Below are positions 1 through 64,000 of a stretch of 64,000 nucleotides of DNA, in pieces (the stretch's first letter is position 1; every line of letters starts with the position of its first letter). The notes below the pieces were generated by a model that did not search any database, was not told the origin of the DNA, and saw only the letters and a list, made by a program, of their open reading frames with translations. Source of the DNA: Fundidesulfovibrio putealis DSM 16056 (GTDB lineage: Bacteria > Desulfobacterota > Desulfovibrionia > Desulfovibrionales > Desulfovibrionaceae). The translations under genes and the position numbers were made by a program. The stretch spans positions 186,001 through 250,000 of the forward strand of contig NZ_AUBQ01000003.1 of the NCBI RefSeq assembly GCF_000429325.1, given 5' to 3'.

Positions 1-204
1 AAATGCGATTGCCGTCAGGAGCTGTGCCGCCTTCGCCACCGCCTGGTCAGGCGACGATCCCTTGCGCAAAGCCTCCGCAATAGTGAACCCGGCCCATGAC
101 TCGACATGGAGCTGGTCGGCATACCTGCGTTGGAAAGTGGTCTTCGGAAACATCCGGTCCCTGCGAGTCCGAAGGACGCGCGTCTTACAGAAGAATTCCT
201 TCAT
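1..204 (-). CDS. Partial hypothetical protein (N-terminal 68 residues)
   Basis: The reverse strand is open from an ATG at 202-204 to the window edge with no stop. An AGGAAG Shine-Dalgarno lies about 8 bases upstream of the ATG. The visible 68 residues begin MKEFFCKTRVLRTRRD and become helical and Ala-rich (AEALRKGSSPDQAVAKAAQ). There is no signal peptide. I do not recognise the family. The good ribosome site and open frame favour a real gene cut by the window, but a chance frame cannot be excluded. Confidence 0.45.
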   Translation of the reverse strand, partial: MKEFFCKTRVLRTRRDRMFPKTTFQRRYADQLHVESWAGFTIAEALRKGSSPDQAVAKAAQLLTAIAF

Positions 205-611
205 CAGCATACTTCCTGAGGTGGGCTGCCCTGCCCTGGTTGATCTTCCGCTGGAATGAGGTAGAGGAGCATGAACCCTCGTCCCGCGAAGGAATGCCTG
301 CGGCCGCCCGGCCAGGTGCCGGGCGGCAGTCGGGTGGAGGGTTTGGCAGGGAGAGAGGGGGATCGGGCTCCCTAGAACGATCGAAGCCGAGTGATCCCCG
401 GAAGCAAGGACAGCCAAGGGCTGGCGTAGTTTAACAGCGCCTTTTTCTGTTGCTACAAAATCAAGCGACGATACTTTCGACTTGTGTTTGTAACATGCTG
501 AAAAATAATGATCTTTTAGACTACAGAGAGACTTTAAGCGCCAGAAAATGCAGCATAACACTCGGAAATCTCTGGATTTCTCAAGGTCAAGACATCGTTC
601 ACGGATAAACC
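205..611. other. Intergenic stretch with GC-rich hairpin and AT-rich segment
   Basis: No convincing gene. A GC hairpin (CCGCCCGGC at 304-312 pairing with GCCGGGCGG at 318-326) has no T-run. Bases 430-610 are clearly AT-richer than their surroundings and end exactly where the truncated chemoreceptor begins, which suggests an insertion or deletion junction. Confidence 0.5.
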
Positions 612-1175
612 GTGAAAAATCAGAAGGATAGCCCCCCACGCGCAGCCATCGAGGCCGCGCGCGCAGGCGATGCCGGGCGCGGGTTTGCCGTGGTCGCCGA
701 CGAGGTGCGAAAGCTCGCCGAGAAGACCATGACCGCGACCAGGGAAGTCGGAGAGGCCATTCAGGGAATTCAGGAAGGCACGAAAAAGAATATCGAAAAC
801 GTCGAAAAATCCGTGGACGGGATCGACGCGGCCACGGCGCTGGCCCAGGACTCGGGCAGGGTGCTTGGCGAGATCGTTGCGCTGGTGGAGGCGGCAACCG
901 ATCAGGTGCGGTCCATTGCCGCCGCGTCGGAGCAGCAGTCCGCCGCCAGCGAGGAGATCAACCGCAGCATCGAGGACGTGAGCCGCATCTCCGCCGAGAC
1001 GTCCGGAGCCATGCGCCAATCCGCTCAGGCGGTGGAAGAGCTGGCGCAGCAGGCGCGGATACTGGACGGATTGATCGAACGCATGAAAATCGACGGCGCG
1101 GACGAGCCCGTGAAGAGTACCTGGGCTATCCCCGCCGACCCCGGGCGGGTGCGGCGCGAGCGGCTGGCGCAGTAA
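612..1175 (+). pseudogene. Truncated methyl-accepting chemotaxis protein (C-terminal signalling domain only)
   Basis: From about residue 11 the product matches the cytoplasmic signalling tip of chemoreceptors ([22 protein letters not shown], quoted in two parts: [12 protein letters not shown] then [10 protein letters not shown]), followed by the long C-terminal coiled coil with an [16 protein letters not shown] stretch. The periplasmic sensor, membrane helices, HAMP and the first half of the signalling hairpin are absent. The frame opens at a GTG without a good ribosome site, and the first ten residues ([10 protein letters not shown]) are unrelated to the family. The junction lies at the edge of an AT-rich patch. 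The most likely reading is a remnant left by deletion. A soluble mini-receptor is the alternative, but half of the antiparallel hairpin needed for CheA/CheW binding is missing. Confidence 0.65.
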
Positions 1176-1242
1176 CGCCTCTACTTTCTTTCTGACAAAT
1201 GATGCCCTGGGGATGATTCCCTGGGGCCTCGTTCATTGGAGA

Positions 1243-1329
1243 GGTGGGGCGCTGCCCCACACCCCGGCGGGCTCCGCCCTGCACCCGCCAGGGGAGAAGC
1301 CTCCCCTGGACCCGGCTATTAGCTTCGCG
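1243..1329 (+). repeat. Multi-hairpin intergenic element, long form, plus orientation
   Basis: Three successive hairpins (GTGGGGC/GCCCCAC, GGCGGGC/GCCCTG-like, CCAGGGGAG/CTCCCCTGG) end in ATTAGCTTCGCG. It lies behind the plus-strand chemoreceptor remnant. The second half (CCAGGGG...CCCCTGGACCC, then TTAGCTTCGCG) matches the element behind mltG in the opposite orientation. A transcription-termination or mRNA-end role is inferred. Confidence 0.55.
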
Positions 1330-1346
1330 TCGTGCGCGGGGGGGGG

Positions 1347-1464
1347 GCGGGGCTGGGTGCTGGTTGCTGTCCCGTCCGTGTCCTGGCGGGCGGGCTAGAA
1401 CCGATTTGAAGACGATTCGTCGCCCGCCCGCCAGAACCCGACCGTGACAGCACCCAGCCCCCGC
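1347..1464. repeat. Long interrupted inverted repeat
   Basis: The left arm contains CTGGGTGCTG and CCTGGCGGGCGGGC (1353-1395). The right arm contains GCCCGCCCGCCAG and CAGCACCCAG (1422-1457), so both blocks pair in register around a 26-base centre. A G10 run precedes it at 1338-1347. The right-arm end (1443-1465) recurs as a near-identical direct copy at 1513-1535. No gene is seen here. It may be a mobile-element remnant or a very large RNA hairpin. Confidence 0.5.
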
Positions 1465-1637
1465 CTGAAATCACACCGTACGGCGCTCGGACTCTGCCGC
1501 GCAGGCCGCGTCCGTGGCAGCACACAGCCCCCGCCATCGACGAAGATAGCGATTTCAAGAATTGAAGAGCCTGAAGCGCGGCTTTGCGCGCTTCAGGGCT
1601 CTTATTTGGCAGGGATCTGAACTGTAACGGGGCGTTG

Positions 1638-1722
1638 CGCGAAGCTAATGCAGGGTCCAGGGGGATCATCCCCCTGGCGGGAGAGTCCAGAGAGGGCAGC
1701 GCCCTCTCTGGCCGCCGGAGGC
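1638..1722 (-). repeat. Multi-hairpin intergenic element, long form, behind mltG
   Basis: Read on the minus strand it starts 3 bases after the mltG stop: GCCTCCGGCGGCC, a hairpin with arms CCAGAGAGGGC/GCCCTCTCTGG, CCCGCC, a hairpin AGGGGG/CCCCCT, then GGACCCTGCATTAGCTTCGCG-like tail. The two short elements at 7572-7623 and 10051-10102 share its GCCTCCGGCGGCC start and GCTTCGCG end but have different hairpin arms. A role as terminator or 3'-end stabiliser is inferred from its position. Confidence 0.55.
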
Positions 1723-1725
1723 CAG

Positions 1726-2739
1726 TTATTTCCCTTTGCGCAGCTGATACTTCACCACGGCGGCATTATGCTCGTCCAGGCTCTTGGAGAACTGGTGCGT
1801 GCCGTCGTTTCTGGCCACGAAGTACAGATAGTCGTGCACCTCGGGGCTGGCGGCGGCCTTGAGCGCTTCCAGGCCGGGGTTGCATATGGGTCCGGGCGGC
1901 AGGCCGGGATGCTGATAGGTGTTGTAAAGGTTCTTGGGGTCGTCCAGATGGGCGCGCTTCAGGTTGCCGTCGAACTTCTCGCCTAGCCCGTAGATGATGG
2001 TGGGGTCGGTCTGGAGGAGCATCTTCTTGCTCATGCGGTTGGCGAAGACCCCGGCGATCTTGCCGCGCTCGCCGGACTGTCCGGTCTCCTTCTCCACGAT
2101 GGAGGCCAGGATCACGGCCTCGAAGAGCGCCTTGCCCTCGGGCGCGCCGTTCGGCCAGACCTTGGCCGCGTTCTTGGCGAACTGGGCCAGCATGGCTTCC
2201 ACCACCTGCCGGGCGTCGTTGCCGGGCTTTCTGGTGAAGAGATAGGTCTCGGGGAACAGGAACCCCTCGGCGCTGGCAGCGGGAATGGCGTATTTGGCCA
2301 GCAACTCCTTGTCGCGCGCGGCTTTGTCGAAGCTCTCGGCGCTGCCAAGTCCGGCCTGCTCGGTGAGGCGGGCGATCTGGCGCATGGTCAGGCCCTCGGG
2401 CACGCTGACCCGGTACAGGATGGCCTGCCCGCTCACCAGCTGGTCCAGCACCTTCTGGGGCGTGTAGCCCGTATTCAGGAGATATTCCCCGGCTTTGAGC
2501 CTGCCGTCCTGCTTGGTGTACTTGGCCAGTAGCTTGAAGCCCAGCGGGTCGGTGATGAGGCCTTCCTTGTGCAGGAGGCCGGTGATCTGCTCGAAGCTCA
2601 TGCCCTGGTCCACGCGTATGGTGACCTCGCGCCCAGGAGATTCCGGGGGGACGGTCAGGAAGCGGTGCCCCTGCCAGAGGGCGAACCCGCCAGCGGCCAG
2701 AACCAGGAGAACCAGGAGGGAAAGAGCGCGCCTGAGCAT
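1726..2739 (-). CDS. mltG: Endolytic transglycosylase MltG (YceG-like)
   Basis: 337 residues, the usual length. MltG is an inner-membrane lytic transglycosylase that cuts nascent peptidoglycan and is thought to end glycan strands. An N-terminal membrane anchor (about residues 5-22, LLVLLVLAAGGFALW) is followed by a LysM-like segment (DQGMSFEQITGLLHKEGLI) and the YceG catalytic domain. That domain shows ILASIVEKETG with the catalytic Glu, QTDPTIIYGLG and YNTYQHPGLPPGPICNPG. The stop of ruvX overlaps the mltG start by one base, so the two genes are co-transcribed and probably translationally coupled, a common pairing. A repeated hairpin element follows its stop. Confidence 0.93.
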   Translation of the reverse strand: MLRRALSLLVLLVLAAGGFALWQGHRFLTVPPESPGREVTIRVDQGMSFEQITGLLHKEGLITDPLGFKLLAKYTKQDGRLKAGEYLLNTGYTPQKVLDQLVSGQAILYRVSVPEGLTMRQIARLTEQAGLGSAESFDKAARDKELLAKYAIPAASAEGFLFPETYLFTRKPGNDARQVVEAMLAQFAKNAAKVWPNGAPEGKALFEAVILASIVEKETGQSGERGKIAGVFANRMSKKMLLQTDPTIIYGLGEKFDGNLKRAHLDDPKNLYNTYQHPGLPPGPICNPGLEALKAAASPEVHDYLYFVARNDGTHQFSKSLDEHNAAVVKYQLRKGK

Positions 2740-3194
2740 CAGTATTTCCTCTCCACGGGCCTCGCCGCATCCGGGGCCGCAATGTAGCTCTGCAGAATGC
2801 GCACGGCGGCCTGCTGGTCAAGGATAGCCTTGCGCTTGGCCTGCTTGACCCCGGCAGCGCGCAGGTCGTCCAGGGCCTCCGAGCTGGAGAGCGTCTCGTC
2901 CATGAGCAGGACCGGGACGGTCACGCGCCGGGCCATGCTGGCTGCGAAGTTGGTCGCCTGGCGGGCGGTCATGCTGTCGATGCCGTCCGGGGGGGCGGGC
3001 CAGCCCACCACGATGAGCTCAACGCCTTCCTGCGCCACGATGTCCACGAGCTCCGCGAACAGGGCGTCGCGCCCGGACTGGCCGTGGCGCTCCACGCGCT
3101 CGATGGTCTTGTGGGGGAAGGCCATGGACCCGGCAGGGTCGGTGAGGGCCAGCCCCACGCGCTTGAGGCCGAAATCGATGCCGAGGGTTTTCAC
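2739..3194 (-). CDS. ruvX: Holliday junction resolvase-like protein RuvX/YqgF
   Basis: 151 residues with the RNase H-like fold of the YqgF family. The N-terminal strand LGIDFGLKRVGLALTDPAG carries the first catalytic Asp. A VVGWPAPPDG loop and a LMDETLSSSEA motif with the acidic pair follow. Family members process pre-16S rRNA 5' ends, and resolvase activity has also been proposed. It overlaps mltG by one base. The start ATG at 3192-3194 gives the canonical MKTLGIDFG N-terminus. Confidence 0.9.
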   Translation of the reverse strand: MKTLGIDFGLKRVGLALTDPAGSMAFPHKTIERVERHGQSGRDALFAELVDIVAQEGVELIVVGWPAPPDGIDSMTARQATNFAASMARRVTVPVLLMDETLSSSEALDDLRAAGVKQAKRKAILDQQAAVRILQSYIAAPDAARPVERKY

Positions 3195-3285
3195 GGCCTG
3201 CTCCAGAAGGGCCGAAGGGCCCGGAACGCCACAGCGTCCCGGACCCCTTGGCCGCGATGTTCGATGCTTGTCACGGGCCGGATTC

Positions 3286-6200
3286 TTATTTGGCCAGCGC
3301 CGGTTCAGCGAAGCTGACGATCCTCTTCCTGCCTTCCACCTTGGCCTGGGCCAGGGCGCGCCGGAAGTTCCTGCGCCACTTGGGGCCTTCCCAGATGGCG
3401 GCCAGGTACTCGAGCGTATGGTAGACGCTCTGCTTGCGGCTGGAGCGCAAGAGGCAGCGCTTGATGCCGATCTTGCAGGAAGGGCAGCCCACCAGGATGG
3501 GCTGGGATTCGCTGGGCGCGTTGCCCAGGTCCTTCACCAGCTGCTCCTGCTTGCGAAGCCGGATGCGGTTGTACAGGTCGGGGCTGGTCATGGCGCCGAG
3601 GCCCGATTCGCCGCAGCAGCCGGGGGACATGTCCACCTTGGAGCCGGTGAGGTCCGCGATGGCCTGGCGGTACATCTCGGGGGCCTTGGCCAGGGAGACC
3701 CCCTCCCATTCGGCGTGGCAGGCAGCGTGGTAAATCAGCCTGGGCGACGCGGTCATGCCGTCCGGGGAGCGCTCCGGCAGGCGCGAGACCAGATACTGCA
3801 CCACGTCGAAGTGGGGGATCTTGCTCCCGGCGATGACCTCGGTCTCGTAGCCGGAGAGGGTCTCGCGGCAGGTGCCGCAGGCGGTGAGCACGGCCTGGGG
3901 CTTCACGCCCTCGTTGGCGGCCTTGACGAAGATCTCGCCGATGGTCTCGATGTTGCGGGCGCGGTTCTTGCGGTAGGCGTCCTGGTAGCCCGAGGAGAGC
4001 AGCGGATAGCCGCAGCACATGTGGCGCTCGGGGATGATGACGCTGACGCCCGAGCGCAGCATCAGGTGCAGGGCCGCGTAGCCGATGGTGCGCCAGAACA
4101 GGGCCGCGCCGCAGCCGGGGAAGTAGAACACCGCCTCGCCCGTGGGACGCTCCGGCACGAAGATGCCGCCCTTTTCCAGGTGCAGCGCGTCGGCCAGGTT
4201 CTTAAATCCCGTGAGCGGGCCTGAGCCATGCATCATGGGGTTGGCGAAGCGCATGCGAAGCGGTCCGGGGATCAGGCCAACCAGATGGTTGGTGACGGCC
4301 TGTCCCCAGGCGGCCATCTTGGCCATGGACGGGGCGCGTTCCTCGGGTTTTTCCGCGACGAAATGCAGCACTTTGGATTTCAGGCCGTGGCCGCCCGCGC
4401 CCTTCTCCTGGAGGAAGGCGCGCATGTCCAGGATGGCCCCGGCGGTTTTGATCTTCACGGGGCAGGCGGCGGTGCACTTGCCGCAGGTGGTGCAGCGCTC
4501 GGTCATCTTGCGCAGGCTCTCCAAAAGCTGGGCCGAGGGCCTGCCGTGGTGCACCTGGGAATAGTAGATGGCCTCGATGAGCGCGCCGAGGCTTATGTTC
4601 TTGTTGCGCGGGTGGTAGATCAGCCCGCGCTCCGGATAATACATGGGGCAGACCTGCTTGCACTTGCCGCAGCGGGTGCAGACCTGGATGTTGGTCAGCA
4701 GGGTGGTGAGCTTGTCCTTGTCGGGAAGCGCGGTCTTCTGGATGTCCCGGATGAGCCTGTTGAAGGAGAAGGTGTAGGGCTGCGAGTCCAGCTCGCGCGA
4801 GACCAGCTTGCCCGGGTTCAGGATGTTCTTGGGGTCCACCTGCTGCTTGTAGGCGCGAAGGGCGGTGATCTTGTCTTCGGGCAGGAAGGCGATCTTGGTG
4901 ATGCCGATGCCGTGCTCGCCCGACACCGCGCCGCCAAGCTCCATGACCTTCTCGAAGACCTTGTCGGCGGCTTCGTGGGCCTGGGCCAGCATCTCCGGGT
5001 CGTTGGAGTTCACGGGCAGGTTCACGTGGCAGTTGCCGTCGCCCGCGTGCATGTGGTTGGCCACGATGATGCGCCGGGCCAGCATGTCCTGGTGGATGGC
5101 CTCGATCTCGCCGTAGAGCTTGGGGTAGCGGGTCTTCACGTCCGTGAAGAAGTAGTAGGCCTGGACCTCAAGCTCCTGGTCGTTCAGCTCCTCGGCGGTG
5201 CGCAGGCCGCGCAGGATCTCCGAGGCGAACTGCATCTCCATGGACACGAACGCGTCCGAGTCCGGGAAGCCGGGCAGGCGCGTGACCTCCTGCAGGGCCT
5301 TGCGGTAGGCCTTGGCAAGATACAGCAGGTTCAGCGTTTCCAAAAAGTCCGAGAACTCCGGGATGACCTCCAGGGGGATGACCACGTCCTCGTTGATCTT
5401 GAAGCCGGAGGTGCGCTTGGCGATGGCCGAGAGCTTGTGGCGGTCCTCCCAGAAGAGCTCCGCCTCTTTCTCGTCGCGGGCCACGAAGGCGTCCACGTCC
5501 TCGTGCTTTTCGGCAATGGCCACGATGTCGCGCACGGACTTGTCCAGGGCTTCCAGGTCGTTGCCGTCCAGCTGCAAGGTCAGGACGCTTATGGGGTCAC
5601 CCTCGTACTTCGAGGATTTCTTCTGGTATTCGATGGCCTTGACGTACTTGGCGTTGAACTCCTCCAGGGCGGAGATCTTCACCAGGTCGCCTTCGCGGCG
5701 GATCTGGTCGCGAAGGGCCACCACGCCCTGGATGGTGAGCATGGCGTTGTGCATGGAGCGCCCGAAGAACTCCAGCACCAGCACCTTGGAGTGGGCCAGC
5801 TTCTCGTAGCAGATGAAGCAGGCCTCGGTGATCACGCCGTCCACGCCTTCCTTCTGCATGCCCGGCAGACCGCCCAGGAACTTGTTGGAGACGTCCTTGC
5901 CCAGGCCCGCGCCGCGAATCTCGCTGCCGGGGAGCGCCACGGTGTCGCGCACCGTGCCGTCCTGGTCCACGATCTCGAAAACGGCGGTCTCATGGTCCAG
6001 GATCTTGTGGCGGGGATGGTCCACGCGCCGTATCTCGATGACGCGCGCGTCTGGCGTGACCATCTTGTAGGACAGCAGGTTGTCGAGCGTGGTGCCGTAC
6101 TCGAAGGCGTAAGGGCCGCCCGCGTTCTCGGAGATGTTGCCTCCGATGGACGAAGATGCCTTGGAGGCCGGGTCCACGGTGAGCACAAGGCCCTTTTCGG

Positions 6201-6861
6201 CTGCCGCGCGGATGGCCTGGAGGGTGATGACGCCCGCCTGCACGCAGATGGTGCTGTCCTCGGGGTTGACGCTCAGGATCTGCTTGAGGCGCGTGAGCGA
6301 AAGCACCACGGTGCGAAGCCTCGCCGGGACCGCGCCGCCGGTGCAGCCGGAGCCGCCGCCGCGCGGGATGACCGAGAAGCCCATCTCGCCCGCCAGCTGC
6401 ATGATGCGCTGCACGTGCTCGGTGCGGTCCGGAGCCAGCACCATGAGGGGCAGCTCCATGCGCAGGTCGGTGGCGTCGGTGGAGCATTCCACCATGTTGT
6501 GGGGGCCGTCCAGGATGGCCTTCTCGTCCAGGAAGAGCGAAACCTTGGCTTTGAGTTCCTCGCGGAAGCGGGTGTCGTCGTCGTAGGCGGCCCAGAAGTC
6601 CTTCACGGCCTTGGAAAGCAGGCGGAAGTACTCCGGGGTGAGCATGGTGGTGGCGCCGGTGAGGCGCTTCTCCACGGATTCGCGCACGTCCTCGGCATCG
6701 ATGTAGGGGTTGTAACGCACCAGGAAGAGCTCGCTGGCAAGCGAAATGGCGAGCTCCTGGATGTCCTCGGGCCATGAACCAAGCTCACGGTCGCCGATGC
6801 CCAGAACCCTGGGGACCAAGCGTTTGAGCGGGATCGATATATGTGGCTGCTTTTCTGGCAT
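3286..6861 (-). CDS. FAD/FMN-containing and Fe-S 2-hydroxyacid dehydrogenase (GlcD-GlcF fusion, YdiJ-like)
   Basis: About 1191 residues. An FAD-binding type 4 domain (PRGGGSGCTGGAV) is followed by the FAD-oxidase C domain with the metal/substrate site HMHAGDGNCHVN and GEHGIGITK. Next comes a two-cluster 4Fe-4S ferredoxin segment (CTRCGKCKQVCP and CTTCGKCTAACP), then two CCG domains (CCGYPLLSSG, CGTC; CHAEWEG, CCGESGLG, CPSC). This is the architecture of quinone-linked D-2-hydroxyacid dehydrogenases such as E. coli YdiJ and of lactate-oxidising enzymes in Desulfovibrio. The likely role is oxidation of D-lactate or a related 2-hydroxyacid with electrons leaving through the CCG domains; the substrate is not determined. 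An upstream in-frame ATG at 6903 would add 14 residues. I prefer MPEKQPHI at 6861, though neither start has a strong ribosome site. Confidence 0.85.
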   Translation of the reverse strand: MPEKQPHISIPLKRLVPRVLGIGDRELGSWPEDIQELAISLASELFLVRYNPYIDAEDVRESVEKRLTGATTMLTPEYFRLLSKAVKDFWAAYDDDTRFREELKAKVSLFLDEKAILDGPHNMVECSTDATDLRMELPLMVLAPDRTEHVQRIMQLAGEMGFSVIPRGGGSGCTGGAVPARLRTVVLSLTRLKQILSVNPEDSTICVQAGVITLQAIRAAAEKGLVLTVDPASKASSSIGGNISENAGGPYAFEYGTTLDNLLSYKMVTPDARVIEIRRVDHPRHKILDHETAVFEIVDQDGTVRDTVALPGSEIRGAGLGKDVSNKFLGGLPGMQKEGVDGVITEACFICYEKLAHSKVLVLEFFGRSMHNAMLTIQGVVALRDQIRREGDLVKISALEEFNAKYVKAIEYQKKSSKYEGDPISVLTLQLDGNDLEALDKSVRDIVAIAEKHEDVDAFVARDEKEAELFWEDRHKLSAIAKRTSGFKINEDVVIPLEVIPEFSDFLETLNLLYLAKAYRKALQEVTRLPGFPDSDAFVSMEMQFASEILRGLRTAEELNDQELEVQAYYFFTDVKTRYPKLYGEIEAIHQDMLARRIIVANHMHAGDGNCHVNLPVNSNDPEMLAQAHEAADKVFEKVMELGGAVSGEHGIGITKIAFLPEDKITALRAYKQQVDPKNILNPGKLVSRELDSQPYTFSFNRLIRDIQKTALPDKDKLTTLLTNIQVCTRCGKCKQVCPMYYPERGLIYHPRNKNISLGALIEAIYYSQVHHGRPSAQLLESLRKMTERCTTCGKCTAACPVKIKTAGAILDMRAFLQEKGAGGHGLKSKVLHFVAEKPEERAPSMAKMAAWGQAVTNHLVGLIPGPLRMRFANPMMHGSGPLTGFKNLADALHLEKGGIFVPERPTGEAVFYFPGCGAALFWRTIGYAALHLMLRSGVSVIIPERHMCCGYPLLSSGYQDAYRKNRARNIETIGEIFVKAANEGVKPQAVLTACGTCRETLSGYETEVIAGSKIPHFDVVQYLVSRLPERSPDGMTASPRLIYHAACHAEWEGVSLAKAPEMYRQAIADLTGSKVDMSPGCCGESGLGAMTSPDLYNRIRLRKQEQLVKDLGNAPSESQPILVGCPSCKIGIKRCLLRSSRKQSVYHTLEYLAAIWEGPKWRRNFRRALAQAKVEGRKRIVSFAEPALAK

Positions 6862-7273
6862 GGTGGGGAATACCTGCAATCTGTGATGGGAAAGCAAGTA
6901 CATTTAGTACCGGCGTGGGCGGATGGCAAGCCGTTTCGTCCAGGGGAACGCGAGGGGACAAATCGTGATTTTGGGCGCGTTCGGCACTCTCCGGCGATTA
7001 TTATCGGTTCTTGATGCGTCCCATGTGCGCCTCACGGTCCATCTGAAAGCGTGGAATGCCGTCCCGAGGGCTGCAAGGACGGTGATTGCCCAGTTCGGCT
7101 CAATCGGACCGGGGCCGCATTTCCCGTGTACATACCGGCCCGACTTCGCTTAAATACTCTTGAGTCAGGTTGGGAAAACGCGCCGCGAGGCCGCCCGGAG
7201 CATCCGTGCGAAACGGCGGCCAGAGGAACGCAAGTCAACCAGGCAAACGCACCGCAGCCACAGGGAGTGAAGC
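6862..7273. other. Divergent intergenic region
   Basis: It separates the minus-strand dehydrogenase from the plus-strand small coiled-coil gene and presumably holds both promoters. No further gene, RNA or strong palindrome was identified. Short frames here lack ribosome sites. Confidence 0.4.
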
Positions 7274-7456
7274 ATGTCACACGATGCAGACCTGGCGCAG
7301 AAGAGCCTCATCAAGGAAACGCGCGGACAATACGAGAACGAGAAGATTTTCCGGCATCTGGAGAAGCTGGTGGACCGCATGGACGCCATGCAGCAGTCGG
7401 TGGCGGAACTTCAGAAGGACATCACGGACATCAAGGCCCAACTGGGCATAGGCTGA
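7274..7456 (+). CDS. Small coiled-coil protein, unknown function
   Basis: 60 residues with a GGAGTG ribosome site 5 bases before the ATG. The sequence is charged and heptad-like (HLEKLVDRMDAMQQSVAELQ), ending DITDIKAQLGIG, consistent with a soluble coiled coil that oligomerises. There is no signal peptide. Codon use is high-GC like its neighbours, so it is probably genuine. It stands alone between two minus-strand genes. No family is recognised. Confidence 0.7.
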   Translation: MSHDADLAQKSLIKETRGQYENEKIFRHLEKLVDRMDAMQQSVAELQKDITDIKAQLGIG

Positions 7457-7571
7457 TCCGGCCCGGAGGCACGCATGTGGCGGCCGTCCCGCATGGGGCG
7501 GCCGCTTCCTGTTGCGTTTCCGGGTTGCAGGCCGAGAATGAACCGGTTCTGACCGGCGTGCCGCCCAAACC

Positions 7572-7623
7572 CGCGAAGCACTGAAGGATTCCAAAGGAAC
7601 TGGTTCCTTTGGCCGCCGGAGGC
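7572..7623 (-). repeat. Hairpin intergenic element, short form, behind PAS kinase gene
   Basis: 52 bp differing from 10051-10102 at only four positions (7580-7583). Minus-strand reading: GCCTCCGGCGGCC, hairpin arms CCAAAGGAAC/GTTCCTTTGG around CA, AATCCTT, then GCTTCGCG. It lies 63 bases beyond the kinase stop, which fits a terminator-like role. Confidence 0.6.
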
Positions 7624-7686
7624 TCCTCTGCGCTGCCCCCGCCGACACCCGCACATCCCCATCACGGCCAAAGCGCCCATCCTGCG

Positions 7687-9747
7687 TCAGGCCAGGTCAG
7701 GCCTCCCCCCGGCGAGGCCCTGAGCCGGGGCGATCCGCTCCAGGGGCAGCCGGATGACGAAGCGCGTCCCGCCACCTGGCGCAGCCTGGACAGTGATCGT
7801 GCCATAATGCCGGTTCACCACGATGAAATAGGAGACCGAAAGCCCGAGCCCTGTGCCCTTGTCAGGTCCCTTGGTGGTGAAGAACGGCTCGAAGATGCGT
7901 TTGCGCGTGGCCTCGTCCATGCCGGGCCCGTTGTCCTCCACCTCGATGACAGCGCATTTTTCCTCTTTGCGGGTGCGCAGGGTGATGGCGGGTTCTGGCG
8001 TCTGCGCCTCAATCAGGGCCTGGGCGGCGTTGCGCAGCAGGTTGAACAGCACCTGCTGCATCTGGTTGGCGGAGCAGGGCACGTTCAGTTCCTGCGTGTC
8101 GTACTCGCGGATGATGGCGATGTGCTTCAAGTCGTAGCGTTCCAGCAGGTTGTAATCCTGCTCGCAGAGCTCGATGGATTTCTCGGCCACGACGTTCAGG
8201 TCGATGGGCAGCCAGGCCGAAGAGCCGACCTCGCTGAATTCGATCATGTTGGAGACGATGGCCGCTGCGCGTTTGGCTGATTCGCGTACATCGTCCAGAA
8301 GCTGCGGGAGCTGCCTGTCCTCGAAGTATGCCTGGAGGGCCTCCATGGGGCATCCTGCCCGCCCGGCGGCGGCCAGGTTGGCCGGGGCGTCCGGGCGCAG
8401 GCGCATGGCCAGGACCTGCGCGCTCTGCATGATGCCGCCCAGGGGGTTGTTGATCTCGTGGGCCATACCCGCAGCAAGTCCGCCCACGCTGGCCATCTTC
8501 TCGGTCTGCACCATGGTCTCTGTGACCCGGTTGCGCTCCGTTATGTCCCTGGAGAACCCGAACAGGCCGACTTTCTGGCCGGATTCGTCGAAGAGCGGCC
8601 CTTTTGTGGTGAGAAACGCTCTGGAGCCGTCCATTGTGGTCAGCTGTTCTTCGATCGTATTCGTGGCGCTGCCCGCGAGGACGAGTTGGTCGTATTCCCT
8701 GATTGCGGCGGCCTGCTCCGGCGGGAACACAGCCGAGTCGGACTGGCCCAGGATGTCTTCGACGGGTTTTCCCACCCGTCGGGCCGCCTCCTGGTTCACC
8801 AGCAGGTAGCGGCCCTGCGCGTCCTTGACGTAGACGGCGTCCGGCGTGCTGTCGATGAGCGAGCGGAGCAGCTTTTTCTGGCGGATCAGCTCCGCTTCCG
8901 TCTTTTTGCGCGAGGTGATGTCACGGGCTATGCCCAGCATCAGCATGCGGTCGGTCAGGTCGAGGCGGACTGCCCGGAGTTCCACGGGGAGGGCGGAGCC
9001 GTCTTTTCTCCGGTGGCGGGTTTCGAAGAACGCTTTCCCCTGGCTCCGGAACGCGGAGACGAAGCTGCTCAGGGACTCGGGGGTCTGGTTCATGTCCAGG
9101 TCCAGGATGTTGAAGGCGAGGAGCTCTTCGCGCGAGAAGCCTGTCTGGTTTTGCGCCTCGGGGTTCACGTCCAGCAGGCGTCCGGTTTCGTCCGCAAGAA
9201 AGATCGCGTCCCCTGCGTTCTCCACCAGGAGCCTGTAGCGCTCTTCGCTCTCGCGAAGGGACTCCTCGGCCCGCTTGAGTTCGGTGATGTCCGTGAAGAA
9301 TCCGAGAATCCTGTTCTGCCCGCCAATCTCCAACAAGGTGCAGTTGACGATGACGTACCGGAGGGAGCCGTCCTTGCAGAGGACCGGGAGGGGTTGTGAC
9401 TGTTTGGTCACGCCGGAAATCATGCTTTCGAACTCTCGCAGGGTCATGGGCAGGGTCTGCGGGGGGTGTATCGATTCCACGCGCAGGTCCAGGAGTTCAT
9501 CCTCGGTGTAGCCGAGCATGGCCGAGGCCTTGGCGTTGGCCATGACGAAGCGGCGGGTCTCGGTGTCGGCCACCAGAATGCCCAGGGGGCACTGCTCTGT
9601 GATGGCCCGGAATCTGGCTTCCGACATCCGGACGGCGTCCCGGATTCTCTCCCGCTCGGCTTCAGCCGCTTCGAGCACGCCGATGCGCTGGCGCGCGCGG
9701 GCCAATTCTTCGAGGAGTTGTTCTTTTGTCTTGTCGCAATCCTGCAT
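7687..9747 (-). CDS. Soluble multi-PAS sensor histidine kinase
   Basis: 686 residues from the ATG at 9747, chosen for its AGGA ribosome site; an upstream in-frame ATG at 9777 would add ten residues. A short N-terminal coiled coil ([16 protein letters not shown]) precedes three PAS domains ([48 protein letters not shown]). The dimerisation helix carries the phospho-accepting His in [14 protein letters not shown]. The HATPase domain has [29 protein letters not shown] and GTGLGLS. There is no transmembrane segment and no receiver domain, so the signal is probably intracellular (redox, gas or ligand). No partner response regulator is adjacent. Confidence 0.88.
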
Positions 9748-10050
9748 GAGCGTTCCTGGATGCCTGGGGGATTTCATCGAGCGAGGAAATCCCTCGACGC
9801 AGGTAGGATTTATTCATGAGACCCTGCATCGTCAATCGGAATCAGAAAGACTCCTTTTAATAAAATAGGCCTCAGAGCTGAACTTGCAAGTATCCTTATG
9901 GGCTGGTTGTTTTCCCGGTCGGCCACGGATACATCCGGGATGATTCAGCATGTGCGAATTGGATGGCTTCATGAGCCCGCCAGCCGAGGCAGCTCTTCTC
10001 TCTCCCTGCGCTCCAAAAAAACGCCGCCCGCCGGAGTGCCCGGCGAACGG
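9748..10050. other. Intergenic region upstream of PAS kinase
   Basis: About 300 bases containing an AT-rich stretch (9800-9900) that probably holds the kinase promoter. No gene is supported. Confidence 0.4.
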
Positions 10051-10102
10051 CGCGAAGCGGTAAAGGATTCCAAAGGAACTGGTTCCTTTGGCCGCCGGAG
10101 GC
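10051..10102 (-). repeat. Hairpin intergenic element, short form, behind TPR gene
   Basis: A near-identical copy (48 of 52 positions) of 7572-7623. It starts 13 bases after the minus-strand TPR gene stop, with the same arms CCAAAGGAAC/GTTCCTTTGG, the GCCTCCGGCGGCC leader and the GCTTCGCG tail. Confidence 0.6.
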
Positions 10103-10115
10103 AATTCCCGGCTGT

Positions 10116-10745
10116 CTAGCCTTTCAGCTGGGCCTCGATGTCGGCGATCAGGCCGGGGTGGACTTCGTAGTTGGAGTCCTGGGCCTGCTTGACGCAGTTC
10201 ATGGCCTGCACGGCGTCGCCCTTTTCCAGATAGGCCAGGGCCAGGTTGTTCCAGGCCGGGCCGAACTTGGGCTGAAGCTCGATGGCGCGCTTGCTGAACT
10301 CGATGGACTCGTCGATCTCGCCAGCCATGAACAGGGCGCTGCCCAGGGTGCCGATGGCCTGCACGAACTGGGAGTCCAGCTTGACGGCCTTGCGCAGGAA
10401 TTTGATGGCGTCCTCGACGTTGCCCATCTGCAGGTGGCAGAAGCCGATGTTGGCGTGGGGCACGGCGAAGCGGGCGCGGGCGTTCAGGGCGGCGGTGTTG
10501 TACTTGAGGCAGGATTCGATGTCGCCGTCGTTCATGGCCAGGCCGCCGAGCTGCACGTAGGCTTCGGCCATGGTGGGGGAGCGTTCGGAGGCGCGCAGGA
10601 AGCAGGTCTTGGCGTCCTCGAAGCGGCGCTTGGCCACGTAGGCCACTCCCAGGTTGTAGTGGGAGGTGGCGCACTGGTCTTTCTTCTGGAGCTTGGCTTC
10701 AAGCTCCGCGATGTAATCGTCGATGTTCTGAGCGGTCTGGGTCAT
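10116..10745 (-). CDS. Tetratricopeptide repeat protein
   Basis: 209 residues composed almost wholly of TPR units. Examples are ATSHYNLGVAYVAKRRFEDA, FAVPHANIGFCHLQMGNVED and PKFGPAWNNLALAYLEKGDA. It has no signal peptide, so a cytoplasmic protein-interaction scaffold is likely. It is the last gene of a minus-strand group with the 123-residue protein (16-base gap) and the YkgJ-type protein. The partner is unknown. Confidence 0.82.
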   Translation of the reverse strand: MTQTAQNIDDYIAELEAKLQKKDQCATSHYNLGVAYVAKRRFEDAKTCFLRASERSPTMAEAYVQLGGLAMNDGDIESCLKYNTAALNARARFAVPHANIGFCHLQMGNVEDAIKFLRKAVKLDSQFVQAIGTLGSALFMAGEIDESIEFSKRAIELQPKFGPAWNNLALAYLEKGDAVQAMNCVKQAQDSNYEVHPGLIADIEAQLKG

Positions 10746-10761
10746 GGTTTGTTTACCCCAA

Positions 10762-11133
10762 TCATTTGAAATTCTTGAATTCGTCCAGCATGCCCTCTTT
10801 TTCGAGGATTTTTGCGTACCACTGCACGAAGTCGAACATTCCCTTGAAGCGCGCGGAGCCGTTCACCACGCCCACGCAAAGCTCCCAGGCTCCCTGGGAG
10901 TAGTCCGTGCTGAGGGGCTTGTCCGGCGGCAGGGACTGCAAAAAATCCCGCATGAGCTGCTGCGAGGTGCGCTTGGAGGTGTCGATCCTGATGTCGATGG
11001 GCTCCAGGGGTTTCTGGAAGGGGTCCCAGTTGTCGTAGCCCATCTTATCGATGAATTTGCGCCTTCTGGGGGCGATCTTCTCGTAGATGGCCTTTTTTTT
11101 GGCCTCCTCCTCGGGAGTGAGCGTTGGCTGCAC
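10762..11133 (-). CDS. Conserved-looking hypothetical protein in YkgJ-TPR operon
   Basis: 123 residues starting at GTG 11131-11133, preceded by AAGGAGG at ideal spacing. Reading further upstream in this frame only gives an antisense-like extension across the YkgJ gene, so that extension is rejected. The sequence is charged at the N-terminus (TPEEEAKKKAIYEKIAPRRR) and has aromatic segments (MGYDNWDPFQKPLEP, DFVQWYAKILEKEG). It begins 3 bases after the stop of the YkgJ-type gene, so the two are translationally linked. No family is recognised. Confidence 0.72.
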   Translation of the reverse strand: MQPTLTPEEEAKKKAIYEKIAPRRRKFIDKMGYDNWDPFQKPLEPIDIRIDTSKRTSQQLMRDFLQSLPPDKPLSTDYSQGAWELCVGVVNGSARFKGMFDFVQWYAKILEKEGMLDEFKNFK

Positions 11134-11135
11134 GG

Positions 11136-11852
11136 CTAGTCCTCCTTGGTCTCCTTGAGGCCGAAGAACTCGTCGTCGTAGGTGCTCAGCATGGCCATGG
11201 AGACCGGCACCAGCATTTCCGCCAGGTAGTCGTACTTGCCGCCCACGCGCTCCACGATGCGGCTCGAAAGTTCGAAAAGCCTCTCCTGGAGTTTGGCGAT
11301 GTTCACCGCCGGGTACTTGCCGCCTGCGGAGAAGCCGGACTTGCCGCATACGCGCATCTGGCCGCCGATGTTGAGCGGCGCGCCGTAGAGGCGGCAGGTG
11401 ATCGGGCGCACGTCGTACATGGCGCAACGCTCGTCGTCGGCCAGCAGGGCGCAGCGGATGCGCTCGCGGGCGAAATCCTCGACGATCTTTTCGTCGGCGA
11501 TGCCTGCCTTGTGGGCTTTCCAGGCCTTGTGCTTCAGGCGGTAGTGCTCGCGGTCGGAGCGGTTGGCCGCCTCGGTGAGGACGTAGCGGGAGTCGCCTTT
11601 GGGGTGCAGGTGGTTGAAGCGCCTGTTCAGGTACATTGCCTCCACCAGGGTGACGTCGAAGGGCGCGTGGCAACAGTCGGAACAGGCCACTTCGCAGCGC
11701 ACCTCGGCGGGGCAGGCCGCCTTGACCTTGGCGAACACGGCGTCCACCTCGGCGCAGAGGGCCTCGTATTGCTCGAAAATATCGGAGAAATCGGCGTCGA
11801 TCACGGAAGCTCCAGGCCGCAGATGGCGGCAGCCAATGATATAAGCCTTCAA
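11136..11852 (-). CDS. YkgJ-family cysteine-cluster (zinc/iron-chelating domain) protein
   Basis: 238 residues. The YkgJ signature is present: CEVACSDCCHAPFDVTLVEA, then RCALLADDERCAMYDVRPITCRLYG, quoted here as RCALLADDERC and YDVRPITCRLYG, with a later CGKSGF. Family members bind a metal or Fe-S cluster through these Cys; the role is unknown. It is the first gene of the minus-strand operon with the 123-residue and TPR proteins. Confidence 0.75.
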   Translation of the reverse strand: MKAYIIGCRHLRPGASVIDADFSDIFEQYEALCAEVDAVFAKVKAACPAEVRCEVACSDCCHAPFDVTLVEAMYLNRRFNHLHPKGDSRYVLTEAANRSDREHYRLKHKAWKAHKAGIADEKIVEDFARERIRCALLADDERCAMYDVRPITCRLYGAPLNIGGQMRVCGKSGFSAGGKYPAVNIAKLQERLFELSSRIVERVGGKYDYLAEMLVPVSMAMLSTYDDEFFGLKETKED

Positions 11853-11937
11853 AACCTCGGGGCAAGGGTAAAATACAGGCGGGAGAGGCCAAGCCTGGCC
11901 GCTCCCGCCTTCTCAAAGAGAAAACGGCTGAAGGGGA

Positions 11938-12126
11938 TTATTCTTCCTCGACGGTGATGGCGTCCTGGTCGCAAACTTCCACGCAGGATTCGCAGCCCAG
12001 GCACTCTTCCTCGTTGATCACGACAGCCTTGCCGTCCTGAAGCTCGTAGACTTCAACGGGGCAGACATCCACGCATTCGCCGTCGCCGGTGCACTTCTCT
12101 TCATCAACGGTGACCTTGTAACCCAT
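11938..12126 (-). CDS. Ferredoxin, D. africanus Fd III-type (3Fe/4Fe plus 4Fe cluster)
   Basis: 62 residues from the ATG at 12124-12126, which follows GGAGG by about 7 bases; the longer frame to 12147 is less likely. Cluster site 1 reads C12-x2-D15-x2-C18-x3-C22-P, with Asp replacing the second Cys. Site 2 is a full C42-x2-C45-x2-C48-x3-C52. In D. africanus ferredoxin III this Asp arrangement gives an interconvertible 3Fe-4S/4Fe-4S cluster that can take a foreign metal. It is a soluble electron carrier, very acidic, and monocistronic here. Confidence 0.9.
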   Translation of the reverse strand: MGYKVTVDEEKCTGDGECVDVCPVEVYELQDGKAVVINEEECLGCESCVEVCDQDAITVEEE

Positions 12127-12444
12127 GGTCCTAACCTCCACTCTCACGGTTGGTTTGTTGCGCTCATGGTCAAGGATAAGCCACCCCAGTCGTTGGGCCT
12201 ATCCTGAAAGCCTAATAATTTAAGACATTTGGGCAGCGCGCGCAGGCCGCACTGCCCTCATGGGCAAAGCCTTAGCCTCGGAACGGAAGCCATGTCAAGC
12301 CGCGTGGACAAACAGATTGAGGGGGGTCGGGCATTGTTGCGAAAAAAAATGTCAGGCCCCCTAAAGTCTGCCCCCTGTTGAACCGATAAGAACAGCGGAG
12401 TCAGCTGGAATGCAAGCTTTAAACGGCCAAGGATAGGCTGGATC
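12127..12444. other. Divergent intergenic region between ferredoxin and glycosyltransferase-like gene
   Basis: No gene is supported. It must contain the promoters for both genes. A short AT-rich segment (TAATAATTTAAGAC near 12210) is the best promoter-like patch. I found no palindrome worth naming. Confidence 0.35.
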
Positions 12445-13392
12445 ATGAGCAAGATAATCGCCCTGCGGCCAAGCCGCGATACATTGAACCCGGTGCTGCT
12501 GATACACGTGTCGCACAGGGTGGATTGCATCCTGCTCTGCCTGCGCAGCCTGGAACGCTTCACCAACCTCGGCCGCTTCAAGGCCATCTATGTGGTCGCC
12601 GACGGAGTCGGGGCAGACATCGCCGCCATCCTCTACAGGTTCATGCACACCCGCGACAACGTGGAGGTCATCCACTGCTCCCCGCGCGGAACCCTTCCCA
12701 GGGCGGGCGACATACTCGGCGCCATCCTGACCCGCCACATCGACGACGTGGTCATCTCCCTGGAGGAGGACGTGTTCGTCGCCCCCCTGTGGCTGGAGCA
12801 GCTGCTGGAAGGCTACCGGCTGCACCGCACCAGCGCGGACATCCCCCTGGTCAGCGCGTTAAGCCCCGTGAGCCCGGCCGGGCGCTTCGCCCTGAACAGG
12901 CACCTGAAGAGCACGCACCCGGCGGAGCGCTCCATGTTCGAGGGCGGCGCCGTGGAAGAGAACTGGGTGTACCACCGCTGGATGTGGGAAAAGGTCGTGA
13001 ACGAGAATTTCGTGGAGAACTGGATCGCGACCGGTCCGGCCCCGTATTTCTATCCCGGCTTCGCCTCCATGGACTGCGCAGTGTACGACCGCCGCCTCAT
13101 CGAGGCCATGCTGCCCCTGGCCGCCGACAAGACGCAGGAGGGCCCCGGAGCGGACTGGGTGAACGTCACGGCGCTGCTCATGGCCCGCAACTGGAAGAAC
13201 GCGGTGGTAAGCCGCTCCATCGCCCATCACTACAGCTTCTCCACCTGCGAGGAGTACCTGCGCTCCCACGTGCCCCTGGACATGGTCTGGCAGTACCTGC
13301 AGGAGCTGTGGCGCGTGGAACAGCTGAAGTCCAAGAGCGTGATGTCGGGCAGGCTCCGCTCGGTGGTGGCCGCCATGGGGGCGGGGAGCTAG
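12445..13392 (+). CDS. Glycosyltransferase-like protein (GT-A fold suspected)
   Basis: 315 residues. The N-terminus PVLLIHVSHRVDCILLCLRSL followed by FKAIYVVADGVG, and the later DDVVISLEEDVFVAPLW, resemble GT-A glycosyltransferases, in which the acidic motif binds metal and nucleotide sugar (motifs given in short form: PVLLIHVSHR, YVVADGVG, ISLEEDVFVAP). There is no signal peptide or membrane segment. A strong terminator follows at 13444, so it appears monocistronic. The acceptor and sugar are unknown; the family call rests on motif pattern only. Confidence 0.6.
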   Translation: MSKIIALRPSRDTLNPVLLIHVSHRVDCILLCLRSLERFTNLGRFKAIYVVADGVGADIAAILYRFMHTRDNVEVIHCSPRGTLPRAGDILGAILTRHIDDVVISLEEDVFVAPLWLEQLLEGYRLHRTSADIPLVSALSPVSPAGRFALNRHLKSTHPAERSMFEGGAVEENWVYHRWMWEKVVNENFVENWIATGPAPYFYPGFASMDCAVYDRRLIEAMLPLAADKTQEGPGADWVNVTALLMARNWKNAVVSRSIAHHYSFSTCEEYLRSHVPLDMVWQYLQELWRVEQLKSKSVMSGRLRSVVAAMGAGS

Positions 13393-13443
13393 CCGCACGC
13401 GGAACGCCTGGCCTGGACCCCGCACTCCCGCGCGGGCATGATG

Positions 13444-13476
13444 AATCCGGTTCGTTTGAGAACCGGATTTTTTGTT
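13444..13476 (+). terminator. Rho-independent terminator of glycosyltransferase-like gene
   Basis: The stem AATCCGGTTC / GAACCGGATT with a short loop is followed by a run of T. Confidence 0.85.
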
Positions 13477-13587
13477 TGCCCGAGAGCGATTTCCACCCGG
13501 AAAAATGCTTCGGCACAATTGTCTTTCGCCCGGGTTTTCACGTATATGAGGGAGAAAGACCATATCCCAGCCTTACGGAGGCCTGCG

Positions 13588-13788
13588 ATGACCAACGAGC
13601 GAGCTGAATGGTACTGCCCCACCTGCAACGCCAGCAACGATCCCGACTTCACCCATTGCCGCATCTGCGGAGTGGCCAATCCCAACCTGAAGGACCAGCC
13701 CACCAAGAAGTGCACGTCCTGCGGCTACATGGCCGGCAAGGAGACCTGCTGCCCGGTGTGCGGCAGCGACTACTTCCTGAACCTGTAA
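13588..13788 (+). CDS. Small double zinc-ribbon protein
   Basis: 66 residues from the ATG at 13588, which follows ACGGAGG by 7 bases. Two zinc-ribbon knuckle sets are visible: C10-x2-C13 with C24-x2-C27 (RanBP2-like WYCPTCNASNDP...CRICG), and C42-x2-C45 with C54/C55-x2-C58. It is likely a zinc-stabilised protein- or nucleic-acid-binding module. It is monocistronic, flanked by a terminator upstream and a GC hairpin downstream. No specific role is known. Confidence 0.78.
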   Translation: MTNERAEWYCPTCNASNDPDFTHCRICGVANPNLKDQPTKKCTSCGYMAGKETCCPVCGSDYFLNL

Positions 13789-14147
13789 GGCTTCGGACAG
13801 AGCGGGGCGGCCTGCGGGCCGCCCCGGCAAGCTTTGGCGACACGCCTCCCGTATTTCCCCTGTGCGGGCCTGAAGACGCAGGCCCCCCCGGCGGTTCGAC
13901 GTTCCAATCAATGACGTACGCTTGCCTTTGTCTTCCGGGCGTTTCCGGGGAGTTCCAGGAGTGTGGCCAGCAATCCCGTGGCCAAGCCCCAGGCCCTGGC
14001 CAACCTTGGATGGCGGCGTTTGGTTCGGCTCTGGAGTGCTCTCTGGCGGGCCAGGCCGTATTCGTGCGGCGTAGCCATCCTGGCTTCGTGAGCCAGCCCA
14101 AACGACCTGACACTCCCGCAGGGAGTCTCCCGACCCCCTTACGACGC
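13789..14147. other. Intergenic region with GC hairpin
   Basis: A strong GC hairpin (GGGGCGGCC/GGGCCGCCCC, 13803-13826) just after the zinc-ribbon stop may end its transcript, although there is no T-run. The remainder has frames on both strands but none with a ribosome site or family resemblance; I see no gene. Confidence 0.45.
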
Positions 14148-14187
14148 AAAAAGAGACGGCCCCAGGCGTTATGCCGGGGGCCGTCTC
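14148..14187 (-). terminator. Terminator of the nrfHA operon
   Basis: On the minus strand the stem GAGACGGCCCC / GGGGCCGTCTC is followed by TTTTT, beyond the nrfA stop. A second GC hairpin without T-run lies between (CCCGGAGGCCCCGC/GCGGGGCCTCCGGG, about 14205-14236). Confidence 0.75.
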
Positions 14188-14244
14188 GTTTGATGGGCGC
14201 TTTACCCGGAGGCCCCGCCGTGCGGGGCCTCCGGGGATGAATCG

Positions 14245-15930
14245 CTAGGACTTGCCCTGGGCCGGAGCGCCAGGAGCCGCCGGAGCCGCCGGAGCCGCAG
14301 GCGCAGGGGCTGCCGGAGCCGCAGGCGCGGCGGCGGGAGCGGGGATCAGCCTCTTATCGCCGTCCCAGACCTGGGCGGTCTTAGGCAGCGGGGTCAGGTA
14401 GGTGGTCCACTTGTGCTTCTTCAGGTTCTCGGGGTCCATCTGCATGGTGCGGCTCCACTCCAGGATGGGCGGAACGATCTTGCGGATGTCGCCTTCCAGG
14501 TCCTTGCCGATGCCGTAGTTGGTGGCCTGCATGGCCAGGTCGGCGGCGCGGCGGCTGTACTCCTGGGAGCGGGCCAGGGTGTCCAGGGCCTTGGCGGGGT
14601 TGTGGAAGCCCACGGAGTTCTCGGCGGAGACGTAGTCCCACATCCACTGGCCGTGGCGCACGTTCTCCTTGGCCTGGAGCATGAGCGCGTCATAGGCGGG
14701 GTTCTTCTCGCCCTTGTACTCGTTGCCCAGGCGCACGGCCTCGTGGGCGCGGGCGGAGTAGTCCTGGGCCTTGATGAGCTGGTCATACACCTTGCGCTGG
14801 CTGAACAGCACGCGTTCCTTCAGGTATTCCGGGGTCTTGTCCTGGTGGCACTGCTTGCAGGTGCCTTCGATGTTCAGAAGGGGCGAGGTCCACTGGTGGT
14901 TGCTGGTCTTCTTCTTGTCCGGGTCCACGGTGCGCGTGTAGGCCATGTGGCAGTCGGCGCAGGCCACGCCGGCAGCGCCGTGGGGGCCGTTGGCGGACAT
15001 CTCGAACTCGGGATGCTGGGCCTTCAGCATGGGAACCTTGGAGACGGGGTGCACCCAGTCGGCGAACCAGCCTTCCATTCCCTTCATTTCCACGGCGCCG
15101 TGGTCTTTGTAGTATTCGTAGATGTTTTCGGGATCGATGCCGCCGAAAGGCTTGTCCGGGGTCGCGCCGGTGGTCCAGGGGAAGACCGGCTTGGCTGCGG
15201 GGCCGAACTTGGCGTTCTGGAAGTAGTACTCCACGTGGCACTGGCCGCACACGTAGGAGCGCATCTCGTTGCGGCTGGCCTTTTCCAGGTCCACGCCGAG
15301 CTTCTGGAAGGCTTCCTTGAGCGGCACGGAGGAGATGCGCAGCTTCATGTCCGCCGGGTCGTGGCAGTAGGCGCAGCCGATGGAGTCGTCCTTCTTGTCC
15401 TGCTTCTCGCGGAAGGAGTTGAACTCCATGGTCCACAGCTTGTCGCCGTATTCCTTGTGCCATCCGGCCATTTTGTTGGTCTTGCAGTTCCAGCAGGTGG
15501 TGGGCAGCCCGGCCTGCTCGGAGAAGCGGTTGATGCGGTCGGTGTTCTCGATGTCCTCGATGGCGTAGGTGTGGCCACGGGCCTTCTTGTATTCAAAGCT
15601 GAAGGGATAGCCCAGCCAGAGGTTCTTCAGGTAGGGCTGCGCGGCCTTGGGGTTGCCCTTGGGCGGCTGGTTGACGTTGTCGTTCTTGTCCCAGGGCACT
15701 GGTCCGCCGTAGTCGGTCATCTGCTGGAGATCGTCCTTGTTGTTGCGCTGGTAGGTGGTCCACTGGGCCGGGAACTGCTTCTCGAAGGCCTTGTTGCTGG
15801 TCTCTTCGCTTTTCAGCCCGGTCTTGTAGGTGGGGGACTTGGGACCGTCGGCCTGCTGGCCGCATCCGGCCAGGATAACGCTCAGGCAGGCGGCCGCGAG
15901 CAACGCAAGCACGATTTTGTTCTTAGCCAT
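14245..15930 (-). CDS. nrfA: Cytochrome c nitrite reductase catalytic subunit NrfA
   Basis: 561 residues from the ATG at 15928-15930, which follows GGAAGG. The periplasmic pentahaem enzyme reduces nitrite to ammonium with six electrons from NrfH. The catalytic haem motif CWNCK and four CxxCH motifs (CAYCH, CGQCH, CADCH, CKQCH) are present in the usual order. The N-terminus is a lipoprotein-type signal with ILAGC23, unusual for soluble NrfA but consistent with the membrane-bound NrfHA complex of Desulfovibrio. The last ~30 residues are an Ala/Pro-rich low-complexity tail beyond the family's normal end. It overlaps nrfH by 8 bases. Confidence 0.96.
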   Translation of the reverse strand: MAKNKIVLALLAAACLSVILAGCGQQADGPKSPTYKTGLKSEETSNKAFEKQFPAQWTTYQRNNKDDLQQMTDYGGPVPWDKNDNVNQPPKGNPKAAQPYLKNLWLGYPFSFEYKKARGHTYAIEDIENTDRINRFSEQAGLPTTCWNCKTNKMAGWHKEYGDKLWTMEFNSFREKQDKKDDSIGCAYCHDPADMKLRISSVPLKEAFQKLGVDLEKASRNEMRSYVCGQCHVEYYFQNAKFGPAAKPVFPWTTGATPDKPFGGIDPENIYEYYKDHGAVEMKGMEGWFADWVHPVSKVPMLKAQHPEFEMSANGPHGAAGVACADCHMAYTRTVDPDKKKTSNHQWTSPLLNIEGTCKQCHQDKTPEYLKERVLFSQRKVYDQLIKAQDYSARAHEAVRLGNEYKGEKNPAYDALMLQAKENVRHGQWMWDYVSAENSVGFHNPAKALDTLARSQEYSRRAADLAMQATNYGIGKDLEGDIRKIVPPILEWSRTMQMDPENLKKHKWTTYLTPLPKTAQVWDGDKRLIPAPAAAPAAPAAPAPAAPAAPAAPGAPAQGKS

Positions 15931-16402
15931 CAGCGACCTTCCTTGTGGAAATGGGGGTGCGGGACTTGTGCGGGACGGAGCGGTGGCACTCCACGCAGTA
16001 GGGCTTGGCGTCCATGGCCACGGTCTGGATGGTGGGCTCATGGCAGCGCTTGCAGTTGGCCTGGATCACGTCCTTGTGCATCTTGCTGGCGTGGATGACG
16101 TCGGGGATGTTCTTGGACACGGTGCTCCAGACGTCGCTGCCGCCCGCCTGGGCCTTGAAGGGGATCTTGGCGGCCAGATTGTTGGGGGCGTGGCAGTCGT
16201 TGCAGGCGAGTTTCGCGTGGCCGGAGTTCTTGAAGGTCCAGAAGGCCGAGTCCATGGTATGGCACCCGGAGCAGAAGGCCGCCTGGTCGGTGGCCTGCAT
16301 GGTGTAGGCGCCGCCAGCGCCAAGAACCAGGACCACCAAGAGTATCATGGCCACTGTAAACCAGTTCGTCATTCCTGCCTGTCTCGGCGGCGAGTTGCTC
16401 AT
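15923..16402 (-). CDS. nrfH: Cytochrome c nitrite reductase membrane subunit NrfH
   Basis: 159 residues of the NapC/NirT family. One N-terminal transmembrane helix (about 14-34, FTVAMILLVVLVLGAGG) is followed by four CxxCH haem sites: CSGCH, CNDCH, CKRCH and CVECH. It takes electrons from menaquinol and passes them to NrfA. It is the first gene of the operon and overlaps nrfA, as expected for a tight stoichiometric complex. A CRP/FNR-type palindrome lies 97 bases upstream of the start. Confidence 0.95.
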   Translation of the reverse strand: MSNSPPRQAGMTNWFTVAMILLVVLVLGAGGAYTMQATDQAAFCSGCHTMDSAFWTFKNSGHAKLACNDCHAPNNLAAKIPFKAQAGGSDVWSTVSKNIPDVIHASKMHKDVIQANCKRCHEPTIQTVAMDAKPYCVECHRSVPHKSRTPISTRKVADG

Positions 16403-16498
16403 GCGGCTTCCTCCTGGGTGCTGGCCCGGATCGGCACGCGGCCCCGGGCAAATGATGGGATGATTGCCCGATACAGTAGCAGAAGGACAGAAGCAAAA

Positions 16499-16514
16499 TG
16501 TGATCTAGATCACA
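16499..16514. promoter_or_regulatory. CRP/FNR-family operator upstream of nrfHA (HcpR-like)
   Basis: A perfect palindrome TGTGATCTAGATCACA, extended by A/T on both sides. TGTGA-N6-TCACA is the CRP-type core. In Desulfovibrio the CRP/FNR member HcpR, which controls nitrogen-oxide and hcp genes, has been described with a similar motif; this is recalled, not searched. It sits 97-112 bases before nrfH, and about 70 bases beyond the stop of the small secreted-protein gene. Confidence 0.65.
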
Positions 16515-16583
16515 AAAGGGGCACAAAGCAGAGGTAATCGAAGGGATAGCCGGGCGGTGGCCCGGCTATCCCGGTTGGGTCGG

Positions 16584-16916
16584 CTATTTGTAGTCCGGGT
16601 TGCCCTGGGCTGCGCGTTTGTCCTGTTCGGTCTTCTGGACCTGGGCCTTTTTAAGCTCCGCGTTGAACCGATGGTACTGTTCGCGCGCCTTGGCCTTGGC
16701 GGCGGCGAACGCGTCGGCACGCTCCTGGGCTCCTTCCTCCCGGGCTTCCTTCTCCGCCATGTCCAGCAGGTGGTAGGCGTCCCGTTGGGTGTCAACCTTG
16801 TTCCTGAGCTGCTCCAGATCGCTCGAAGTAATCCTCTGCTGGGCCAGGGCCGCGCCGGTCGGATCGGCGATGCTGACAAGGGCCAACAGGGCAGCGGCGA
16901 GCAGGATTCTCGACAT
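16584..16916 (-). CDS. Small exported coiled-coil protein
   Basis: 110 residues. A Sec signal peptide (ILLAAALLALVSIADPTGAALA, cleavage after ALA near residue 25) precedes an all-helical charged region (LEQLRNKVDTQRDAYHLLDM, AAAKAKAREQYHRFNAELKK). It is probably periplasmic. It is upstream of and co-oriented with nrfHA, but the operator palindrome and a 180-base gap argue for separate transcription. No family is recognised; composition resembles the 105-residue exported protein at 17354. Confidence 0.68.
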   Translation of the reverse strand: MSRILLAAALLALVSIADPTGAALAQQRITSSDLEQLRNKVDTQRDAYHLLDMAEKEAREEGAQERADAFAAAKAKAREQYHRFNAELKKAQVQKTEQDKRAAQGNPDYK

Positions 16917-17353
16917 GCGTCCTCCTGGTGTCTCGATTATGAAAATATGGCTATTTATTCTAAAGATAAATAGTTCTCATGCTTTAGGCTCAATAACTAG
17001 TCCAAACGCCTTGAGATGAACCGTCACAAGCCTCCTGGCTGACAGGCGGCCGGAGGGTTCGAAGTTCAGGGCGAAATAGCACGGGTGCAGGTGTGAGGCA
17101 ACGCTGGACCCGAAATGCTTGGATGACTCCACATTGTAGCGTCTCATGGCACAAAGCAAGGTGCGTGCCGAGGCTGTTAAATATTAAATAATCAACATAA
17201 TCAACGTGTTGAGTTGTTGATCGCGCAGGGTGGCAGCGCGCGGGTTTCGGGCGGCCGCAAAAATGCCGAAATGGCGAAGGGGAAAAAACGGATTGTCCAG
17301 GCAGGGCGTTTGTTGCTAGGCTCGACCATTGCCGACAACAAGCAGAGGACACC
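16917..17353. other. AT-rich divergent intergenic region with TCAAC/GTTGA palindrome
   Basis: No gene is supported. Around 17175-17222 the sequence is strongly AT-rich and contains an imperfect palindrome (17191-17221) whose core is TCAAC-GT-GTTGA with flanking ATCAAC and GTTGAT. The site is about 135 bases upstream of the exported-protein gene at 17354, so an operator or promoter is plausible. The factor is unknown. Confidence 0.4.
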
Positions 17354-17671
17354 ATGCGTGAACTATTTCGAATCATTGCGTTGACGGCGCTTCTGGCCGT
17401 CCTTGCTTCGGGCGTGGCCCTGGCCGACAAGCAGGCCTACACCACCATGACCCCCGAGCAGATCGAGAAGGCCATCCGCGAGGAGCGCCAGGTCTACCGA
17501 GCCGCGCTGGATCAGGTGCGGGTTCTGGAAAACGGCCCCATGGATAAGAAGTCGCCCGAGTACAAGGCTCGTTTCGACGAGCTGATCAGGGCCGCCGAAG
17601 ACGCGAAGGTGAACCTGGACTCCATGCGCGAGGCGCTGGTGGAGCAGCAGAAGGCCTACGGCGGGAATTAG
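17354..17671 (+). CDS. Small exported helical protein
   Basis: 105 residues with an AGAGG ribosome site. A signal peptide ends at GVALA (about residue 24). The mature part is helical and charged (TPEQIEKAIREERQVYRAAL, DELIRAAEDAKVNLDSMREA). It is probably a periplasmic protein of unknown function. A clean terminator follows, so it forms its own transcription unit. Confidence 0.7.
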   Translation: MRELFRIIALTALLAVLASGVALADKQAYTTMTPEQIEKAIREERQVYRAALDQVRVLENGPMDKKSPEYKARFDELIRAAEDAKVNLDSMREALVEQQKAYGGN

Positions 17672-17689
17672 CCGCTCGACGGAAGCTGA

Positions 17690-17723
17690 GTGGCCGTCCG
17701 GAAATCGGGGCGGCCACTTTTTT
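17690..17723 (+). terminator. Rho-independent terminator
   Basis: Stem GTGGCCG / CGGCCAC with a 14-base loop, followed by six T. It ends the exported-protein gene. Confidence 0.8.
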
Positions 17724-17736
17724 CACGCCGTCCCGC

Positions 17737-18255
17737 TCAGGCCGGGCGCATCAGGGTGCGGTCCCGCATCTCTTCCGGGCTGATTGCGTCGTAGAGCTTG
17801 CCCATGGCCCGGAAACAGTGGGTCATGTCGCGGTACAGGCTCAGCTGGTCCAGGCAGGCTTTCTTGATCTCGGCGATCATGAGCGCGCCGGGCCGGATGG
17901 TGCGAACGGCCCGCACCACCGAATCCGGATGGCCGCACAGCACCAGGTGCGCCTCGCCCTGCCAGGGGTTCGATTCGAAGAAGGCGCGGCGCTTGTCTTC
18001 GGGCTCGGCGTAGATATTGAAGGCCACTTCCAGGCCGCCGAACCCGTCGATGTCCAGCACCAGCACCGGGATGGCGTCCTCCACGTAGACCCCGCAGGAG
18101 AGAGCGCCGGAGGCGAACCCCTCCACCTCCTCCTGCGAGATTCCGCTGTAGAAGAAAAACACCTCGAAGCCGCCGCCCGCCAGAACGGGCGCAGGCCCCT
18201 CCCCCTCCGGGCGAATCCCCAGGGACTGTCCCAGCTTCAGGTTCAGGGCGCTCAT
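17737..18255 (-). CDS. Hypothetical protein, unknown function
   Basis: 172 residues, soluble, with no signal peptide. It shows alternating strands (GGGFEVFFFYSGIS, AIPVLVLDIDGFGGLEVAFN) and a helical C-terminus (IAEIKKACLDQLSLYRDMTH). It follows the exported protein gene at 18269 by 13 bases and is probably co-transcribed. I do not recognise a family. Confidence 0.65.
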   Translation of the reverse strand: MSALNLKLGQSLGIRPEGEGPAPVLAGGGFEVFFFYSGISQEEVEGFASGALSCGVYVEDAIPVLVLDIDGFGGLEVAFNIYAEPEDKRRAFFESNPWQGEAHLVLCGHPDSVVRAVRTIRPGALMIAEIKKACLDQLSLYRDMTHCFRAMGKLYDAISPEEMRDRTLMRPA

Positions 18256-18268
18256 GCGTCGTGCCGGG

Positions 18269-18757
18269 TTACTTGCGCTTGGCGAGGTCCTGGCGCAGCC
18301 TGACCAGATTGTCCTCGTAGGGATCGCCCTTCACCTTGAGCAGCGACATGCCGTACATGATGTCGTAGGGGACGATGTTGTTGTTCTTGTCCTGGTACAG
18401 GCTGGTCATGGCCGACTTGATGTCGCTGGGCTTGTACGGGAACATTCCCGCAAAGCACTCCATGAAGCTCTTGTTGGCTGCCTGCATGTCCACGGGCTTG
18501 GTCTCCTGGCCGAATACGGCGTTGGTGCAGACCAGTCGGACGGCAGTGGTCATGCCTTCCAGGAAGGTGTCGCGCTCCTTGTCGGTCATGGCGGTCCAGC
18601 GCTGGCCGAAGTTGGTCACGGTGGCGTGCCCGGCGGCAGCGGCGGATGGCGCCGAGGACAGGGACGCGGGCTTCTTGTCCGCGCTCTTCTGGGCGTGGGC
18701 AGCGCCTGCCAGGGCGAGGGTCAGGGCGAGGGCGATAAGCAAGGCTTTGCGGGCCAT
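18269..18757 (-). CDS. Exported hypothetical protein
   Basis: 162 residues from the ATG at 18755-18757, which follows AAGGAG by 8 bases; the frame extends further upstream but without a ribosome site. Signal peptide ALLIALALTLALAGAAHAQ, cleaved after AHA. The mature protein is helical with two Cys (RLVCTNAVFG and SFMECFAGMF), which could form a periplasmic disulfide. It is upstream of the 172-residue gene. No family is recognised. Confidence 0.7.
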   Translation of the reverse strand: MARKALLIALALTLALAGAAHAQKSADKKPASLSSAPSAAAAGHATVTNFGQRWTAMTDKERDTFLEGMTTAVRLVCTNAVFGQETKPVDMQAANKSFMECFAGMFPYKPSDIKSAMTSLYQDKNNNIVPYDIMYGMSLLKVKGDPYEDNLVRLRQDLAKRK

Positions 18758-18899
18758 GGTTGACTCCTTGAGAGGGGTTGCGCCCGTTAGGGGCATGTAG
18801 CGCCAGGGAGGTTTAGCCCCATGGGGGAAAAAATCAAGTGCTGATGCTCGGTGTGTTCCAGGTCCGGCCGGAGCGCTGCTTCGCGAAGCATGCGCAGCC

Positions 18900-20822
18900 T
18901 CAGCGGCTCCGGGACATGCGCGTGTCCCCTACGCGCATGGTGAGTTTCTCCTTGTCCAGGTACTCCAGCAGAGGGATGGCGAATTTGCGCGACAGGCCGG
19001 TAAGCTCGCGGAAATCCTGCGGGCCGAGCTCCTTTTTCGTGGAGAAGTACTCCTGCACCGTGGCCTTCAGTCCGTCCAGGGCGCTGGTGGCGAAGTACAT
19101 GTCTTCCTTGATGCGCGACACGATCCCCTGGTCCTGGAGCAGCTTGTACACCGGCTGGGCCTCCTTGGGCGAGACGCCGAGCTGTTCCAGCACGTCCTTG
19201 TAGTTGGGGGGGGTCAGGCCGCCGGACTCGTACACGCCGACCATGCGCTGGCGAAGATCCGCCTGGTCCACGCCCAGGCTCACGGAGTGGCCGGGCAGGC
19301 GCAAGAGCTCCTGCTCCTGGGCCAGCTTGCCGGATTTGAGCAGGCGCTCCGCCAGGAAGTGCATGAGTTTTCCCGGCAGGGCGCGCCCCCACGTGGAGCC
19401 GAGCTCCCCGCGCGTGACGCCCTGCTTGAGCGGCTCGCGCTTGTGGAAGGCCTCCAGGTGGGTGAGGAGCCCCGCGCCCAGCTCTTCCAGCACTGCTCCG
19501 GAAATCCACTGGCGCGCCTCGCGGTCCCAGAGGCTGGCCAGCCCCTTGCCGGAAAAACCCTGGAGGGTCTTCTCCAGGTCGCGGCTGTCCAGGCCCGTCA
19601 GCACCATGAGCTCCGCAAAGCTGGCCCCGGCGCGACCCTTGAGCTTCAGGTGCAGGCGCACCCGCTCGGCAGGGTCGGGGCTCGGCTGCGACGCAAGCTC
19701 CGCCAGCGCGGCCAGATCGGCAAGCTCCGGGCCGTTTCGCTTGATGCGCCCCCCAAGCGGCGACAGGATCACCCCGCCCGCCACGGTGCGCAGCGGCGAG
19801 AAGGCCCGCATGACGCAGCGGTCGCCGCTGACCCCGGCCAGGGGCGATTCGAAGCGCGCCTGGCACAGGGCGCTCTGTCCGGGCTCGAGCTTGTCGCGGT
19901 CCAGGAAATACAGCCGGGCCATGACTTCGCGCGTGCCGTGGTGAAAATGGACCTCGCCCCGGTGCCGCAAAGCCCTGGGGGAGGAGGGCAGACAGGTCAC
20001 CTCCATGTTCCAGGCCAGCGAGGGAAACAGCGTGCCGGGGTGGGCCAGCACCTCGCCGCGCTCCATCTCCTCCACCTCCAGGCCCATGATGTTGGCGGCG
20101 GTGCGCTGTCCGCCCTGGGCCAGCTCGGCGGAGCCGCCGTGCACCTGGAGGCTGCGCACCTTGGTGGAGCGGCCCGACGGGTAGAGCACGGCCTCGTCTC
20201 CGGCCTTGAGCTGTCCGGCGATCAGGGTGCCGGTCACAACAGTGCCGTGGCCCTTCATGGTGAACACGCGGTCGATGGGCAGGCGCGCCAGGTCGGAACG
20301 GCGCCTTGGGCGAAATTCGTCGGCCAGCCGGGAGATTTCGGCCTTCAGCGCGTCCAGGCCCGCGCCGGTGTGGGCGGACACCGGGATGATGGGGGCTTCG
20401 GCCAGGAAGGTGGGAGCCAGGAAGGCTTTGACGTCTTCTGTGACCAGGGCCAGCCAGTCCTCGTCCACCGAGTCCAGCTTGGTCAGGGCCACAACGCCCG
20501 CCTTGATGCCGAGCAGCGTGCAGATCTCCAGGTGTTCGCGGGTCTGGGGCATCACGCCCTCGTCCGCCGCGATCACAAGCACCACGAAGTCGATCCCGGC
20601 GGCTCCGGCCACCATGTTCTTCACGAAGCGCTCGTGGCCGGGCACGTCCACCACGCCCACGCGTTTGCCCTGGTCCAGGTCCATGAAGGCAAACCCCAGC
20701 TCGATGGTGATGCCGCGTTTTTTCTCTTCGGCCAGGCGGTCGCAGTCGACGCCTGTGAGTGCTTTGACGAGGGTGGTCTTGCCGTGGTCGATGTGACCGG
20801 CCGTACCCATGATGACCGGCAT
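18900..20822 (-). CDS. selB: Selenocysteine-specific elongation factor SelB
   Basis: 640 residues, the usual length. The GTPase domain has [37 protein letters not shown] and TKLD. EF-Tu-like beta-barrel domains follow, then the C-terminal winged-helix repeats that bind the SECIS hairpin of selenoprotein mRNAs. It delivers Sec-tRNA to in-frame UGA codons. selA is 2.7 kb upstream on the same strand, separated by the M18 peptidase and the toxin pair. A GCTTCGCGAAGC hairpin (about 18873-18886) lies just past the stop. Confidence 0.95.
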
Positions 20823-20988
20823 GCGTGTCTCCCGGGATGTGATGGCGGCGCGCGTTTGAGCGCGTCCACAGGGCGACTATCGCCGGATGGGGCCGGTCTG
20901 TAAAGGGGCGCGGGCTTGCGTGAGATCAGGCAGCGCCGCAGGCGGGCACTTCGAGACGGAAAAAAAGAAAAGGTCCTCGGGGGAAGGC

Positions 20989-21240
20989 TCAATATGCCTC
21001 TTTCCGATCCGCCACCGTCATGATCTCGACGATCAATGCTCCGTCGTTGATGCGATACAAGACCCGGAGATTTCCGGAACGGACGCGGTACTCAGGCCTG
21101 CCGGTCAGCTTTATGGAGCCCCGAGGCCTGGGGTCATCGGCGAGTATTTTTACGATCGATGCGACCTGCTCTTGAAAGGGCCGACTCAGTTTCTTCAACT
21201 GCCGCGCGGCAAGAGGCGAAAATTCGACTTTATACGGCAT
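20989..21240 (-). CDS. RelE/ParE-superfamily toxin
   Basis: 83 residues of the compact RelE fold: PYKVEFSPLAARQLKKL, PRGSIKLTGRPEYRVRSGNL (two short motifs), RVLYRINDGALIVEIMTVADR. RelE toxins cut mRNA at the ribosome, and the basic/aromatic residues (R, K, Y near the C-terminus) fit that activity. No small RelB- or Phd-like antitoxin is adjacent. Instead the gene starts 2 bases after the stop of a 186-residue TPR-like protein. Confidence 0.85.
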   Translation of the reverse strand: MPYKVEFSPLAARQLKKLSRPFQEQVASIVKILADDPRPRGSIKLTGRPEYRVRSGNLRVLYRINDGALIVEIMTVADRKEAY

Positions 21241-21242
21241 CC

Positions 21243-21803
21243 CTACAGTCCGAGTTCCGCCTTCAAGGTTTCCCAGGCGACATTGGGTTCGTCTTCCACC
21301 TTGACTTGGTCAAGGAGCTCGACGTCTTCAAGGTCCTCACGAAGGTATTCTCTTACGACATGATCAACCCCGGTACGCTTGGCGAACTCCGGGAGCCAGG
21401 CATCCAGCACGACCGTGTCGCCCGCGGCGTAAGCGTACTTGAGAAGGGAATCCAACGAGGGAAGGTCTTCCGGGGCGAGTTCCACTGCGCGAACCATATA
21501 TGGGATCGATTCCTGTACATGGCCGTGTTCATACAGCGAGCGGCCATAGTTCCTGTGCATGTTTGAGTCCCATGGCTGGAGTTTGATAGACATCTCATGC
21601 TCTCGCCGCATGGTCGCCTCGTCGCCCTTGAGGCATGCAATGACGCCATAGGCTGACCTGGCGATATGAGGCTCTTTGGGGAGCAACAAGTCAGCCGCTT
21701 TCTTGAGTTTCATCAGCTCGAGCGGGTAGAGGGGGCGAGAAGCGGCCATTCTCATGAGCTCGTTGATGACCTCGTGCGTGTCTGGCAAGGGGGCTGGGCA
21801 CAT
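21243..21803 (-). CDS. TPR-like protein paired with RelE toxin; candidate non-canonical antitoxin
   Basis: 186 residues. The middle shows TPR-like helices (WDSNMHRNYGRSLYEHGHVQ, ESIPYMVRAVELAPEDLPSL). The C-terminus (EDEPNVAWETLKAELGL) resembles the toxin-wrapping tail of RelB/Phd-type antitoxins, whose ends often read like WEELKAELGL. It directly precedes the toxin gene with a 2-base gap, the normal antitoxin position. The antitoxin role is inferred from position and the tail. A plain TPR protein co-transcribed with an orphan toxin is the alternative. Confidence 0.6.
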   Translation of the reverse strand: MCPAPLPDTHEVINELMRMAASRPLYPLELMKLKKAADLLLPKEPHIARSAYGVIACLKGDEATMRREHEMSIKLQPWDSNMHRNYGRSLYEHGHVQESIPYMVRAVELAPEDLPSLDSLLKYAYAAGDTVVLDAWLPEFAKRTGVDHVVREYLREDLEDVELLDQVKVEDEPNVAWETLKAELGL

Positions 21804-22100
21804 ACGTGTTTCCTAGTCGTCGTGGGGCAAACCGTCAACTGTTGTCAATAAACATGCCTGTCAGTCCGGTCACTCCGGGGATCAACCTTCGGCTGTTTCC
21901 CCCGCTCATGCGGAGCGCACCAGGATCATCGAGTCTGCGTCTTCCTTGTCGAATTACGCGGATCGTGGGGACATCGAACACCCAACGGTCACAAAGAAAC
22001 AGGGGCCGTGGAATACATCCACAAACCCCTGGTCCGGTATGACAAACGGAAAATAAAGAACCTCAAGGCCTGGCGGCCAAGAAATTCCTCATCTTTCTCG
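21804..22100. other. Intergenic region upstream of toxin pair
   Basis: No gene or clear terminator is seen between the M18 peptidase stop and the TPR/toxin pair. GC content is lower than in neighbouring genes. Confidence 0.35.
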
Positions 22101-23492
22101 CTAGCTCTCCAGGAATGCCTTGTATGCCTTGACCGAGGCGTACAGGTCCGCCTTGGAGCACAGCTCGAAGGGGCTGTGCATGGAGAGCACCGGCGGGCCG
22201 AAATCGATGATGTCCATGCCGTAGACGGCCAGGAACTTGGCTACCGTGCCGCCGCCGCCCAGGTCCACCTTGCCGAGCTCCGCCATCTGCCAGGGCACCC
22301 CGGCCTTGTCCATCACGCCGCGAATCCAGGCCACGTAGCCGAAATCGGCGTCGCTCGCGCCCACCTTGCCCCGGTGGCCGGTGAACTTGTTGAACGTGGG
22401 GCCGTGGCCCAGCAGGCAGGCGTTCATTTTTTCGTGCACGTCCTGGTAGTCGGGGTCCAGGGCGGCGTTCACGTCGGCGGACACGGCCTTGGAGGCGTCC
22501 AGCACGCGCGACAGCCGCGCTTTCGGCTCCCAGGCGTCGATCAGGTCCTGGAGGCAATATTCGAAGAACTTGGAGCGCGCCCCGGTGGAACCCTCGGAGC
22601 CGATCTCCTCCTTGTCCCAGAAGAGCACGATCTGGGTGTGCTCGGGCTGCTCGGCGGTCAGGAGCGCCTCGAACCCGGAGAACACGCACAAACGGTCGTC
22701 GTGGCCGAAGCCTCCGATCATGGACCCGTCCAGGCCCACGAAGCGGGCCGGGCCAGCCGGTACGGCCTGGATCTCGGCGGAATAGAGGTCGGTCTCGTGG
22801 ATGCCGTAGCGCTCGTTCAGGAGGGTGAGCACGCGGTTCTTCACGCAGGTCTTCGCGCCGGTCTTCTTGGCCTCGATTTCTTCGGGAGCAGGCGCGTGGC
22901 CCATGATGATGTTCAGCTTCTCGCCCTCGAAGGCCTCGGAGAGCTTCAGGTCCATCTGCTTGGAGGCCAGGTGGGGCAGCAGGTCCGGGATGGTGAACAC
23001 CGGGTCCTCGGGCTTTTCGCCGATGACGATGTCCACCACGCTGCCGTCGGTCTTGGCCACCACGCCGTGCAGGGCCAGGGGGCGGGCCATCCACTGGTGC
23101 TTGCGGATGCCGCCGTAGTAGTGGGTCTTGGCCTGGGAGACGTTGCAGTCCTCGTAGATGGGGCGCTGCTTGAGGTCCAGGCGGGGGGTGTCGGCGTGCG
23201 CGCCAAGCAGCCGGAAGCCCTCGGACAGGGGGCGCTTGCCCTTGCGCGCGATGAAGATGGTCTTGCCCTTGAAGGACTTGAAACAGGCGTCTGCGGTGAA
23301 GGCGTGGTCCACGCTCTCCACGAAACCGGCCTTGAGCAGGCGCTCGCGCACGTAGGCTATGGTCTCGCGCTCGGTCTTGCACTCGGTGAGGAACGAGACA
23401 TAGCGGTTGGCCAGTTCGTCCATGGCGGCGAGGTCTTCAGCGGAGGAATAGACGTCCCAGCAGCTCTTCGAATCGTGTTCCAGACAGTTCAT
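22101..23492 (-). CDS. M18-family aminopeptidase (aspartyl aminopeptidase type)
   Basis: 463 residues with an AAGGAG ribosome site. M18 enzymes are dinuclear-zinc cytosolic exopeptidases forming tetrahedral dodecamers. Metal-site motifs are visible: FRLLGAHADTPRLDLK with the first His/Asp, WDKEEIGSEGSTGA with the Glu pair, and MHSPFELCSKAD with the last His. It starts 9 bases after the selA stop, so it is probably co-transcribed with selA, although no functional tie is known. Confidence 0.92.
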   Translation of the reverse strand: MNCLEHDSKSCWDVYSSAEDLAAMDELANRYVSFLTECKTERETIAYVRERLLKAGFVESVDHAFTADACFKSFKGKTIFIARKGKRPLSEGFRLLGAHADTPRLDLKQRPIYEDCNVSQAKTHYYGGIRKHQWMARPLALHGVVAKTDGSVVDIVIGEKPEDPVFTIPDLLPHLASKQMDLKLSEAFEGEKLNIIMGHAPAPEEIEAKKTGAKTCVKNRVLTLLNERYGIHETDLYSAEIQAVPAGPARFVGLDGSMIGGFGHDDRLCVFSGFEALLTAEQPEHTQIVLFWDKEEIGSEGSTGARSKFFEYCLQDLIDAWEPKARLSRVLDASKAVSADVNAALDPDYQDVHEKMNACLLGHGPTFNKFTGHRGKVGASDADFGYVAWIRGVMDKAGVPWQMAELGKVDLGGGGTVAKFLAVYGMDIIDFGPPVLSMHSPFELCSKADLYASVKAYKAFLES

Positions 23493-23501
23493 CGTGTCTC
23501 C

Positions 23502-24923
23502 TTAACAGTGATTGCCGGACGCGGCCAAGGCCAGTGCCGAGGCGGCCAGCGTGAATTCAGGGATGGTCAGCGTGCGCGGGTCCAGGCAGAAGCGCCCGTC
23601 TTCCACGCGGCCCACCAGGGGCGGGTCGGTGTGCAGCAGGCGCTCGCGCAGGTCGTCCACTTTGAGCGACGCATCCAGAGGATATAAGCATACCAGCGAC
23701 GTAGGCAAATCGCGCTCGGGAAATGCGCCGCCGCCCACGCGCGACGCCCCCGGACGCACCGACACCTCGAAGTGAGCGCCCACGCTTCGTTTGAGCGTGC
23801 GGGCCAGACGCCGGGCCTTGTCGGCCAGTTCCTTGGGCGTTGCGCAGATCATGGCCAGGGTGGGGATCTCGCGGCGCGCGATTGCCGGGTCCAGGTACAG
23901 GCGAAGCACGGCCTCCAGGGCGGCCAGGGTCATCTTGTCCAGGCGCAGCGCCCGGGCCAGCTGGTTCTTGCGGATGACGTCCAGGTGTTCGCGTTTGCCG
24001 ATGATGACGCCCGCCTGCGGCCCGCCCAGCATCTTGTCGCCGCTGAAGGTGACTACGTCCGCCCCTGCGGCCACGACGTCTCGCACCGTGGGTTCGCCGG
24101 GCAGCCCGGCCTGGGCGAAATCGTAGAGCGTGCCGCTGCCCAGGTCTTCGATGACGGGCAGGGCGCGCTCGCGTCCCAGGGCGCAGAGTTCGTCCAGCCC
24201 GACTTCCTTGGTAAATCCGATCATGCGGAAATTCGAGGTGTGCACGCGCATGAGCGCGGCGGTATCCGGCCCGATGGCCGCCTCGTAGTCGCGCAGGTGG
24301 GTGCGGTTGGTGGCTCCCACTTCGCGCAGGATGGCCCCGCTCTTGGCCATGACCTCCGGCACCCGGAAGGACCCGCCGATCTCCACCAACTGCCCGCGCG
24401 ACACCACCACCTCGCGGCCCTTGCACAGGCTCTCCAGCACCAGGAACACGGCTGCGGCGTTGTTGTTGACCGCGATGGCCGCCTCGGCCCCGGTGAGCTG
24501 GCACAGCAGCGACTCCACCAGGCTATGGCGGCTGCCGCGCTGGCCGGTTGCGAGATCGAACTCCAGGTTAGAGTAGTGGCGGCAGGCGTCGATGACAGCG
24601 GTCACGGCGGATTCAGGCAGCACGGAGCGGCCCAGGTTGGTGTGCACCACCACGCCCGTGGCGTTCAGCACGCGGCGAAAGCGCGGGCGAACGAAGCTGC
24701 GTGCGAAGCAGGCAATGCGCGAGGCCAGCGTGTCCCAGGAGAGAGACGCTTCGTCGGCCACGAGTCCGGCCTTTATCTCCTCGCGCAGTCCGTCCAGGAA
24801 GGCCTGGGCGGCCTCGCGCACCAGGGGGCGCGGGACGTGGGCGAAGTCTGCCATGTGCGGGCCGGATTCCAGATGGGCCAGGACGCGGTCCATGGACGGC
24901 AGGAGCCGGAACAGGTGGTTCAC
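23502..24923 (-). CDS. selA: L-seryl-tRNA(Sec) selenium transferase SelA
   Basis: 473 residues from GTG 24921-24923, which follows GGAGGG at good spacing; a longer frame upstream is unrelated. SelA converts Ser-tRNA(Sec) to Sec-tRNA(Sec) with selenophosphate using PLP. The PLP lysine lies in TFSGDKMLGGPQAG. Other family blocks are NATGVVVHTNLGRS, AAIAVNNNAAAVFL, SRGQLVEIGGSFR and GATNRTHLRDYE. With selB nearby this provides the selenoprotein machinery; selC and selD are not in the window. Confidence 0.95.
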   Translation of the reverse strand: MNHLFRLLPSMDRVLAHLESGPHMADFAHVPRPLVREAAQAFLDGLREEIKAGLVADEASLSWDTLASRIACFARSFVRPRFRRVLNATGVVVHTNLGRSVLPESAVTAVIDACRHYSNLEFDLATGQRGSRHSLVESLLCQLTGAEAAIAVNNNAAAVFLVLESLCKGREVVVSRGQLVEIGGSFRVPEVMAKSGAILREVGATNRTHLRDYEAAIGPDTAALMRVHTSNFRMIGFTKEVGLDELCALGRERALPVIEDLGSGTLYDFAQAGLPGEPTVRDVVAAGADVVTFSGDKMLGGPQAGVIIGKREHLDVIRKNQLARALRLDKMTLAALEAVLRLYLDPAIARREIPTLAMICATPKELADKARRLARTLKRSVGAHFEVSVRPGASRVGGGAFPERDLPTSLVCLYPLDASLKVDDLRERLLHTDPPLVGRVEDGRFCLDPRTLTIPEFTLAASALALAASGNHC

Positions 24924-24986
24924 GCGGGCTATCCCTCCAAGAAGATGCCGAAAGCTAGCCCACAACAGGGGGGAAGGCAATCGGAT

Positions 24987-25012
24987 GGGGGGAGGGGGGA
25001 GCGGGGGGGGGC
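24987..25012. other. G-rich tract in the selA leader region (possible G-quadruplex)
   Basis: The plus strand carries runs of G6, G6 and G9 separated by one or two bases (24987-25012). In the selA transcript, minus strand, this would be a C-rich leader about 65-90 bases before the GTG start. A quadruplex on the template-complement strand is possible; function is not shown. Confidence 0.4.
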
Positions 25013-25098
25013 GTGCCACGCTGGAGATTTGGATGGACGTTCCGGGATGGGAATGATTCAGGAACAATGCGGAGTCGGGGTGACGCTGCCGCAGCGAA

Positions 25099-25527
25099 TC
25101 AGGGTGTTGAGGGCAGGTCGCCTTCAATGAACGTGACTTTGATACGTTTATCGCCAATGACAACCGGATTCTGCTCGATTTTCTGGAGTTTTGAACTGTG
25201 AAACCTGACCAGGACCTCGGATTCCGAGGCCCAATGAAGGTCCACCCCGCGTTCTTTATCGTTACGAAGAGCGCCGTAAACCCAGGCTGCTTTTGTGAGG
25301 AAGAAGGATTGATCGTATTTTCCGATAGTGAGTATATAGTTGTATGAAGTTGTCGCCCCGCAGTCTCTTTCAGTCACAACGACCTTGAGTTTTCCGGACG
25401 GAGAGTAGGTTGTTGAAAATGTGTCATTGCTGCAAATGTCATAGAAGATGAATGCAGTGATTGAAATGATGGCGAAGAGAAGTACGGCAAGGAGTTTGAT
25501 CGTTGCTAGAGCATCGTTTTTAAGCAT
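25099..25527 (-). CDS. Membrane-anchored hypothetical protein
   Basis: 142 residues. One N-terminal membrane helix (TIKLLAVLLFAIISITAFIF) precedes a beta-rich outer domain. That domain contains SPSGKLKVVVTERDCGATTS, a pattern I recall from uncharacterised proteins that often sit near toxins or secretion effectors, and two Cys likely to pair. Base composition is markedly AT-richer than flanking genes, a sign of transfer. It follows a 52-residue membrane protein gene by 19 bases. Confidence 0.6.
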   Translation of the reverse strand: MLKNDALATIKLLAVLLFAIISITAFIFYDICSNDTFSTTYSPSGKLKVVVTERDCGATTSYNYILTIGKYDQSFFLTKAAWVYGALRNDKERGVDLHWASESEVLVRFHSSKLQKIEQNPVVIGDKRIKVTFIEGDLPSTP

Positions 25528-25546
25528 TGTGCTATTTGTGGTAGTA

Positions 25547-25705
25547 TTAATTAAAGAAGAGCTTGATAATGTCGAATATCCCGAGTGCGTTTGCGATTAA
25601 ATATGCGATATATAGTGGGGATGCCACAACGAGTATGATGTTCCATAGGTGATGGCTGTTGTCTTTGCTGTCATTTGTTGCGTGTTTATCTTTAGCTTGT
25701 TTCAT
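25547..25705 (-). CDS. Small single-pass membrane protein
   Basis: 52 residues, ATG at 25703-25705, TAA at 25547. The hydrophilic, Asp/Lys/His-rich N-terminus (KDKHATNDSKDNSHH) is followed by one hydrophobic helix (IILVVASPLYIAYLIANALG) and a short hydrophobic end. A GGAT ribosome-like site lies 6 bases before the ATG. It is AT-rich like its downstream neighbour, with which it probably forms a two-gene operon. No family is recognised. Confidence 0.5.
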   Translation of the reverse strand: MKQAKDKHATNDSKDNSHHLWNIILVVASPLYIAYLIANALGIFDIIKLFFN

Positions 25706-25996
25706 ATTCGCATCCAGCTTGTAATTTATAGCAGGGAAGAATTGGTGTTGTACGTGGTAGATTGATGGGGTCGTTTGCTCTTGAGCACCTTTCCATGATA
25801 GTGGTTAAAGAAGTCTGGGCTATGTCCCTTGAGCTATGGGTGGTCATGGTTTCGCAATTCCCCTTTCGCAACGGATTGGAATTTTAGCTCTTTGCTTTAT
25901 ATTATCTATTTTGTGCGGTGTAGTCAATATAGGCATGTTGGGCGATGGAGATGACCCCGCCCAACATGCCCTTGCCTAATCGGTGTTCTCAAGCCG

Positions 25997-26815
25997 CTAA
26001 CGTTCATTCACTTCGGGGTTTTCCCGATGCCAATACGGTTTGCCAAGGATGTTTTCAGCAAGGTCATCAAGAGATGCCATTGCTTGTACTGGAAACGCAG
26101 GTCCAAAGGAACCCACCGAAGCGGATGGGAGTTTCATGTTAATACCCTTGTTAAGTCCAGCTCCGACACCATACCCCAACACATTATTCGCAGAGGGCGG
26201 AATCTCCTGTCTTCCTCCCCAGGATTCTTGCGCTTTGCGGATGCTCGGTGGCGTAAGGTAGTCTATCGGATCTTTGGCAAATTTACCGATCTCCTCGAAA
26301 GGTGCTACGATTTCCGCCCGATGTTCTTCAGCTGTTTTGTTCCCTCGGACATTGTACTGGAACGCGCCGGTCAAACGTTCGTTCAACGTCGGCTCATAGC
26401 TGACTCCTTTCTTGTTGCCTTCCTCAACCATAACCTTTTCAGCATCGAACCCCAGCCTCTCCTTCAGCGGCGGACGGAGTTGAAGCTCATTGCTCTGCGT
26501 GGTTGCTAGAGACATGCCGGAGCCGCCAGATGATCCATAGGAGTCGGTGAACGCGTTGTAGCTCATTCTCCCGGACGCATCCTTGGGCAAATTCCTGTTC
26601 CCAAAGAGTCCGATCTTGCTGGCCATCAACTGCTGCTGCGGCGAAAATCGATGGAACATATCACCGATGTCCTGGCTCTGTCCGGTAGCCCAGCCATCGG
26701 ATTGGTTGCTGTTTTCGCTTACGGGTGCGGGGCCAGGGTCGCTTGCCGCTTGGTCCTGTCCGGTGAAATCCGTCCTTTGGGTGATGCCGTTCGTATCGTC
26801 GAATTCAAGGCCCAT
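25997..26815 (-). CDS. Large Ser/Gly/Asn-rich hypothetical protein
   Basis: 272 residues without signal peptide or membrane segment. The N-terminal 110 residues are Gly/Ser/Gln-rich and probably disordered. The C-terminal part has a Gly-rich stretch (NNVLGYGVGAGLNKGINMKL) and ends in FPVQAMASLDDLAENILGKP. The ATG at 26815 follows AGGAGGAAACC. It lies downstream of another unrecognised gene. Low-complexity N-terminus and orphan nature would fit a phage structural or injected protein, but nothing confirms that. Confidence 0.5.
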   Translation of the reverse strand: MGLEFDDTNGITQRTDFTGQDQAASDPGPAPVSENSNQSDGWATGQSQDIGDMFHRFSPQQQLMASKIGLFGNRNLPKDASGRMSYNAFTDSYGSSGGSGMSLATTQSNELQLRPPLKERLGFDAEKVMVEEGNKKGVSYEPTLNERLTGAFQYNVRGNKTAEEHRAEIVAPFEEIGKFAKDPIDYLTPPSIRKAQESWGGRQEIPPSANNVLGYGVGAGLNKGINMKLPSASVGSFGPAFPVQAMASLDDLAENILGKPYWHRENPEVNER

Positions 26816-26893
26816 GGTTTCCTCCTGTGGGCTTGTGTGTGGTGTGTCGGGGCCGGGACTCGCCCGGCCCGTGTCCTGATCAGTTCGCGGCTC

Positions 26894-27532
26894 TTACACT
26901 CCGCAGAGTTCCAGATACCGCAGCAGGTCGCCTTCGCGTGCGCCTCCGGCCTTCACGCGTTTCACCAGGGCTGCGCGTTCAGCCGAGCGCACCGCAACGG
27001 ACTGCCCTTCATCGCCGCTTTGGTCCACATCTCGCTGATCACGAGGACCTGATCGGCGCGCGCCATGCCCGCCCAGGCGAAGGGAAATCTTCACCAGATC
27101 ACGCATCTCCTTGTAGAGGTCGAGATACGCGCCTGGGGTCTCTTCCACTGCCCGCAAGAAGGGGCGTTGCAGTTTGGGGGACAAGGTGCGCACGAACTCG
27201 CCGACCTTGGCGTGCACCTGCATGAACAGCGGATCATTGGCCTGAAGATGCGCCAGCAGCACCTGGTTGTTGATTTCCTTGCGCTGGGTGTGGCGCTGAT
27301 GCGCGGCCCGCATCGTGTTCTGGCGGTCCTGCATCATGGCCTGCCACTGCATTCGGCCCATGGGATGCGCGAGCATTTGCGGTGACGGCTGGCCCAGGGG
27401 CAGGTCCGGGATGCCGTCGCCGTCCAGGTCGATGCCTTCCAGGTGTTCGATCATGCCGGGACGCATTGTGAGTTGGGCCAGAACGGCCTCAAAGGGTTGG
27501 TGGCCGGGTCCGGGCGGAGTGAAGTAAGGCAT
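26894..27532 (-). CDS. Hypothetical protein, possibly phage-related
   Basis: 212 residues; an AGGAGGA ribosome site precedes the ATG. The middle is Gln/His/Met-rich and helical (MQWQAMMQDRQNTMRAAHQR, LLAHLQANDPLFMQVHAKVG). An acidic DLDGDGIPDL stretch resembles a calcium-binding DxDxDGxxD loop (type-3/thrombospondin-like repeat). No signal peptide. It precedes the 272-residue unknown gene by 78 bases, likely one transcript. I do not recognise the family. Confidence 0.5.
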   Translation of the reverse strand: MPYFTPPGPGHQPFEAVLAQLTMRPGMIEHLEGIDLDGDGIPDLPLGQPSPQMLAHPMGRMQWQAMMQDRQNTMRAAHQRHTQRKEINNQVLLAHLQANDPLFMQVHAKVGEFVRTLSPKLQRPFLRAVEETPGAYLDLYKEMRDLVKISLRLGGHGARRSGPRDQRDVDQSGDEGQSVAVRSAERAALVKRVKAGGAREGDLLRYLELCGV

Positions 27533-27683
27533 TCGGGAGTCCTCCTTGGAGGTGGTGTATTCCCTGGCTTTCCGGCCAAGGTCCCCGAATTCTATGCAGG
27601 CGAAATATTATTTCACCCCATATAGCGCTATGTGGGAAAAGAATCGTAAAAAGAGAGAAGAATCGAGCTGGCCGGTTCTGAAC

Positions 27684-28895
27684 TTACGACGAGGCGGGCT
27701 TGTCCAGCCACTTCGGGTGCAGCCTGAAGGCCTCGGCCAGCAGGTACAGCGATCCGCAGATGAGCACCGTGCCCTCAAGTCCAGCCACGCGGCGCAGGGC
27801 CTCGGCCATGTCCGCCACGGGCAGGGCCGTTGGGCCGATCAGGCGGGCCAGTTCGCCTGGGTCCATCTCGCGCCCCTGCACGTCCAGGCCCGGCACGTAC
27901 ACCGGACCGTCCGAGAGCGAGCGCACCAGCGGGAGCATGGCCGTAAAGTCCTTGTCTGCCAGACAGGCGAAGATCATCGCGCTTGGGCGGATGTCCAGGT
28001 CGCGCAGCGCAGCGTTCAGGCTTTGCAGTCCGGATTCGTTGTGCGCGCCGTCTAGAAATATGCTCGGTTGGCCGTGTGCGCCCGGGACCAGTTGGAGCCT
28101 GCCGGGGATGAACGCCGTGCGCGCGGCGCGTTCCATGGTTGCTGCGTCCTGCGGCAAGCCGCAGCGCGCAGCCAGCAGGTGGTGCGCGGCCAGGGCCAGA
28201 CGCAGGTTGTCGGCCTGATGCGGCCCAAGCATGACGGGCTTGTGCGGCCAGGACTTCCCGACTTCGGCGGCAACGTCGTCCGCCAGGAAAAATGGCGCGC
28301 CAACGCGTCTGGCCATGCCCGTCAGAATGTCCAGGGCCAGCGGCTCCTGCCGCGCGCTCACCGCCGGGACGCCCTCCCGCATGGCCCCGGCCTTGTCGCG
28401 GGCGATGTCGGCGAGCGTCGGGCCGATGACGCGCTCATGGTCCAGGCCGATGGGCGTGTACACGGTCAGGTCGTGAGCCAGGGCGGTGGTGGCGTCGTGC
28501 GCGCCGCCGAGGCCTGCCTCGATCACGGCGGCCTCGCAGCCGTATTCCCGGAAAAGCCATGCGGCCATCACCGTGACCAGCTCGAAATAGGTGAGCCGCC
28601 GCGCCGGGGAGACATCCTCCGACACACGCAGCACCGCCTCGGCGGCAGTCAGCCAGTCGGACTCCGGAAGCTGACGGCCGTCCACCAGGATGCGCTCGCG
28701 CGGGCTCAAAAAATGCGGCGAGGTGAACAGGCCCGTGCGCACCCCGGAGGCGGTGAGTACTTCGGCCAGGAAGGTGGAGGTGGAGCCTTTGCCGTTGGTG
28801 CCCACGATCTGGGCGCACGGGAAGGGCAGGTGTGCAAGATCAAGGGCGGCCAGGGCCGAATGGACCCGGTGCAGCCCCAGGTCCATGTGGTGCAT
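27684..28895 (-). CDS. folC: Bifunctional folylpolyglutamate synthase/dihydrofolate synthase FolC
   Basis: 403 residues from the ATG at 28893-28895. FolC adds glutamate to dihydropteroate and folates. Motifs are QIVGTNGKGSTSTFL (P-loop), LTYFELVTVMAAWLF, VIEAGLGGAHDAT and FLDGAHNESGL. The family normally starts about 18 residues earlier (…YLDELGMHHMDLGL…). Those residues are encoded directly upstream in frame (FSGFDAFQTYLDELG), but no ATG/GTG/TTG is available. An ATT at 28947-28949, behind GGGAGAG and overlapping the stop of the phosphodiesterase gene, is the only sensible longer start. Confidence 0.9.
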   Translation of the reverse strand: MHHMDLGLHRVHSALAALDLAHLPFPCAQIVGTNGKGSTSTFLAEVLTASGVRTGLFTSPHFLSPRERILVDGRQLPESDWLTAAEAVLRVSEDVSPARRLTYFELVTVMAAWLFREYGCEAAVIEAGLGGAHDATTALAHDLTVYTPIGLDHERVIGPTLADIARDKAGAMREGVPAVSARQEPLALDILTGMARRVGAPFFLADDVAAEVGKSWPHKPVMLGPHQADNLRLALAAHHLLAARCGLPQDAATMERAARTAFIPGRLQLVPGAHGQPSIFLDGAHNESGLQSLNAALRDLDIRPSAMIFACLADKDFTAMLPLVRSLSDGPVYVPGLDVQGREMDPGELARLIGPTALPVADMAEALRRVAGLEGTVLICGSLYLLAEAFRLHPKWLDKPASS

Positions 28896-28941
28896 GCCCA
28901 GCTCGTCCAGGTAGGTTTGGAAGGCGTCGAAGCCGGAGAAT

Positions 28942-29724
28942 CTAGAAATCGAAGGTCTCTCCCTCGCGCAGCAGGTGGTAGGAGTACCCGTCCATGGCCA
29001 GGTGCAGCTCTTCCTGGATCTGTTCGGAGAAGGGGGCCTTCATGTGGTAGATGTACACCTTGGGCCGGTAGGGCAGCCGCTCCAGTTCGCGGCGCAGCAG
29101 CTTTGGCGTCAGGTGTTTGGAGATTGTGGCCAGCTCTTCCAGGTGGTTGGGGAAGGAGGCCTCGGTGATGACGTTCTTCACTGTGACGGGCATGGTTGCC
29201 AGGAAATCCCACCATTCGGGGCTTGGACCGGTGTCGCCGGTGTAGGCCAGGGCCTCGCCCTCGTCCTGCCCCCAGAGCACGAAGCCGCTGGCGCACTTGG
29301 CGTGATTCACCGGGCAGGCGGCGACTTTGACGCCTCCCACGCTGACCGGGTTGCGCGCGGGCATGGGCATGTACGTCAACACCGGGGAGTTGGCCGGGAT
29401 GACGGTGAAATCCGGCCAGATGGTGTCGTTCAGCAGGTGGGTGGAGATGGCCTCCAGCACCTCGGGCAGGCCATGGATGTTCACGGGCGGGCGGGTGTGG
29501 TGCCCGAAGAACTCGATCAGGTTGTCCGCGAGAAAGAGGATGTCCTTGATGTGGTCCAGGTGCGCATGGGTGACGAAGATGTCGGTGATCGCGGCCTGCT
29601 CGTCCAGGGACAGGTTGGACGTGACGGAACCGGCGTCCAGGAGGATGTGCTCGTTCACGAGAAAGGACGTCAGGTGATGCCCGGGGAGATCCGAGCCTGA
29701 ACAGCCGAGCACGTTGAGCTTCAT
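28942..29724 (-). CDS. MBL-fold hydrolase, class II 3',5'-cyclic-nucleotide phosphodiesterase-like
   Basis: 260 residues of the metallo-beta-lactamase fold. The zinc motif THAHLDHIKD, the start LNVLGCSGSDLPGHHLTSFL, a PVNHAKCASGFVL His segment and the Asp in ALAYTGDTGPSPEWW are visible. The pattern is that of class II cyclic-nucleotide phosphodiesterases (PdeI/CpdP type), so cAMP hydrolysis is likely; other MBL substrates cannot be excluded. It overlaps the possible extended folC start and was probably co-transcribed with folC. Confidence 0.75.
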   Translation of the reverse strand: MKLNVLGCSGSDLPGHHLTSFLVNEHILLDAGSVTSNLSLDEQAAITDIFVTHAHLDHIKDILFLADNLIEFFGHHTRPPVNIHGLPEVLEAISTHLLNDTIWPDFTVIPANSPVLTYMPMPARNPVSVGGVKVAACPVNHAKCASGFVLWGQDEGEALAYTGDTGPSPEWWDFLATMPVTVKNVITEASFPNHLEELATISKHLTPKLLRRELERLPYRPKVYIYHMKAPFSEQIQEELHLAMDGYSYHLLREGETFDF

Positions 29725-29798
29725 GGGGCCTCCGGGGTTGGGCGCATGGTTTTTCTTGGGCCTGGAGGCGGGGTTCTGTCAAGGCGAGTGACCGGTCC

Positions 29799-29827
29799 TT
29801 GACCGGGAAGGAGGCAGCGCGTAGAGG
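29799..29827 (+). promoter_or_regulatory. Sigma-70-type promoter of tRNA-Arg
   Basis: TTGACC (-35) and TAGAGG (-10) are spaced by 17 bases; the -10 box ends 10 bases before the tRNA 5' end. The -10 box is a weak match. Confidence 0.5.
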
Positions 29828-29837
29828 AATTGGCCGC

Positions 29838-29914
29838 GCGCCAGTAGCTCAGGTGGATAGAGCATCTGCCTTCTAAGCAGACGGTCGGGGGTTCGAGTCC
29901 TCCCTGGCGCGCCA
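29838..29914 (+). tRNA. tRNA-Arg (anticodon UCU)
   Basis: 77 bases folding as a full cloverleaf. The acceptor GCGCCAG pairs with CTGGCGC, discriminator G, and CCA is encoded. The D-arm is GCTCAGGTGGATAGAGC. The anticodon stem TCTGC/GCAGA has loop CTTCTAA, so the anticodon is TCT, reading AGA. The T-arm loop is TTCGAGT. Its 3' 47 bases recur at 35040 and 39557, marking it as an integration site. A terminator follows. Confidence 0.96.
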
Positions 29915-29921
29915 GATTTTC

Positions 29922-29955
29922 AAGGGGTTAGGCCTGTTGGCCTGACCCCTTTTTT
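29922..29955 (+). terminator. Terminator of tRNA-Arg
   Basis: Stem AAGGGGTTAGGCC / GGCCTGACCCCTT (one G-T pair) followed by a T run. The whole terminator is duplicated at about 35090-35126 and appears as a decayed piece near 39367-39393. Confidence 0.85.
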
Positions 29956-29977
29956 AGTTGGCTTACCTCATGCCCGA

Positions 29978-30087
29978 ATGCCCTGGACATCAGCACACAT
30001 TAAATGGCTTATTGATGCCGGCCAACGGTTGAAGACCGCTGACGGTAAGGATGATGATGTCTGGGAATTCCGCCATGAGGCAGGCCG
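29978..30087 (+). pseudogene. N-terminal fragment recalling HamA/DUF1837-type protein
   Basis: The frame opens MPWTSAHIKWLIDAGQRL and continues KTADGKDDDVWEFRHEA, then runs into a tRNA 3' half. From memory, the opening resembles the first ~35 residues of DUF1837/HamA proteins (the nuclease subunit of Hachiman defence), usually with …WEFRHEADEAVLSAW… next. Here homology would stop exactly at the tRNA-derived sequence, so it is at most a stub left by recombination. The family assignment is from recall. Confidence 0.4.
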
Positions 30088-30137
30088 CAGCGTTCGCAAC
30101 GCTGAGGTCGTGAGTTCGATCCTCATCGCCTCCACCA
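30088..30137 (+). other. tRNA-Ala(CGC) 3'-half remnant (putative att site)
   Basis: CAGCG-TTCGCAA-CGCTG forms a five-pair anticodon arm with anticodon CGC. A five-base variable region, a T-arm (GTGAG/CTCAT, loop TTCGATC) and an acceptor strand CGCCTCC-A-CCA follow. U at position 70 would allow the G3:U70 pair typical of tRNA-Ala. No matching 5' half (D-arm, acceptor strand) exists upstream, so it is not a functional tRNA. It looks like an attachment-site copy from another element. Confidence 0.65.
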
Positions 30138-30232
30138 AAGATAACAGGGCCTTGCGGCAGAAGGCGTTAGACCCTGAACTTTGGGAGCATGTGGCTGAAA
30201 GGATTACATCAAAACACTGCCCCGTGATTCTT

Positions 30233-30835
30233 TTATGGATTCATGGCCAGGGTTTCAGCCCGCTCCGCTAAAAAGGTCGCGTATTCGCGGTCCATGTGAA
30301 GAGTGGAGAACAGGTAGACGGCTCCGGTAGACGCCGTGGTAAAGGTGATATCCATGCATCCCGGGCTGGATGCCAATGCTTTTAGGACTGACTCGATCTC
30401 TTCCGGTGAAAGTTCGAACGGCGGAGCTTCGAACAGTTCCACCGGCACGGGTCTTGGGTAGTCCCGGCAATTAGTCCTGATTTCCTGGGCCATGAGCTCG
30501 ATAGGGGCTCCTTTGCGGTCCAGGATGAGGGCGTAGGTCCTGCTGAGCAGGTCCGGGGCGTGGTAGAGGGTCCGGCCGGAAAGGCCCGTGAACGATGCGA
30601 CCTCGGGGCTTGCCGACAAGACCATGGCGATTGCCTCCGGATTCTCTTGAGCACGTCCAGCCTCCCCACCCGCGATCCTCTCCCTCACATCGTCCAAGGT
30701 TACCAGCCGCACTTCTCGGCTGGCCTGGAGAACCGCCTCAATCGCGGCCTGTCCCAACGCCGCTTCATGAGCGGCTCGTACTGACTCAGCCTCAGTGATG
30801 GTTTGAGACAGCTTAGCGTCTTTCGTGGGGCTCAT
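30233..30835 (-). CDS. AOR-operon accessory protein (YdhW-like position), unknown function
   Basis: 200 residues, soluble; the start overlaps the AOR stop by 4 bases (ATGA), so translation is coupled. Acidic and helical at the N-terminus (SQTITEAESVRAAHEAALGQ). The middle is SPEVASFTGLSGRTLYHAPD, and the C-terminus contains TFTTASTGAVYLFSTLHMDR. In E. coli the YdhV-type AOR operon (ydhYVWXUT) carries a small protein of unknown function, YdhW, next to the catalytic subunit. Position suggests an equivalent partner or maturation protein. Sequence identity to YdhW was not tested. Confidence 0.65.
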   Translation of the reverse strand: MSPTKDAKLSQTITEAESVRAAHEAALGQAAIEAVLQASREVRLVTLDDVRERIAGGEAGRAQENPEAIAMVLSASPEVASFTGLSGRTLYHAPDLLSRTYALILDRKGAPIELMAQEIRTNCRDYPRPVPVELFEAPPFELSPEEIESVLKALASSPGCMDITFTTASTGAVYLFSTLHMDREYATFLAERAETLAMNP

Positions 30836-32970
30836 CCCTTGCTCCCATCGATTTCCCCCGTGCTGCCCGGAGTAAGCTTAGCGGCCTGCAGCCCTTTACC
30901 CACATCCGCAAGCCCCAACCGGGCGTAGCTTTCCATGGTGGGCGCACCAAGAACCATATCCCAGCCCATGACCTCGTAGAACATATCCATGGCCCGGGCG
31001 ATGTCGGCCTGCTCCATGCGGATGGTGCCCTTGGTGAAGGGGGGCGTATCGCCCTTGTCGTGGTAGGCCCATTCGGGCACCAGATCGTGCGCCGCGCGCA
31101 TGTCCGCCCGTCCCATGTCCCGGATGGTCAGGGCCCGATGAAGAGTGAAAATACGCTCACCGACCAGGTCAAGTTCTACGCGGTCCGTCTTCTTGCCCGT
31201 GGCCAGGCTGTAGAATCTCGATTCCAGGCTGTCGTCGCCCGAGTAGCCGCGCTCCTTGAGCGGCGACGCAACCCAGGGCCCCATCCAGTTGCACAGCCCA
31301 AGTGAGTCATGGAGTTCCTTGCGCATCAGAGACCACCTGGCCCGTCTGGCCTTGGCCGCGTTCATGGGCGTGTAGTCCCCGGCCGCGTCCACGGCGTCCG
31401 GTGAGCCCCATATCTCGGCTGCCAGTTTCTTCTGCACCGCCAGGGGCAGGCCGTTGCGCACGAAGTTGCAATGGGAATGGCACTGGGCATCACGGTTGTA
31501 CTGGGTGTTTATTATCACTCCGCACTGGCCGTCGTCCTCGTTGGCGTGGTGTTTGGGGTGGCCCATCTTCCAGTAGAGCGTGGCGTGGTCCTTGGTCCAG
31601 GTTTCCTCGGGGATGGCCCACTTGGAGAAAATGCCCCCCGAGCCAAGGCTCAGCACGTGGCCGAGCTCCCCCTGGCGCTCCGCTATGCGGGGGATGATGT
31701 CGAACAGGAAGGCCGGGTCGCCGCTCTCGAATTTGTCCCAGGGGATGGAGGCGTACTCGTCCGAGCCGATCTTGGCCTTGAGAAGACCGTCGGAGTAAAG
31801 CTTAATGAGGTCGCGCTGCAACTGGCCGTAGTTGCACCACAGCCCCAGATCGTCGGCCAAGTGCATGCCCACCATGCAGGCTTCCAGGGCGGTCTGGCCC
31901 TTGAGCCCGCCGGGAAGTTTCTTGAAGAAGCTCCGCCCGAACAGGAGCCCTGTACAGGTGTTCTGCCCAATTTCCTTGATGCCGTATTTGGCCGCCACCG
32001 AGGGAACCTTGACGATGGTGTGGCAGCGGATGGGGCAGGCCGTGCAGCCGTTGCCCCGAACCGTGTGCTTCCAGGCGTTGTCGCCCAGGAAAAATGCCGC
32101 GCTGTTGGTCCGAAAGGCGATGCGGTTTAAGTCGTAGATGTTGCCGGTGATCTCGATGGGCGGATCAGCCGCTCCCCAGCGCTTGCCGGGTTCGCCCACC
32201 CAGCGCGAACCCGGATTGTAGTACTCGGACTGGGGGGTGGGAAAACTCGGCACCACGTGCTGGTTGTTGGCGCCAAGGATCGACAGGTGGAACTTGACCA
32301 GCTTCTCCCATTCCGCCTTATCCCCAGCGATGAGCACCGCGCCGCTGCCCTGCACCCCGATGGCCTTCAGGTTCTTGGACCCCATCACCCCGCCCACGCC
32401 GCCAGCGGAATGCGACACGGAGTTGGCCACTATGGCCATGGGAGCAAGCTTCTCGCCAGCCTGGCCGATGGCCGCGACCACGCAGTCCGCGCCCATCTCC
32501 TGGCTGATCTCCAGGGTGGCCCGCCGGATGCCCGTTCCCCAGAGGTGCGAAGCATCGCGAATCTCCACCCGGGAATTGCGTATGAAAAGCCACACCGGCC
32601 TGTCGGCCCGGCCTTCCACTATTATGGCGTCATACCCGGCGTATTTGAGCTTGGCCGCGAACTGCCCGCCCATGTGCCCTGAGCCCACCAGGGGTTTGGG
32701 CCAGACCGTGGGAAAGATGGTGGTGACGGCCGTGCGCCCGTTGCAAGGCACGCCCGTTCCGGCCAGCACGCCCGTGGCGAAGACCAGCTTGTTGGCAGGG
32801 GCGAAGGGGCCGGTTCCGGCCGGAACCTCATCACAGAGCACCCTGTATCCGAGACCTGTGCCGCCGAGCACGTCCCCGTATTTTTCCACTGTGTCCTGGG
32901 TGCTGATCTTTCCCGTGGACAGATCAACCCGCAGCACCTTCCCGGCAAAGCCCCCGGCGGTAGCGGACAT
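30832..32970 (-). CDS. Aldehyde ferredoxin oxidoreductase-family W/Mo enzyme (YdhV-like)
   Basis: 712 residues from the ATG at 32968-32970, which follows AAGGAG. The AOR N-terminal fold has GFAGKVLRVDLSTGKIS and the tungstopterin-binding HMGGQFAAKLKYAGYDAIIV-like block. GVGGVMGSKNLKAIGV and the 4Fe-4S ligand site GNGCTACPIRC (around residue 300) follow. GANNQHVVPS and GLWCNYGQLQRDL match, by recall, E. coli YdhV rather than classical AOR. The enzyme holds bis-pterin W or Mo and an Fe-S cluster; the substrate of YdhV types is unknown. It is co-transcribed with the upstream ferredoxin (20-base gap) and the downstream 200-residue gene. Confidence 0.88.
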   Translation of the reverse strand: MSATAGGFAGKVLRVDLSTGKISTQDTVEKYGDVLGGTGLGYRVLCDEVPAGTGPFAPANKLVFATGVLAGTGVPCNGRTAVTTIFPTVWPKPLVGSGHMGGQFAAKLKYAGYDAIIVEGRADRPVWLFIRNSRVEIRDASHLWGTGIRRATLEISQEMGADCVVAAIGQAGEKLAPMAIVANSVSHSAGGVGGVMGSKNLKAIGVQGSGAVLIAGDKAEWEKLVKFHLSILGANNQHVVPSFPTPQSEYYNPGSRWVGEPGKRWGAADPPIEITGNIYDLNRIAFRTNSAAFFLGDNAWKHTVRGNGCTACPIRCHTIVKVPSVAAKYGIKEIGQNTCTGLLFGRSFFKKLPGGLKGQTALEACMVGMHLADDLGLWCNYGQLQRDLIKLYSDGLLKAKIGSDEYASIPWDKFESGDPAFLFDIIPRIAERQGELGHVLSLGSGGIFSKWAIPEETWTKDHATLYWKMGHPKHHANEDDGQCGVIINTQYNRDAQCHSHCNFVRNGLPLAVQKKLAAEIWGSPDAVDAAGDYTPMNAAKARRARWSLMRKELHDSLGLCNWMGPWVASPLKERGYSGDDSLESRFYSLATGKKTDRVELDLVGERIFTLHRALTIRDMGRADMRAAHDLVPEWAYHDKGDTPPFTKGTIRMEQADIARAMDMFYEVMGWDMVLGAPTMESYARLGLADVGKGLQAAKLTPGSTGEIDGSKG

Positions 32971-32990
32971 ATTGGCTCCTTGGAGATTCG

Positions 32991-33749
32991 TTACTTCGAG
33001 GCCGGGTTCCTTCCGGACGGAACATGGCACTCGGCGCAGGCCTTGGCTTTTTCCACCGGGATGACGGACAACAAAATCCTCTCATTCGCGCCCTCGCGGG
33101 TGAGGTCGCGCCAGGGCACGTAGCGCAGGGCCTGGGCCGGACAGGCTTCCACGCACTTGGGTTTGCCGTTGCACAAAAAACACTTGGAGGATTTCTGGCG
33201 CTCTTCGTCAAAGGAGATAACGCCCCAGGGGCATGCCCGCTGGCACAGGCGGCAGCCCACGCACACGTCCGCGTTCACCACCCTGGCCCCGGTTTTCGGG
33301 TCGTCGGTGATGGCGTCCTGGGGGCAGGCCGTGGCGCAGGGCACCGGGTGCGGGCACTGGCGGCACACGCCCTGGACCACCAACCCGTTGCCCCAGGCTC
33401 CCTGCATGCGCGAGCCTCCGGTCGGGCCTTCGGGGCCGAAGTTCAAGGACCGGTCGATCTTGATGCGGGACAGCGAGGGCTGGGCGCGGCCATCGTTAAA
33501 CTCCGTGCAGGCCAGCTCGCAGCGCTGGCAACCCACGCAGCGGGTGGGATCGGCCAGTATCAGGCCTTTGGCGTTGTCCAGGATCACCAGCGGCGCGTTG
33601 GCACCGAAAGCCTCGCACAGACCCAGGGCGGCGATGCTCCCCACGGCGCAGGCCGAAAACATGAGGAAGCCCCGGCGTGAAAGCGACGTCTCGAGGCCCG
33701 CCGCCTCGGCTGCCAGTTCGATGAGTTCCGGATGGATGCCGCGCTTCAT
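32991..33749 (-). CDS. Tat-exported four-cluster ferredoxin subunit (YdhX/YdhY-like)
   Basis: 252 residues from the ATG at 33747-33749. A twin-arginine motif SRRGFLMF (24-31) and hydrophobic stretch are followed by Cys sets for four 4Fe-4S clusters: C71/74/77/81, C129/132/138/142, C163/166/169/173 and C190/193/199/203. A terminal CAECH (238-242) looks like a single c-type haem site, unusual in this family. As the first gene of the AOR operon it probably relays electrons to or from the AOR subunit. The AOR itself lacks a signal, so co-export or an inward-facing N-terminal anchor must be assumed. Confidence 0.85.
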   Translation of the reverse strand: MKRGIHPELIELAAEAAGLETSLSRRGFLMFSACAVGSIAALGLCEAFGANAPLVILDNAKGLILADPTRCVGCQRCELACTEFNDGRAQPSLSRIKIDRSLNFGPEGPTGGSRMQGAWGNGLVVQGVCRQCPHPVPCATACPQDAITDDPKTGARVVNADVCVGCRLCQRACPWGVISFDEERQKSSKCFLCNGKPKCVEACPAQALRYVPWRDLTREGANERILLSVIPVEKAKACAECHVPSGRNPASK

Positions 33750-33865
33750 ATCCCCCCCGCCGGGTCGGAGCGTTGCAGTTTCCCGGCCTTGGCGCGCCGA
33801 AAAAATGATTATACTGGTACTCCAAGACCTTGTGCACTTCAATCGACAACTTCAAGCGGAAAGGT

Positions 33866-34666
33866 ATGGACCCCAACATCCCCTTTGACATCCTTGAATA
33901 CCGCGACGGGGCTTTCAGCGCCGCCGAGGTGAAGGCCATCCGGGAGCTTCCCCTACGCATAGTGGTCAACGGCCAGGAAGTGATCTCACTGCAGTGCACC
34001 GGCATGCAGCCGAGGTTCCTGGTGGCCGGCTACCTTTTCGGTTCTGGCCTGATTGAACACGCGGACGACATCGTTTCCATGATCGTCACTGAAGATACCG
34101 GGGGTATCGTGGTCTGTGTGGAGATCAAGGGCACCCCGATTAAACTCCTTGGGGTAAGTCTCACCTCCGGCATGGGGCGGGATATCCTGACGCAAGGACA
34201 AGCGGATGAGACCTCCGGCAATCCCAGGTTGGCCAATATCCCAGTGCCGCCAAAACCATTCATCCGGCCGGCAAATATACTGGACATGGTGCGTGCACTC
34301 CACACCCGCTCCAGCCTCTACCGCCTGACTCGCGGCTGCCACAATTCCTCGCTGTGCACTCCGGAAAATATGCTCATCTTCCGCTCGGACATCGGCAGGC
34401 ACAACGCCATCGACACCATCGTGGGCCAATGTCTGATGGAGGCAATCCCGTTGCAGGACAAAATGATCGTGTCCACAGGACGCATCGCCTCGGAAATCGT
34501 TCACAAGGCCGTCCGGGCCGGAATCGGTGTGTACGCGTCCATAGCAGTGGCCACCAGCCATGCCGTGGAAACAGCCATGCGTTATGACCTCACTCTCATC
34601 GGCAACGCCACCGAGGACAAATTTTGGGTGTACCACGATCCCGGACGTCTGTTTTCCAAGTGCTGA
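33866..34666 (+). CDS. FdhD-family protein lacking the canonical CxxC
   Basis: 266 residues from the ATG at 33866; a TTG 36 bases upstream is less likely. FdhD/NarQ proteins pass sulfur to the bis-MGD cofactor of formate dehydrogenase through a CxxC loop (SSCGVCG). Here the equivalent loop reads LTSGMGRD (99-106) with no Cys. Otherwise the family is clear: RSDIGRHNAID (173-183), STGRIASEIVHKAVRAGI, IAVATSHAVETA and FWVYHDPGR. New Cys occur in TRGCHNSSLC (158, 164), where FdhD has TGGLHAAAL. It is divergent from the AOR operon; a TATACT -10-like box lies 50 bases upstream. It may serve the AOR cofactor. Confidence 0.85.
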   Translation: MDPNIPFDILEYRDGAFSAAEVKAIRELPLRIVVNGQEVISLQCTGMQPRFLVAGYLFGSGLIEHADDIVSMIVTEDTGGIVVCVEIKGTPIKLLGVSLTSGMGRDILTQGQADETSGNPRLANIPVPPKPFIRPANILDMVRALHTRSSLYRLTRGCHNSSLCTPENMLIFRSDIGRHNAIDTIVGQCLMEAIPLQDKMIVSTGRIASEIVHKAVRAGIGVYASIAVATSHAVETAMRYDLTLIGNATEDKFWVYHDPGRLFSKC

Positions 34667-35039
34667 ATCATTCTGCGAAGATACTATAATGCGCTCGGAA
34701 TATGTGGCCTGAATAGGATTACGTGGCTATCCCCACTTCACCTGGATAACAGTTTGCTCCAATGGAATCCCCGGAAATGTCCAAACACTGTTATCTTTTT
34801 TGAAATTTATCTAATGAAATCAGTATATTTTGTCAGGGGCCATGCTCCATGGGGTTCAGGGGAGCTTGGTTGGATCAGGTACTGCCTTTTTCTCGTCATA
34901 TGCCCCCCATCTGATCACCTGTGTCGGCTAACTTTTGGAGAACCGCTATGGCCAAATGGGAGTCTGCTTTTCCCGGGGTTCGAACGTGCATGGTTTTATT
35001 TGCGCAATGATTTCAATGGATAAGCGGCCAGTATCCTTG
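34667..35039. other. Intergenic, AT-richer end of island block 1
   Basis: No gene is supported between the FdhD-like gene and the second att-like repeat. Composition is AT-richer than the chromosome average. No recombinase remnant was recognised. Confidence 0.4.
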
Positions 35040-35138
35040 CTTCTAAGCAGACGGTCGGGGTTCGAGTCCTCCCTGGCGCGCCATATTTTCAAGGGGTTAG
35101 GCCTGTTGGCCTGACCCCTTTTTTATGTTGGATTACCT
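35040..35138 (+). repeat. Second copy of tRNA-Arg 3' end plus terminator (att-like)
   Basis: Bases 35040-35083 repeat the tRNA-Arg anticodon-loop-to-CCA segment with one G deleted in the T-stem. Bases 35084-35138 repeat the tRNA terminator and its flank (GTTGG.TTACCT) with a few changes. The 5' half of the tRNA is absent, so no tRNA is made here. Confidence 0.85.
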
Positions 35139-35311
35139 GCCTGGAGAATCTTGTGGCCAACCACCCGAAAACACGAGGGAATTCTGGATAACATTTGGAA
35201 GGCGCGCGAGATGCTGAACTGCGAAAGTGTTGGCGGCGGACGATGAAAAGGGTTGCAGAGAGTGTTAATAAATGGAGGGTGCTTGTTCGGCCTCTCGTGC
35301 AGGTCAGGTGG

Positions 35312-35995
35312 TCAACGCGCCTGGTCCGCATCATCGGTGTCTATGAGCCCTTTACGCATGGCGTAACGGACCAGATCAAGCGGTGATTTAAGCCCTAGTT
35401 TGGCCATGATGTTGGCCCTGTGGTTCTCTACCGTTTTTCGCGTGATGAAGAGCCGTCCGGCAATGGTTATTGGTTTCTCACCCTCCGCCAGGAGTCTCAG
35501 GATTTGCTGCTCCCGTCGCGTGAGTGCATCATAGGAGGAACCTTGGGTGCTGTTCAGGCGTTCCGAATAGTCCAGGAGTTTTCGTATCACCTGCGGGGAA
35601 ATCGAGCAGTCGAGGTATTGCTCCCCACGCCTTACTGCCTCCAACGCCTGGATCAGGCGTTCCCCGACTGAACCTTTTACAACATACCCCATCGCCCCTG
35701 CCCTGAAACTTGCCGCAACCATGTCCATTGAGGAGTGCATGCTGAGTACTATGCAGGTGGTGCGGGGATACAGCGATTTCATCTCAATAATAAGTTCCAT
35801 ACCATGAACATCCGGCAGGGACAGATCCATCAGTATGAACTCCGGCTGCAACTGTGCGGCCAGTTTCCTTGCTTCATCAGCAGAGCCGGCTTCCCCGACC
35901 GTGCAAAAATTCGCCGACGCATCCACCATGGCTCTTACACCCATGCGAAAAAGAGGGTGGTCGTCCACGATGAGAAGCGTGGTTGGAGTATTCAT
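35312..35995 (-). CDS. NarL/FixJ-family response regulator
   Basis: 227 residues. The receiver domain has LLIVDDHPLFRMGV and the phospho-acceptor Asp in FILMDLSLPDVHG (about residue 57), with a conserved Lys in YVVKGSVGER. The C-terminal LuxR-type helix-turn-helix shows LTRREQQILRLLAEGE and TRKTVENHRANIMAKL. It is co-transcribed with, and overlaps by 4 bases, the sensor kinase gene. The likely target is the GltB-like gene upstream or the AOR module; no operator was identified. Confidence 0.92.
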   Translation of the reverse strand: MNTPTTLLIVDDHPLFRMGVRAMVDASANFCTVGEAGSADEARKLAAQLQPEFILMDLSLPDVHGMELIIEMKSLYPRTTCIVLSMHSSMDMVAASFRAGAMGYVVKGSVGERLIQALEAVRRGEQYLDCSISPQVIRKLLDYSERLNSTQGSSYDALTRREQQILRLLAEGEKPITIAGRLFITRKTVENHRANIMAKLGLKSPLDLVRYAMRKGLIDTDDADQAR

Positions 35996-37176
35996 TGCGC
36001 ACCTTCCGTTTGCACGGGTACTTCAACCATGAGTCGGGTTCCTGACCCAGGCGCAGAGCGGATGGTCAAGGTCGCACCGATCAGCCGAGCTCTCTCCCTC
36101 ATGCCGACAAGTCCCATGCCCTGATCGCATGAGAACGGTAGCGTGGCTTGGGGCTCGAAGCCCCGGCCGTTGTCTTCAACCCGCAGTATCACGGACGGGT
36201 GCGATGCAATCAGCCGCACGCGCACTGCACGAGCATCGGAGTGCTTGCGGATGTTCGCAAGGGATTCCTGCAGGATGCGGTAGAGATTGATCTGCGTATC
36301 AAAACTCAGCCGGACCGGGCTCATGCCCTCGCAAGAGAAATCCATCTCCACACCGTGGCGTGAGGCGAAATCCTGGCAGAGACGGTACGTCGCCGAAGGC
36401 AGACCGAGCGGCTCCAGCGCCGGTGGCAGGAGGGAATAGGCCAGGTGGCGTATTTCGCCAATCACCGCCCCTGTCTGTTGGAGCAGTCGCCCTATCTGCG
36501 CGGATGCCTCAGCGGAAAGGGAACCGAACCTAGCAAGCAGGGATTCAAGCTCCATTTTGATCAGGGACAGATCCTGGGCCGCCTTGTCGTGCAGGTCGCG
36601 CGCGATGCGCTGGCGCTCGTTCTCCTGGGCCTTGATCAATTCGCTCGACAGGCTGCGCAAAAGGGTCTTTATCCGTCTCGCCTCTACTATCCGCCCCAGC
36701 AGGTCGGCCACAGCGTTCAGGAGGTGGCGTTCTTCCTTGAGAAACGGTCCCTCCCCGCAGTCGGGGTATCGCTTCAGGTAGCGGACCTCGACAAACCCGG
36801 CCTCTTCCCCCCCCGCCCGCACGGAACACGACTGGACCCAGGGAGTGGGAGAGTAGCCTGCGGTCTTGTGCTCCACACCGTCCACGGCCACAAGCGCACA
36901 GGTTCCTTCAGGGTGCTGCCAGGACGACCGGATCACCTCCGCAATACCTTTGACCAGGTCCGTAGTCGATATGTCTTCATCCTGTGAGAGGCGCGTGATT
37001 GAGTAGAGGCAGTTGAGTTCTTTAACCCGCTCGCGCAGGGCACGTAGGGTCTTGCCATGCGCGGCCAGTATTCCCTGCCTGCCGCTCGGCCCTATGGCGC
37101 GGGATGGGCTATGCCTTACCCTTGTCCGGATCCTGGCGAGGGATCTGGCTAGGTGCGTTCGGCGAACGGCTTTCAT
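35992..37176 (-). CDS. NarX/DegS-type soluble sensor histidine kinase
   Basis: 394 residues. The N-terminal coiled coil (TLRALRERVKELNCLYSITR) is followed by a GAF-like region (about 60-180). The HisKA_3 helix has the His in ERQRIARDLHDKAAQDLSL, and the HATPase domain has RVEDNGRGFEP and GMGLVGMRERA. There is no membrane helix, so it senses a cytoplasmic signal. Cys in the GAF region (CALVAVDG, QSCSVRAGG, YPDCGEG) could ligate a cofactor. It overlaps its response regulator by 4 bases. The first ~35 residues are basic and poorly conserved-looking, so the true start may be downstream. Confidence 0.88.
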   Translation of the reverse strand: MKAVRRTHLARSLARIRTRVRHSPSRAIGPSGRQGILAAHGKTLRALRERVKELNCLYSITRLSQDEDISTTDLVKGIAEVIRSSWQHPEGTCALVAVDGVEHKTAGYSPTPWVQSCSVRAGGEEAGFVEVRYLKRYPDCGEGPFLKEERHLLNAVADLLGRIVEARRIKTLLRSLSSELIKAQENERQRIARDLHDKAAQDLSLIKMELESLLARFGSLSAEASAQIGRLLQQTGAVIGEIRHLAYSLLPPALEPLGLPSATYRLCQDFASRHGVEMDFSCEGMSPVRLSFDTQINLYRILQESLANIRKHSDARAVRVRLIASHPSVILRVEDNGRGFEPQATLPFSCDQGMGLVGMRERARLIGATLTIRSAPGSGTRLMVEVPVQTEGAQ

Positions 37177-37277
37177 GACGTCTTATGGTGGCGCTTTTTC
37201 GGAGGGAAGACAACACCTGCGGACCGGAAAGTACCACAATAGCCGGGGCGGCTGTGCACCGCCCCAGCGACCGGTTT

Positions 37278-38912
37278 CTAGGCCAGAAGGAGTCTGCGAG
37301 CGGATTCGTCCTGGATACTGGTGATGAAGGGAATGCCGGTTTCCAGAGCGGTTTCGCGGTTGGCCGAGGCGATGTCCTCCCGAGCAATCTCGCAGACCGA
37401 GAACTTTCTAGCACCTGCCAGTAATTGCTGCATACCTGCCCCCAATTTGTCCATAAGGGTACAGATGGCAACGGCGCCGTAGGGCACGTGCTTCATTTCG
37501 TCCAACCCTACCTTCTTCTTCACGGATGCCCAGCCTGCGAAGATCTCCTCCGGCGAAGCGCCGATGTCTTTCACGCTTTTGGGTAGGGCGTCCCAGTTGC
37601 CGCAGACCGCGTCCCGGGATTCCGGGTTGAGAGCCCCCTCAATGTTGGCACCCAGGAAACCCGGAATCATGACCGCCCTGCCCATGCAGATCAACTTAGC
37701 GTACGGTGCGCCCAGGGCCATGGCCTTGAAGATATGATCCTCGCGAGCGAAACCGCCAGCGAAAGAAAGGTCTACGACTTTCTTGCCTCGGGACGCCAGC
37801 AACGAGGCGTATTCGTAGGCCTTTGCGTGCAGCAGGATGGAGGGCACACCCCAGGTTTCCATCATGTTCCAGGGGCTCATGCCGGTTCCGCCGCCGGAGC
37901 CGTCGATGGTCAGCAGGTCCAACTCGCAGTCGGTGGCGTAGCGGATGGCCATGGCAAGGGCTTCCATGCCGTAAGAGCCTGTTTTGAGGGAAATGCTGGT
38001 GTAGCCCAGCTTGCGCAGGTGTGCGACGTTTGCCATGAAGTTGTCCCGCACGGCGGCTTCGGAGTCCAGGTCTGTGTAGCCCAGCCTGGAATGCCGAGCA
38101 AAACCTTTGACAGCTCCAGACTCGTATCCTTCGCGCACCTCGGCCAATTCCGGATCGGGATCCACCAGGTAACCGCGTCGCTTAAGGAAAAGGGCGTAAT
38201 CCAGGCTGGATACCTCGATCTCCCCGCCGATGTTTTTGGCGCCCTGTCCCCACTTCAGTTCGATGATCACCTTGTCGCCGTACTTGTCGATCACGTATTC
38301 GGCCACGCCGTTGCGGGTGTCCTCGACGTTGAGCTGAACAATGATGGCCCCGTAGCCGTCGAAATAGCGCATGTAGCCAGCGATGCGCCGATCCAGTTCT
38401 GGGGCTTTGGATATCTTGCCGTTGGAAAGGATGGACTCTCGGTCAACGCCAACCACGTTCTCACCCACGACGATGGGGATGCCTGAAAGCGAGCAGCCTG
38501 CGGCGAAAGAATCCCAGTACTTGGCCGCGATGAAAGTGGAGCCGAGAGCTCCAGTCATTAGGGGGAGGCGGGCCTTGTGCCCTTTGCCGAAGGATGTTTC
38601 CAGGCTCACGTTAGTGAAGAGGCAGTCGTCGGGGCTGTTGGTGCGGCCTTCGACAAAAGCCTTCGCACCGTAGTTGTACCCTTGGATGCGCAACGCGTTG
38701 TAGTTCACCCCCACGTGGGTGGTGTTTCCACTGCCTGCCGTCACCATCCCAAAATCCCGAGGGTAGAGCATGGCGCGACCCTTGAGGCTGGAAAGCCAGC
38801 ATTCGCATTTACCTTGGCAATCCGCGCGGCAAAGGGTGCAAAGCCCGGATTCAGCGATATTTCCCCTATTCACGGTGCCGAGGACGTCGTTGGCTTTTGT
38901 AAGGCTGCTCAT
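37278..38912 (-). CDS. GltB-like FMN-binding protein with Cys-rich N-terminus
   Basis: 544 residues of the glutamate-synthase alpha/beta-barrel family without the amidotransferase domain. The FMN/barrel motifs are VIIELKWGQGAKNIGGE, LTIDGSGGGTGMSPWNMME and AGGFAREDHIFKAMALGAPY. The N-terminus carries CTLCRADCQGKCECW (Cys at about 25, 28, 32, 36, 38), a likely Fe-S or metal site. The role could be an FMN/Fe-S oxidoreductase related to archaeal-type glutamate synthase; true GltS activity is not implied. It is upstream of and co-oriented with the two-component pair (100-base gap). Confidence 0.85.
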   Translation of the reverse strand: MSSLTKANDVLGTVNRGNIAESGLCTLCRADCQGKCECWLSSLKGRAMLYPRDFGMVTAGSGNTTHVGVNYNALRIQGYNYGAKAFVEGRTNSPDDCLFTNVSLETSFGKGHKARLPLMTGALGSTFIAAKYWDSFAAGCSLSGIPIVVGENVVGVDRESILSNGKISKAPELDRRIAGYMRYFDGYGAIIVQLNVEDTRNGVAEYVIDKYGDKVIIELKWGQGAKNIGGEIEVSSLDYALFLKRRGYLVDPDPELAEVREGYESGAVKGFARHSRLGYTDLDSEAAVRDNFMANVAHLRKLGYTSISLKTGSYGMEALAMAIRYATDCELDLLTIDGSGGGTGMSPWNMMETWGVPSILLHAKAYEYASLLASRGKKVVDLSFAGGFAREDHIFKAMALGAPYAKLICMGRAVMIPGFLGANIEGALNPESRDAVCGNWDALPKSVKDIGASPEEIFAGWASVKKKVGLDEMKHVPYGAVAICTLMDKLGAGMQQLLAGARKFSVCEIAREDIASANRETALETGIPFITSIQDESARRLLLA

Positions 38913-39556
38913 CTCTTCTCCTGCTGGTTGCGGTTGGTGGGGTCTGTTTTCGGGTGTGCAGTCACTGCGTGCTGTTGCCGGGTTCAGCCATGGTGGTCAT
39001 GAGGTTCTCAAGGTTCCCAGGTGCCGATGCCGGAGCGGTTTGGCTTGTGGTCACCGGGTTCCGGCATGTCCGCTCGATCACGGGCGTCCGTTGTTTCCAT
39101 GGGTAGCCTCTTCTTTCGGGCGCTCCTTGATAATTGGCAGGCCAGGGCGAGCATCTTTCTCTGCCCCGTGTGTTTAGCAAGGAAAACACACAAGAGACGC
39201 TCCATTGTCCATGGGGAGAAGGAATGGATTTCCGGGACATTGCCCCAAAACTCCCACCCAATAGTGGCGGAGGAAGGACTTGAGTCTGGCTGGGCTTGAA
39301 ACGCATGCAAGTACAGCATGCTACCGGAGATGAGTCCTCCATCTCTTGTACGCGAGTAAATTCAGTGTGTTAGACGTGTTGGCCTGACCCCTTGCTACCG
39401 GGGGGAGGATTGAGTTGCCTGCTATGCAGGGCAAGAGTGACTTAGTAAGTCCCAATTCCAAGCGATAAACATTTCAGGGGGTGTCTGGATGTCCCCTGAG
39501 TCCGTAAGTGTCTTGATAATCAACTTAACTGGTTGAAATTCATGTGGGTGGCTTGG
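38913..39556. other. Intergenic end of island block 2 with decayed terminator copy
   Basis: No gene is supported. GTTAGACGTGTTGGCCTGAC (39369-39388) is a mutated piece of the tRNA-Arg terminator repeat, implying earlier insertion or deletion here. Confidence 0.45.
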
Positions 39557-39603
39557 GCCTTCTAAGCAGACGGTCGGGGGTTCGAGTCCTCCCTGGCGCG
39601 CCA
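39557..39603 (+). repeat. Third copy of tRNA-Arg 3' end (att-like, probable original right boundary)
   Basis: 47 bases identical to tRNA-Arg from the anticodon stem to CCA. Unlike copies 1 and 2, the flank on the right is different and contains its own terminator, as expected if this is the displaced original 3' end of the chromosomal tRNA gene. Confidence 0.88.
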
Positions 39604-39614
39604 CGAATGGTGAA

Positions 39615-39649
39615 GGCTCCTGGGTTTTGACATCCCAGGGGCCTTTTTT
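39615..39649 (+). terminator. Rho-independent terminator after third att copy
   Basis: Stem GGCTCCTGGG / CCCAGGGGCC followed by T6. It was probably the ancestral tRNA-Arg terminator before insertion. Confidence 0.85.
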
Positions 39650-39781
39650 GTTTGCCGCCTGTTTGCCGGTTGAGAGCAACAAGCTTCGCCTTGCAAGACG
39701 CCCCGCACCCATTCGTGGACACCTGGAACATTCTTCGTGTAGCGTTGAATCAGTCCCGGACCCGAAACAGAAGGAGCGTCC

Positions 39782-40993
39782 ATGAACCCGCGCCAAGGCT
39801 TCATCGTATTGCTTGTCCTCACCCTTCTGCTTTCGTCCTGCAAGAAGGCTTCCCAGACCGCCAACGAGATGGCCGACCAGGTCGCCTACCAACCAATCGA
39901 ATACGTCAACGCCAAGACGGCTGGACCGGCGGTGGTCATCCTGCCCGGCTCGGTGAAATCGGGGCATATTCTCTACCGGCAGAAGATCGGGGATGGAAAT
40001 ATTGCGGACTTTGGCGAGATGGAAATGGAAAAGGCCGGTTTCCCCATCCTGGATCGAGCCAATCTCGACGCCATCGTGGAAGAGATTTCCCTTGCCGCCC
40101 AGATGGCCGACCCCCAGGCGCTCAAGCTGTTTCGCAAGGGTAAATTCGCAAACGCGCGGTTTCTGGTCCGTTTCGATGTGATCAAGGCGGAGCGGCTGTC
40201 GCAATCCCGGAAGTCCTTCGACGGGGCCCTCGCTGGCGCCCTCGTTGGAGGCATTCTGGCGGGGGTCACCGACAGCGCGGAGATCGGCACTGCTACGGGA
40301 ACCGCCATTGCTTCCATCAAGTCCGACGAGGAAACCAGCGTATGGGGCATGGGAATGCGCTACACGGTCATTGATGCCGTGACCGGCGTGGCTGTGTTTA
40401 CGGGCGAGGTCGATGAGACAGTGGACGTTCGAAGGACGCTGAAAGGATTCCTCGGGTCCACCGAGCAGAAGAGCAACCTCCTGCCCCTGGACGCCGTGAC
40501 CCTCAGGATGGTCCAGCAGTGCGTGGCCCGCATCGACTCCGTGGACAAGGCGGCAATGAACGCCGCTCCGAGTGTGCCCGCCGGGGCTCCCAAGGTACAG
40601 GCGGACCGGAAGGAAAAAGACATCCTCGCCCAATACGAGCAACTCAAACGGAAAAAAGAAGAAGAGCGTCAGGCGGCGGCTCATGCCGCCCGCTTCGAGG
40701 GTGTCTACTCGGGCAAGTTCGCGGGCGGGACCAAGGGTGACATATCCCTCATCGTCAGCGGCGACCGGGTTGAAGGGAGGGTGACCAACGCCGACGGGCT
40801 CCAGGGCGTTTTCACCGGTTCCTTCAACTGCGAAACCGGCGCCATGAACTGCGAGCTGGCTGGCAACATCTCCATCGTGAAATTCACAGGCGCCGTGACT
40901 GGCGCGGTGCAGCCAGGACAGGCATCCGGCGAGTGGGTTGCCAACGGCTGGGGAACTGAAAAAGGCACCTGGAGCGCAGCGCAAGTCAAATAG
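39782..40993 (+). CDS. CsgG-like outer-membrane-associated lipoprotein
   Basis: 403 residues with a lipoprotein signal (LLLSSC, Cys20). Residues ~50-250 recall CsgG/curli-assembly-type domains: PAVVILPGSV, FPILDRANLDAIVEE, ARFLVRFDVIKAERLS, and a Gly/Ala-rich segment GALAGALVGGILAGVTDSAE, then VIDAVTGVAVFTGEVDETVD. A charged linker (KEKDILAQYEQLKRKKEEER) leads to a beta-rich C-terminal domain (GVYSGKFAGGTKGDISLIVS, with VFTGSFNC). It is likely involved in envelope assembly or export; no curli genes are adjacent. Confidence 0.65.
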   Translation: MNPRQGFIVLLVLTLLLSSCKKASQTANEMADQVAYQPIEYVNAKTAGPAVVILPGSVKSGHILYRQKIGDGNIADFGEMEMEKAGFPILDRANLDAIVEEISLAAQMADPQALKLFRKGKFANARFLVRFDVIKAERLSQSRKSFDGALAGALVGGILAGVTDSAEIGTATGTAIASIKSDEETSVWGMGMRYTVIDAVTGVAVFTGEVDETVDVRRTLKGFLGSTEQKSNLLPLDAVTLRMVQQCVARIDSVDKAAMNAAPSVPAGAPKVQADRKEKDILAQYEQLKRKKEEERQAAAHAARFEGVYSGKFAGGTKGDISLIVSGDRVEGRVTNADGLQGVFTGSFNCETGAMNCELAGNISIVKFTGAVTGAVQPGQASGEWVANGWGTEKGTWSAAQVK

Positions 40994-41204
40994 CTGCGCC
41001 AGTCTGCGCGTCCACTTCCTGAAGTTGGAGGTCCGGCGGCCATGGACAGGTTGATGGCGCCGCCGGGCACTCCTCTCAGGTTATCTCTCGCCATGCGGTG
41101 ATCATGTTTGACATGGCCGGGCCTCCATTCCGGGCTTTTCCTTTTCAAGAACTCCCTGGTATCAGGTGGCGGCCTGAGCAGAACCCGAACCAGGAGGGCG
41201 GATT

Positions 41205-41420
41205 GTGGAAGAGCAGCAAGAGTGGGTGCCGGTGTACTCATGCGTGGTAGTGGAGATGGACACTCCCCGGCACGCGATGGAATCGCAAGGACTCTTCAAT
41301 TCCAAAGTGGCTGATGGCTGGGAGCTCTTCGACATCACGAGCTATCCCCCTGATGCATCAGGAAAAATATTTGAACGATATACCTTCAGGAGCAGGCCAG
41401 GATTCATGCCGAAGTCCTGA
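41205..41420 (+). CDS. Small DUF4177-like protein
   Basis: 71 residues starting at GTG 41205, which follows CAGGAGGG at good spacing. The pattern VPVYSCVVVEMD then FNSKVADGWELFDITSYPPD and IFERYTFRSR resembles DUF4177-type small proteins (strand, helix ending GWELV, strand). Function is unknown. It lies between the CsgG-like gene and the Met-rich exported protein, all on the plus strand. Confidence 0.6.
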   Translation: MEEQQEWVPVYSCVVVEMDTPRHAMESQGLFNSKVADGWELFDITSYPPDASGKIFERYTFRSRPGFMPKS

Positions 41421-41456
41421 GCTTTTCCGGAAAGATTCATTCATCAGGAGACTTTC

Positions 41457-41921
41457 ATGTTCAAGATTCGCAATTGTCTTGTGTTGTCCCTTCTCGCATC
41501 GTGTCTGTGTCTTTCGTCCCCGTTGACCGCCTTTTCTGCGAGTTCCGCTGGTCAGGTGCCCTTTGGAGACTCGTCCAAGGCCGACGCCAAGAGGATGAGC
41601 GAGAACAAGGCGAAATACGATGGAATGAACAAGGGCGCTGATTTGATGATCGAGGGTTCGGACATGATGATGAAAAAGGACAAGCAGTCGATGATCGATG
41701 GCCAGAAGATGATGGCCAAAGGTGATCGGATGATGCGGTCGGCAGGAGCAAAGGACAAAGGCAGTCTGAAGATGCTGCACGGCGCAGATATCATGCTGAA
41801 GGCGGCTGAGATGATGATGAACAGCTCTGACCCTGCTGACAGGAATATCGAGAAAATGATGTCGGACGGAAAGTACGCCCTTTTGGAAGGCAAGGGCATG
41901 ATGATGGACAGTTTTAAATGA
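41457..41921 (+). CDS. Exported methionine-rich repeat protein
   Basis: 154 residues. The signal peptide (LVLSLLASCLCLSSPLTAFS) precedes a helical mature part with a recurring ~17-residue pattern built on [AL]D-M-M/I-x-[KE]-[GA]…MM. Examples are GADLMIEGSDMMMKKDKQ, DGQKMMAKGDRMMRSAG and GADIMLKAAEMMMNS. More than twenty Met lie in clusters of two or three, suggesting copper or other soft-metal binding or oxidant quenching in the periplasm. Terminator at 41965. No named family is recognised. Confidence 0.7.
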   Translation: MFKIRNCLVLSLLASCLCLSSPLTAFSASSAGQVPFGDSSKADAKRMSENKAKYDGMNKGADLMIEGSDMMMKKDKQSMIDGQKMMAKGDRMMRSAGAKDKGSLKMLHGADIMLKAAEMMMNSSDPADRNIEKMMSDGKYALLEGKGMMMDSFK

Positions 41922-41964
41922 TCCGTGATTCATTATATTGGAATTTCTCTTTATAATTTTGAGG

Positions 41965-41999
41965 AAGGCCGCCGAAAAATGAGGCGGCCTTCTTTGTTT
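41965..41999 (+). terminator. Rho-independent terminator
   Basis: Stem AAGGCCGCC / GGCGGCCTT, 9-base loop, then TCTTTGTTT. It ends the Met-rich protein gene. Confidence 0.8.
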
Positions 42000-42041
42000 G
42001 TGCGGAGCGGGAAAGTCCGCAGGGGTCTTCTCGGCAGGCGG

Positions 42042-42110
42042 CCAGGGTCGCGAGTTCTTCCTGGCTCGCCTGTGAGGTATGGGGTTGGGCCTGAGGGTCC
42101 GGCCCCTTTT
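42042..42110 (+). other. Degenerate tRNA 3'-end and terminator-like sequence
   Basis: AGGGTCGCGAGTTCTTCCTGG then CTCGCC (42045-42070) resembles the tRNA-Arg T-arm/acceptor segment with several changes. It is followed by a hairpin GGGGTTGGGCC / GGTCCGGCCCC and TTTT (42081-42110), laid out like the tRNA-Arg terminator with compensating wobble pairs. It may be a fourth, decayed att-like copy or a chance terminator. Confidence 0.35.
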
Positions 42111-42237
42111 GCAGTGTATGGTACATGTCGATGTGTGCTGGGATTCTTTTCGTAGTGCACTAATTTTGCTAGACAATTTAATGTTTACCCCCCCCCTCTC
42201 CACCTTGCCCGTTGGGTCGCCCACTTCGTTTTTGCCG

Positions 42238-43440
42238 TTACTGATTCTCCGCAATCGCAGGACGGTATTTTGCTAGCAAGTTGCGAATGACCGCTTGCCC
42301 CTTTTCGCTCGGAACCCGCAGGGCCGCCTCGGAATTGCAACCCAGAACGTCGGATCCGGTGGACAGCCCGAACCAGCGCGTGGCCAGCACGGCGGCTAGA
42401 TAATCACCCACCGCTTTGTTGCCCTCAACGGTCCAATGGGTGTCAGTGCCGTAGTACAGTTTTTCACCCATGTTCGCGTGGCTGGTCAGGCAGGCGCTCG
42501 GATCGATTATCGGGTCCTTGACTCCGGCACGTTTGCGTTCCTGATCCAGAAGGAAAGCCGGGAGGGCAGGGTCGAAGGTGTCCGACGTGACGCGAGAGAG
42601 CGCCGAAATTTCCAAAAGCAGATTGTTGTCAAAGAAGATGTGAGGCGGGCTCGCTACCACCGCGACCTTGATTCCGGAATCCTGCATTTGTCTGACCATG
42701 TTCATGAACTGATGGGTCCAGTCCATGGCATTATGAAATTTGGGCAGTTCCGCAGGATCAAACACGCGCGCAGACCGCGACATGATCTGGACGTACCGCT
42801 TCCAGGGGAACTGAAAGGAAGGCTTGTACTGGGCAGTGCCCGGACTGGAGTTTTGCCTGGCCTGTATGTTGGTGTAGATGTAATCCATGAATCGAAGCGA
42901 ATGTTCGCGTGGTAATGTTGCTCCAATACCGGTTAGAATGTTGTCAAGAACTGCACGGTCAGGTGAGTATGGCGTGAATTCAAGGTCGGTGTAATCGTTT
43001 CCGAGATAATTGTTGAATACTACAGCATCGAACTGAAGGAGTTTGCTCCAGAAGCGATAATAGCCCATGTATTGTGGAAAGGATGTTCCGGGAATTCCCA
43101 GGTTGACCACCCGGAAGCGTTTCCCGAGGCTCAAACTGTTGAGTTCCTTCTCAAGCACTGCGCTGTACGCGTATTCAGCCTTCGTGGTGGAAGAGGTGTA
43201 GGAATCCCCGATGCACAAGATGCGGAATTCATCCGGTGGCTTGGACCGGGAAAGGTCAATGTTGTGATCGTTGAAGCCGTATTGCTTAAGATTGATGATG
43301 GATGATTCCTTGTCAACAGCTTTTATTAAAAATTTCTTTTCATATTGCCTGAATAAGATGTCGGAAGCTGCGGCAATGAGCAAGGTTGAGGCCAGGATGA
43401 GGATGGATTTGGAAATGATAATAAGTACTTTTCTCATCAC
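42238..43440 (-). CDS. SGNH-hydrolase-like membrane-anchored protein
   Basis: 400 residues. An N-terminal membrane helix (VLIIISKSILILASTLLIAA) precedes an extracytoplasmic domain with the SGNH nucleophile block RILCIGDSYTSSTT, a VFNNYLGNDYTD block and the catalytic Asp/His segment YYGTDTHWTVEGN. The layout resembles AlgJ/AlgX-type or related polysaccharide O-acetyl-modifying enzymes and secreted esterases. The substrate is unknown and no polysaccharide cluster is adjacent. The gene is somewhat AT-richer than its neighbours. Confidence 0.78.
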   Translation of the reverse strand: MMRKVLIIISKSILILASTLLIAAASDILFRQYEKKFLIKAVDKESSIINLKQYGFNDHNIDLSRSKPPDEFRILCIGDSYTSSTTKAEYAYSAVLEKELNSLSLGKRFRVVNLGIPGTSFPQYMGYYRFWSKLLQFDAVVFNNYLGNDYTDLEFTPYSPDRAVLDNILTGIGATLPREHSLRFMDYIYTNIQARQNSSPGTAQYKPSFQFPWKRYVQIMSRSARVFDPAELPKFHNAMDWTHQFMNMVRQMQDSGIKVAVVASPPHIFFDNNLLLEISALSRVTSDTFDPALPAFLLDQERKRAGVKDPIIDPSACLTSHANMGEKLYYGTDTHWTVEGNKAVGDYLAAVLATRWFGLSTGSDVLGCNSEAALRVPSEKGQAVIRNLLAKYRPAIAENQ

Positions 43441-43916
43441 GGCATATAACTCCTGGATCTGGAGGTGGTCACGATACCCTGTGTCGATTCATAGTGCAGA
43501 ACAACTGGCTCCGGGAAAGAAACAAAAATGAAGTTGCAATGCGGAGCAGTACAACCCGCTAGTGGATCCCTGTTCATTTATGGAGGCGCGGGCGGAGTAG
43601 GAAGTTACGAGCCCGGAGTAGGCGTTACGGAATCTGCCTGAGCAGCCACGTAACGGTCCTTCCGGGTTTGGTGTGGGGAGCGTTCGTCACGAGCCAGCCG
43701 GATAGGGGCCAGACCCCGTAGAGGAAGCAGATGGGGGGCAGGTTGAGCTGTTTTCTCGACCCCCCAGAAGAGTGCAGGCGCTCCGTCGAGGTGTCACTCG
43801 GCGGGGCGCCCCTTTCTTGCCCGGATTATCTCGCTTCCAACCATGTGTTGACAGCAAGGAAGGCTTCGGCCATTGATTGGTGAAAATGACAATATTGTAG
43901 ATACAAGGTCGAAATT
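43441..43916. other. Divergent intergenic region upstream of the Anbu operon
   Basis: Contains promoters for the SGNH gene and the Anbu operon. The AT-rich stretch at 43880-43915 is the likely operon promoter. A short minus-strand frame ending near 43620 has plausible-looking residues but no start and no recognisable family. No other feature is supported. Confidence 0.4.
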
Positions 43917-45350
43917 ATGAAATTCACGGGCTACGACACGGGTCCTTTCTACGATGAGATGTTCAGCTCCCCCGGCGTGCCGCGCGAGGGCGCCCGCCTG
44001 CTCATGGAGAAAATCGAGGCGTTGCCGGGCGGCGAGCTGCCAGGTCGCCAGCACAAGGCCGAGCAGGCCCTCTACGACCTGGGCATCACCTTCACGGTGT
44101 ACGGCCATGAGGAGGGGACGGAAAAGATCTTCCCGTTTGATGTGGTCCCCCGCGTTGTGGAGGCAAGGGACTGGGACAAGATCGAGATCGGGCTCAAACA
44201 GCGCATATACGCCCTGAACCTGTTCCTGGACGACATCTACCACGACCAGAAGATCCTGAAAGACAAGGTCATCCCCCGCGAGATCATAGAAACAGCGGAG
44301 GGTTTCCTGCCTGCATGCATGAACATAGATCCCCCCAAGGGCATCTGGTGCCACATCACGGGGACTGACCTGATACGCGACGAACACGGGGTTTTTCACG
44401 TTCTGGAGGACAACCTGCGCTGCCCCTCGGGCGTCTCCTACGTGCTGGCCAACCGTCGGCTCATGAAGCGCACCCTCCCCGAGGTCTTCGCCGCCTCCCG
44501 CGTGCGCCCGGTGGACGACTACCCGGCCCGGCTCCTTGACCTGCTCATGCGCATGGCCCCCAAGGGCGTCACCCGGCCGCGCGTGGCGCTGCTCACTCCG
44601 GGCATCTACAATTCCGCCTACTTCGAGCACTCCTTCCTGGCTTTGCAGACCGGCATCGAGTTGGTGCAGGGCCAGGACCTCGTGGTGCAGGACAGGCAGG
44701 TGTTCATGCGCACCACCAAGGGGCTCAAGCGGGTGGACGTGATCTACCGCCGCCTCAACGACGACTATCTGGACCCCAAAGTCTTCCGTCCGGAATCCGT
44801 GCTCGGAGTTCCAGGCCTCATGGACGCCTACCGGGCGGGCAATGTGAGCCTGGCGAACGCGCCGGGAACCGGGGTGGCCGACGACAAGGTCGTCTACGCC
44901 TTCGTGCCCAAGATCATCCGCTACTACCTCGGCGAGGACGCCTTCATTCCGAACGTGCCGACCTTCCTCTGCTGGCGCGACGACGAACGGGATCACGTTC
45001 TTGCAAATCTCGAGACAATGGTGGTCAAGGCGGCCAACGAGTCCGGCGGCTACGGAATGCTGGTCGGCCCTGGTTCCTCGAAACAGGAGCGCGAGGACTT
45101 CACCGCGCGCATCAAGGCCAAGCCGCGAAACTACATCGCCCAGCCTGCGCTCATGCTGTCGCGCGCCCCGGTAATCGTGGGGGACCACTTCGAGGGACGC
45201 CACGTCGATCTGCGGCCCTACATCCTCCACGACGGCGACGTCCGGGTGATCCCCGGAGGCCTCACGCGGGTGGCGCTCAAAAAAGGCTCGCTTGTGGTCA
45301 ACTCCTCCCAGGGCGGCGGCAGCAAGGACACCTGGGTCCTCAAACACTAA
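43917..45350 (+). CDS. Circularly permuted ATP-grasp type 2 protein (Anbu operon)
   Basis: 477 residues of the CP_ATP-grasp_2 family (formerly DUF404/DUF407). Family blocks include [59 protein letters not shown] then [27 protein letters not shown] and a C-terminal [23 protein letters not shown]-grasp folds couple ATP hydrolysis to amide-bond formation. First gene of the four-gene operon; the next starts 16 bases later. Substrates of this family are unknown; peptide tagging or synthesis has been proposed from gene neighbourhood. Confidence 0.9.
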
Positions 45351-45366
45351 CCGGAAAGGACGAGCT

Positions 45367-46344
45367 ATGCTCTCGCGCGTGGCAAACGCCGTATACTGGA
45401 TGAGCCGTTATCTGGAGCGGGCCGGAAACCTGGCCCGGTTCGTGGACGTGAACTGGCACCTGACCCTGGATATCCCCGGATCAGGACAGGACGCCTGGAA
45501 ATCCCTCATCATCGCCAGCGGCGACAAGGCCCTCTTCGAGGAACGGTACGCAGAATACGACGCCGCCTCGGTGATCACCTTCCTCAGTTTCGAGGCCGAG
45601 TACCAGAACTCCATATCCTCCTGCCTGTGGCTGGCCCGCGAAAACGCCCGCGCTATACGCGAGGTGATCCCCTACGAAATGTGGGAGCAGATCAACACGA
45701 CGTTCCACTTCGTGAAGGAGGCCTCCAGACGGCCTCTGGACGTGGTGGAGAACCCCTATGAACTCTGCCAGGAGGTCAAGCGGGGGGATTTCATCGTCGG
45801 CGGGATATCGGCGGACGCCATGATCAACGACGAAGCGTGGCACTTCGCGCGCATGGGCAGGCTTTTGGAGCGCTGCGACAAGACCTCGCGCATTCTGGAC
45901 GTGAACTGCCACCGCATGCTCCCGGAGGAGGGCGACCAGAGCCTGGTTTTTGATTCCATCCACTGGTCCGCCCTGCTGCGGGCCACCAGCGCGCTCAACG
46001 CCTTCCGGCGTTGCCGGGGACGCATCTCGCCTGCAAAGGTCGTGGAATTTCTCATGCTCGACCAGGAGTTCCCCCGGTCCGTGCTGCATGGCCTCATCCA
46101 GACCCAGGCGTCCCTGTACACCATCACGGGAACCCCCATGGGGCACTTCGCCAGCGAGAGCGAGCGGCTGCTGGGCCAGCTTCGCGCAGACTTGTCGTAC
46201 TTGACCATAGAGGATGTTTTCGACCAAGGTCTGCACCGCTTCACGGACAGGATGCAAATTCGCATGAACGCAGTGGACGCCTGTCTCGGGCGCGAATTTT
46301 TCGGCTACCCCGGCGGGGCGGCCCAGGTACAGGTGGAACAATGA
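45367..46344 (+). CDS. Alpha-E domain protein (DUF403)
   Basis: 325 residues, all-helical, of the alpha-E family (COG2307). The N-terminus MLSRVANAVYWMSRYLERAG is diagnostic. SSCLWLARENARAIREVIPY and FARMGRLLERCDKTSRILDV follow. These proteins almost always accompany the ATP-grasp protein upstream; a joint complex is inferred. The stop overlaps the Anbu start (ATGA), indicating coupled translation. Confidence 0.9.
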   Translation: MLSRVANAVYWMSRYLERAGNLARFVDVNWHLTLDIPGSGQDAWKSLIIASGDKALFEERYAEYDAASVITFLSFEAEYQNSISSCLWLARENARAIREVIPYEMWEQINTTFHFVKEASRRPLDVVENPYELCQEVKRGDFIVGGISADAMINDEAWHFARMGRLLERCDKTSRILDVNCHRMLPEEGDQSLVFDSIHWSALLRATSALNAFRRCRGRISPAKVVEFLMLDQEFPRSVLHGLIQTQASLYTITGTPMGHFASESERLLGQLRADLSYLTIEDVFDQGLHRFTDRMQIRMNAVDACLGREFFGYPGGAAQVQVEQ

Positions 46345-47099
46345 CCTTTTGTCTTGGCATTACCGTGGACGAGGGCCTGGTCGGCATTGCCGACACCCGG
46401 ATCACGGCGGGCAACGAAATGACCACCGCCCAGAAGATGAGCACCTACGAGACCCAGAGCGGGGCCATCTTCTTCATGACCTCCGGGCTGCGCTCCGTGC
46501 GCGACAAAGTGGTGACATACTTTGAAGAGGCGCTGGAGACCTGCCCCCCACAGGACAAGATCTACAAGGCGGTGAACACCCTGGCGGACATCATCCGCCG
46601 CGTGGCCAAGGAGGACAAGGAATACCTCGACGAAGCAGGGCTCCACTTCAACATCCACGTGATCATGGGCGGGCAGTTCTCGGGCGACTCCAGCCACAGG
46701 CTCTACCTCATCTACCCCCAGGGCAACTGGGTGGAGATCAGCCCCGGCACCCCCTACCACATCATAGGGGAGACCGGATACGGCAAGCCCGTGTTGGACC
46801 GCACCCTCAAGCACGAGGACTCCATCAACTTCGCCCTCAAGGTGGGCTGCCTGGCCTTCGATTCCACCCGCATTAGCGCCGCCGGGGTGGATTTCCCGCT
46901 GGATGTCGTGGTGTACACCAAGGGGACGTTCTCCCTGGTGGAGCATCGCTTCGAAAAAAAGGACCTGGAGCACATCTCCACCTGGTGGCAGGAACGCCTG
47001 CGCGAGAGCGTCCATGTTCTGCCGTCGGAATGGATCGAGGCCATTGCGGCAAAGCTCTCTCCGGTCACCCGCAAATTGCAATGCCGTCTCGAGGAATAG
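46341..47099 (+). CDS. Anbu-type proteasome-family peptidase
   Basis: 252 residues of the Ntn-hydrolase proteasome beta fold. The N-terminus MTFCLGITVDEGLVGIADTR places Thr2 as nucleophile after Met removal, with no propeptide. Asp18 and Lys32 match proteasomal D17/K33 roles. The Gly-rich turn SGLRSVRDKV and the C-terminal QERLRESVHVLPS are family-like. Anbu proteins form open helical or ring assemblies rather than the 20S barrel, and no regulatory ATPase is known. The gene overlaps the alpha-E gene by 4 bases and precedes the transglutaminase-like gene by 4. Confidence 0.9.
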   Translation: MTFCLGITVDEGLVGIADTRITAGNEMTTAQKMSTYETQSGAIFFMTSGLRSVRDKVVTYFEEALETCPPQDKIYKAVNTLADIIRRVAKEDKEYLDEAGLHFNIHVIMGGQFSGDSSHRLYLIYPQGNWVEISPGTPYHIIGETGYGKPVLDRTLKHEDSINFALKVGCLAFDSTRISAAGVDFPLDVVVYTKGTFSLVEHRFEKKDLEHISTWWQERLRESVHVLPSEWIEAIAAKLSPVTRKLQCRLEE

Positions 47100-47103
47100 T
47101 ATC

Positions 47104-47967
47104 GTGCACTTTACCGGGGAACACGAGACAACATGGCACTTCTCCAGGCCGGTTTTTTTGGAGCCGCATCTGGTGCGCCTTTTCCCCCGGCAGGACAGAA
47201 GCCAGCAGCTGGAGTCGTTCTCCATGCGGGTTCTCCCGGAACCGGCAGGGTTCTCGGAAATCGAGGACGCCGAGGGGAATCAGGCCTGCTGGCTCTGGTT
47301 CGAGGGGCAGCACGCGTCATTGACCATCACCACATGCTTTAGCGCGCGAACCCTGCGCGCGAACCCCTACGATTACCTCCTGAGTCCGGGCGCACATCAG
47401 CTTGCGCCCCAATTTCCGGACAAGGAGCAGGACGTGCTGGGGCCTTGCCTTGCCGCGGTGGCCGATTCGGACAAGGCGGCGCAACTTGGAAGGGAAATCG
47501 CCGAAAGCACCGGCCGGAACACCCTGGCCTTCCTGAACGAGCTCAACTCCTGGCTGTACAGCAACATAGCGGTGGTCATACGCCCCGACCCCGGCATCCA
47601 GTCCCCTGACCTGACCCTGGCGCTGGGTTCCGGAGCCTGCCGGGACACGGCGCTCGTGTTCATGGCCGCGTGCCGGGCGGTGGGCATCCCGGCGCGTTAC
47701 CTCTCCTGCTATCAGGCCGGAGATGCCGACCAGACCCAGCGGGACCTTCACGCCTGCGCCGAGATCTACCTGCCGGGGGCTGGCTGGCGCGGGTACGATC
47801 CCACGCTGGGATTGGCAGTCTCAGACGCGCATCTGGCTCTGTGCGCAAGTTCGGAGCCCGCACTCACCGCGCCTGTCGCGGGAACTTTCCGTGGCAGCGA
47901 CGTATCCAGCAGGATCACGCACCGGATTGAATTGACTACAAGGGATTGCGTCAGCTCATGCGCGTGA
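47104..47967 (+). CDS. Transglutaminase-like cysteine protease-family protein (Anbu operon)
   Basis: 287 residues from GTG 47104, which follows GAGGAATAG at good spacing; the longer frame runs through the Anbu gene and is rejected. The N-terminal beta domain (ETTWHFSRPVFLEPHLVRLF) is the bacterial transglutaminase-like N region. The catalytic triad is C179 (GSGACRDTALVFMAACRAVG), H216 (DLHACAEIYL) and D232 (GYDPTLGL). Members act as isopeptidases, proteases or amide transferases. It is the last gene of the operon and converges with the hybrid kinase gene, overlapping it by 17 bases. Confidence 0.88.
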   Translation: MHFTGEHETTWHFSRPVFLEPHLVRLFPRQDRSQQLESFSMRVLPEPAGFSEIEDAEGNQACWLWFEGQHASLTITTCFSARTLRANPYDYLLSPGAHQLAPQFPDKEQDVLGPCLAAVADSDKAAQLGREIAESTGRNTLAFLNELNSWLYSNIAVVIRPDPGIQSPDLTLALGSGACRDTALVFMAACRAVGIPARYLSCYQAGDADQTQRDLHACAEIYLPGAGWRGYDPTLGLAVSDAHLALCASSEPALTAPVAGTFRGSDVSSRITHRIELTTRDCVSSCA

Positions 47968-50900
47968 CATTTCCCCCCGCGACCCTTTCGATCACCTTGA
48001 TGAGTTCGTCCCTGTTGACTGGCTTTGCGATGTAGTCGTTCATTCCGGCTGCGAGGAACTTCTCCCTGTCGCCAGTCATGGTGTATGCAGTCATGACGAT
48101 GATCGGGATGGCCGACTTCGCGCCCAGTTCGCCCGCAGCCCGGATTGCCTTGGCTGCCTCCACGCCGTCCATCACCGGCATCTGGATATCCATCAGGATC
48201 AGGTCGAACTCCTGGGCAGCCAGGAGTTGCAGCACCTCCTGCCCGTTTCTGGCGGTCGCCACCAGGTATCCAGCCCGCTCAAGCATCCGTTTGCCCGCGA
48301 TTGAGCTCACAGAGTCGTCCTCGGCGAAGAGGATGCGTAATGGACTCCCGGGGGAGGGGGCCTGGGTGCGGGGCTCTTCTTCTTGTGTGAAGCCCGCCGG
48401 TTTGTCGGGGATTGTGAACGGCATGGAGAGGTAAACGGTGGTCCCCTCTCCGGGAGTGCTTTCGAAGGCCATTTCCCCGCCAAGCAGCTTGACCAGGCGG
48501 CGGACGATGGAAAGGCCCAGGCCAGCGCCCTGGTAACGCCGCGTGTAGGACCCTTCGGCCTGGACGAAGGGCTCGAAGATGTTCTTGAGGCTTTCGTCGG
48601 GGATGCCGATTCCTGTGTCGCTTACAGTGATCAGCACGCGGATCGCGGAACCGACCTGGTTCGGGAGCAAGCACGCTTCCACGCGCACCTCTCCCGTGTC
48701 GGTGAACTTGATGGCGTTGCCCACGAGGTTGAACAGGATCTGGCGCAAGCGCGCCTCGTCTCCGATCAATTCCAGGGGAAGTTCCTCGTCGCGCCCAAAC
48801 TCCAGGCGAAGACCTTTCTCCCTCGCCTCCAATTCAAATACTCCCTTGATCGAGTTGCGCATTTCCTTGATGCTGAACTCTGTCTCAAATGTCTGCATCT
48901 TTCCGGATTCAATTCTTGATATGTCCAGTATGTCGGACAGCAGCCTGGTCAGCCGGTTTGTCGATTGAAGCGCTCCAACAAGATACTCGCGCTGTTCTTC
49001 GCTGGGGTGTGTTGTCTCCAGCAGCTGAAGCATGCCGAGTATGCCGTTCAGGGGCGTGCGTATCTCGTGGCTCATGTTGGCAAGAAATTCAGATTTCGCC
49101 TTGTTGGCGGACTCGGCTTCTTCTTTTGCGCTTCGCAGCGCCGCTTCGACTCCGATTCTCGCGGAAATGTCGCGTACTGCGACGATAAGAACCTGCTGGC
49201 CCCGTAACTTGAAGTAACGTCCTGTCAGTTCAACAGGAAATAGTTCTCCAGATTTTTTGCGATGAATTCGTATGGGGATTTGCAGTATTTCATTGTCTTC
49301 AGTTGGTGAAGTGACTATTGAAAGTGAAGATTGTTCAGTTTCCGCGGAGAGATTTGTCGCATCCATGCCGTCAAGTTCTTCGTGGCTGTATCCATAAAGA
49401 GAGCAGGCTGCAGAATTGAACTTGATGAGGCGCTTGTCTGAGCAGTTAATAAGAAATACCGCGTCTGATTCGGCCTCGAACAGTTGCCTGTAGTTTTCCT
49501 CGCTCTGCCTGACGGCGTCCTCAATGTGTTTTCTGTCGGTTATGTCTTGAAGCGTTCCACGCAGCAGGACAACTTTCCCATCGTGGATGAGGGGGTCACA
49601 GATAGTATTGATCCATTTTGTATTGCCCTTTGCCGTCCGTATCTCAAGTTCAAGGTCATAGGGAATGCCTTCTTGTATGGCCCGGTTCACGGCGGCTTCA
49701 ATGAGGCGCCGGGAGTCCGGCAGGTAGAAGTCCAAGCCACCTTGAATCCCCCGTTCTCCCCAGGCGTCCACCTCGTGGATCAAGGCAACCTGCTCCGTGA
49801 CCTTGCCTTCACCGGTGGACAGGTCAACTTCCCAGCCGCCAATCTGGGCCAGCCTCCCCATCTCGCGCAATAAATACTCCTGGCGCTGCATGGCCTCCAT
49901 GGTCTGTTTGCGTTCGGTGATGTCCTGGTTGAATCCATAGGTCTTGATGGTCTTGCCGTCATCGTCCTTCAGAACGAAGTACTTTACTGCGATGTAACCT
50001 GTGCCGCCGTCCGCATAGAGAATGCGGTGCTCGGTGTAGCGGCTGTATCCCCTGTCTTTTGTGCGCTGGGACATTCTGTATTCATCTGCAATGATGTGCC
50101 TGTCTTCAGGGTGCACGAAATGTTCTGCGTATTCTGCAATCGGCATGGTGTAACCGCCCATGGCCTCGGCGGTGGTATGAAATACTGCAAAGAAACTGTC
50201 GGAAAATGTGAAGGTTTCGTTGGTTACATCCAGTTCCCAGTGTCCGATCTTCGCCATGTTCAAGACGTTGGCAAGCGTTGCCTGGCTTTGCATCAGGCGT
50301 TCCTCGGCCTGTTTTCGCTGGCCGATGTCCAAGGCGATCTGGACGCGCACCGTCCTGCCGTCGAACCATTGCAGGAGGCGGTCGTGGTTGATCTGCCATA
50401 TGCCTGAGATGGGGTTGCGATCCTCCCATACGCTGACGGAGGACCCGCCTTCAGTGTCCAGGTTCATCCGCTCGATGGGACAGTTCTGGCAGGCGCAGGA
50501 CTTGTCGCGGAAAATGTCATGGCAGAGTCCGCCGACGCCATCCCTGCCCAGGGCTTCCTTTAGCGCCTGGTTCATGAACAGGACTTCCCGCGTGGAGACA
50601 TCCACCACGTTCACCAGGGCCGGGATTCCGTCCAGGACGGCGGTGAGGGTCCTGTTGGCTTCAGCCAGCTTGCGCTCGACCTCTTTGCGGGGAGTGAGGT
50701 CCGATACGATCCCCAGCACGTGGGGGGCACCCTGCAGTTCCAGCCTGGCCGCACGGACCTCGACAGGAAATATGGCGCCATCCTTGTGTCTGTGGCGGGT
50801 TTCAAACGCCATGCCGTTTGCTGACTGCATGACGGCCTCCAGGGCATTGGGGTTGTCCCTGGATGAGTTTGCGTCGACATCCGGGATGCTCATCCCCAGG

Positions 50901-52021
50901 AGCTCCTCCCGCGTGTAGCCGGTCTGCTGCTGCGCCGCAGCGTTGACCTCCACGAAGCGGCCGTGTTCGTCGGCCAGGTAAATGGCGTCAGCCGCGTTCT
51001 CCACGACGGCGCGCAGGCGCTCCCTGCCTTCCGCCAGGTCTCCCAGGGCCTGCTGCCGCTCGGTGACGTCCTGGACGATGGAAAACAACAGCTGTGTTCC
51101 CCCGCTCTCCACGAGGTTGGAGAACACCTCGACGGTTTTGACCTCGCCGCTTTTGAGTCTGTGGGGGAATATGAATTGCTGCTGGTGTCCGGCCATGGCC
51201 AGGGCGCGCATGGAGGCCAGCTCCCCCGGAGGCAGGGCGTTGATCTGGCTGATGTTAATGCCCTTGAGCTCTTCAAGGCTGTAGCCGTAGAAATTGACCG
51301 CTCCCGTGTTGGCGTCCGCAATGCGTCCTGTGAGCGGCTCAATGAGCAGGAACGGCATCTTGTTCCCGTGGAACAACGAACGGAAACGCTTCTCGCTGCG
51401 CGACAACTCGGCCTGGAGTGCTTCCATGTAGGCCATGATTATCGACACGGCGGCAAGAAGGCCCAGCACCGCCCCGATCAGGAAGCCCCAGGGGGCGAAC
51501 CAGGTCAGGGGGCGCAGGAACGGGTAGTCGAAGTGGTGAAGGCCCCACAGGATCATCGCGCATCCGGCGATGCGGCCTCCGATGCTCTCGCCGCGCGACT
51601 TGCGGATGAGCACCACGCCGTTGAAGATCTGGCTTGAGCCGAAGAAAAAATAGTTGGGGATGAAAAACCACGGCTGGGGAACAGCGAACAGGACTGCCGC
51701 GACGGGCCACAGCACAGCGCCCGCCACTACAACGAAGAACCATCTCCGGGGTGATCTGCCGACGTAGTGGAGCGAACCCAGGAGCAGGAGAGACCCGGTG
51801 CAGGCCACCAGCATCTGTTCCAGCATGGCCACACTGATGAAGGGGCCATAGGTCACGTTGATCAGGATGACCACATTGCGCAGGGCATGGGACAGCCACG
51901 CCAGGCCCCAGAGAATCAAGGCGCTGCTGCGGTACTTGGCGTAGAGAAAGCAGTACAGGAATACAATAATGGAAAAGCAGACGGTTCCTGCGAAAAGGGA
52001 GACAGTAAGCCAGTTGTTCAT
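47951..52021 (-). CDS. Membrane-bound hybrid sensor histidine kinase with multiple PAS domains
   Basis: 1356 residues from the ATG at 52019-52021; 24 more are possible upstream. About seven N-terminal membrane helices (1-220, MASE-like) are followed by at least five PAS/PAC units, for example FRSLFHGNKMPFLLIEPLTG, LRAVVENAADAIYLADEHGR and YRQLFEAESDAVFLINCSDK. One PAS contains a Cys set, CHDIFRDKSCACQNCPIERM, that could bind a metal or haem. The His is in ANMSHEIRTPLNGILG, the HATPase in FNLVGNAIKFTDTG, and a C-terminal receiver has DLILMDIQMPVMDG. It is an orphan phosphorelay kinase; it converges on the Anbu operon but no functional link is shown. Confidence 0.9.
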   Translation of the reverse strand: MNNWLTVSLFAGTVCFSIIVFLYCFLYAKYRSSALILWGLAWLSHALRNVVILINVTYGPFISVAMLEQMLVACTGSLLLLGSLHYVGRSPRRWFFVVVAGAVLWPVAAVLFAVPQPWFFIPNYFFFGSSQIFNGVVLIRKSRGESIGGRIAGCAMILWGLHHFDYPFLRPLTWFAPWGFLIGAVLGLLAAVSIIMAYMEALQAELSRSEKRFRSLFHGNKMPFLLIEPLTGRIADANTGAVNFYGYSLEELKGINISQINALPPGELASMRALAMAGHQQQFIFPHRLKSGEVKTVEVFSNLVESGGTQLLFSIVQDVTERQQALGDLAEGRERLRAVVENAADAIYLADEHGRFVEVNAAAQQQTGYTREELLGMSIPDVDANSSRDNPNALEAVMQSANGMAFETRHRHKDGAIFPVEVRAARLELQGAPHVLGIVSDLTPRKEVERKLAEANRTLTAVLDGIPALVNVVDVSTREVLFMNQALKEALGRDGVGGLCHDIFRDKSCACQNCPIERMNLDTEGGSSVSVWEDRNPISGIWQINHDRLLQWFDGRTVRVQIALDIGQRKQAEERLMQSQATLANVLNMAKIGHWELDVTNETFTFSDSFFAVFHTTAEAMGGYTMPIAEYAEHFVHPEDRHIIADEYRMSQRTKDRGYSRYTEHRILYADGGTGYIAVKYFVLKDDDGKTIKTYGFNQDITERKQTMEAMQRQEYLLREMGRLAQIGGWEVDLSTGEGKVTEQVALIHEVDAWGERGIQGGLDFYLPDSRRLIEAAVNRAIQEGIPYDLELEIRTAKGNTKWINTICDPLIHDGKVVLLRGTLQDITDRKHIEDAVRQSEENYRQLFEAESDAVFLINCSDKRLIKFNSAACSLYGYSHEELDGMDATNLSAETEQSSLSIVTSPTEDNEILQIPIRIHRKKSGELFPVELTGRYFKLRGQQVLIVAVRDISARIGVEAALRSAKEEAESANKAKSEFLANMSHEIRTPLNGILGMLQLLETTHPSEEQREYLVGALQSTNRLTRLLSDILDISRIESGKMQTFETEFSIKEMRNSIKGVFELEAREKGLRLEFGRDEELPLELIGDEARLRQILFNLVGNAIKFTDTGEVRVEACLLPNQVGSAIRVLITVSDTGIGIPDESLKNIFEPFVQAEGSYTRRYQGAGLGLSIVRRLVKLLGGEMAFESTPGEGTTVYLSMPFTIPDKPAGFTQEEEPRTQAPSPGSPLRILFAEDDSVSSIAGKRMLERAGYLVATARNGQEVLQLLAAQEFDLILMDIQMPVMDGVEAAKAIRAAGELGAKSAIPIIVMTAYTMTGDREKFLAAGMNDYIAKPVNRDELIKVIERVAGGNVTRMS

Positions 52022-52317
52022 AAGCGCGCCCACCAATGAGTGTACCGCAGCAGCTGGTATAAAATTAGCCCCGACGCAAGGCCATGAACGCAAAAGGGCG
52101 CTGCTTGAGCGTGGGATATTGTATGATTATGGGGGGGCGATGGCAACGAATATGCCTGGAAGGTGACCTCACCCGAGCTGTGATTCGCAATCCACAGCCA
52201 GGAGCCCGGCCAAAGGTCGGGAGCAGTTCACCCGAGGCGCGGGCGCGTCGTGCGGGTCAGGCTCCTGTGCGCCTGCCTGGGGCGGCTGTCATCCGGCGGC
52301 ATTGGGGCAAGGACGTG

Positions 52318-53517
52318 TCACGACCTGGTCCTGGCGGCGTCGGCGTCACGGTCCAGGCCGCGTCTGGCGTAAGCGGCGCATATGCCGAGCGCTGCGCAGC
52401 ACAGCGCCACGTCCAACGCCAGAAATCCCGTGTAGCCCAGGCGGTGCACGGCCAGGGAGCCCAGCACGGGGCCGAGGAAGTAGCCCGTCTGCTGCGCCAT
52501 GGTCATCAGGTTGGTGTTCATGCCCTTGGAGCGCGGTTGCGAGATGTGGAACATGAGCGAGTTCATGGCTGGCGTGCCAAGCCCCATCCCCACCCCCATG
52601 ACCACGGCGGAGACAAGCGCCTGCCACTGCTCCCGGGCCAGGGCGGCCATGGCGCAGCTGGCGGCGGTCAGGCCGAAGCTCAGGGCGATGAGCCTGGTCT
52701 TGCGGACGCGGTCGAACACGCGGCTGGCCAGCACCCGCACGCCGATCATGCAGGCCATCTGGATGGCGAAGAACGTCCCCACGTGCGGGAAGGAGCGCTC
52801 CTGGAAGAGGCCCTTGGCCAGGAAGAATACGGATGCGAACACAGCGATGTACAGCGTGGTCAAGAGGAGCAACAGCCCTACAGAGGCGGTGGCCATGTCG
52901 CGCATCATCGCGCCGTAGCCGGGCGGGGGGAACGGCGGAGCCGCATGGCCGTTGCGGCGCCTCGCCCCGATGGAGAGGAGCAGTCCCAGCGCCGGAGCCA
53001 GGAAGAGCGACATGGCGAAATACCCGTGATTGAACGCCACATGGCCGAAAAAGCCGTCGAACACGGCAGGCACAATGGAATACGGCAGCAGGATGGCCAC
53101 GGAATAGAGGCCGAAGGCCTGTCCGCTCCGGGCCGGAGGGATGCGGTCCACCAGCAGGGTCATGCAGGAGGCGCTGAGCAGGTACACGCCCACGCCGGTC
53201 GCCACGCGAACGGCCAGCAGCGCGGCGATGCTGCGGGCTTCCAGGTAGCCTGCGCCGCAGAGCATGAGGGTGACCGCTCCCAGGCAGGCGTTGCGCACGG
53301 CGTTGCTGGTGGACATGAACGGGCTGTACAGCAGGAACGATGCAATGGTGGCCAGGGCGGAACTGCCGATGAGAAAGCCTCTCCAGTGCTGGTCGATGCC
53401 GAGCATCCCCAGGTGGACGTCGAGGCTGTAGAATACCGTGGTGTTGCAGTAGGTCAGGAAGATGACCAGGCACAGGCCCAGGAAGTCGAAGGTGAAAAGA
53501 CGGCTGGGGCTGGGCAT
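52318..53517 (-). CDS. Major facilitator superfamily transporter
   Basis: About 399 residues with twelve hydrophobic segments and the MFS loop pattern (DRIPPARSGQAFGLYS between helices 4 and 5; FDRVRKTRLIALSFGLTAA near helix 8/9). A proton-driven efflux or uptake carrier is likely; the substrate is unknown. The start is uncertain: ATG 53515-53517 is chosen, and a TTG at 53538 would add seven residues; neither has a clear ribosome site. The TPR gene lies 30 bases upstream on the same strand. Confidence 0.85.
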   Translation of the reverse strand: MPSPSRLFTFDFLGLCLVIFLTYCNTTVFYSLDVHLGMLGIDQHWRGFLIGSSALATIASFLLYSPFMSTSNAVRNACLGAVTLMLCGAGYLEARSIAALLAVRVATGVGVYLLSASCMTLLVDRIPPARSGQAFGLYSVAILLPYSIVPAVFDGFFGHVAFNHGYFAMSLFLAPALGLLLSIGARRRNGHAAPPFPPPGYGAMMRDMATASVGLLLLLTTLYIAVFASVFFLAKGLFQERSFPHVGTFFAIQMACMIGVRVLASRVFDRVRKTRLIALSFGLTAASCAMAALAREQWQALVSAVVMGVGMGLGTPAMNSLMFHISQPRSKGMNTNLMTMAQQTGYFLGPVLGSLAVHRLGYTGFLALDVALCCAALGICAAYARRGLDRDADAARTRS

Positions 53518-53548
53518 GGCCAAAACAGGGTGGTTCAACGGCCGGTCG

Positions 53549-54286
53549 TCAGGCTGCTGGGGCCATCTTCTCGCAATATATGAGGAACTTTTTGGCTTCG
53601 GGGAAGGACGGGTTCACTTCCAGCGCCTGGAGCAGCGCGGTCCTGCATTTCCCGAATTCCTTCTTGTCGAAGTACACCCGCGCCAGATTGAACAGGATGT
53701 GGTCGTCGCTGGGGTTGGCCTCATGGGCTTTCTCCAGGAAGGCGGTGGCCTGGTCCAGGTGGCCGTTGCGTCGCAGGCGGACGCCGAACGCGTTGAGCCT
53801 CTCCTTGTGTTCATTGCTGAAGGCATCGCCCAGGCCCATCAGCACTTTCAATATCCTGGCCAGTTTGTCGAAGTCGTTCTTCTCGGTGTACACGGTCCCG
53901 AGTCCGTAGTTGGCCTCGATGTTCATGTCGTCGATCATGAGCGCCTTGAGAAATTCCAGCTCTGCGGCGTCCAGGTCTCCTTCGGAGAGGTGCTCCTCGC
54001 CCTTGGAGATCTTTTCATACAGCGAGTGGAGCGCGGGGACGGTGTTCACGTTGTAGTAGTTCGGTTCCGGCGTATAGTGGGCGAGAAACGCCTCGCCCTT
54101 GATGAATTCGCGCATGCCGGACGGAACATGGTAGATGTTGAGAGGCTGGATGTCGAACGTGTCGTCCCCGACCTGGCGCACGAACCAGTACGTGAGTTTC
54201 TGGTGGGTTGTCTTGGTGGTCCCGGAACCGACGGTGATGTTTTTGCGGTGTGAAAAAACACCAAGAACGGCGGGATAGTCGGGCAT
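53549..54286 (-). CDS. TPR protein with N-terminal signalling-like segment
   Basis: 245 residues. The first ~90 are non-repetitive (LGVFSHRKNITVGSGTTKTT, KLTYWFVRQVGDDTFDIQPL). The rest are TPR units (EANYGLGTVYTEKNDFDKLA, DHILFNLARVYFDKKEFGKC). Soluble, with no signal peptide. This architecture occurs in several uncharacterised Desulfovibrio proteins as I recall. It is upstream of the MFS gene and may be co-transcribed; its partner is unknown. Confidence 0.72.
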   Translation of the reverse strand: MPDYPAVLGVFSHRKNITVGSGTTKTTHQKLTYWFVRQVGDDTFDIQPLNIYHVPSGMREFIKGEAFLAHYTPEPNYYNVNTVPALHSLYEKISKGEEHLSEGDLDAAELEFLKALMIDDMNIEANYGLGTVYTEKNDFDKLARILKVLMGLGDAFSNEHKERLNAFGVRLRRNGHLDQATAFLEKAHEANPSDDHILFNLARVYFDKKEFGKCRTALLQALEVNPSFPEAKKFLIYCEKMAPAA

Positions 54287-54606
54287 GTGTTATCTTCCTG
54301 GCAATGTGCGTAATGTAAATGCAACCCGAATTGAATGACATCCAACGGCGTGGCCGATTGTTTGAACACGGGAGATCGATGAATCCGGCTGCGCCAATGG
54401 GTCGGTATAACAAGCCCTTGTCATTGTAAATGGGCGCATGGTGTTGGAGTAGGTTTATTAGGGATGTGAACAAACGGCTTTGGCTTCCCGCTTCGGGCGT
54501 GTGAATACTTGTCATACCGGAAAGAAAGCTGACACCTGAAGAGACTGCTGTATCTATTGTATGGCAAATAGTACTGTAATTTTCCGGTGTTACGTTTTTA
54601 CAGAGC

Positions 54607-54622
54607 TGGCACGCACTATGCT
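54607..54622 (+). promoter_or_regulatory. Sigma-54-type promoter upstream of CBS-domain gene
   Basis: TGGCACGCACTATGCT matches TGGCAC-N5-TTGCW with correct spacing of the GG (-24) and GC (-12) pairs; one T is replaced by A. It lies 116 bases before the CBS gene start. An enhancer-binding activator would be required; none is adjacent. Bases 54287-54606 hold no gene. Confidence 0.5.
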
Positions 54623-54737
54623 GACTGGATGATAATGCCTGCGCGAGGCAGGGGACGGGGTGAGGCTCTGCGGTTCTGGAAAGAAGGATGTTCAGCACGT
54701 GCTGCCGTGAATAACACTTCTACGATTGGAGGCGAAG

Positions 54738-55130
54738 ATGAAGGTCAAGGATGCGATGTCGACCAGGATCATGTTCGTGAAGAGTGACGCTACCGCCGCT
54801 CAGGCCATGAAGCTCATGGCGGAGAACAACATGCGTCGGCTCATGGTGGATATAGACGCTTCAGCCGGTTCCTACGGCGCAGTGACCGTGCGCGACATGA
54901 TCTCCAAGGTCATCGCCCCTGGTCTGGACGCGGCAAAGGTGCGCGTGGACGCGATCATGAACTCGGCACTGTTTTCGGTCGCCCCGTCCGACGATCTCCA
55001 GGCCGCCGCGAAGATGATGGATGAAAAGAACGTCGCCGGCATGCCCGTCTTTGATGGCAAGAAGCTCGTGGGCGTCATCACCATGTGGGACATCCTGATC
55101 GCCCTTGGAGTGCACGGCAAGGCGTCGTAG
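54738..55130 (+). CDS. Two-CBS-domain protein
   Basis: 130 residues from the ATG at 54738, which follows TTGGAGGCG; the longer frame start at TTG 54726 is rejected. It consists of a CBS pair (MKVKDAMSTRIMFVKSDATA, AVTVRDMISKVI; VDAIMNSALFSVAPSDDLQA, VGVITMWDILIALG). Such stand-alone Bateman modules bind adenine nucleotides and act as energy or redox sensors. A sigma-54-type promoter precedes it. The scaffold-like gene at 55240 follows. Confidence 0.9.
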   Translation: MKVKDAMSTRIMFVKSDATAAQAMKLMAENNMRRLMVDIDASAGSYGAVTVRDMISKVIAPGLDAAKVRVDAIMNSALFSVAPSDDLQAAAKMMDEKNVAGMPVFDGKKLVGVITMWDILIALGVHGKAS

Positions 55131-55239
55131 CAACCCTGGACAGCGCGCGGGAAACCCCTGCGCATACGCTGTCCGTTCAAATAGGGATTGAGCCCGTCCC
55201 TGCCATGCAGGCTGGACGAGCTCGCCCAATGGAGATCGT

Positions 55240-55596
55240 ATGCCCACAAATGAAATACAGTATGACCATCTGGTCAAGCCGCTCGAGAAGTACTCCGCGA
55301 AGGCCGTATACGGCAGCACGTTCTGCAAACGGCCCATCGAGATCCAGATCCTGGTGGAGGACGGAGTCGTCACGGGAATAGGCGGCACGGTGGAATGCCC
55401 ATACAGCAAGCAGTGGCTTGGCGCGCTCATTTCGAAGGCTCAGGGACTGGACGTGGACGCGGCCTGGGGAATCTCCGGGGACGATCTGCGCAGCAGCATC
55501 ACGCCGCCTGAGCACGAGGAAGATTGCGTGGACTGCGACACCTACGCTGTCGCGGCCTTCCGGCTTGCCCTGCGCAACTGGGAGAAGAAAGTCTGA
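55240..55596 (+). CDS. Iron-sulfur scaffold-like (NifU N-terminal type) small protein
   Basis: 118 residues. The layout VYGSTFCKRPIEIQILVEDG, VVTGIGGTVECPYSKQWLGA, ALISKAQGLDVDAAWGIS and DCVDCDTYAVAAFRLALRNW resembles NifU/IscU N-terminal scaffolds, where the strand-turn with Cys and the late Cys before a helix hold the cluster. Cys spacing is not canonical (C29, C53, then CVDC near residue 95-98), so it may be a divergent or metal-binding relative. It follows the CBS gene by 109 bases. Confidence 0.55.
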   Translation: MPTNEIQYDHLVKPLEKYSAKAVYGSTFCKRPIEIQILVEDGVVTGIGGTVECPYSKQWLGALISKAQGLDVDAAWGISGDDLRSSITPPEHEEDCVDCDTYAVAAFRLALRNWEKKV

Positions 55597-55680
55597 AGCC
55601 CGGAGCCTGAGACGGCATTTCAGGCGGCGCACGCACGGGTTGCCGGGCATGCGCCGAGAGTGTCCATACGAGAGAACGCG

Positions 55681-55719
55681 GAAGGGGGCGGCCCGGCAGG
55701 GCTGCCTTCTTTATTTTTC
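55681..55719 (+). terminator. Probable terminator after scaffold-like gene
   Basis: An imperfect GC stem (GAAGG…GGGC…GCCC / GGGC…GCC-TTC) is followed by TTTATTTTT. Confidence 0.55.
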
Positions 55720-55905
55720 GTCCCGAAATCCTGAATGATGCTGGTCAGTCCAGGCCGGGCTGGGCCGTAGATCGGCCTTGCCCAGGACTCTCCGCCGTCG
55801 CGCCGTGTAACCTGTCCGGGGTCGCAGCCCTCAACCAGGGTATGGGCGGCTGCTTCCGAAGGACACGGCCTCCTGTTGCTTCATTCTTACGGCAGGAGAG
55901 GAAAC

Positions 55906-56103
55906 ATGCAGAGTGAACTGACCTATCTCTTTACGGTCGTCATGCCCTTGTTGTTCGTGACCACAGGCATTTATGTCTGTTTCAGCATCGCGGCCTGCGC
56001 CGCGTCGAGTTGTTCGGAGCGCATCGACAGATTTTTTGCGCCCAAACTCGTAAAATCGGTTCCATTCGTCCTGATCGCGCTCCTCGTCGACTTCTTCCGG
56101 TAA
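55906..56103 (+). CDS. Small membrane protein with one or two helices
   Basis: 65 residues from the ATG at 55906, which follows AGGAGAGG. A first helix (YLFTVVMPLLFVTTGIYVCF) leads to an Ala/Cys/Ser segment (SIAACAASSCSER). A second hydrophobic stretch ends the protein (VKSVPFVLIALLVDFFR). Function is unknown. It is convergent with the HD-GYP gene 31 bases downstream. Confidence 0.6.
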   Translation: MQSELTYLFTVVMPLLFVTTGIYVCFSIAACAASSCSERIDRFFAPKLVKSVPFVLIALLVDFFR

Positions 56104-56133
56104 CAGCCGCATTACGGTGAAGGGCGGATGTCG

Positions 56134-57390
56134 TCAGGCGTTGACTGCCAGCTGCCGTGGATTCCTGAGCTGCGGCACGAATTCCGCGATGTTGATCCTG
56201 CATTCCTGATAGCTCATGCATCCGACAATGCTCTGCGGTAATGCGCCGGTGCTTGCGGTCATCAGGTCGATGTCCTTGGGCTTGCAGTAGCGGTTGTTCT
56301 TGTCCAGCACCACGCGGATCTTGGGCAGCAGCAGGTTGTCCTGGTTCTGTTCTATGACCACGGCCCTTTTCCCACTGTTGAGCACCACGATGGATCCCAC
56401 CGGGTAGACTCCGATGAATTTCACGAAACGGTCCACCAGGGCGGGCGAGAAGGAACTGCCGCGCAGGTTGAAGATGGTGCTCAGCGCATTGTGGGCGTGC
56501 ATGGCCTTGCTGTAGCAGCGGTCGGTGGTCAGCGCGTCGAAGGTGTCCACGATGCTTATCAGCGAGGACGCCCTGCCGATCTGGTTGTACTGCAACCCCT
56601 GGGGGTAGCCGCCGCCCGCGAAGTGTTCGTGGTGCTCATAGGCCGCGCGGATCACGTCCTGGGGGATGTTCTTCTGCCTGAGGAGAATGTCCCGGCTGTG
56701 AGTCGGATGCCGCTTCACTTCAGCATACTCGGCCGCCGACAGCTTGTGGGGTTTCTTCAGAATCCGTTCCGGAATGAGTATCTTGCCTATGTCGTGGAAC
56801 AGGCCGGACAGGCCGAGCACCATGAGGTTGTCCTGTCCGAGTCCGATGAATTGCCCGAACAGGATGGAGAACATGGCCACGTTGAGGTTGTGCGTGTAGG
56901 AATACTCGTCATACTTCTGGAGCTTCGACAGAAACAGGAGCGCGCTGCCCAGACTTCCTGCACGGCTTATGATCGAGCGGGTGAATTCCTGGCTGTCTTC
57001 AAGGTTGATGTTGCGTGTCTCGGAAAGGCGCTGAGTGAATGTTCTTACATATTCAAGAAGTTCGCCATAGTATTGGTCCGCTTCGTTTACGATGCTGCCG
57101 ATGTCGTCGAAGTTCGACCTGGTGTTCACTTCGTACGGGTTGTCCGTGGACACGACGGTGAACGGAGTCTCCAGGCGTATCTTTTCCTGCCTGTTTTCCT
57201 GAAAATACTCGCCCTTTTCCGTGTCGACAAACACTTCCACGAATTTTCCCTGCTGAAGAGCAATGATCTGCTCCTCGCTGGTGATGTCGGTTTCTTTGAG
57301 AAAAATGTGCGGGTTGCTCTCGCTTGAAAGTCCGGGGTTGGCTATGTGCATTCCGGGCTTCAAGTCCTTGGTGTATATCTTGACTATCAT
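56134..57390 (-). CDS. HD-GYP domain protein (cyclic-di-GMP phosphodiesterase type)
   Basis: 418 residues from the ATG at 57388-57390 (GGAAAG upstream); longer in-frame starts add unrelated sequence. The N-terminal DUF3391-like region begins IVKIYTKDLKPGMHIANPG. The HD-GYP domain has the HD pair in LSGLFHDIGKILIPERIL, the RHPTHSRDIL and EHHEHFAGGGYPQGL motifs and VDTFDALTTDR. HHE-GGGYP is a small variant of HHExxDGxGYP, so activity is probable but unproven. The likely product of hydrolysis is pGpG or GMP from c-di-GMP. Confidence 0.88.
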   Translation of the reverse strand: MIVKIYTKDLKPGMHIANPGLSSESNPHIFLKETDITSEEQIIALQQGKFVEVFVDTEKGEYFQENRQEKIRLETPFTVVSTDNPYEVNTRSNFDDIGSIVNEADQYYGELLEYVRTFTQRLSETRNINLEDSQEFTRSIISRAGSLGSALLFLSKLQKYDEYSYTHNLNVAMFSILFGQFIGLGQDNLMVLGLSGLFHDIGKILIPERILKKPHKLSAAEYAEVKRHPTHSRDILLRQKNIPQDVIRAAYEHHEHFAGGGYPQGLQYNQIGRASSLISIVDTFDALTTDRCYSKAMHAHNALSTIFNLRGSSFSPALVDRFVKFIGVYPVGSIVVLNSGKRAVVIEQNQDNLLLPKIRVVLDKNNRYCKPKDIDLMTASTGALPQSIVGCMSYQECRINIAEFVPQLRNPRQLAVNA

Positions 57391-57937
57391 GCTGGTCAGT
57401 CTTTCCGGGTTATGGGTGGTTTCCGCGCAGCCGGGGATGGTGCGTTCATAGAGAGCATATGCCATCGTATATATGCAGACAAGATAGAGACTCCCTACGT
57501 TTGTGCACTGTCGACCCCAAACAGGCCGGGGGCCGGGCGTGGCCAGGCGGCCCCGGGTCCGGATTCTTGCTTCTGCGCCCAGGCTGCTTATCTTGTCTTT
57601 AATGCGCCCAGACACGTCCGTGTGGAGCCTCTGAGGGAGCGGTCGCCCTCTGCGAGGGCGGAAAACTGTGGCGTTTGCGCTGGAATCATGTCGGCGGGCG
57701 ATGGGGCTCAAAAGGGTTCATCTGCGGTATTGCTTGTAACGAAGAGGCTTTGCAGGCGGTCTTTACTGAAGATGACCTTTTTTTCATGGTGGAAACGGTT
57801 GACGTATCCAGCAAAATGAAGTGAGGACACCCCGACCGGAAGCAACCCGCGAGGCGTCAGGCCGGGCGGAACCAGTGTGCGCAAGCGCCGCCGGATGCAG
57901 ACACAACATCTCTCACGGAGAGCCTGAAGAGGACCCG
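57391..57937. other. Divergent intergenic region between HD-GYP and LolA-like genes
   Basis: About 550 bases. A GC-rich segment near 57520-57560 can form local hairpins, and an AT-rich stretch near 57460-57480 may hold the HD-GYP promoter. Frames on both strands lack ribosome sites; no gene is supported. Confidence 0.4.
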
Positions 57938-58672
57938 ATGAAGCATTGCACATTTTCTTTGATCGCATTTATTCTCATGTTGGCCGTGGTTTCCGCGCGT
58001 CCGGCCCTGGCTGCCGGGGATACCGGCGAGTTGTTGTCCATCGTGGAGCAGGTGGAGGCGGGATACGCCAAGGTACAGGACTACACCGCCACGTTCCTGA
58101 AGCAGGAGCGGGTGGAGGGAAAGCTGCGCGATCAGGAGCGCATCTCCATCAAGTTCATGAAGCCGTTCAAGGTGTACATGAAGTGGCTGGAGGTCTCCGT
58201 GAAGGAGGCGCTCTACGTGCAGGGGGCCTACAGCGACAAGGTGCAGGCGCGCTGCGACGGCCTGCTCGGCCTGTGGACCTGGTCCTTCAGCCCCCGCGAC
58301 CCCAGGCTGATGGAGGGCAACCGCCACCCCATCACGGATATCGGCTTCGGATTCATCATAGACGTCATGCGCCGCAACATCCCCAAGGCCGTGGAGCGCG
58401 GCGAAGTGAACGACGTGCGCATCACCGAGGAGCCCTTCGACGGCAGGCCCACCATGCGCGTGGAGGCCAAGTTCACGCCCAAGGACGGCCAGGAGTACTA
58501 CACCTCCCACATGATCGCCCACATCGACAAGGAGCACATGCTCCCCGTGGGCATCACCTGCTACGACGAGAAGGGCCAGTTGCAGGAGCAGTACGGCTAC
58601 AAGGACCTGAAGGTGAACGTGGGGTTGACCGAAAACGACTTCTCCAAGACCAACAAGGCCTACAAGTTCTAG
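57938..58672 (+). CDS. Exported DUF1571/LolA-like protein
   Basis: 244 residues from the ATG at 57938 (AGAGGA upstream). A signal peptide ends at PALAAG (about residue 25). The mature protein has LLSIVEQVEAGYAKVQDYTA, TFLKQERVEGKLRDQERISI, KFMKPFKVYMKW and RHPITDIGFGFIIDVM, the DUF1571 pattern with an outer-membrane lipoprotein carrier-like beta fold. It is a probable periplasmic lipid- or lipoprotein-binding protein. It converges on the Mla operon across a shared terminator. Confidence 0.82.
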   Translation: MKHCTFSLIAFILMLAVVSARPALAAGDTGELLSIVEQVEAGYAKVQDYTATFLKQERVEGKLRDQERISIKFMKPFKVYMKWLEVSVKEALYVQGAYSDKVQARCDGLLGLWTWSFSPRDPRLMEGNRHPITDIGFGFIIDVMRRNIPKAVERGEVNDVRITEEPFDGRPTMRVEAKFTPKDGQEYYTSHMIAHIDKEHMLPVGITCYDEKGQLQEQYGYKDLKVNVGLTENDFSKTNKAYKF

Positions 58673-58713
58673 TCTCGCACGGTTTGCGGGATGAGAGCGT
58701 CCTGAGACAAACG

Positions 58714-58747
58714 AAGGGGGTGGACCGCAGTGGTCCACCCCCTTCTT
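58714..58747. terminator. Bidirectional terminator between LolA-like gene and Mla operon
   Basis: A near-perfect stem AAGGGGGTGGACC / GGTCCACCCCCTT with a five-base loop, between convergent genes. Confidence 0.85.
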
Positions 58748-58775
58748 GCGTTCGGGGGCGAGAGCTGGGAGTCCG

Positions 58776-59396
58776 TCAGGGCTTCAATGTCCTGACCTTG
58801 GCGGCGATGTCCTGGGCCAGGCGCGCCACCAGGCGGCTCTGGGCCGAGGCCAGGTGGGCGTAGTCCGCTCCGCCGGGGGCCTCCTTGAACATGGAGGTCT
58901 GCCAGGCCACGGCCTGGCCGGAGGCGTCGATCACCGACCAGTCGGCCTGGAGCACGGCCTCGCCGCCGAGGGTCCCGTCGAAGCGGCGCACCTGGATGGC
59001 CACCTGATAGTCGGGCCGCACCCCGGCGGGCCAGGGGAACAGCACCAGGGGCTTGTCGCAGGTCACTCCGGCCAGATCGGCGATGAGGGTGCGCTTGAAG
59101 TTGTCGTGCAGGGGTTCGATCCACTGGTCGAAGTCTGCCACGATCATCTGGTGGCTGCCGCTCTTGGTCACGATCTGGTTGCGGTCCAGGTAGGGGGGGA
59201 AGTCCACCGGGCCGATGCCCAGGGAGCGGCAGGGCTGGCCTGGGGCGGCTTTGTCCGCCTGGGCGTCCTGCACTGCGGGGTCCGGGGCCAGGGTGTAGAA
59301 GCGGGTGGGGGCGCTCTTGCCGCAGCCGCCCAGAAGGGGCGCGGTCAGGGCCAGTGCGGCGAGCATCACGGCGAGTGCGTTGGCGCGTGTGAACAT
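58776..59396 (-). CDS. ABC-type transport auxiliary lipoprotein (PqiC/DUF330-like)
   Basis: 206 residues with a lipoprotein signal (APLLGGC, Cys25) then RFYTLAPDPA, the hallmark of PqiC-type proteins. LGIGPVDFPPYLDRNQIVTK and FDQWIEPLHDNFKRTLIADL follow, and the C-terminus is RLVARLAQDIAAKV. Such proteins sit at the outer membrane and complete MCE lipid-transport systems. It is the last gene of the operon, 3 bases after mlaD. Confidence 0.88.
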   Translation of the reverse strand: MFTRANALAVMLAALALTAPLLGGCGKSAPTRFYTLAPDPAVQDAQADKAAPGQPCRSLGIGPVDFPPYLDRNQIVTKSGSHQMIVADFDQWIEPLHDNFKRTLIADLAGVTCDKPLVLFPWPAGVRPDYQVAIQVRRFDGTLGGEAVLQADWSVIDASGQAVAWQTSMFKEAPGGADYAHLASAQSRLVARLAQDIAAKVRTLKP

Positions 59397-59399
59397 GCC

Positions 59400-60410
59400 T
59401 TATCTCCTGTTGGTTCCCTTGCCCTGGATCAGGGCTTCCGGGTGGCGCTCAAGATAGTCGGCCAGGGTACGGATGGAGCGGGCGGCGGCCGCGATCTCGG
59501 AAAGGGCCTTGTTCAGGTCCGTGACGGTGGGCGAATCCGGGCTGACCACCTTGTCCATCTTGGTAAGGGTCTGGCGTCCGTCCTTGAGGGCCGCGTCCAG
59601 CACCTTGAGGGTGTTGTTCACGGAGCCTGTGAGGCCGGAGGAGCGCTGGTCCAGGTTGTCGGCCAGGTCCTTGTAGCTCTTGAGGGTTCCGTCCACGCTC
59701 TTGGACAAAGGGTCGACCCTGGTGCGGATGTCCTGGGTCAGCGTCCGGAATTCGATGAGGGCCGCGTCCAGGTTGGCTGGCACCTGGGCCATCTGGGGCG
59801 AGTTGATGAACTTTTCGATGCCGGTCACGGCCCCGATGAGCCGGTTCACCAGTTCCTCCAGGGGCAGGTGCTTGAGGGTCTGGGACAGCTCGTCGAACAT
59901 GGAGGGCACCGTGGGGATTTCCGGCAGCTTGCTCGCGCCCACCAGCCGGGCCTGCGTGTTGGGCATGAGGTCCAGGGACACGGCAAGCTGGCCGGTGACG
60001 AAGCTCTGGGTGACCAGTTGGGCGCGCAGGCCTTTCTCCACCAGATCCTTGAGGACTTCCTCCATGCCTTCCTTGCGGGCATCCATCAGGGTTTCCTTCG
60101 TTTGCGAACCTTTGCCGGAGCTCATGTTCAGCAGGCCGCTCTGAAGTTCGATGGTTACCGGGATGTAGAAGTGCAGGTTGTGCGGGTCGGCGATGACCCC
60201 GATCTCGGTGACCAGCCCGATGGGCACGCCGCGAAACACCACGGGCGCGCCGATGGTCAGGCCGCTGACCGAGTTGTCGAAGAACATGATGAACTTGAAC
60301 TTCTTGGTGAAGAACATGCCCGATCCCAGGGCGATCACTCCGGCCACGGCCAGGGCCAGCGCTCCCAGGACGAACGCGCCGATCATGCCCTTGTTTACTT
60401 TGGTGCTCAC
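59400..60410 (-). CDS. mlaD: MlaD/MCE-domain substrate-binding protein
   Basis: 336 residues. One N-terminal membrane helix (GAFVLGALALAVAGVIALGS) is followed by the MCE domain (FKFIMFFDNSVSGLTIGAPV, VFRGVPIGLVTEIGVI). A long helical C-terminal region for tube formation ends in LADYLERHPEALIQGKGTNR. It is the periplasmic lipid-binding ring of the ABC transporter. Longer than E. coli MlaD (183), more like Ttg2C/YrbD-type proteins with extended helices. The ATPase gene ends 33 bases upstream. Confidence 0.92.
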   Translation of the reverse strand: MSTKVNKGMIGAFVLGALALAVAGVIALGSGMFFTKKFKFIMFFDNSVSGLTIGAPVVFRGVPIGLVTEIGVIADPHNLHFYIPVTIELQSGLLNMSSGKGSQTKETLMDARKEGMEEVLKDLVEKGLRAQLVTQSFVTGQLAVSLDLMPNTQARLVGASKLPEIPTVPSMFDELSQTLKHLPLEELVNRLIGAVTGIEKFINSPQMAQVPANLDAALIEFRTLTQDIRTRVDPLSKSVDGTLKSYKDLADNLDQRSSGLTGSVNNTLKVLDAALKDGRQTLTKMDKVVSPDSPTVTDLNKALSEIAAAARSIRTLADYLERHPEALIQGKGTNRR

Positions 60411-60443
60411 GAGAGAAATCCCCTGGTTTGCATGGGAATGCGG

Positions 60444-61217
60444 TTACTCTTTGCCCCGGGTGAGGAAATGCCGCAGGACCGGGTCGGTGGATTCTTCCAA
60501 CAGCTTCTTCGGGTCGCCGTGGGCGGTCATGGTGCGGGTCTCGACGTCCAGATAGACCGAGTTGTTGCCGATGGCGAAGATGCTGGCCAGCTCGTGGGTC
60601 ACCACCACGAAGGTGGCCTTCAGGCTGTCGCGCAGCTCAAGGATCAGCTCGTCCAGGAGGTTCGCGCTCACCGGGTCCAGCCCGGCGGAGGGCTCGTCGA
60701 AAAACAGGATGTCCGGGTCCAGGGCCATGGCCCGGGCCAGCCCGGCGCGCTTGCACATGCCGCCGCTTATCTCCGAGGGGTAGAAGTCCTCGAATCCGGC
60801 CAGCCCCACCAGCGCGAGCTTCAAAGACACGACCTCCCGGATGTCGCGCGCCTTGAGCTTCGTGTACTGCTGCAGGGGCAGGGCGATGTTCTCGGCCAGG
60901 GTCATGGAGCTGAAAAGGGCTCCGCTCTGGAAGAGCACTCCGGCCCGGCGCAGGATCGCGGCGCGGGTGTCCTCGTCGGCGCGCCACAGGCTGCCCTCTT
61001 CGTAGAGCACCTCGCCGCCGGAGGGAGATTTCAGGCCCACCAGCACGCGCAGCAGCGTACTTTTGCCGCAGCCGCTGCCGCCCATGATGATGAAGATGTC
61101 CCCGCGCCTGATGGTGAAGTTGAGGTCGCGCATGATGACGAAATCGCCGTAGGCGATGTCCAGGTGCTCGACGGTCAGGCGCGGCGCGGGTTCTTTGGCT
61201 TCCGGTTCGAGGGTCAT
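60444..61217 (-). CDS. mlaF: Lipid-transport ABC ATPase (MlaF-like)
   Basis: 257 residues. Walker A GGSGCGKSTLLRVLVG, Q-loop GVLFQSGALFSSM, signature EISGGMCKRAGLARAMALDP and Walker B ILFFDEPSAGLDPVS are all present. EISGGMxKR is characteristic of MlaF. It powers phospholipid movement between the inner membrane and MlaD. It starts 4 bases after the permease stop, so translation is coupled. Confidence 0.95.
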   Translation of the reverse strand: MTLEPEAKEPAPRLTVEHLDIAYGDFVIMRDLNFTIRRGDIFIIMGGSGCGKSTLLRVLVGLKSPSGGEVLYEEGSLWRADEDTRAAILRRAGVLFQSGALFSSMTLAENIALPLQQYTKLKARDIREVVSLKLALVGLAGFEDFYPSEISGGMCKRAGLARAMALDPDILFFDEPSAGLDPVSANLLDELILELRDSLKATFVVVTHELASIFAIGNNSVYLDVETRTMTAHGDPKKLLEESTDPVLRHFLTRGKE

Positions 61218-61221
61218 GGAC

Positions 61222-62376
61222 TTAGACGCCTATTATTTCGCAGACCACGGTGATGATGGCCGTGGCGATGATGATGCTCAGGATGCTGGTGACCACCGCC
61301 GAGGTGGTGGCCTGTCCCACGGCCAGGGCGCTGCGGCCGCAGCGCATGCCCCGGTAGCACCCGGCCAGGGCGATCAGCACGCCGAAGACCGTGCTGTGCA
61401 CAAGCCCTATCCACAGATTGGCCAGGGGCACCGAACTCCAGGTGCTGTGCAGGTACTGGAGCGGGTTTATGTCCAGCATGGCCACGCCAACGATGAAGCC
61501 CCCCAGGATGCCCATGAGGTCCGCGTAGAGGCACAGGAGCGGCATCATGAGCACCAGGGCCAGAACGCGCGGCAGCACCAGGAACTCCGCCGGGGAGAAG
61601 CCGAAGGTGCGCAACGCGTCTATCTCCTCGTTGACCTGCATGGTGCCAAGCTCTGCGGCGAAGGCCGCGCCGGTGCGCCCGGCCATGATGATGCCGGTCA
61701 TGATGGCCCCCATCACGCGCACCATGGCGATGCCCACGATGGTGGACACGTAGATCTGCGCTCCGAACTGGCGCAGCTGGATGGCCCCCACGAAGGCCAG
61801 GATCAGGCCGACCAGAAGGCTTATGAGCGAGACGATGGGCACGGCGTCGATGCCGGTCTGCTTGATGAGCGACCACAGCGTGGAGCGCTGGTATACGGCG
61901 CGCCCTTTGGCGAGGCTCACGCAGGCCATGGCCACCTCGCCAATGAATTCCAGAAGCGACAGGAAGTTGTCGCGCGCGGTCAGGGTCCAGCCGCCGATGC
62001 GCTCCAAAAACGGGGCGGAGGCGACGGTGCGGGCAGCGCCCTTGCGCTCCGGCACCTTGGCGGCCAGGTCCAGAAGGCTCGCGGCTCCGGAAGGCAGGCC
62101 GGAGAAGTCCACGGTGAGCTTCATCTCTGCGGCCACGGCCAGCACGGCCCGGCAGGTGCTGAGGAACAGGCTGTCCCAGGCGGTCACCTGGGCGGACTCG
62201 AACCGGAGCGCCTTGGCCGCAGGGTAGGCCAGCATGGAGCGGCGCGCTGCCTCGGCGTCGGGCAGTTCGCTGCCAACGCGCCACGGCCCCGCGAACGTGA
62301 CCAGGAGGTCGCCCCCTTCGAGCGCCACCTGACATGCAGCCTTTTCGGCGGCGCTATTCCCGGTTCCTTTTGCCAT
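61222..62376 (-). CDS. mlaE: Fused MlaB (STAS-like) – MlaE permease
   Basis: 384 residues from ATG 62374-62376; the TTG at 62385 is an alternative. The C-terminal ~250 residues are the MlaE permease (IGEVAMACVSLAKG, IVGIAMVRVMGAIMTGIIMA, GRTGAAFAAELGTMQVNEEI, DALRTFGFSPAEFLVLPR). The N-terminal ~130 residues have a STAS-like layout (LVTFAGPWRVGSELPDAE, KALRFESAQVTAWDSLFLST) equivalent to the separate MlaB of E. coli. It is the first gene of the operon. A fused MlaB-MlaE is known in several deltaproteobacteria as I recall. Confidence 0.9.
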   Translation of the reverse strand: MAKGTGNSAAEKAACQVALEGGDLLVTFAGPWRVGSELPDAEAARRSMLAYPAAKALRFESAQVTAWDSLFLSTCRAVLAVAAEMKLTVDFSGLPSGAASLLDLAAKVPERKGAARTVASAPFLERIGGWTLTARDNFLSLLEFIGEVAMACVSLAKGRAVYQRSTLWSLIKQTGIDAVPIVSLISLLVGLILAFVGAIQLRQFGAQIYVSTIVGIAMVRVMGAIMTGIIMAGRTGAAFAAELGTMQVNEEIDALRTFGFSPAEFLVLPRVLALVLMMPLLCLYADLMGILGGFIVGVAMLDINPLQYLHSTWSSVPLANLWIGLVHSTVFGVLIALAGCYRGMRCGRSALAVGQATTSAVVTSILSIIIATAIITVVCEIIGV

Positions 62377-62385
62377 CAACTGCAA

Positions 62386-62740
62386 CCCGCCAGGGAGATG
62401 TTTGAACGTGGAGACTGCCGGACCAAACGCGCGGCCTGCGCATGGCCGAGCCGTACGACTGCGAAGTCATATGCGACAACGCGCGGTGTGGCAACGCTTA
62501 GGGCGCGCGTGACAGCGGCGAGGCGCATCATGCCTCACCGACGGGATTCTTCCCTCATCCGGGCAGCGCGTTCAGAGCGGGTTATGTCAAAACGTGAGGC
62601 AGCCTCGATACTGGCGAATTTCCGGCCATTTTGTGGACAGGCGGACCCCTGCGCGGTACTATTGGAAGCCTTCCGAAGCAAAGCGCTGGTTTCCATGGAT
62701 TATTCCTTCATGAACCCACTCAGGGAGGCAGGGGGCACCC
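62386..62740. other. Divergent intergenic region
   Basis: Between the Mla operon and the REC-STAS regulator. It must hold both promoters. No gene or clear operator was found. Confidence 0.4.
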
Positions 62741-63466
62741 ATGCGGTCCGTGCTGGTGATCGATGACGAGAAGCCGACCCTCTCCATGTTCAGCCTGCTG
62801 CTGGAGGCAATGGGCTACGGCGCGCTCACTGCGGACAGCGGCGCGCTCGGGCTTGAAATCTTCGAGCGCGAACGCCCCCGCATCGTCTTCACCGACATCA
62901 AGATGCCGGACATGGACGGCCTGGTGGTGCTGGCCCGCATCAAGGCCATGGACCCTTCCGCCGAGGTCATCGTGGTCACCGGGCATGGAGACGTGGAGCT
63001 GGCGCTCAATTCCCTCAACCTGGACGCCGCCGACTTCATCGACAAGCCAATCCGCGCCGAAGCGCTCTCGCAGGCCCTGGCGCGCGCCGAGGAGCGCCTG
63101 TGCCAGTCCGGGGAGTGCCGGGAGCAGGTGATGGTGCGAAACACCGAGCAGGCCACCGTGGTCGGCGTACGCGGGCGTCTGTCGGCCTCCTCGGAGGGGG
63201 CCGTGACCTCCGCGACGGCCCAGGCCGTGGGCGGCGCCAGGCCGGTGCTGGTGTCGCTGGACGCCTCGGTCGAGCTGACCGGAGCGGGCATCGCCCTGTT
63301 GACGCAGCTTTTGCTGGAGTGCGCGGGCAAGGGGCTTCGCGTGGCGATCAGCGCTCCCCGGCAGAGCCAGAGAAACGTCCTGGAAGCGGCGGGCGTCGCA
63401 CAAGCCGCACCCATCCACGAGGCCGAGGCCAAGGCGCTTTCGTCGCTGGGCTCGCCCGCATCCTGA
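62741..63466 (+). CDS. Response regulator with receiver and STAS-like output domain
   Basis: 241 residues. The receiver has VLVIDDEKPTLSMF, the phospho-Asp in RIVFTDIKMPDMDG (about residue 52), VVTGHGDVELA and DFIDKPIRAEAL. The C-terminal ~105 residues (TVVGVRGRLSASSEG, PVLVSLDASVELTGAGIALL, LLECAGKGLRVAISAP, NVLEAAGVAQAAPI) have the layout of a STAS/anti-anti-sigma domain. This suggests partner switching under phosphorelay control. The conserved Ser/Thr of anti-anti-sigma factors is not obvious (ASVELTGAG). The thioredoxin-like gene follows by 13 bases. Confidence 0.82.
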   Translation: MRSVLVIDDEKPTLSMFSLLLEAMGYGALTADSGALGLEIFERERPRIVFTDIKMPDMDGLVVLARIKAMDPSAEVIVVTGHGDVELALNSLNLDAADFIDKPIRAEALSQALARAEERLCQSGECREQVMVRNTEQATVVGVRGRLSASSEGAVTSATAQAVGGARPVLVSLDASVELTGAGIALLTQLLLECAGKGLRVAISAPRQSQRNVLEAAGVAQAAPIHEAEAKALSSLGSPAS

Positions 63467-63479
63467 CCTGGAGAGTCTC

Positions 63480-64000
63480 ATGACACGCTCGTTTCCCCGT
63501 TTTCCGGTCCTGGTCCTTCTTTGCCTGCTGGTTGTGTCCGCCCTGCCCGGCCAGGGTCTGTGTGCGGAACCACCCAAGGCGGGCGGCACGGTGCCTCCCG
63601 GACTCACGCTGCGCGGGCCGCTCAGTCCCGAGGACCGGTCCTACCTGGGCATCGGCGCGGGCGAGTCCTTCAAGCTGTCCGAGGTCAAGGGCGGGTTTGT
63701 GCTTCTGGAAGTTGTGGGCGTGTATTGCCCGCAGTGCCACGTCCAGGCTCCTCTTTTCGACAAGCTCTTCACCCGCCTGAGCCAGGACCCGGACCTGGGC
63801 GGCAAGGTGAAGATGCTGGGCATGGCCGCCGGGGCCACCAAAGAGGAGATGGAATACCTGCGCGAATCGGGGGTCTACAAGTTCCCGGTGGCCAGCGACC
63901 CCGATTACGCGGCCCACAAGCTGCTCGGCGAACCCAAAACCCCCTTTACCATGCTTTTGGACGCCAAGGGCAAGGTGCTCTACGCGCATCTGGGCATCGT
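63480..64000 (+). CDS. Exported thioredoxin-like (TlpA/AhpC-TSA) protein, 3' end missing
   Basis: The first 173 residues are visible before the window ends. A signal peptide (VLLCLLVVSALPGQGLCA) precedes an alkyl-hydroperoxide/TlpA-type redoxin fold. FKLSEVKGGFVLLEVVGVYC leads into CPQCHVQAPLFDKLF (C-P-Q-C-H redox pair), then VKMLGMAAGATKEEMEYLRE and TPFTMLLDAKGKVLYAHLGI. The Cys pair followed by His is also the CxxCH spacing, but the thioredoxin context favours a redox-active disulfide. It is probably co-transcribed with the REC-STAS gene. Confidence 0.88.
   Translation, partial: MTRSFPRFPVLVLLCLLVVSALPGQGLCAEPPKAGGTVPPGLTLRGPLSPEDRSYLGIGAGESFKLSEVKGGFVLLEVVGVYCPQCHVQAPLFDKLFTRLSQDPDLGGKVKMLGMAAGATKEEMEYLRESGVYKFPVASDPDYAAHKLLGEPKTPFTMLLDAKGKVLYAHLGI

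Follow-up and report, generated by a model that had tools for sequence, protein, structure and literature searches.

In the part of PMC5704250 available to us, integration is followed by decay to a CIME (cis-mobilizable element) and then by accretion with ICEs or IMEs. The Dehalococcoides islands at ssrA also lie in tandem, framed by repeats of the 3' end of an RNA gene, and carry respiratory cargo; 15 of them have no integration module, and the authors, in the available portion of their article, regard these as possible CIMEs (PMC3146451). Tandem islands that lack an integrase and share a single RNA gene as their site are therefore already known, at least from what these two incomplete texts describe (PMC5704250, PMC3146451), and the word 'unusual', chosen in an earlier note on the locus presented here, was too strong. 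Among the matches listed, no paper deals with such islands in Solidesulfovibrio or Fundidesulfovibrio. The locus comprises 9,642 bases behind a tRNA-Arg(UCU) gene of Fundidesulfovibrio putealis DSM 16056, and probably consists of stacked integrative elements, two at the least and perhaps three, from which the integrase was lost and in which the metabolic cargo was kept.

The tRNA-Arg(UCU) gene and the copies of its 3' end

The window, i.e., the whole stretch of 64,000 bases analysed (G000:C1:186001-250000), belongs to a 4.7 Mb genome in 29 contigs (G000). The sole tRNA detected in it by ARAGORN is an intact tRNA-Arg(UCU) with the anticodon TCT (29838..29914, plus strand, as are all features below unless stated otherwise). 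Its last 47 bases (29868-29914), referred to here as copy 1 of the attachment core, appeared twice more in the repeat comparison. In copy 2 (35040..35083), 44 bases align with 45 of the tRNA, one base being absent, and copy 3 (39557..39603) is exact over 47 bases, which confirms both the exact recurrence and the copy with one deletion reported in the earlier note. An exact repeat of this length (47 bases) is far more than chance would produce, and the 5' half of the tRNA is absent at both orphan copies (copies 2 and 3). Copies 1 and 2 have one terminator behind them in common, of an element type (29915..29956 and 35084..35125, respectively), within 69 nt that are 99% identical, so that the terminator is indeed duplicated at copy 2 as previously noticed; a different, chromosomal terminator stands behind copy 3 (39604..39660). 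Of the eight matches to the tRNA plus terminator in the same genome, three are these copies, and the other five (<=62 bits, 72-87% identity) are probably different tRNA genes. The exact pattern of core and terminator gave 0 matches in genome_contigs, in which records close to the window may be absent. At 0.54-0.65 per kb, the G+C content of the blocks is in line with that of the rest of the window.

Two candidates were dropped in this comparison. The terminator had been considered as an element-specific marker, but the att2 module also matches the flanks of tRNA-Lys and tRNA-Arg(ACG) in G030 and G042, and the terminator alone was therefore not relied on. A weak core-like match immediately left of copy 2 (score 15, reached in 0/200 shuffles) was one among 40 comparisons and is not claimed.

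The boundaries of the locus emerged from a sample of seven genomes of the genus, G000 included. The gene left of tRNA-Arg adjoins the tRNA in all of them (7/7). For the gene that follows copy 3 on the right, a relative at 90% was found in G004 alone; the next best match reaches 54% and lies elsewhere. Synteny with G004 on the left (92% identity) stops at window position 29908, within the end of the tRNA, and synteny on the right (91% identity) resumes at 39557, the first base of copy 3; the terminator behind copy 3 is 98% shared with G004, where the same right-hand gene adjoins. Judging from these breakpoints, 29915-39556 is foreign to the locus and copy 3 is the displaced original end of the tRNA. 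Between the breakpoints G004 carries other genes: a 379-aa tyrosine integrase adjoins the right copy, and further left on the same contig lie proteins matching phage primase and annealing-protein families (five of the 10 proteins scanned, 8 from G004 and 2 from G083, had a match). The G004 assembly is 66% complete and its island spans a contig break. Comparison of the tRNA-Arg(TCT) locus among relatives, which the earlier note had proposed for finding empty, single and double occupancy, yielded one framed block of 5.8 kb in G005 and no empty site, the right flank of copy 3 being found only in the incomplete G004 assembly, which breaks off within the island.

Two further observations concern this tRNA. 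The tRNA-Arg of G004 (L055 1557-1634, G004:C12) apparently lacks four acceptor-end bases, by assembly error or in reality. On a 47 kb contig predicted as viral in IMG/VR (L198; 1010 bases examined), a folC-like fragment lies left of an intact tRNA-Arg(TCT); the contig may represent a provirus at the same locus elsewhere.

Cargo of the two framed blocks

Behind the terminator of copy 1, a HamA-like (Hachiman) gene starts and ends after ~36 codons (29978..30085; PADLOC HamA, E=4.2e-4, profile positions 1-35 of 271; no Pfam match). It runs into a 3' piece of tRNA-Ala(CGC) without the 5' half (30086..30148), which matches the intact gene of G000:C12 with 97% identity over 63 nt. The stump and the piece are scars of at least one further event, either integration or rearrangement. 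A second orphan 3' piece of tRNA-Ala(CGC) was noticed near a tyrosine integrase in the same genome (L065, G000:C4:321592-322851).

Block A, between copies 1 and 2, encodes a YdhW-like protein (30233..30835, minus strand; NCBIfam NF007411, E=4e-32, under its cut-off), a YdhV-type aldehyde ferredoxin oxidoreductase, hereafter AOR (30832..33030, minus strand; NF007354, 997 bits, above cut-off; AFOR_N and AFOR_C domains), a YdhY-like ferredoxin-like protein (32991..33842, minus strand; NF007382, E=9e-47, under cut-off; Fer4 domains) and FdhD (33830..34666, plus strand; TIGR00129, above cut-off; PF02634). Block B, between copies 2 and 3, encodes a LuxR-type response regulator (35312..35995; PF00072, PF00196), a HisKA_3 histidine kinase (35992..37176; PF07730, PF02518) and a GltB-like protein with a Glu_synthase domain (37278..38912; PF01645, E=3e-14; no NCBIfam match), all on the minus strand. 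These are the AOR/FdhD block and the two-component/GltB-like block of the earlier note. No relaxase or secretion gene was found by Pfam among the seven block genes, six of which had a match.

Full-length relatives of the AOR (58-82%) occur in 7/58 other genomes, and their placement is known for four of the seven. Those of G001, G003 and G034 lie on contigs other than that of tRNA-Arg. In G030, an AOR cluster lies ~5 kb right of the same tRNA in the same orientation; FdhD is absent from the 19 kb read, and no second core copy was found in this genome. Relatives of the GltB-like protein were detected in 34/59 genomes, the own genome included, and are absent from G001 and G003; the trio of regulator, kinase and GltB-like gene also stays together in G034. 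Both blocks at this locus without the repeats, which the earlier note had named as speaking against islands, were seen in 0 genomes examined, the AOR cluster alone being present in G030. In G005, the 5.8 kb from the tRNA to a second core encode a P-type ATPase, a ferric-reductase-like protein and a CBS-like protein (below the Pfam cut-off) and no integrase. No third core was found in G005, and no second one in G001 or G003.

Both cargo clusters of the window also occur ~22 kb apart on a contig of G034 without the tRNA-Arg (G034:C3:48131-73328; L130, L122). G006 was considered as a further framed block, with a second terminator 3.7 kb from the tRNA (module score 27 vs 14.7, 0/40), but was rejected when its core, tested separately, was matched in 73/1000 shuffles. 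Proteins of ~645 aa, 56% alike and of autotransporter type by eye, lie near tRNA-Arg(TCT) in two genera (G003, L063, right of the tRNA; G030, L123 4260-6194).

Arm-like repeats, a decayed module and the search for an integrase

Behind several tRNA cores we noticed an array consisting of TGGATAAC at 0, 13 and 56 and TGGCCAAC at 25, in which the first TGGATAAC lies at ~+93 to +98 from the core and is repeated 13 and 56 further on. On a template built from other genomes and not from the window (maximum score 32), the four sites behind copy 2 (35129..35192) reached 29/32, the top of 127,860 placements on both window strands, with a runner-up of 19. Site search also revealed an arm-like site with one mismatch 102 bases left of core 2 (34936..34943), and G005b and the two Solidesulfovibrio orphans likewise have sites on the left of the core, near -99 to -102 and -110 to -113. 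By their position, the repeats look like the arm sites to which an integrase would bind, and copy 2, with the arm-like array behind it, reads as a junction between two elements with an attP-like make-up. Within the window, copies 1 and 3 scored 16 and the fourth module described below 13, against a best-of-31 background of 12.8 +- 1.4 (56/5000 at >=17). Copy 1 is, by this score, at background and has lost its array.

Of 20 sites outside the window, eight scored 31-32 (G002a, G083, G099a, G099c153, G062, the tRNA-Pro orphan of S. aerotolerans and two of S. alcoholivorans), tRNA-Pro of S. aerotolerans scored 26 and G005a 22; the high-scoring sites supplied the template, so that these scores are no independent test, and 4/20 sites come from one genome. 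The remaining 10 scored 12-17 (G002b, G005b, G006, G001, G003, both ends of G004, G030, G034 and the tRNA-Ala site of G005), those of G005b, G006 and the G005 tRNA-Ala site being at or near background. Exact first three array sites were found in seven stretches of genome_contigs (84,980 species, possibly without records close to the window), all of Solidesulfovibrio: three in aerotolerans, two in alcoholivorans and two in magneticus MBC34. Within the genus the array occurs in 2/7 genomes only, G002 (0 mismatches) and G000 (3); with up to 3 mismatches allowed, G000 yielded no second array, and IMG/VR gave no exact match.

Near the right end of block B, alignment against shuffled sequences identified a decayed fourth module with a faint core, a spacer and a terminator (39315..39393). 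It scored 32 against the core plus terminator of G002, a value reached by 0/200 shuffles (8.9 +- 1.4). When the parts were tested separately, the terminator (39361-39393, 85% identity) was matched by 0/1000 shuffles, and the G002 core plus spacer also by 0/1000; the G002 core alone was matched by 8/1000, and the window's own core by 64/1000 (50/200 in a smaller run). On these tests the terminator is sure and the core of the module faint, and a third element, now reduced to ~160 bases, is likely at this position but not proven.

The statement in the earlier note that no integrase is present holds for the window, as tyrosine integrases were found neither as PF00589 matches, nor by tblastn with three tyrosine integrases, nor with a profile from 11 integrases; for serine recombinases and transposases, the seven block genes run on Pfam showed none. 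The profile gave six matches in 28 sources (L179, L180, L056, L060, L120, L197), two of which (L179 and L056) were already in the profile; 80 kb of G083 and the stretch G005:C19:13001-53000 were without a match. The match in L197 (G005:C19:1-13000) is one integrase near other tRNAs, and that in L060 (G002) is an early-ending integrase fragment adjoining an orphan tRNA-Arg core. In Solidesulfovibrio aerotolerans, the array behind tRNA-Pro(TGG) is directly followed by a 348-aa integrase (PF00589), and the orphan tRNA-Pro core, which has both arms, is adjoined by a relative of this integrase. On a 4.2 kb contig of the same species, an orphan tRNA-Arg core with array adjoins molybdopterin-oxidoreductase and Fe-S genes. 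In G000, the best relatives of the 348-aa integrase among 15 matches are at C3:2770 (45%) and C4:322195 (34%).

Other recombinases came to our attention in these searches. An integrase 51-52% like that of S. aerotolerans adjoins tRNA-Ala(GGC) in G005:C13 (L189 4648-5867), and behind that tRNA are a similar hairpin and two GATAAC repeats, the array template scoring 16/32 only. Neighbouring pairs of tyrosine recombinases of the same clade, one short and one of 340-420 aa, were seen in G002:C2, G003:C5, G001:C7, G001:C35 and G000:C3.

Probable origin of the locus and comparison with known systems

If the locus is a stack of integrative elements, the elements would have entered successively at the 3' end of tRNA-Arg(UCU) by tyrosine-integrase recombination, in an order of events that we infer. 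Each element would have supplied its own tRNA 3' half and terminator, keeping the tRNA whole, and the original 3' end with its terminator would have been displaced to 39557. Copy 2, as the junction of two elements, would accordingly bear arm-like sites on both sides, and the fourth module would be the ruin of a third boundary. The array at copy 1 may have been lost in a later rearrangement that left the HamA stump and the tRNA-Ala piece, and the integrase and the mobile genes would have disappeared after integration, the metabolic cargo being retained. This course of events starts from direct observations, namely the copies, the different terminator on the right, the synteny breakpoints at the copies, the array, the integrase searches without a match and the signs of decay. 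Counted against it are the failure to find an empty site, the AOR cluster of G030 without a second copy, the AOR genes on other contigs in G001 and G003, the unremarkable G+C content, the weak core of the fourth module and the putative role of the array, which is judged by its position. The G030 cluster, lying near the same tRNA, also favours a course without any mobile element, in which the 3' end of the tRNA was duplicated locally and the region was inherited vertically. We nevertheless judge such duplication highly improbable, as (i) both 5' halves are missing, (ii) the G004 breakpoints coincide with the copies, (iii) different genes occupy the site in relatives, and (iv) the array behind copy 2 is also found at integrase-bearing sites.

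Other explanations accept mobile elements and differ in how the cargo arrived. Minimal cassettes without an integrase, made of core, terminator, arms and cargo, could have been moved in trans by integrases of elements elsewhere that read the same arms. Intact arrays do occur at tRNA-Arg sites with no integrase in the DNA read (the tRNA side of G002, G083, G062, the S. alcoholivorans orphan with both arms, and the S. aerotolerans orphan), and the same array adjoins an integrase at tRNA-Pro; but much of that DNA ends at contig breaks, where a more distant integrase may be missed, the tRNA-Pro and tRNA-Arg cores differ, and in G002 it is at an orphan tRNA-Arg core that the integrase fragment lies. 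As the genome of the window has no second array and copy 1 has none at all, we regard movement in trans as unlikely here. In a broader version, the Desulfovibrionaceae would harbour, at tRNA-Arg(UCU), a lineage of metabolic cassettes that lack an integrase. Each cassette would be reduced to a core, a terminator, the conserved arm array and a small number of respiratory or regulatory genes, and would be spread by the integrases of sister elements which sit at other tRNAs and read the same array; the window would show a stalled pair of such cassettes. This version seems rather unlikely. Improbable, too, is a cargo swap in which homologous recombination between tandem copies put the present genes in place of the integrase of older att-framed elements: the module behind the core is alike over ~160-170 bp across genera while the genes beyond differ, and block B is oriented toward the core as is the integrase at tRNA-Pro, but no trace of exchange was seen and simple deletion yields the same end state. 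Of the two readings offered in the earlier note, decayed islands and trans-mobilisation, it is decay that gains support, because the array of copy 1 is lost, the fourth module is degenerate and no other array is present in the genome; trans-mobilisation, which gained no positive support in the window, is more plausible for relatives with intact arrays. The stacked elements are thus most likely immobile fossils at present, in which the ydhYVW-like/fdhD block and the two-component/GltB-like operon are kept.

The locus illustrates how successive integrations can place metabolic clusters at a single tRNA and how these clusters can persist after loss of the integrase; the clusters here are a YdhV-type aldehyde oxidoreductase set and a two-component/GltB-like operon. 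The 0/13/25/56 array behind tRNA cores provides a handle for finding Desulfovibrionaceae islands after integrase loss, and makes trans-mobilisation testable, as an integrase of the clade is available together with tRNA-Arg sites that bear both arms. What is newly found here is this array, common to two tRNA targets and two genera, together with the cargo blocks; the arrangement itself is known, its anatomy is unusually readable here, and scars of the attachment sites are retained.

Phage satellites are defined by an integrase of their own together with genes for replication or for hijacking of packaging. The present stack has no integrase, and its cargo is metabolic and regulatory. The tRNA-targeted islands of the Islander kind share with it a regenerated target gene and a displaced fragment that mark the ends, as far as the available part of PMC4383910 describes them; the intact tRNA and the displaced 3' fragment are both present here, and unlike in those islands no integrase lies inside the stack. 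The Dehalococcoides islands resemble it in that several follow one another behind a single RNA gene and carry respiratory cargo, but their target is ssrA and their integrase DsiB is compared with CcrB of SCCmec in the portion of PMC3146451 at hand, while the type presumed for the window is a tyrosine integrase. Closest are the CIMEs: in the accessible text of PMC5704250 they likewise lie in tandem at the 3' end of a single tRNA, are framed by att copies and lack both integrase and transfer genes. In the window the cores are kept, the array is lost at copy 1 and the fourth module is decayed; unlike in CIMEs, some of the att copies do not look functional. As the retained att sites may or may not be functional and descent from an ICE or IME was not seen, we do not class the stack as a CIME; as a tandem, it works like one of CIMEs.
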